From positions 1-17,701 of the forward strand of contig JAADFM010000008.1 of NCBI GenBank assembly GCA_013152845.1: DNA of 17,701 nt, written 5' to 3'. The notes beneath the pieces were generated by a model. It searched no databases. It saw only the letters and a program-made list of their open reading frames with translations, and was not told the DNA's origin. A program made the position numbers and the translations under genes. Positions 1 to 17,701 of the stretch are shown here, one piece after another. This DNA comes from Methanobacteriota archaeon. Its GTDB lineage: Archaea > Hydrothermarchaeota > Hydrothermarchaeia > Hydrothermarchaeales > JAADFM01. Positions within the stretch are counted from its first letter, which is position 1. Every line of letters begins with the position of its first letter.

Positions 1-217
1 CATCGAAATCCTCCAGGGCGCGCTCCCTCAGTTCAGCAAGCTTCTTCTCGGCCATGCCGGGATAGTGTTCGAAGACCAGCTTCTCCACCTCTCTGCCCCT
101 GGAGAAGTCCCTGACAGTACCCAGGAATGTGACGATACCGCCTATCCTCTTGGAGGCCGCCTTCACCCTCTCTATCTCCTCTTCCACCGAGAAATCCGCT
201 TCCTGGATGCGTATCAT
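1..217 (-). CDS. moaE: Molybdopterin synthase catalytic subunit MoaE (partial, 3' end cut by window)
   Basis: Only the first 72 codons are present; the rest lies beyond position 1. The ATG at 217-215 is preceded by an AGGTGAT ribosome binding site that lies across the end of the upstream gene, 4 nt away. The N-terminus begins MIRIQEADFSVEEEIERV and carries the MoaE signature GGIVTFLGTVRDF followed by a conserved EHYPGMAEKKL segment. MoaE is the large subunit of molybdopterin synthase: it binds precursor Z (cPMP) and inserts two sulfurs from MoaD-thiocarboxylate to make the dithiolene of the Mo or W cofactor. MoaD and a MoaD-activating E1 enzyme are encoded immediately upstream, which confirms the pathway. 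The family identification is confident. Whether the metal is Mo or W cannot be told. Confidence 0.93.
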   Translation of the reverse strand, partial: MIRIQEADFSVEEEIERVKAASKRIGGIVTFLGTVRDFSRGREVEKLVFEHYPGMAEKKLAELRERALEDFD

Positions 218-221
218 GGTA

Positions 222-947
222 TCACCTGCTGCCGCAGGTCGGGCAGTCCGGGTTTTTCCTGGTCTCCAGGACCTGGTAGGAGTTGTCACCTAGGTCTGCC
301 ACCAGGAGCTTTCCTGCCAGGGTCTCGCCCACGCCTGTTATAAGTTTAACGGTCTCTGCGGCCTCCACCATCGCCAGGAATCCCGCGGTGAACCCGATGA
401 TGGGGAAGACCGCCTTCCTTTGCGGGGCCACTGGGATGACGCACCTGAGGCAGGGCGACTTCCCCGGGACCACGGTGGTGGCCTGTCCCCTGAGCCCTTC
501 CACCGCTGCGTGGACCAGGGGGATGCCCAGCCCAACGCATGCCTCGTTGAGGAGGTACCGGGTATCGAAGTTGTCCAGGCAGTCCACCACCACGTCCGAG
601 CCTTCCACCAGTCCCCTGACGTTTTCCCTGCTGACGGGGTCTTTTATGACTTCGATTCTGATACGTGGGTTCAACGCCCGCAGTTTTTCCAGGGCGGAAT
701 CGGCCTTTGCCCGTCCCACGTCCCCCTCCCAGTGGAGTACCTGCCGGTTCAGGTCAGGGGCGTCCACCTCCTTGTAGTCGCACAGTGTCAGCCTCCCCAC
801 CCCGGCGGCTGCGAGGTAGATGGCCAGAGGGGAGCCCAGGCCCCCCAGCCCCACGGCGGTAACCCTCGCGCCGGCCAGCCTCTCCTGTCCCTCCTGGCCG
901 AAGCCTTCGATGAGCATCTGCCTTGAATAACGTTCGAAATCCGGCAT
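222..947 (-). CDS. moeB: MoeB/ThiF/HesA-family E1-like adenylyltransferase (MoaD-activating)
   Basis: 241 aa, close to the usual MoeB length of about 250. It has a Rossmann nucleotide-binding motif GLGGLG at residues 33-38, followed by Asp57, the NRQ arginine (Arg69) and Lys81 of the ATP site, and DCLDNFDTR at 122-130. Two CxxC pairs (Cys166/169 in PCLRC and Cys235/238 in CPTC) form the structural zinc site of the family. The enzyme adenylates the C-terminal Gly-Gly of a MoaD/ThiS-type sulfur carrier. Its ATG lies 1 nt after the MoaD stop (TGATATG, with a GGGGGGAT ribosome binding site) and MoaE follows 4 nt downstream, so MoaD is the likely partner. ThiS or SAMP activation as a second role cannot be excluded, as archaeal E1 enzymes are often shared. 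There is no rhodanese domain. Confidence 0.9.
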   Translation of the reverse strand: MPDFERYSRQMLIEGFGQEGQERLAGARVTAVGLGGLGSPLAIYLAAAGVGRLTLCDYKEVDAPDLNRQVLHWEGDVGRAKADSALEKLRALNPRIRIEVIKDPVSRENVRGLVEGSDVVVDCLDNFDTRYLLNEACVGLGIPLVHAAVEGLRGQATTVVPGKSPCLRCVIPVAPQRKAVFPIIGFTAGFLAMVEAAETVKLITGVGETLAGKLLVADLGDNSYQVLETRKNPDCPTCGSR

Positions 948-948
948 A

Positions 949-1197
949 TCATCCCCCCGAGACCGGGGGGAAGACCGCGACCTCGTCCCCGTCCTTCACC
1001 CGGGTGTTGGCCTCCACCACCTCCTGGTTCAGGGCGAAGATGGCGTTCCCCTCTTCCAGGACCTTTCCAAGCCCCGGGTAGTTCTCCTTGAGCCCCTCCA
1101 GGAGCTCCCCGAGGGTTGCCCCGCCCCGGGGTTCCACCTCAATCTCGGCCTTGCCCACCTCATCCCGGAAACCTGCAAAGAACCTGATTCTTATCAT
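949..1197 (-). CDS. moaD: Molybdopterin synthase sulfur carrier subunit MoaD
   Basis: 82 aa, a beta-grasp ubiquitin-like protein starting MIRIRFFAGFRDEVG and ending VAVFPPVSGG. The terminal Gly-Gly is the site that is adenylated and turned into a thiocarboxylate. The open frame extends further upstream to 1263, but that extension overlaps the preceding gene and has no family resemblance, so I place the start at the ATG 1197-1195. That gives the normal MoaD length and leaves a 17-nt gap to the upstream stop. No strong Shine-Dalgarno is visible at this start, so translation is probably coupled. Partners are the adjacent E1 enzyme and MoaE. Confidence 0.9.
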   Translation of the reverse strand: MIRIRFFAGFRDEVGKAEIEVEPRGGATLGELLEGLKENYPGLGKVLEEGNAIFALNQEVVEANTRVKDGDEVAVFPPVSGG

Positions 1198-1214
1198 CTC
1201 ATGTACCCGGGCAG

Positions 1215-2009
1215 CTAATTTCCTCCGTGGTTGGGGCAGTGGGTGTACCCGCAGCTCCTGCACGGTCCCCTCATGGAGGGCAGGGGCGGCTCACCCTTGA
1301 TGCCTTCAACCAGCTTGACGGCCTCCCCGACGTCCTCGGCGGTCCCTTCAAGGAGGAACATCCTGGGGTTTCCGGCGGAACCGTAGTCCCCCGAGCCCAT
1401 GGGTTCGGCATCCACGCCGAAGAGGATGTCGAAGGCCTCGACCTCTGTTATGACCTCACCTGTGACCGGCATCACCCCCACGGGAATCCCGGTGGAGTGC
1501 CCCATCCTGTAGATGCCCGCCCGGCAGGAGATATCGCTGATGGACCCCGGTACCAGTTTGTCCAGGGTCACCGGTATCACCCCCCGGGCCTTGATGACCC
1601 CCAGGACCTTGGCGACGGTCCCACCGGTCTCGCTGGCCAGCATCACCCCGCATACCCCGTCCATGTCTATGGCGTTGGCGCCTTTGATGAAGACGTCCCC
1701 GGGTCCCATCCTCTTGACCACCTCGGCGGTGGTTTCCTGCACGGGTTCCCCTTTCTCGAGCACGATTTCCCCCAGCCGGTCCTTCTCCGGGACCACGCAG
1801 GCACCCAGTTCGTCCAGAAACCCGGCTGCGTAGCGTTCCTTCTCCATCTCCCTGCCAAGCAGTTCCTCTGCCACATAGGCGTTGGTTGTGCCCAGGGCGA
1901 TGGCAAGGATTCCGTCCTCCAGGGCGGTCCTCACCCCCCGGTGGCGGGCCACGGCCTTGGCCACGAGCCTCTTGGCTTCTGGGGTCGTAAGAACTACCTG
2001 GGCCTTCAT
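1215..2009 (-). CDS. Conserved hypothetical protein with C-terminal Cys/His cluster, Mo/W-cofactor operon
   Basis: 264 aa, no signal peptide or membrane segment, so cytoplasmic. I do not recognise the family with confidence. The N-terminal half contains LAIALGTTNAYVAEELLG (about 36-52) and GPGDVFIKGANAIDMDG (103-118), glycine-rich turns that loosely recall Rossmann-like ISOCOT or LUD-type folds; this is a weak resemblance only. The C-terminus has a compact cluster Cys250-x2-Cys253, His257-Cys258 and His261, which could bind a metal or an iron-sulfur cluster. There is a GGGAT ribosome binding site at the ATG (2009). It sits directly upstream of moaD-moeB-moaE in the same operon, suggesting a role linked to cofactor assembly, for example sulfur or metal handling. 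That role is inference from context. Confidence 0.8.
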   Translation of the reverse strand: MKAQVVLTTPEAKRLVAKAVARHRGVRTALEDGILAIALGTTNAYVAEELLGREMEKERYAAGFLDELGACVVPEKDRLGEIVLEKGEPVQETTAEVVKRMGPGDVFIKGANAIDMDGVCGVMLASETGGTVAKVLGVIKARGVIPVTLDKLVPGSISDISCRAGIYRMGHSTGIPVGVMPVTGEVITEVEAFDILFGVDAEPMGSGDYGSAGNPRMFLLEGTAEDVGEAVKLVEGIKGEPPLPSMRGPCRSCGYTHCPNHGGN

Positions 2010-2028
2010 GTTATCCCTAGTCCGCCTT

Positions 2029-2289
2029 CTAATCGATGTCCATGCCGTTATCTTCGGCGAGCTTTTTTACAATCTCCACACCCTTGTCCCTTTCCTCCTT
2101 GGAACCCACCAAAAAGAAGCGCATGAAGGAAGGCATCCTCTCCTCTATGCCGGCCTTCAGTGCGGCAAAGGAGACCTCCACGTGCATGACCTCCACGTCC
2201 ACGTCCTTGAGGGCGTCTGAAAGTTTGAAGATTATCTCCCTTTCAAGGATGTGGCCCACCATTCTTATCTCGGTCTTTTCCTCGAGCAA
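2029..2289 (-). CDS. Small conserved-looking hypothetical protein, first gene of Mo/W-cofactor operon (TTG start)
   Basis: 86 aa, soluble, mixed alpha/beta pattern, function unknown. The start is a TTG at 2289-2287, supported by a GAGGTGG ribosome binding site 4-5 nt upstream; the first in-frame ATG is nine codons later and lacks such a site. The sequence alternates short hydrophobic strands (EIRMVGHILE, DVEVMHVEVSFA, MRFFLVGS) with amphipathic helices, compatible with a small ferredoxin-like fold, which is a guess from the pattern. It is separated by 19 nt from the 264-aa gene and leads the operon that continues to moaE. It contains no cysteines, so it is not an obvious sulfur carrier. Confidence 0.75.
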   Translation of the reverse strand: MLEEKTEIRMVGHILEREIIFKLSDALKDVDVEVMHVEVSFAALKAGIEERMPSFMRFFLVGSKEERDKGVEIVKKLAEDNGMDID

Positions 2290-2335
2290 AAAACCACCTC
2301 AGGTTTTTATACTACAGCTTAAAAGATTTTCTAAC
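2290..2335. promoter_or_regulatory. Divergent promoter region between Mo/W-cofactor operon and phosphoesterase gene
   Basis: This is a 46-nt AT-rich gap between a minus-strand and a plus-strand start codon. On the plus strand TTTTTATA (2304-2311) lies about 28 nt from the ATG at 2336, the archaeal TATA distance for a leaderless message. On the minus strand CTTTTAAG (about 2318-2325) lies roughly 25 nt from a transcription start near 2297, just in front of the GAGGTGG ribosome binding site of the TTG-started gene. The box positions are read from the sequence; their use is inferred. Confidence 0.55.
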
Positions 2336-3049
2336 ATGATGCCCGTCTATGGTGAGAGGGCCCTCCTCTTGAAGAGGCACCTGGTCGTCGCAGACCTCCA
2401 CATAGGCGTGGAAAAGGAGCTCCGGGACAGGGGCGTCAGGGTACCCCGGCAGCTCCCCAGGATGGAGGCAAGGGTCACCGCCCTAATCGAGGCCACAAGC
2501 CCCAGGGGTTTGGTGGTCCTGGGCGACCTCAAGCACAACATCCCGGGCATCAGCCGGGACGAGTACAGGGACATCCCGCCCTTTATCGAAGCCCTCCGGG
2601 AGATGGTCGAGGTGACACTGGTCAAGGGCAACCACGACGGGGACATCGAGAGGCTCCTGCCCGGCGTCGAGGTGGTAAAGACCCTTGAGCTCGGCGGGCA
2701 CCTCCTGGCCCACGGCCACCTCAGGCTGGATGGCCTGGATTACAGGGGCATAATCATTGCACACAACCACCCCTGCGTCTCCTTCAGGGACGAGCTCGGG
2801 GGGGTCTCCAGGGAGAGCGCCTGGTTGCGGGCGCGCCTGAAGCCCCCGGTTTTGGAGGAGCTCGGCCTCAAAGGAGGTCCAGAAATCGTGGTCATGCCGG
2901 CATTCAACGAGATCCTGCCCGAGACGGCGGTCAATGCCGGGACGGCCCTCCTCGGACCCCTCTTCAGGGCAGGGATGGTGGATGTGGAAAACGCCGAGGT
3001 CGTACTTCTGGACGGGACCCACCTCGGGAGGGTAAAGGACCTGCGGTGA
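2336..3049 (+). CDS. SbcD/Mre11-related metallophosphoesterase (COG1407, TIGR00024 type)
   Basis: 237 aa, cytoplasmic, full length for the archaeal ICC-like phosphoesterase family. All calcineurin-type metal-binding motifs are visible: ADLHIG (Asp20, His22), GDLKH (63-67), GNHD (98-101), AHGH (125-128) and an additional IAHNH (141-145). These bind a dinuclear metal centre and hydrolyse phosphodiester or phosphomonoester bonds; the physiological substrate of COG1407 proteins is not established. I set the start at ATG 2336 (a second ATG follows at 2339), because the reading frame further upstream overlaps the divergent operon and the TATA-like box at 2304-2311 fits a leaderless transcript. The gene is transcribed alone and converges on the UbiA gene with a 15-nt gap. 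Confidence 0.88.
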   Translation: MMPVYGERALLLKRHLVVADLHIGVEKELRDRGVRVPRQLPRMEARVTALIEATSPRGLVVLGDLKHNIPGISRDEYRDIPPFIEALREMVEVTLVKGNHDGDIERLLPGVEVVKTLELGGHLLAHGHLRLDGLDYRGIIIAHNHPCVSFRDELGGVSRESAWLRARLKPPVLEELGLKGGPEIVVMPAFNEILPETAVNAGTALLGPLFRAGMVDVENAEVVLLDGTHLGRVKDLR

Positions 3050-3064
3050 GGGGCGGGTTGTCCC

Positions 3065-3895
3065 TCAAACCGTCCCGAAAAAGAAGGCCACCAGGGCCAT
3101 GGCCATGCCCTTTTTCAGGGTGGCCTGCCCCTTCCTGGCATTTTCGGGATTCGCCTTCTTTGTGGTCAGGAAGGGATGGAAGATAAGGGCATCGGTCAGC
3201 AGGATGAGGGCCAGGTACACACCCCTGTTCTTGACAAGGCCCAGGATGCCCGGCAGGGGACTGATGACCACTGCCGTCACCGCGAAGAATCCCGCTATGA
3301 AAAAGGCCTGGTTCAGCCCCATCCTCATGGGCAGGGTGACCACATGCCCCCTGTCCCCCTCGTAGTCCTCGATGTCCTTGAGGATCTCCCGGGCGGTGTT
3401 GACCAGGAAGGCGCAGATGGCGAAGACCAGGACTGCGGCCAGGTTCCCCATGCCGACGATACCGCCGAAGAGGAATGGGGAGGCCACAAGATAGCTCACC
3501 ACGAAGTTCTTCAAGAGCCCCCCGGCCTTCTTTATCCTGGAGCCGTAGGCATAGAGGAGGAGGGAATTGAAGCCGGCCAGGAGGAGGGCAGGGAGGTTGA
3601 TAACAGCAGAGATGGCAACCCCGGAGAGGAAAAGGCCCAGGCCGTAATAGTGGGCCGTCCTGAGCCCCATCCTCCCGGAGGGCAGGGGGCGTTCCGGCCT
3701 GTTCACCCTGTCGATATCGTAGTCGTAATAGTCGTTGATGACGTTGCCTCCACCGCAGACCAGGAAGGCCACGGCCGCGGCAAGGAGGGTGAGTTCCAGG
3801 GGGATGCCGCCCCCTGCAATCATGATGCCAAGGACCACGGCCACAGCAGCGATGAGGCAGTTGTGGGGCCTGAGAATCTGGATGTAGGGGTTCAT
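3065..3895 (-). CDS. UbiA-family prenyltransferase, probable digeranylgeranylglyceryl phosphate (DGGGP) synthase
   Basis: 276 aa, the usual size for archaeal DGGGP synthase, with eight or nine hydrophobic segments predicted by eye. The first Asp-rich motif is NDYYDYDID (54-62) followed by RVNRPERPLPSGRM; the second is REILKDIEDYEGDR (169-182). Both bind the Mg-diphosphate of the prenyl donor. The enzyme adds the second geranylgeranyl chain to GGGP in the membrane, the second ether bond of archaeal lipids. Other archaeal UbiA proteins (heme, quinone) are possible, but motif wording and length favour DGGGP synthase. The ATG at 3895 lies about 28 nt from a TATA-like ATTAAAA on the minus strand (3921-3927), so the mRNA is probably leaderless. 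The gene is divergent from the tRNA-Gln genes. Confidence 0.85.
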   Translation of the reverse strand: MNPYIQILRPHNCLIAAVAVVLGIMIAGGGIPLELTLLAAAVAFLVCGGGNVINDYYDYDIDRVNRPERPLPSGRMGLRTAHYYGLGLFLSGVAISAVINLPALLLAGFNSLLLYAYGSRIKKAGGLLKNFVVSYLVASPFLFGGIVGMGNLAAVLVFAICAFLVNTAREILKDIEDYEGDRGHVVTLPMRMGLNQAFFIAGFFAVTAVVISPLPGILGLVKNRGVYLALILLTDALIFHPFLTTKKANPENARKGQATLKKGMAMALVAFFFGTV

Positions 3896-3945
3896 GCAGG
3901 AAATATTTAAATGGGTATTGTTTTAATAACCTATCGCACAAGCAG
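3896..3945. promoter_or_regulatory. Divergent promoter region: DGGGP synthase gene (minus) and tRNA-Gln(CTG) (plus)
   Basis: This AT-rich stretch stands out from the GC-rich surroundings. It holds AAATATTTAAAT (3901-3912) and TTTTAATAA (3921-3929). Read on the minus strand, the second box is about 25-30 nt from the ATG of the UbiA gene. Read on the plus strand, it is about 21-25 nt ahead of the conserved GCACCACC start of the tRNA leader (3946-3953). The second tRNA gene has a matching pair of boxes at the same spacing. Confidence 0.5.
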
Positions 3946-3948
3946 GCA

Positions 3949-3970
3949 CCACCGAGCCCTAGCGAGGTGG
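3949..3970 (+). promoter_or_regulatory. Small hairpin with tandem G-A pairs in tRNA-Gln(CTG) leader
   Basis: CCACC (3949-3953) pairs with GGTGG (3966-3970). Inside it a GA step (3954-3955) faces a GA step (3964-3965), then GC (3956-3957) pairs with GC (3962-3963) around a CCTA loop. In the second copy the equivalent segment can form CACCC (4146-4150) with GGGTG (4163-4167) but lacks the G-A step. The position at the probable transcript 5' end suggests a structured leader. Confidence 0.45.
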
Positions 3971-3971
3971 C

Positions 3972-4016
3972 GGCTTTTGAGTGAGGCCAGCGGTAGCGCA
4001 GCCGAGCGAAAAAGCC
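3972..4016 (+). promoter_or_regulatory. Conserved 45-nt leader hairpin overlapping the 5' end of tRNA-Gln(CTG)
   Basis: The outer helix is GGCTTTT (3972-3978) with AAAAGCC (4010-4016). The next six positions GAGTGA (3979-3984) face GAGCGA (4004-4009): two tandem G-A/A-G steps flanking a G-C and a T-G pair. Then GGC (3985-3987) pairs with GCC (4001-4003), and after a short internal mismatch GCG (3990-3992) pairs with CGC (3997-3999) around loop GTAG. The last four bases, AGCC (4013-4016), are the first four bases of the mature tRNA, so this fold and the acceptor stem cannot form together. Function is unknown; it may govern 5' processing. Confidence 0.6.
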
Positions 4017-4085
4017 CCGTAGTGTAGCGGTCAATCATGCGGGACTCTGGATCCCGCGACGACGGTTCGAATCCGTCCGGGGCTA
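4013..4085 (+). tRNA. tRNA-Gln (anticodon CTG)
   Basis: 73 nt without an encoded CCA tail. The acceptor stem AGCCCCG (4013-4019) pairs with CGGGGCT (4078-4084), with discriminator A4085. The anticodon arm has stem CGGGA/TCCCG and loop CTCTGGA, giving anticodon CTG (4047-4049), which reads CAG glutamine codons. The T arm is GACGG-TTCGAAT-CCGTC. No intron is seen. In archaea this tRNA is normally charged with Glu and amidated by GatDE. It is transcribed from a box about 90 nt upstream through a long structured leader, unusual for archaeal tRNAs. Confidence 0.96.
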
Positions 4086-4100
4086 CTCATCTTTTCCAAA

Positions 4101-4141
4101 AGTAATTTAAGGCCGCCACCCTTATATTCAAGTGACTGAAA
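4101..4141 (+). promoter_or_regulatory. Probable promoter of tRNA-Gln(TTG)
   Basis: Between the two tRNA units lie AGTAATTTAA (4101-4110) and CTTATATTC (4121-4129). The second box lies about 17-20 nt before the conserved GCACCACC (4142-4149) and about 45 nt before the leader hairpin, the same geometry as TTTTAATAA in the first unit. A short T-rich stretch CTTTTCC (4091-4097), just after the first tRNA, could end its transcript. Independent transcription of the second tRNA is therefore likely. Confidence 0.5.
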
Positions 4142-4169
4142 GCACCACCCCGCGCCAGTTGTGGGTGTC

Positions 4170-4214
4170 GGCTTTTGAGTGAGGCCTGCGGCAGCGCAGC
4201 CGAACGAAAAAGCC
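4170..4214 (+). promoter_or_regulatory. Conserved 45-nt leader hairpin overlapping the 5' end of tRNA-Gln(TTG)
   Basis: This is the second copy of the leader element. GGCTTTT (4170-4176) pairs with AAAAGCC (4208-4214). GAGTGA (4177-4182) faces GAACGA (4202-4207), again giving two tandem G-A steps around G-C and T-A pairs; the T-A replaces the T-G of copy 1, so pairing is kept. GGC (4183-4185) pairs with GCC (4199-4201), then with one bulged C (4186) TGCG (4187-4190) pairs with CGCA (4195-4198) around loop GCAG. The 3' arm includes the first four tRNA bases (4211-4214). Confidence 0.6.
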
Positions 4215-4283
4215 CGGTAGTGTAGCGGTCAATCATGCCGGCCTTTGGAGCCGGCGACAGCGGTTCGAATCCGCTCCGGGCTA
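4211..4283 (+). tRNA. tRNA-Gln (anticodon TTG)
   Basis: 73 nt, no encoded CCA. Acceptor AGCCCGG (4211-4217) pairs with CCGGGCT (4276-4282), discriminator A4283. The anticodon arm is CCGGC/GCCGG with loop CTTTGGA, giving anticodon TTG (4245-4247) for CAA (and CAG) codons. The T arm is AGCGG-TTCGAAT-CCGCT. It is a paralog of the neighbouring tRNA-Gln(CTG): the D-arm region is identical, while the acceptor, anticodon and T stems differ by compensated pairs. The mature 3' end is only 13 nt before the ATG of the next protein gene. Confidence 0.96.
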
Positions 4284-4296
4284 CTGGAGATAGAAG

Positions 4297-6984
4297 ATGA
4301 ATCGGCAACCCGTCCTGGCATTCGCCCTCCTGGCCGTCCTGGTCATCTTCCCAGGCCAGGTATGCGGGCAGTGCCCCAAGCACGTCTATTACCTCTCGGA
4401 GGGGTATTCCTTCCAGGAGGGCAACCTGGTCTTCAACTACCTGGACATGGATGCAGACGAGGGAGGCGTGCAGGCCGCCGCGGTCACGCGCCCCGGGGAG
4501 TACGCAACCGTTGAGCTCAGCTGGACGTGGGGGCAGCCATGTCCTGAATGCACCGTGAGCATCAGCGCATGGGGGGACTGGTCGCAGGTTGAGCTGGCCC
4601 GGGTATATTCAGGCCGGAAGGGGGGCTTCCCGAGGACGGCCGTGGTGCCCATCTCCTTCAAGGTCCCTGATGAGCCCGGGGAGTACCGCTTCCGGGTAAT
4701 CTTTGCCTATGACCCGGACTATTCCGGGGACTTCCATGCCTCTGCCGGGTGTTCGCCCGAGGCGTGTGAGGCGTGGGGCGGGTGCTATCTCCTGGTGGCA
4801 GAGGGGAGACTGAACGTGACGAACCAAATCCCGGAAGGCCGCCCGCCATTGGTGAGGATAACCAGCCCGGTGCCTTCCTCGATTTCCGGCATCGCACAGC
4901 TCAACCACTCCGCCGTGGTCACGATAAACGTCCGGGTGGACGACCCCGATGCCAATGTATCGGTCTTTGTAGACGGGCAGAAGATAGGCGGGGGCGTCCC
5001 CCTGAGGTGGGATACGGGGAGCTACGCACTGGGCAGGCACGAGCTCGTGGTCGTGGCCAGGTCCCCGGGAGGGCAGACGGGGTCGGATACCATGACAGTG
5101 GTGCTGACTAATGCCACCCCCCTCGGGCAGCCGCCGCAGCCGGCATGGAGCGTCACATTCGCCCAGGGCATCCGGGACTACGACATGACAGCCGACAGGA
5201 TAGCCGTGGCGGCGGGGGAGAAGATAATCCTCTTGGACATGCAGGGCAGGGTGGTGTGGGAGTACCGTTCCCCCTTCCCTGTGGACGACGTGGAGCTCCA
5301 GGAAGGGGGAGGCTCGGTCCTGGCTGCCGGTGGCCGGGTTCTGTACCTCCTGGATGCCGCAGGGGAGCTCCTCTGGAACAGGAGCCAGGGGACTGGGATT
5401 GACGGGATGGCCTTTTCAGGGGACAGTATCGCCGTGCGCTCCGGGAGCAACCTGTACCTCCTCAACGACAACGGGACGCTCCAGTGGTCTGCCACCGCCA
5501 CCGGGCTTGAGGGCCTGTGCCTGCTTGCCCCCGACAGGATAGTATCGGGTTCAAGGGATGAGGTCTACCTGTTCCGGAACGGGACCCTCCAGTGGACCTA
5601 CCCCACAGCCGATGTCGGGAAAATCCTGGTCCACGGCGGGACCATATTCGTCAAGGCAGGGGAGCGGATAGTATTCCTCAACGAATCCGGGACCCTGGAG
5701 GGGAGTCTTGAGACCGGCAACATCACGGATTTTGCGGTATCCGGTGGGGAGCTCCTGGTCCTGGGGGACGGTTCCATTACGGCCTATACGCCCTCCGGCG
5801 AGCTCCTCTGGCGGTGGCCCGTGGACGGTGGAGAGGCACTCGCTGCGTCGGGCTCGGCGGTCGCCTACCTGAAGGATGGAGGGATATACGTCCTTGCCCC
5901 GCCAGGGCCCGAGGTGGAGCCGGCCCGGGAGATAACCCGGGAGCTGGCCGCTATCTTGGGAGGGGGCTTTTTGTTCCTGGTGATTCTGGCTGTCGCAGTC
6001 TGGAGGATGAGGAGGCGGCCGGAGGAGAAAGAGGAGGAAGGCCCTGCGGTAGTGCCCCCGGCAGGGCCGGTGGAGGAGGGGACCGGTGCCCGCCCGCCAG
6101 GCCCAGAGGTCACCGAGAGCAGGGTGATGGTCAGGGTCAAGAACGCCCGCAACGGCAAGCCGGTGGCCGGTGCCCGGGTATCCCTGGGAGAGGAGGTGAA
6201 GGTCACCGATGAGCGGGGCAGGGCGGTATTCGCCCGGGTCCCGGTGGGCAATTACCGGCTGAGAGTCGAGGAACCCTCCTACAGGAGCATGGAGAAACAG
6301 GGCGTCCTCAGGTGGGAGGAGGAGTTCATAGACGTGGAGATGGCGCCCGCAGTCACTTCCACGGGCATGGACTTCCAGCCCAGGATTCAGGGGATTGCGG
6401 ACTCCCTGGAGGCCAGCTACGAGAAGGCCGCCGTCTACGACAGGTGCATCCCCGGCTTCCTGAGGGGCATCGGCCGTGATTTCATCGAGCTGGTGAGGGA
6501 GGTCACCTATTCCCCGGAACTCTACAGCGGGGACAGGGCGCGCCTGGAAGAGGTGCTGGACGTCCTGGAGGGGATATGCCGCGGCCTCGGTGAGGTCATG
6601 ACCGACTGGAAGAACATGCGCCTCTACCAGGCCAGCCTGGAGCTGGGGGACGCCGATAACGAGTGCAGGGGCAGGAAGGTGCGCGCCGGGGAAGGTCTCG
6701 GGGAGGTGTTCGCCGACCCCGGGGCGTATATATCGAAGAACTACCCGCGTCTCGAGCGGGAGATATCGGAGCTGGATGCTGCCATCAACTCGCGCATGAA
6801 GGAGCTGACCATCCTGCCGGTGGCGAACCTGTGGAAGCTCTCCCGGGAGCATCTGACAGATGCCCAGGAGGGCGGGGTCAGGGGTGCCTTCTCCCTCTTT
6901 GCCGCTGAGGTGCTCTCAGAGAAGGTCCGCGAGATGCTGGAAAAGGAGGACGTGCTCAGGCGGCTAGGCTTCAGCCTCCTCTAG
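4297..6984 (+). CDS. Membrane-anchored surface protein: propeller ectodomain, single TM, carboxypeptidase-regulatory-like domain, helical C-terminus
   Basis: 895 aa. There is a signal peptide with likely cleavage near Gly24/Gln25 (QVCG-QC). The N-terminal domain (about 25-180) has paired cysteines (CGQC, CPEC, CSPEAC, GGC), an Ig-like segment follows at about 185-275, and residues 281-535 form a PQQ/WD-like propeller with at least six repeats of the type LLDAAGELLW, LLNDNGTLQW. Several N-x-S/T sequons suit an exported protein. One membrane helix is at about 550-570, followed by RMRRRPEEKEEE. On the cytoplasmic side lies a carboxypeptidase-regulatory-like beta domain (about 608-665: GKPVAGARVSL...TDERGRAVF...VPVGNYRL) and about 230 residues of predicted helices with no recognised family. 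A GGAGA ribosome binding site lies 6 nt before the ATG, inside the 13-nt gap after tRNA-Gln(TTG); there is no room for its own TATA box. Its stop overlaps the convergent gene by 21 nt. It could sense or scaffold at the cell surface; no catalytic motif is seen. Confidence 0.85.
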   Translation: MNRQPVLAFALLAVLVIFPGQVCGQCPKHVYYLSEGYSFQEGNLVFNYLDMDADEGGVQAAAVTRPGEYATVELSWTWGQPCPECTVSISAWGDWSQVELARVYSGRKGGFPRTAVVPISFKVPDEPGEYRFRVIFAYDPDYSGDFHASAGCSPEACEAWGGCYLLVAEGRLNVTNQIPEGRPPLVRITSPVPSSISGIAQLNHSAVVTINVRVDDPDANVSVFVDGQKIGGGVPLRWDTGSYALGRHELVVVARSPGGQTGSDTMTVVLTNATPLGQPPQPAWSVTFAQGIRDYDMTADRIAVAAGEKIILLDMQGRVVWEYRSPFPVDDVELQEGGGSVLAAGGRVLYLLDAAGELLWNRSQGTGIDGMAFSGDSIAVRSGSNLYLLNDNGTLQWSATATGLEGLCLLAPDRIVSGSRDEVYLFRNGTLQWTYPTADVGKILVHGGTIFVKAGERIVFLNESGTLEGSLETGNITDFAVSGGELLVLGDGSITAYTPSGELLWRWPVDGGEALAASGSAVAYLKDGGIYVLAPPGPEVEPAREITRELAAILGGGFLFLVILAVAVWRMRRRPEEKEEEGPAVVPPAGPVEEGTGARPPGPEVTESRVMVRVKNARNGKPVAGARVSLGEEVKVTDERGRAVFARVPVGNYRLRVEEPSYRSMEKQGVLRWEEEFIDVEMAPAVTSTGMDFQPRIQGIADSLEASYEKAAVYDRCIPGFLRGIGRDFIELVREVTYSPELYSGDRARLEEVLDVLEGICRGLGEVMTDWKNMRLYQASLELGDADNECRGRKVRAGEGLGEVFADPGAYISKNYPRLEREISELDAAINSRMKELTILPVANLWKLSREHLTDAQEGGVRGAFSLFAAEVLSEKVREMLEKEDVLRRLGFSLL

Positions 6985-8988
6985 CCTGTCCTTTCTGACG
7001 ACCACGTCCCCCACAAGGCCGTCGAGCTCGTCCTGCCTGAACCTCTGGAACCCGAGGGTGATGCGGGCCACCAGCCACAGGAAGACCAGGCTCCAGAACA
7101 GGCCGTATACCACGAAGGCCCGGAACACCGCCTCCTTCCTCTCCTCCAGCTTGCGGGCGTATTCCTGGCTCACCTGCGCCTCCTTCAGTTCCCCGGCCAC
7201 CCTGTATCTCTCCCCCGCGGCGGCGTACTCCTCTATGGCCTCTGCGTAGAGGGCGGAGACCTCCTCGTAGTTGAAGGGGTTCAGGACCAGGTAGGCGTCC
7301 TCGAAGACGAACATCTTCTCATCGGCCCTCGAGAGCTTCTCGTCCGCCGACATCTTGAGTGCACTGGCCTCCTCCAGGCTCTGTGTGTACCTCCTTTCCA
7401 TCCGGGCCCGCCTGTCCTCGAATTCCCGGGCAGAGTCGGCATCGCCCAGGAGGGCGTATATCCTGCTGGCCCGCTCATAGTAGAGGGCTGCGGATTTGTA
7501 ATCCGTCTCCTCGGAGTTCCCGGCCTCCTCCACGAGGGCATCGAGGACGTCCTCTGCCCCTGCCACCCATATCCTCTGGGCCAGGTCCTCCACGCTGGAG
7601 GAATAGAGTTTCAGGTCCGCATCGTAGATGTTGGAGTTCCCTATCCGGATCTTGTTCAGGGAGTCGTGGGCGGCTATCACCAGGTCTCCGGCCCGGGAGA
7701 GGTCACCTTTCTCCATGCTCCTGTAGGCCTCTTCCAGGAGGTTCAGGAAGGAACGCGTCCCGCTGTATACGGACATGACCATGGCGATTTTTTTGATTTC
7801 GGTCTTGTCTCTTCCCGCCTCCAGGAGGTTCAGGGTCTCCCTGATGAGGGTCCCTGTCTGGGGGCTTGCCTCCACCGGTGGCCTCTCGTCCAGGTACCTT
7901 ACGGCCTCGTCTATCCCCGGGAAGTAGACCTGGACCACGGCCCTGAGGGTCTGCGAGCCCGCATAGGCCGTGTCTATGGTGAAGCTCCACTCCCTCTTCC
8001 CGAGCCTTGCATCCTGGGGCAGGTAAACCGAGAAGACGAACTCCTCCTTCGCCCCCGGTGCGATGTAGTCGTGGGAGGAGTAGGTGACCCATCCCTCCTC
8101 GCCCCCTTGCAGGGATATGGAGAGGTTCTCGATGGGGGTGAATCCTCCTGCCTCTTCTATCACCAGGCTTTTCCTTGAGAAGTCCTTGCCTGTCTCGAAG
8201 GTTATCTGGCCGAAGTCGAGGGTGCTGGATTCCAGGACCATCTCGGGCAGCGGGATTTCGTAGCTGGCCTTCTCGGCCGTGACGTTGGCATCCCCGCCGG
8301 CGGTTATCAGGGGCGAGACCTGGTAGGTACCCGGGGTCACCCCTCTCTCTGGGACCGAGACCCGGACCTCCACGCTTTTGAGTGTGGAGGCCGGGATATC
8401 CCCGATATCCCTCTCGTAGTCCAGGGTGATGGGTCCCCCGGCTTCCAGGCGGAGGGAGACGTTCCCGGCATCCCTGTAACCCATGACCTCCAGGAGCTTC
8501 AACGTCCTGGTGAAGTTCGAGCCCGCTTTGACGTCCCCCCATTCCGGGGTATCCCAGCTGGCCTCGATGGTGGCGGGGGGATGCCTGACCTCGAGTGTTA
8601 TGTTAAAGGTCTCCGTGGGCACGCCACTGCCGCTGATTTCGAGGCTGAGGTAGTGCTTGCCCTCCCCGGTGCTCGCCGGAATGGTGACGTTGAGGTACAC
8701 CTTCTGGGAGCCCACGCCCGGGACATCGAAGGAGGTCCTGTCCAGGGATACCTCCGCCCCCTGCACCCCGCTTGCGCTGGCAGAGAGGCCTGTGACGTGG
8801 AGGGTGGTGTTCTCCTCCAGGTTCCACACGAATAAGGCCAGCTCCTCGGTGAAGGTCACCCCGGGCCCCTTGGGTTTGTCGAACTCATAGTACACGTAGG
8901 TGTTCGGTATGGTGACGTCCCCTGACTGGGCCGATACCGCCGGCACGAGTAGGGCGATGACCAGGACTAAGGCTCTAATACCCTTCAT
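6964..8988 (-). CDS. Membrane-anchored surface protein: Ig-like/beta-sandwich domains, helical stalk, C-terminal TM
   Basis: 674 aa. The signal peptide ends near Ala20 (VSA-Q). Residues 21-355 are beta-rich and look like three or so Ig/CARDB-type sandwiches (repeated features: VYLNVTIPAS, VEVRVSVPERG, FVFSVYLPQDA), with many N-x-S/T sequons. Residues 355-620 are predicted helical and TPR-like (YYERASRIYALLGDADSA, YAEAIEEYAAAGERYRVAG). A single membrane helix is at about 624-647, followed by a 27-residue basic/acidic cytoplasmic tail. It overlaps the upstream 326-aa gene by 14 nt, so they form one operon, and it converges on the 895-aa gene with a 21-nt overlap. The helical part resembles the ectodomain of the 326-aa protein. 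No enzymatic motif is visible; a structural or complex-forming envelope role is inferred. Confidence 0.85.
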   Translation of the reverse strand: MKGIRALVLVIALLVPAVSAQSGDVTIPNTYVYYEFDKPKGPGVTFTEELALFVWNLEENTTLHVTGLSASASGVQGAEVSLDRTSFDVPGVGSQKVYLNVTIPASTGEGKHYLSLEISGSGVPTETFNITLEVRHPPATIEASWDTPEWGDVKAGSNFTRTLKLLEVMGYRDAGNVSLRLEAGGPITLDYERDIGDIPASTLKSVEVRVSVPERGVTPGTYQVSPLITAGGDANVTAEKASYEIPLPEMVLESSTLDFGQITFETGKDFSRKSLVIEEAGGFTPIENLSISLQGGEEGWVTYSSHDYIAPGAKEEFVFSVYLPQDARLGKREWSFTIDTAYAGSQTLRAVVQVYFPGIDEAVRYLDERPPVEASPQTGTLIRETLNLLEAGRDKTEIKKIAMVMSVYSGTRSFLNLLEEAYRSMEKGDLSRAGDLVIAAHDSLNKIRIGNSNIYDADLKLYSSSVEDLAQRIWVAGAEDVLDALVEEAGNSEETDYKSAALYYERASRIYALLGDADSAREFEDRRARMERRYTQSLEEASALKMSADEKLSRADEKMFVFEDAYLVLNPFNYEEVSALYAEAIEEYAAAGERYRVAGELKEAQVSQEYARKLEERKEAVFRAFVVYGLFWSLVFLWLVARITLGFQRFRQDELDGLVGDVVVRKDRLEEAEA

Positions 8989-9955
8989 TGCCCTTCACCT
9001 GTACGAGTTCGTTACCCAGGGAGCAGTCCAGGGAGTCGTTGTACCATGTCTTGAGGACCCGGATGGTGTAGAAGGCCAGGAGCGTTATCACGATGCACAG
9101 CCCCGCGAAGTAGATGGCCAGCTGGAAGACCAACAGCCTCCTGGCCTGCTTGATCTCTCCCAGGAGGTTCTGTGCCTGGTCTATCTTCTCCTCCTCGCTG
9201 TGGTACTCGTATATCTCGAGGGCGTCCCCGGCCATGAGCTGGGACCTGCGCAGGAGTTTATATGCCGTAACCCGGGAGAAGAATCCCTCCCTCAGGAGGG
9301 GGGCGGCGGTGGCGTAGGCGGCGCTGGCCTCCCGGAAGAGCCCGTCAGCGGTCTCCATGTCCCGGGAGTAGACCTCCTCCAGGGCCTGGGCCTTTATCTT
9401 GAAGCTTGCGGCCTCCAGCTCAGACCCGGCCAGCTCGTAGGCACGTCCGGCCTGCCGGTAGAAGGCGATGACCTTCTTTGTCTGATTAGTGCTCCCAGCC
9501 TCCAGGGCGTAGCTGTTTGCCAGGTTTACCAGGAAGGCGGAAACCGCCTGCTGGGCGGAGTTCACCAGGTCCTCTGCCTCCACGTCGAAGCTCTCGGCGC
9601 CTTCCTCGATGGTGGCGGTCTCGGCCTTCAGCTCCTCGGCCAGCTCAACCGCCCTGGCGTTGTCCTCGGGGTCCGGTGAGCGGGAGAGCCGGTAGGCGGT
9701 ATCGAACTTCTCGATGAAGGACTTTGACAGGACCCCCAGGGAGTAGAGGTCCTCGGGACAGGTCCCCCTCTCCCTGCTGTAGAACATCAGGAGGATGTCC
9801 TGTTTGACGCTGTTGAGCTGGGGGTACTCGTTGAAGGCCTCGGAGTTTGCGTCCCTCAGCTGGCGGACGAGCTCGTTGCAGTCCTGGGCGTGGACCCCGC
9901 CTGATGCGAGGAGAACCACGGAAAAACAAACCGCCAGTGCCACGAGTCCTCTCAT
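8975..9955 (-). CDS. Membrane-anchored helical (TPR-like) surface protein
   Basis: 326 aa from the ATG at 9955. The frame is open to 10060, but that extension covers the end of the preceding gene. From 9955 the protein starts with a clean signal peptide (MRGLVALAVCFSVVLLASGG, cleavage near Ala23, VHA-Q), and a TATA-like GTATTTATTG on the minus strand lies about 30 nt upstream. The ectodomain (24-272) is helical with Ala/Glu-rich repeats (FYRQAGRAYELAGSELEAA, FREASAAYATAAPLL). One membrane helix follows at about 274-297, then a short cytoplasmic tail ending in VKGNEGY. The order signal peptide, helical stalk, TM, short tail copies the C-terminal half of the downstream 674-aa protein, so the two are probably related and act together. 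Function unknown. Confidence 0.82.
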   Translation of the reverse strand: MRGLVALAVCFSVVLLASGGVHAQDCNELVRQLRDANSEAFNEYPQLNSVKQDILLMFYSRERGTCPEDLYSLGVLSKSFIEKFDTAYRLSRSPDPEDNARAVELAEELKAETATIEEGAESFDVEAEDLVNSAQQAVSAFLVNLANSYALEAGSTNQTKKVIAFYRQAGRAYELAGSELEAASFKIKAQALEEVYSRDMETADGLFREASAAYATAAPLLREGFFSRVTAYKLLRRSQLMAGDALEIYEYHSEEEKIDQAQNLLGEIKQARRLLVFQLAIYFAGLCIVITLLAFYTIRVLKTWYNDSLDCSLGNELVQVKGNEGY

Positions 9956-9992
9956 ACACCCAATATCTTGGACAATAACAATAAATACCTTT
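9956..9992 (-). promoter_or_regulatory. Promoter of the two-gene envelope operon
   Basis: The 37-nt gap behind the DUF531 gene holds AGGTATTTAT on the minus strand (9981-9990), centred about 30 nt from the ATG at 9955. This fits a leaderless or very short-leader mRNA for the 326-aa and 674-aa genes, separate from the DUF531 gene upstream. Confidence 0.5.
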
Positions 9993-11015
9993 TTAGGGCC
10001 GGCTGAACTCACCGAGTTTTGCGGCCAGGACCCCCATGGCGGTGCAGGTCTCCAGTGCAACGTTCCTGCCGGTGAATTCGAGGTGGTACCCGGCGTCCTT
10101 CAGGAGCCTTGCCGGCAGTCCCTGGCTCCCCAGGCCCATGAGGATGAGCAGCGGCCCTTCCATCTCCCGCAGCTCGGAAAAGCCCAGCCTCTTCTTCCCG
10201 TCCGGCCTGGAGGTCGTGGCCACCACCGTCCATCTACCCTCCGTCCCCCCAGGTTCCGGCATACCAGCCACCGCCAGCCTGCCCTCTTCACGCAGTTTCA
10301 AGAGGTAGCTGCCACCCTCGCCCAGCTTGCTCTCCCTCCCGACCCGCTCGATGAGGGTATCCTCATCAGGCACCGGGAAACCCAGGAGGCACAGGTTCAG
10401 CCCGAAGGCATAGCAGAGCGGTCCCGCCCTGGCCGCACCCCTGACATGGGCCTCCCGGAGCCTGTTTCCCCGGTAGGTGTTGACAAGGCCCAGGGTGATT
10501 CTCCCGCCCATGGCATCCGGGTCCGGGAGCCCGCCTCCCTGCCCTGCCGGTTCCCTCCCCCTCCCTCCTGGCTCCATGCCGGCAGGTTCCCAGGCCACCC
10601 TGACGCCCGCCCGTTTCATGCTCCGCCTCGTCCCTTCCCAGGCCTTCTTCCTCTGAGAGGGGTCTTCCATGCCCTCGATGACTTCCAGAATGGCGTCGAA
10701 GTCCCTTATACCAGCCCTGGCCGCCTCCCGTGCCACCTCCGCCAGGACCTCGGCCCGCCTCCACTCCTGCTCGACCTTATGAAGCGCCCTCACCGCCCTT
10801 GAGAAGACCTCACCCGCCTCCCGGCCCGAAGCCGCCATGAACCTCCCGACCCATGCCAGGGCCTGGGCCCGGTAGTAGGGGTCCCCTATCCCCCCAGCCC
10901 GGTCAATGAGGGGCCCGAAATCCGCCCGCCCGTCCCCGGAGAGTTTTCGGGCCTCCCGTTTGACCTTCCGGGCATAGGAGGGCCAGTGGGGGTGGCCTTT
11001 CCTTTTCCTGTCCAT
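9993..11015 (-). CDS. DUF531/COG1772 archaeal protein with N-terminal helical extension
   Basis: 340 aa, cytoplasmic. The C-terminal 170 residues (about 172-340) match my recollection of the archaeal DUF531 family: ITLGLVNTYRGNRLREAH, LCYAFGLNLCLLGFP, ESKLGEGGSYLLKL, LLILMGLGSQGLP and a terminal ALETCTAMGVLAAKLGEF. The pattern, with a late GLGSQG turn and a final helix, resembles SPOUT-type RNA methyltransferase folds, but activity is not established and this link is inference. Residues 1-138 are Arg/Lys-rich amphipathic helices (QALAWVGRFMAASGREAG, AEVLAEVAREAARAG) like a short HEAT/TPR array, joined by a Gly/Pro-rich linker (about 143-170). The start ATG 11015 lies about 26 nt from a TATA-like box shared with the divergent regulator gene. 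Confidence 0.82.
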   Translation of the reverse strand: MDRKRKGHPHWPSYARKVKREARKLSGDGRADFGPLIDRAGGIGDPYYRAQALAWVGRFMAASGREAGEVFSRAVRALHKVEQEWRRAEVLAEVAREAARAGIRDFDAILEVIEGMEDPSQRKKAWEGTRRSMKRAGVRVAWEPAGMEPGGRGREPAGQGGGLPDPDAMGGRITLGLVNTYRGNRLREAHVRGAARAGPLCYAFGLNLCLLGFPVPDEDTLIERVGRESKLGEGGSYLLKLREEGRLAVAGMPEPGGTEGRWTVVATTSRPDGKKRLGFSELREMEGPLLILMGLGSQGLPARLLKDAGYHLEFTGRNVALETCTAMGVLAAKLGEFSRP

Positions 11016-11071
11016 GGTGGATTCTTCATGGCCGAAATATTTAATAGGTGTGTTAGCCGTTGAGGTAACAT
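11016..11071. promoter_or_regulatory. Divergent promoter between DUF531 gene and HTH regulator
   Basis: A 56-nt intergenic gap with one clear AT box, AATATTTAATA (11036-11046), close to its midpoint. It is about 26 nt from the minus-strand ATG at 11015 and about 30 nt from the plus-strand ATG at 11072. The plus gene also has a GAGGT ribosome binding site (11062-11066). The adjacent HTH protein is a candidate autoregulator here, which is an inference. Confidence 0.5.
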
Positions 11072-11584
11072 ATGTTGCTCAAGGCCCTGGCAAGCGAGAC
11101 CCGCAGGAAGATGCTGAAGCACCTGGCGGAGGAGGAGACCCACATAACCGGCCTGGCCAGGGCCCTCGGGATATCGGTGCCGGTGGCGGCCAAACACGTC
11201 AAGCTCCTTGAGGAGGCAGGTCTTGTGGAGAGGACGAGGTTCGGCCGCAGTCACGTCCTGAGGCTGAGGCCGGAGCGCATCCCCTCGGACGCCATCTGCA
11301 TGGACCTGGATTTCCTCACCAGGAGCCATAAGGTGGAAATCCCCAGGGGCTCCAATGTCCTGGACGTGCTCAGGATGGTCTCCGGGGTGGAGATACAGCA
11401 GGTGGGCAACAAGGAGTTCATCACCTCGGTCGACGGGGAGAAGGGATACTACATCTACGAGGTGGACGGCTCCCTCCCGGACAAGCCCATGGACGAGTAC
11501 AGGATAGAGAAGGACACCGTCATCAGGCTGAAGAAACTGGTCCCCATAAGCAGGAAGGAGATGGAGGTCAGGCTAAAGGACTAG
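11072..11584 (+). CDS. ArsR-type winged-helix regulator with C-terminal DUF4430-like domain
   Basis: 170 aa. Residues 1-70 form a winged helix of ArsR type: ALASETRRKMLKHL, then ITGLARALGISVPVAAKHVK as the HTH, and LLEEAGLVERTRFGRSHV as the wing. Residues 90-165 read like a DUF4430/transcobalamin-C-terminal beta-grasp: GSNVLDVLRM (analogous to the usual L.EAL start), FITSVDGEKGYYIYEVDG (the G..W.Y.VNG element, with Tyr in place of Trp) and DEYRIEKDTVIRLKKL (the y.l.dGD.v.. end). DUF4430 is normally extracellular, so an intracellular fusion to a DNA-binding domain suggests ligand sensing or protein contact. The stop TAG shares a CTAG with the stop of the convergent ATPase gene. Target genes are unknown; neighbours and its own promoter are the obvious candidates. 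Confidence 0.85.
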   Translation: MLLKALASETRRKMLKHLAEEETHITGLARALGISVPVAAKHVKLLEEAGLVERTRFGRSHVLRLRPERIPSDAICMDLDFLTRSHKVEIPRGSNVLDVLRMVSGVEIQQVGNKEFITSVDGEKGYYIYEVDGSLPDKPMDEYRIEKDTVIRLKKLVPISRKEMEVRLKD

Positions 11585-12681
11585 AATCCCAGGATGCCCT
11601 CGGTGCCGTCTTTCTTTATCTTTTCCTTGGCGATGGAGTAGAGGAGGTCCACGGCCCCGTCCGGGTCCGTGTAATAGCCCTCGACCACCCGGTGGATGTC
11701 GGCATTGGAGAGATGGTAGTCCATCATGGTCTTCAGGATGGCCTCCCGTCTGGACACCTCCTCGTTGAGCTCCTTGACCGAGAGGCCTGTCAGGGACGCC
11801 AGTTCCTGGATGATTCGCCCGTTCATGATGTTGGTGTTGAGCTTGTCGGTCTTTGTGTCATATGCGAAGAGTGTGTTGGTCAGGATGTTGTCCCCCTCCC
11901 TCCCTGCTATCTCGGCCACCTCGAAGACCCTCCTGTAGAACCGGTCCCCCTTGGTGTAGCGCTTCTGGGCGATGATGAGGTTCAGGGCCGGAATCATCAT
12001 GTCCGGCACGTTCATCGGGTGGCTTCTGATTCTGGTCAGCGCCTCCCTGCAGGAGTTTGCGTGGATGGTGGCCATGCAGCCGTCGTGACCGGTGTTCATG
12101 GCAGAGAAAAGTGTCAACGCCTCGCTGCCCCTGACCTCGCCCACGATTATCCTGTCGGGCCTCATCCTGAGAGCGTTCTTCAGGAGGTCGTCCATGGTGA
12201 CCTCGTTATCGCCGCTTGTGGCCGGGGGCTTCGTCTCCAGGGCGACCCAGTTCTCGTGCTCGAAGGCCAGTTCCTGTGTGTCTTCTATGGAAATCAGCCT
12301 CTGGTTGTCGGGGATGAACCCCGAGAGGGCGTTGAGGGTGGTGGTCTTGCCCGAGGCGGTGCCCCCCACGATGAGGATGTTGGCGGGTTTTACCCCCAGG
12401 CCGTCCACCACAAGCCAGAGGAAGGCCGTCAGCCCCACGTCCAGGGTCTCCAGTTTCAGGAGGTCCAGGATGGTCAGGGGCGTGGTCTTGAACCTCCGGA
12501 TGGTGATGGAGGAGCCCTTGGGTGAGACACTCTGGAGGGTGGCATTGACCCTCGAGCCGTCGGGAAGCCGGGCGTCCAGCAGGGGGTTTTCAGGCCCCAC
12601 GGACCTCCCTGCGTAGTTGCCGATTTTTTCGATTATCCTCCTGATTTCGTCCTCGCCGAGGGTGACGTCGGTCTTTATCAT
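11581..12681 (-). CDS. Type II/IV secretion ATPase (VirB11/ArlI/TadA-like), catalytic part of a frameshifted gene
   Basis: 366 aa as read from ATG 12681. It contains the complete core: NPLLDARLPDGSRVNATL, Walker A VGGTASGKTTTLNAL, Asp box, RMRPDRIIVGEVRGSE (Walker B) and the His box TGHDGCMATIHANS. It lacks the N-terminal domain, which is encoded by the next frame (12678-12980). The homologous reading frame continues upstream of the apparent ATG to about 12720 (V-F-V-Y-D-R-Y-K-G), exactly where the paralog reads V-Y-V-F-E-K-D-K-G, so the ATG at 12681 is an internal methionine and not a natural start. Adding one G to the GGG at 12721-12723 restores a 466-codon gene matching the 470-codon paralog. 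The intact enzyme would be a hexameric cytoplasmic ATPase driving pilus-like assembly or secretion. The 3' end overlaps the convergent regulator by 4 nt. Confidence 0.85.
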   Translation of the reverse strand: MIKTDVTLGEDEIRRIIEKIGNYAGRSVGPENPLLDARLPDGSRVNATLQSVSPKGSSITIRRFKTTPLTILDLLKLETLDVGLTAFLWLVVDGLGVKPANILIVGGTASGKTTTLNALSGFIPDNQRLISIEDTQELAFEHENWVALETKPPATSGDNEVTMDDLLKNALRMRPDRIIVGEVRGSEALTLFSAMNTGHDGCMATIHANSCREALTRIRSHPMNVPDMMIPALNLIIAQKRYTKGDRFYRRVFEVAEIAGREGDNILTNTLFAYDTKTDKLNTNIMNGRIIQELASLTGLSVKELNEEVSRREAILKTMMDYHLSNADIHRVVEGYYTDPDGAVDLLYSIAKEKIKKDGTEGILGF

Positions 12682-12980
12682 GCCCTTGTAGCGGTCGTAG
12701 ACGAAGACCGGGATGTCCTGCCCACCACCATGATTTCCTCCAGGTCCTCGTCGAAGATGAAGGGCGTCAGCTTCCCCAGGCTGCCGTGGGAGTAGAGGTA
12801 GCAGTCTATGGCCCTCTCATCGAACCTGTCCCCCAGCTTCTCCTTGATGTCCTCCTTTATCTCCTCGAAGTCCTCCCTGGTGATGAATATCTCCTTGAAG
12901 AGACTGCCCAGGTAATTGGGTCCAAGAACCTCTTCAATCTCCCTGATATCCTTGGAAAACTGGTTGCAGTTGCAGTCCAT
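12678..12980 (-). CDS. N-terminal domain of the frameshifted secretion ATPase
   Basis: 100 codons from ATG 12980, 4 nt after the stop of the upstream paralog. Residues 1-91 align with the paralog's N-terminus: MDCNCNQFSKDIREIEEVLG matches the CNQYRREMEEIDGLLG region, and LTPFIFDEDLEEIMVVG matches LTPLVIDPAYEEIMIIG. After VVG (near 12721) the frame runs into a Ser/Thr/Arg-rich tail with no similarity and stops at TGA 12678, overlapping ATG 12681 as ATGA. The simplest reading is one missing base, real or a sequencing error. A natural split into two polypeptides is less likely because the other frame stays conserved up to the shift point. No Shine-Dalgarno is seen; reinitiation after the upstream gene is likely. 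Confidence 0.75.
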   Translation of the reverse strand: MDCNCNQFSKDIREIEEVLGPNYLGSLFKEIFITREDFEEIKEDIKEKLGDRFDERAIDCYLYSHGSLGKLTPFIFDEDLEEIMVVGRTSRSSSTTATRA

Positions 12981-12984
12981 TTTT

Positions 12985-14394
12985 TCAGAGGTAGTCGTAG
13001 CTCTTCCCGGTCTTCAAGAGCCCTTTGCTTTCAATCTCGTCCATCCTCTTGAGCTCCTTTATGGCATCATGGAGCTCTTCCAGGGTGCTGTCCGGGTGCC
13101 GGTAGTACTCCTGGACGAAATGGTGGATGTCGGTGTGGGTCAGGTTGTAGTCCACCATGAGCTCGAGGACCAGTTCCCGCTTGTACATCTCGTCGTCCAG
13201 CTCCTTGATGCTCATGTTGCTCAGGGAGGAGAGTTCCTGGATGAACCTCCCGTTGAGGATATTGGTCTCGAGTTTTCCGGCCTTGGGGTCGAACTCGAAG
13301 AGGGTGTTGGTCAGGATGTTTGCCCCTTCCCTCCCGCCTATCTCGGCAACCTCGAAGACCACCCTCTTGAGTTTGCCGCCGTGGGTGAACCTCCTCTGGG
13401 CCACGATGAGGTCCAGGGCGGGAATCATGACCTCGGGCACGTTCATCGGGTGTGTCTGGATTCTGGTGAGTGCCTCCTTGGCCGAGTTTGCGTGTATGGT
13501 TGCCAGACAGCCGTCGTGGCCGGTGTTCATGGCGGTGAAAAGCGTCAGGGCCTCGGGCCCCCTGACCTCACCCACGATTATCCTGTCGGGCCTCATCCTG
13601 AGGGCGTTCTTCAGGAGGTCGTCCATGGTGACTTCCTTGCCTTCCTTGTCCGGTGGCCGGGTCTCCATGGGTATCCAGTGGCTGTGCTTGAGGTTTACCT
13701 CCAGGGTGTCCTCTATGGAGACTATCCTCTGGGTCTCGGGGATGAAACTCGAGAGGGCGTTTAAGGTGGTGGTCTTGCCGCTGGCCGTACCCCCGATGAT
13801 GGCGATGTTGGCAGGCCGGAAGCTCAGCCCGTCGGCGCACAGCCAGAGGAAGGATGCCAGCTTGGTGTCCATGGTCTGGTACCTGAGAAGGTCGAGGACG
13901 GTCAACGGCTCAATCTCGAACTTCCTGATGGTCAGGGTGGAGCCCCGGGGGGTGATGTCCGAACGGGTGGCATTGGCCCTCGAACCGTCGGGGAGCCTGC
14001 CGTCAAGGAGGGGGTTGTTTGGCCCGAACTCCCTGCCCGAGTAGTTGGCGATTTTGGTGATAAGCCTGTCGATTTCCCTTGCCTCGATGTATATATCGGT
14101 GGCCCTCATCCCCTTGTCCTTTTCAAAGACATAGACCGGCTCGTCGTAGCCGATTATCATGATTTCTTCGTAGGCAGGGTCTATGACCAGGGGGGTTAGG
14201 TCACCCAGGGAGAACTTGTGGTTGACATAGCACTCGATGGCCTCGTCGGAGAACTTGCCCCCCAGAGCGGACCTGATTTCGTCCTTCAGCTTCTTCAGGT
14301 TCTCGGCATCGGTATAGAAGATGTCGGTCAGGGTATCCCCCAGGAGTCCGTCGATTTCTTCCATTTCCCTACGGTACTGATTGCAAATTTTCAT
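12985..14394 (-). CDS. Type II/IV secretion system ATPase (VirB11/ArlI/TadA-like), intact paralog
   Basis: 469 aa from ATG 14394; a GTG immediately upstream (14397) could add one residue. No good ribosome binding site is present, and a TATA-like box lies about 25-30 nt away, so the mRNA is probably leaderless. A helical N-terminal domain (1-75) begins near a CNQ motif shared with the paralog, followed by the usual NTD2 (about 76-195: LDGRLPDGSRANAT, TIRKFEIEPLTVLDL). The RecA-like core has Walker A GGTASGKTT (about 201-209), Walker B RIIVGEVRG (271-279) and the His box GHDGCLATIHANS (292-304). The GspE/PilB zinc tetracysteine is absent, as in ArlI/VirB11/CpaF. It powers assembly of archaeal type IV pilus-like structures or secretion in other systems. 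No pilin, prepilin peptidase or TadC/ArlJ gene lies nearby. Confidence 0.92.
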   Translation of the reverse strand: MKICNQYRREMEEIDGLLGDTLTDIFYTDAENLKKLKDEIRSALGGKFSDEAIECYVNHKFSLGDLTPLVIDPAYEEIMIIGYDEPVYVFEKDKGMRATDIYIEAREIDRLITKIANYSGREFGPNNPLLDGRLPDGSRANATRSDITPRGSTLTIRKFEIEPLTVLDLLRYQTMDTKLASFLWLCADGLSFRPANIAIIGGTASGKTTTLNALSSFIPETQRIVSIEDTLEVNLKHSHWIPMETRPPDKEGKEVTMDDLLKNALRMRPDRIIVGEVRGPEALTLFTAMNTGHDGCLATIHANSAKEALTRIQTHPMNVPEVMIPALDLIVAQRRFTHGGKLKRVVFEVAEIGGREGANILTNTLFEFDPKAGKLETNILNGRFIQELSSLSNMSIKELDDEMYKRELVLELMVDYNLTHTDIHHFVQEYYRHPDSTLEELHDAIKELKRMDEIESKGLLKTGKSYDYL

Positions 14395-14397
14395 CAC

Positions 14398-14453
14398 CCT
14401 CAGTCAATGTTTCCGCCATAGTATTTATTGCCGGTACGATATAACCTTTTTCC
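14398..14453. promoter_or_regulatory. Divergent promoter between ATPase operon and TraB-domain gene
   Basis: A 56-nt gap with a single clear AT box GTATTTATTG (14421-14430) at its exact centre. It is about 28 nt from ATG 14454 on the plus strand and about 28-31 nt from the ATG/GTG start on the minus strand, so one box could serve two leaderless messages. A second weaker AT run, GATATAAC (14439-14446), is too close to the plus start for a TATA role there. Confidence 0.5.
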
Positions 14454-15032
14454 ATGAGGTTCCTGGGCGTCCATCACCGCCACCAGATGTCCATAGCCGA
14501 GGTGGAAGACGTCATCCACGATGAGCGGCCCGAAGCCGTCTGCGTGGAGCTGCCACCCGACGATTACAGGAAGTTCCTGGAGGTCAGCTCCTATCTGGAG
14601 ACCGAGATGAAGGTGGCGATGGTGACGGCATGCGACCTGGGGGCGGAGGTATTCCTGGTGGACTGGGAGAAGTCCCTGCTTGAGCGGCGGCTGCGGGGGA
14701 TAATCCCGGGAGGCAGCCGGGAACTCTGGGAGAAGTTCGCCGCCGGGGACGTCCCGGGTTTCTTGCGGAGGGTGCGGGACGAGGGCCGGGACCTCGCGGC
14801 CGTCCAGGAGGTCCTGCTGAAGGATAGGGATGCGGTGATAGCCCACAAGATAGCCAGGGTGGAGGAGGGGACGGGCGGATCCATGGTGGCGGTCCTAGGG
14901 GCAAGCCACGTGGATGGGGTGAGGCGCTTCCTCGAGAACCCGGAGGAGAGGGAGGCCTTCATGGGGAAGAGGAGCATCCAGCCCGGGCGGGTCCTCAGGC
15001 TCCCCTGCGATGAGGTCTCGGTCTACTACTGA
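14454..15032 (+). CDS. Short soluble TraB/PrgY-domain protein
   Basis: 192 aa. The TraB/TIKI superfamily signature is present: a first GxxH motif GVHH (residues 5-8), the conserved glutamate in AVCVELPPDDY, a helical middle, and the second GxxH in LGASHVDGV, preceded by RDAVIAHKIA. The superfamily includes metalloproteases (TIKI) and pheromone-shutdown proteins (TraB/PrgY); the activity of archaeal members is unknown. Most archaeal TraB proteins are longer and carry C-terminal membrane helices; this one ends in a soluble tail, with no sign of a broken downstream frame. The start ATG 14454 lies 28 nt after the central TATA-like box, so it is probably leaderless. It converges on the NreA gene with a 7-nt overlap. 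Confidence 0.85.
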   Translation: MRFLGVHHRHQMSIAEVEDVIHDERPEAVCVELPPDDYRKFLEVSSYLETEMKVAMVTACDLGAEVFLVDWEKSLLERRLRGIIPGGSRELWEKFAAGDVPGFLRRVRDEGRDLAAVQEVLLKDRDAVIAHKIARVEEGTGGSMVAVLGASHVDGVRRFLENPEEREAFMGKRSIQPGRVLRLPCDEVSVYY

Positions 15033-16270
15033 AAGAAGTCCTCCAGCCTCCTCTGGTATATCCGGTCCCGGAGGATGTGGCTTGTGTGGAGCCACCAGTC
15101 CAGGTGGATGTCGAGCCTTGTGCGCACGTACCCCAGGGTCTCCTTCAGGCTGTCGAACTTCCTGGGCGCGCCCTTGAGGGCCTCCCGGACGTTCTCCCTG
15201 ACGTTCCAGACCCCAACGGGCATGATGTAGCCCGGGTGGGCCTCCCTGAGGATGACCACCGTGGCCTGCCTGCCCTCCTTCCTCAGGTGGTCTGAGACCG
15301 CCAGGCGGGCGGCGTAGTAGCAGCCCCCGATTTCGGCGTATTCGCTCCTGCCGTGGTAGCCCTCGTGGGAGGAGAAGATGGCCACCTCCTTCCCGTCGGG
15401 GTTCCAGGTGGTCCCGGGGTACCATGCCTCCACCAGCTCGTAGCTCCATGCCGCCGGGACCATGATGACCAGGAAGCGGTTGTCCAGGTTCCAGGACTCG
15501 TAGACCCGGTACTCGTTTATCAGGGGGTTGGCCTTTATGCCCTCCACCAGGGTCTTGGATATGGTGTCGTCCACCGCGGTAATGCTCCACCGGGTGGGGA
15601 CGAACCTCCGGTTGTCCTCGATGCCGAATGCCCCCACGCTGAATGCACGCTGGATCTTCGAGACCGGGGTCCCCCTGTCATAGAGGTGCACCACGGCCTC
15701 CCCTGCCTTGAGGTCGGTGTCGTAGTAGGCCTTCTCTATCTTGCGGTCCATCTTCAAGGAGCTGGCGTCGAGCTCTTTCAGGGGGGCGGAGGGCCCGTGC
15801 GGCTGGACATGGTCGTCCAATGCGATGGTGCCGGCGGGCTTCCTCGCGAACCGGGCCTCCACATCGGCCGGGGAGGTGCACATGGCCAGCTCCCTTGTGA
15901 GGTCCACCAGCTTCCCGCCGCCCTCCACGTTGTGGACGTCCACGAGATGTTTTCCCCTCACCAGCTGGCTCCTGAAGGATACGATCTCTTCCAGGCTCCG
16001 CCCCACCCAGTCCTCGGGGCTGTCCAGGAGGGAGGTGTCCCCGTGCTCCGGCGGGATGAGGGGCCCCACGGCCACCCTGGGATAGCCGATTCGGCCCACA
16101 AAGACCCCCGGGGGCGATGAGCCGTCCAGGTCGAGGGAATCCACCAGGCAGGCGGTCTTGGACATGAACCTGCACCGCATCAGAATGGGACAGGAGGACT
16201 TACCGCACAGCAGCTTTGAGCCCTTGCAGAAGGCGCACCGGGAACCTGAGCCAGAAAGGGTTATCTTCAT
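15026..16270 (-). CDS. nreA: DNA repair protein NreA
   Basis: 414 aa, the normal size for archaeal NreA. The N-terminal zinc-finger-like cluster is Cys12-x2-Cys15-x6-Cys22-x4-Cys27 (CAFCKGSKLLCGKSSC). The central family region includes KTACLVDSLDLDG, VGPLIPPEHGDTSLLDSP and LDDHVQPHGPSAPLKE. The C-terminus has a PCNA-interacting PIP box QRRLEDFF (406-413). Nre proteins are archaeal and act in repair of DNA crosslinks (mitomycin C sensitivity in haloarchaeal mutants) together with the PCNA clamp; the exact reaction is not known. The ATG overlaps the stop of the upstream gene as ATGA (16267-16270), so translation is coupled to a four-gene operon with two membrane proteins. The 3' end overlaps the TraB gene by 7 nt. 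Confidence 0.93.
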   Translation of the reverse strand: MKITLSGSGSRCAFCKGSKLLCGKSSCPILMRCRFMSKTACLVDSLDLDGSSPPGVFVGRIGYPRVAVGPLIPPEHGDTSLLDSPEDWVGRSLEEIVSFRSQLVRGKHLVDVHNVEGGGKLVDLTRELAMCTSPADVEARFARKPAGTIALDDHVQPHGPSAPLKELDASSLKMDRKIEKAYYDTDLKAGEAVVHLYDRGTPVSKIQRAFSVGAFGIEDNRRFVPTRWSITAVDDTISKTLVEGIKANPLINEYRVYESWNLDNRFLVIMVPAAWSYELVEAWYPGTTWNPDGKEVAIFSSHEGYHGRSEYAEIGGCYYAARLAVSDHLRKEGRQATVVILREAHPGYIMPVGVWNVRENVREALKGAPRKFDSLKETLGYVRTRLDIHLDWWLHTSHILRDRIYQRRLEDFFQ

Positions 16271-17181
16271 TGATGGTCCTTTGGCAGAATTTCCCTCTTT
16301 AGCTTTTTGATGGCCTTTTCGGCGTTCTCCGGCCCCACGACCTTTTCGAGGATGTTCTTCTGGAAGGATTCAAGGATCCTCCCCACGTCCTTTGGGGTCA
16401 TGTATTCCTCCTCGATGTTGAGGTCCTTGAACTGCTTCTCGAACATGCGCTGGCCCATCTTCTCCCCGAACATCTCCTCCAGGCTGCCCTTTATGCTCTC
16501 CACCACGGATTTGCACCTTATCATGTCACCCTCGGTGGGCTGCCTGAAGCCCTTCAGCAGGCTCTCCACATAGGCCTCGGAAGGCTCCTTGAGGTGGTAC
16601 TTCCTCATGATTTCCTCCCTGCTCGGTATCTCGGCTTCCCTCTGGGCCTCCGTGACCTCCTTTATCTTTGAGACGATTTTCCCGCGGTCAGGGACGGTCT
16701 CCCCCTCAGCCCTTTCCGCAGTTTCTTTGAGCTCCTCGGCTTTTGCCGGGGGTTCCTTCTGTTCCGCGGGGGCCTTTTCCGGCGTCTCTCCGGGCCCGGC
16801 GGGGATTTCGGGTGGGGCGGATTCAGGGGGTCTCCCGCAGAGGAGGGATATCTCTGCCATCTGTGCATCGGTGAGGGAGAAGGTCTCCAGGAAGCCGTCC
16901 TTCGGCCTGAATTCCACCACCCTCTTTTCGCCGTCTTTTTCCTTGACGTTCTCCTCGAAGATTACCAGCTTGACCTCCCCATCTTCGATGATAATCCAGT
17001 CAGAGGACATATTGTCCCCGTTGCCGGAGGTGAGGCACAGGACCCCGGTGAAACCCTGGGCCCTCCTCTCGGCGAGTTCCTTCTCCAGGGCCTCGGCATC
17101 CACCTTTCTGGAGCTCTCGAAGGTCCCCCGGCTGCAGAAGAACATTATTTCCTCGAGGGTCTTTTTGTCCAAGTCGGCCAT
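16267..17181 (-). CDS. Uncharacterised cytoplasmic protein with alpha/beta N-domain, acidic linker and helical C-domain
   Basis: 304 aa from ATG 17181; a GTG one codon earlier (17184) is the alternative. I prefer the ATG because GGTGG lies at a better distance, and it shares one base with the upstream stop (TGATG). No signal peptide or membrane helix. Residues 30-115 are alpha/beta (GFTGVLCLTSG, SSDWIIIEDGEVKLVIFEE, RVVEFRPKDGFLETF), reminiscent of the small archaeal DUF2226/PATAN-like modules; low certainty. Residues about 118-165 are Pro/Glu/Lys-rich and disordered. Residues 170-304 are helical (REEIMRKYHLKEPSEAYVES, FGEKMGQRMFEKQF). The gene sits between two small membrane proteins and NreA with coupled junctions, so it may link the membrane partners to something cytoplasmic. 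Function unknown. Confidence 0.82.
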   Translation of the reverse strand: MADLDKKTLEEIMFFCSRGTFESSRKVDAEALEKELAERRAQGFTGVLCLTSGNGDNMSSDWIIIEDGEVKLVIFEENVKEKDGEKRVVEFRPKDGFLETFSLTDAQMAEISLLCGRPPESAPPEIPAGPGETPEKAPAEQKEPPAKAEELKETAERAEGETVPDRGKIVSKIKEVTEAQREAEIPSREEIMRKYHLKEPSEAYVESLLKGFRQPTEGDMIRCKSVVESIKGSLEEMFGEKMGQRMFEKQFKDLNIEEEYMTPKDVGRILESFQKNILEKVVGPENAEKAIKKLKREILPKDHQ

Positions 17182-17513
17182 CACTCCACCTTGAATGCAT
17201 TGGAGACGAATTTGTAGACATCAATAAAGGCAACAAGCATGAAGAATGCCACCGCCACCAGGGCAATCTGCATCAGGAGGTGGCAGTACTGCCCGTACTC
17301 GCCCACCGCCCCGGGCCACTTTTTGCCCACTAGGTCCAGTAGGTCGAAGAGGACCGCGGCACCGAGACCGGTCATGGCATAGAAGAAATATCTGTAGGCA
17401 TTAAGCCCGCCTCTGGTGGTGGCATACCCCCGGTACCCGTAGTACATGGCGGTGAAGCCGAATGGGGCGGACAGGAGGTTTAACGCAATCCGTATGGTGA
17501 TTATGTCGGTCAT
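17181..17513 (-). CDS. Small polytopic membrane protein, second of a tandem paralog pair
   Basis: 110 aa with about three membrane helices: roughly 8-26 (IALNLLSAPFGFTAMYYGYR), 40-62 (YRYFFYAMTGLGAAVLFDLL) and 78-100 (HLLMQIALVAVAFFMLVAFI). The C-terminal tail FIDVYKFVSNAFKVE is probably cytoplasmic. It is a clear paralog of the partial gene just upstream: YFFYAMTGLGAAVLFDLL here versus YFFVAMTSVGAVLLFDLL there, and AFFMLVAFIDVYKF versus LFFMLAFKDMHRF. Its ATG is 1 nt after the upstream stop. No family is recognised and no charged channel or enzyme motif is visible. It is part of the operon ending in nreA. Confidence 0.82.
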   Translation of the reverse strand: MTDIITIRIALNLLSAPFGFTAMYYGYRGYATTRGGLNAYRYFFYAMTGLGAAVLFDLLDLVGKKWPGAVGEYGQYCHLLMQIALVAVAFFMLVAFIDVYKFVSNAFKVE

Positions 17514-17514
17514 T

Positions 17515-17701
17515 TTAGAACACCGATTTCAGGAACCTGTGCATGTCCTTGAAGGCCAGCATGAAGAACAGGGCCGCAAGGAGGAACGCCACCTCTATCA
17601 GGAACCCCACGCCCTGGACGGTGTAGTCCGCCAGTATCCTGAAGAGGAGGTCGAAGAGGAGCACGGCCCCTACCGAGGTCATGGCCACGAAGAAGTACTG
17701 G
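17515..17701 (-). CDS. Small polytopic membrane protein, first of tandem paralog pair (partial, 5' end outside window)
   Basis: Only the last 61 codons are in the window, ending at TAA 17517-17515. The visible part holds two membrane helices (VAMTSVGAVLLFDLL and FLIEVAFLLAALFFMLAF) and a basic amphipathic tail (KDMHRFLKSVF). It aligns without gaps at its ends to residues 42-108 of the next gene, which indicates tandem duplication. The stop lies 1 nt before the next ATG (TAAAATG). The pair probably forms a hetero-oligomeric membrane unit; this is inference. Confidence 0.8.
   Translation of the reverse strand, partial: QYFFVAMTSVGAVLLFDLLFRILADYTVQGVGFLIEVAFLLAALFFMLAFKDMHRFLKSVF

Follow-up and report, generated by a model that had tools for sequence, protein, structure and literature searches.

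For the E. coli tRNA-valV of the valVW operon, an inhibitory stem-loop in the 5′ leader, with an effect on RNase P, has been reported (PMC9433436). In Nanoarchaeum, a C/D box sRNA is reported to be joined downstream of a tRNA in a dicistronic tRNA-sRNA transcript (PMC3491384). A third element relevant here is the k-turn, which is bound by L7Ae and which carries a three-nucleotide bulge between a canonical helix and tandem G-A pairs (PMC6298567). The leader hairpins of the two archaeal tRNA-Gln genes analysed here share something with each of these systems. Like tRNA-valV, they are pre-tRNA leader stem-loops; whereas the bacterial leader has a reported effect on RNase P (PMC9433436), the Gln leader is archaeal, is predicted only, and forms a helix that includes four bases of the tRNA itself. 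By prediction only, a stable stem-loop stands beside the cleavage site, as in inhibitory pre-tRNA leaders. As in Nanoarchaeum, extra RNA would be joined to the tRNA in one transcript, but upstream of it and without a C box (PMC3491384). Our literature search, with most subscription journals outside its scope, found no archaeal leader of comparable kind. If real as RNA, this would be an archaeal case of a folded pre-tRNA leader in competition with the acceptor stem.

The window, that is, the whole stretch of 17,701 nucleotides analysed, is a contig of an archaeal assembly (G000) of 1.17 Mb in 177 contigs that is 62.7% complete. Two tRNA-Gln genes lie in tandem on its + strand and were identified by ARAGORN: tRNA-Gln(CTG) at 4013–4086 (Rfam RF00005, 62.4 bits) and tRNA-Gln(TTG) at 4211–4284 (64.1 bits), with the 3′ acceptor sequence GGCT at 4081–4084 and 4279–4282, respectively. 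The neighbouring gene at 3065–3895 on the − strand, which we take to encode a UbiA-type prenyltransferase, has its best match among the loci found in Ca. Pyrohabitans sp. JdFR-17 (51% identity), and in relatives tRNA-Gln(CTG) adjoins the same gene (for example at L033, L035, L036 and L037). The genome has genes for RNase P RNA (196.7 bits) and for two proteins of the L7Ae family.

Directly 5′ of both tRNAs, the first-pass annotation had described twin 45-nt hairpins, and these proved to be real. The hairpin, here called B, spans 3972–4016 and 4170–4214 (+), its final four nucleotides belonging to the tRNA. The two copies fold at −21.1 kcal/mol (z = −3.8) and −23.2 kcal/mol (z = −4.1), and equally good folds were obtained in 0 of 200 shuffles of each; the opposite strand folds more weakly (−15.4 and −17.5). 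Each copy consists of a GGCUUUU/AAAAGCC outer helix, a tandem G-A segment and an upper stem. The outer helix takes in AGCC, the first four bases of the tRNA, and the leader GGCT at 3972 and 4170 repeats the 3′ acceptor GGCT in both copies, just as the annotation had stated.

The G-A segment places GAGTGA (3979–3984) opposite GAGCGA (4004–4009) in copy 1 and GAACGA in copy 2, and the proposed tandem G-A/A-G pairs are possible in both. The copies share 42 of 45 positions, lie within a block of 88% identity and, judged from this similarity, are not independent. Of their three differences, none alters both partners of a pair. The change from U-G to U-A (position 4006 versus 4204), to which attention had been drawn earlier, does preserve pairing but is one-sided; A3989 to T gives the upper stem one more pair, and the third, T3994 to C, falls in the loop.

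The shared sequence is longer than the hairpin noted at first. An insert of about 67–69 nt, at approximately 3946–4012 in copy 1 and 4142–4210 in copy 2, begins in both units with GCACCACC, a sequence with no other + strand occurrence in the window than these two, at 3946 and 4142. It contains a second hairpin, A, at 3949–3970 (+) and, in a weaker form, at 4146–4167 (+). Folding of 3946–4016 gave z = −3.4, with 0 of 200 shuffles as good, and folding of 4142–4214 gave z = −2.0, with 7 of 200 as good.

Tandem G-A pairs had suggested an L7Ae-bound k-turn switch that controls 5′ processing, and L7Ae-family proteins are indeed encoded here. Such pairs are common to hairpin B and to k-turns, but the latter have the bulge (PMC6298567), while hairpin B has a symmetric 6 × 6 segment without it. 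For want of the three-nucleotide bulge we reject the k-turn/L7Ae reading of the loop, and the hairpin was not found in the relatives searched; a switch of this type is extremely improbable.

The reading that we prefer, with a probability of roughly 0.6, is that a recent, lineage-specific structured insert is common to the leaders of both tRNA-Gln genes and is removed by RNase P. Rather than an established RNA switch, we seem to have here a recently inserted segment that is first transcribed and later trimmed away. On this reading, each of the tandem genes would be transcribed with a 5′ leader that contains the insert and its two hairpins. The structure, its confinement to this genome among those searched, the displaced promoter and the predicted exchange of strands come from computation; where transcription starts, how the insert arose and was copied, its cleavage by RNase P and its effect are inferred from them.

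Transcription of the leader was assessed with a position weight matrix for the promoter, trained on positions −75 to −15 of the 26 other tRNAs with the Gln regions left out. The best BRE/TATA predictions lay far upstream, at 3899–3912 (+) for tRNA-Gln(CTG) (motif start −114, 11.2 bits) and at 4096–4109 (+) for tRNA-Gln(TTG) (motif start −115, 8.2 bits), as against best scores of −2.1 and −2.0 bits within −75 to −15. A score of 8.2 bits, taken unrounded, is reached by 6 of 17,687 + strand positions in the window. Of the 26 other tRNAs of the genome, 19 had their best motif, of at least 8 bits, between −34 and −57, a placement that the training range partly builds in; six of the 26 had no motif above 7.0 bits, and the best for tRNA-His was 8.4 bits at −14. 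In the wider tRNA sample, too, some genes have their best match beyond −80.

The TATA-to-start distance is usually about 25 nt. Given this distance and the places of the promoters, the transcripts are predicted to start at about 3934 and 4131, and the precursor would contain both hairpins. With the predicted promoter moved to −114/−115 by the insert of about 67–69 nt, transcription of the hairpins is probable. These far-upstream matches are support for a transcribed leader and not proof of one. For tRNA-Gln(TTG) there is also a second, weaker match (6.2 bits at −97), and a start from it would include hairpin B and perhaps only an incomplete hairpin A.

If the hairpin were instead an untranscribed element acting at the DNA level, the tRNA promoter would lie inside it, at GGCTTTTGA (−41 to −33). 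This sequence stands at the usual promoter distance and is the best match within −75 to −15, but it scores only −2 bits compared with 11.2 and 8.2 bits farther upstream, and the + strand folds better than its opposite; we give this explanation a very low probability.

The leader helix and the acceptor stem are mutually exclusive, as the earlier description had it. Which of them prevails depends, in the folding model, on the assumed transcript start. With the precursor folded from 3972 or 4170, the leader helix was favoured over the acceptor, with mean pair probabilities of 0.83 against 0.16 for the first copy and 0.76 against 0.23 for the second. From the predicted start, where other leader bases compete for GGCU, the preference of the full-length precursor reverses: acceptor against leader was 0.87 versus 0.12 for CTG and 0.63 versus 0.35 for TTG. 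At all three temperatures modelled (37, 60 and 75 °C) the acceptor had the advantage, by 0.4 to 2.2 kcal/mol, in folding energies that leave out tRNA tertiary contacts, modifications and the conditions of the organism; tertiary contacts should favour it further. In nascent chains from the same start, the probability of the leader helix that holds AGCC was 0.90–0.99 up to nucleotide 70. A lasting switch is doubtful given the preference from the predicted start, although a start at 3972/4170 gives the opposite.

Under the insert reading, the precursor would begin about 79 nt upstream of the tRNA, and during synthesis the leader helix would hold AGCC, the first four tRNA bases. The emerging 3′ acceptor GGCU would then displace the leader, the cloverleaf would form, and RNase P would cut the leader off. 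For the cell this would mean no more than a slight slowing of 5′ maturation, or some help with folding, and perhaps no effect at all.

The same exchange could have been selected as a co-transcriptional clamp that mimics the 3′ acceptor, either preventing 5′ mispairing until hand-over or slowing RNase P and so ordering the processing of the tandem tRNAs. The GGCT common to leader and acceptor in both copies would fit such a clamp, as would a hand-over predicted at the final nucleotides of the precursor, the smaller number of changes between copies in leader than in tRNA, and the reported inhibition of RNase P by the tRNA-valV leader stem-loop of E. coli (PMC9433436). However, a 4-nt match is a small coincidence, its two occurrences are not independent, comparable leader–acceptor pairing is common in shuffled leaders, and the hairpin is missing from the relatives searched. 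Selection for a clamp is unlikely on this evidence, and less likely still is the specific proposal of a folding clamp built into the leader as a copy of the 3′ acceptor strand, which would hold the tRNA 5′ end during transcription until the real strand displaces it, and so time RNase P cleavage.

How unusual the hairpin is was judged against other tRNA leaders. In the stretch from −41 to +4, the two tRNA-Gln leaders of the window rank first and second of 199, the other 197 having a mean of −5.5 (sd 4.0). A tRNA-Asn leader (L190) reaches −20 in this stretch without pairing to the tRNA, and a tRNA-Lys leader from the same order (L225, genome G006) forms a compact hairpin of −20.0 in which the first four tRNA bases are all paired. 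With leader length extended to as much as 70 nt, folds that pair the tRNA 5′ end and reach −20 kcal/mol were seen in 18 of 199 genes, the window's two counted, versus 4–10 per set in five sets of shuffled leaders. Longer leaders of tRNA-Gln(TTG) in relatives reached −29.0 (L024), −24.5 (L131) and −21.0 kcal/mol (L128). Pairing between leader and tRNA 5′ end is as such common, and structured leaders are not confined to the window's genome; the compact strong hairpin is unusual, not unique. The window's genome also has a second, divergent tRNA-Cys(GCA) (L117, G000:C31:8956–9027, − strand) with a leader hairpin of −18.9 kcal/mol that pairs the first three tRNA bases.

A covariance search in the genomes of relatives, of the kind that the first-pass annotation had proposed, gave no sign of conservation of the hairpin at the level of order or phylum. 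At E ≤0.1 the model of the two hairpins found only the window's own two in 23 genomes of the phylum, a set of 22 genomes besides the window's in which some are only 57–62% complete and none is of the same family. At E ≤1 among 20 genomes of the order there was one extra match, in G019, at chance level (17.2 bits). For comparison, the −41 to +4 stretches of 42 further tRNA-Gln genes, all distinct and not all from the phylum, folded at 0 to −16.5 kcal/mol, and at the −16.5 extreme the fold runs into an upstream tRNA gene. As a whole, the earlier interpretation is borne out in part: probable transcription, the exclusivity of the two helices and the presence of RNase P RNA and L7Ae-family proteins agree with it, but the k-turn/L7Ae link is not supported, a lasting switch is doubtful, and the lack of conservation in relatives that keep these tRNAs, which the annotation had named as a refutation, is what we observe at the level of order and phylum.

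The two tRNA-Gln types are, by their sequence features, old paralogs: among the genes listed, 10 of 17 of the TTG type, that of the window among them, have C31-G39, versus 0 of 21 of the CTG type. Because such isoacceptor features are old, the tRNAs would be older than the insert, which was therefore probably copied from gene to gene, by duplication or gene conversion. Between Gln(CTG) and Gln(TTG) there are 3 differences over 41 leader positions, compared with 11 over 73 in the tRNA. The similarity of the leaders is best explained by recent copying, and selection on the leader could also produce it.

No further copy of the insert was detected in its own assembly, where the only extra match was 14 bases long (E 0.96). 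A dispersed palindromic (MITE-like) repeat would be present in several copies; in this assembly, which is 62.7% complete, the two before the tRNA-Gln genes were the ones found, and a mobile element is no more than a possibility. The insert matched no phage or plasmid sequence, and viral contigs contained no exact 17-mer of it. Derivation from a decayed tRNA was rejected, as the inserts align to 82 tRNAs like shuffles (scores as good came from 50 of 100 and 35 of 100 mononucleotide shuffles). Membership of a known RNA family was likewise rejected: the non-tRNA Rfam matches at E ≤10 (E 0.51, 1.5 and 3.1) were far below gathering scores and lay over the tRNAs, with none over the leaders except that the E 3.1 match starts two bases 5′ of the second tRNA.

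A C/D box sRNA has a C box (RUGAUGA) near its 5′ end and a D box (CUGA) near its 3′ end. Scored as an exact box only, RUGAUGA is absent from 3934–4012 and from 4131–4210, and no Rfam C/D family matched over the leaders. These results bear on the idea that leader and tRNA form a two-gene transcript from which RNase P frees the leader as a small RNA. A predicted promoter of its own and a leader of about 79 nt would suit this idea, as would the dicistronic tRNA-sRNA precursors reported in Nanoarchaeum (PMC3491384). Yet neither leader has the exact box, no Rfam match at E ≤10 lies over the leaders but for the one that reaches two bases into the second, and the released leaders alone are barely more stable than shuffled sequence (z = −1.4 and −0.9), which leaves it with a low probability.

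Hairpin-bearing sequence also occurs in the tRNA-Lys(TTT) leaders (L175 and L157) of two Ca. Pyrohabitans genomes, JdFR-16 (G013) and JdFR-17 (G017), the congeners G014, G016 and G018 having an empty site there. The repeat, counting its copy in the leader, has 10 matches each in G013 and G017 at E ≤0.01, many of them incomplete, and G016 has a single match, elsewhere; G017 has one hairpin unit more than G013. A dispersed hairpin repeat, on this sequence comparison, entered the tRNA-Lys leader in these two genomes. It had no match in the window's genome. Both cases present a hairpin-bearing insert before a tRNA, missing from congeners in the tRNA-Lys case, but the tRNA-Lys repeat is a dispersed family whereas the Gln insert occupies one locus, and no sequence similarity between them was detected. 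In the best folds of the tRNA-Lys leaders, the first four tRNA bases are unpaired in G013 and two are paired in G017. The tRNA-Lys case, a precedent for the insert reading, suggests that hairpin elements can enter tRNA leaders in this order, and so leader length and structure may change fast without loss of the tRNA.

Other repeats were seen beside tRNA genes. In the window's genome, many tRNA genes (L096, L105, L118, L120, L101, L092, L093, L098, L099, L110 and L112) have recurring trailers directly 3′, of the form TTTGGATCCACTCG... or ...GGATCC...TTTTTGTGTAAAAAGG..., with variants. Several contigs of this genome end at tRNA genes, which suggests a repeat family behind tRNAs that breaks the assembly. 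A trailer repeat beside the tRNA-Lys of G013 has 9 matches in G013, 5 in G017 and 5 in G016 (E ≤1), and several matches of this type lie directly 3′ of other tRNA genes. At L119 (about 1440–1591), a tRNA-His gene seems to hold an insertion whose sequence, ACCAGGTAGGACCGTTTCCT, recurs almost unchanged about 40–60 nt upstream of the gene.
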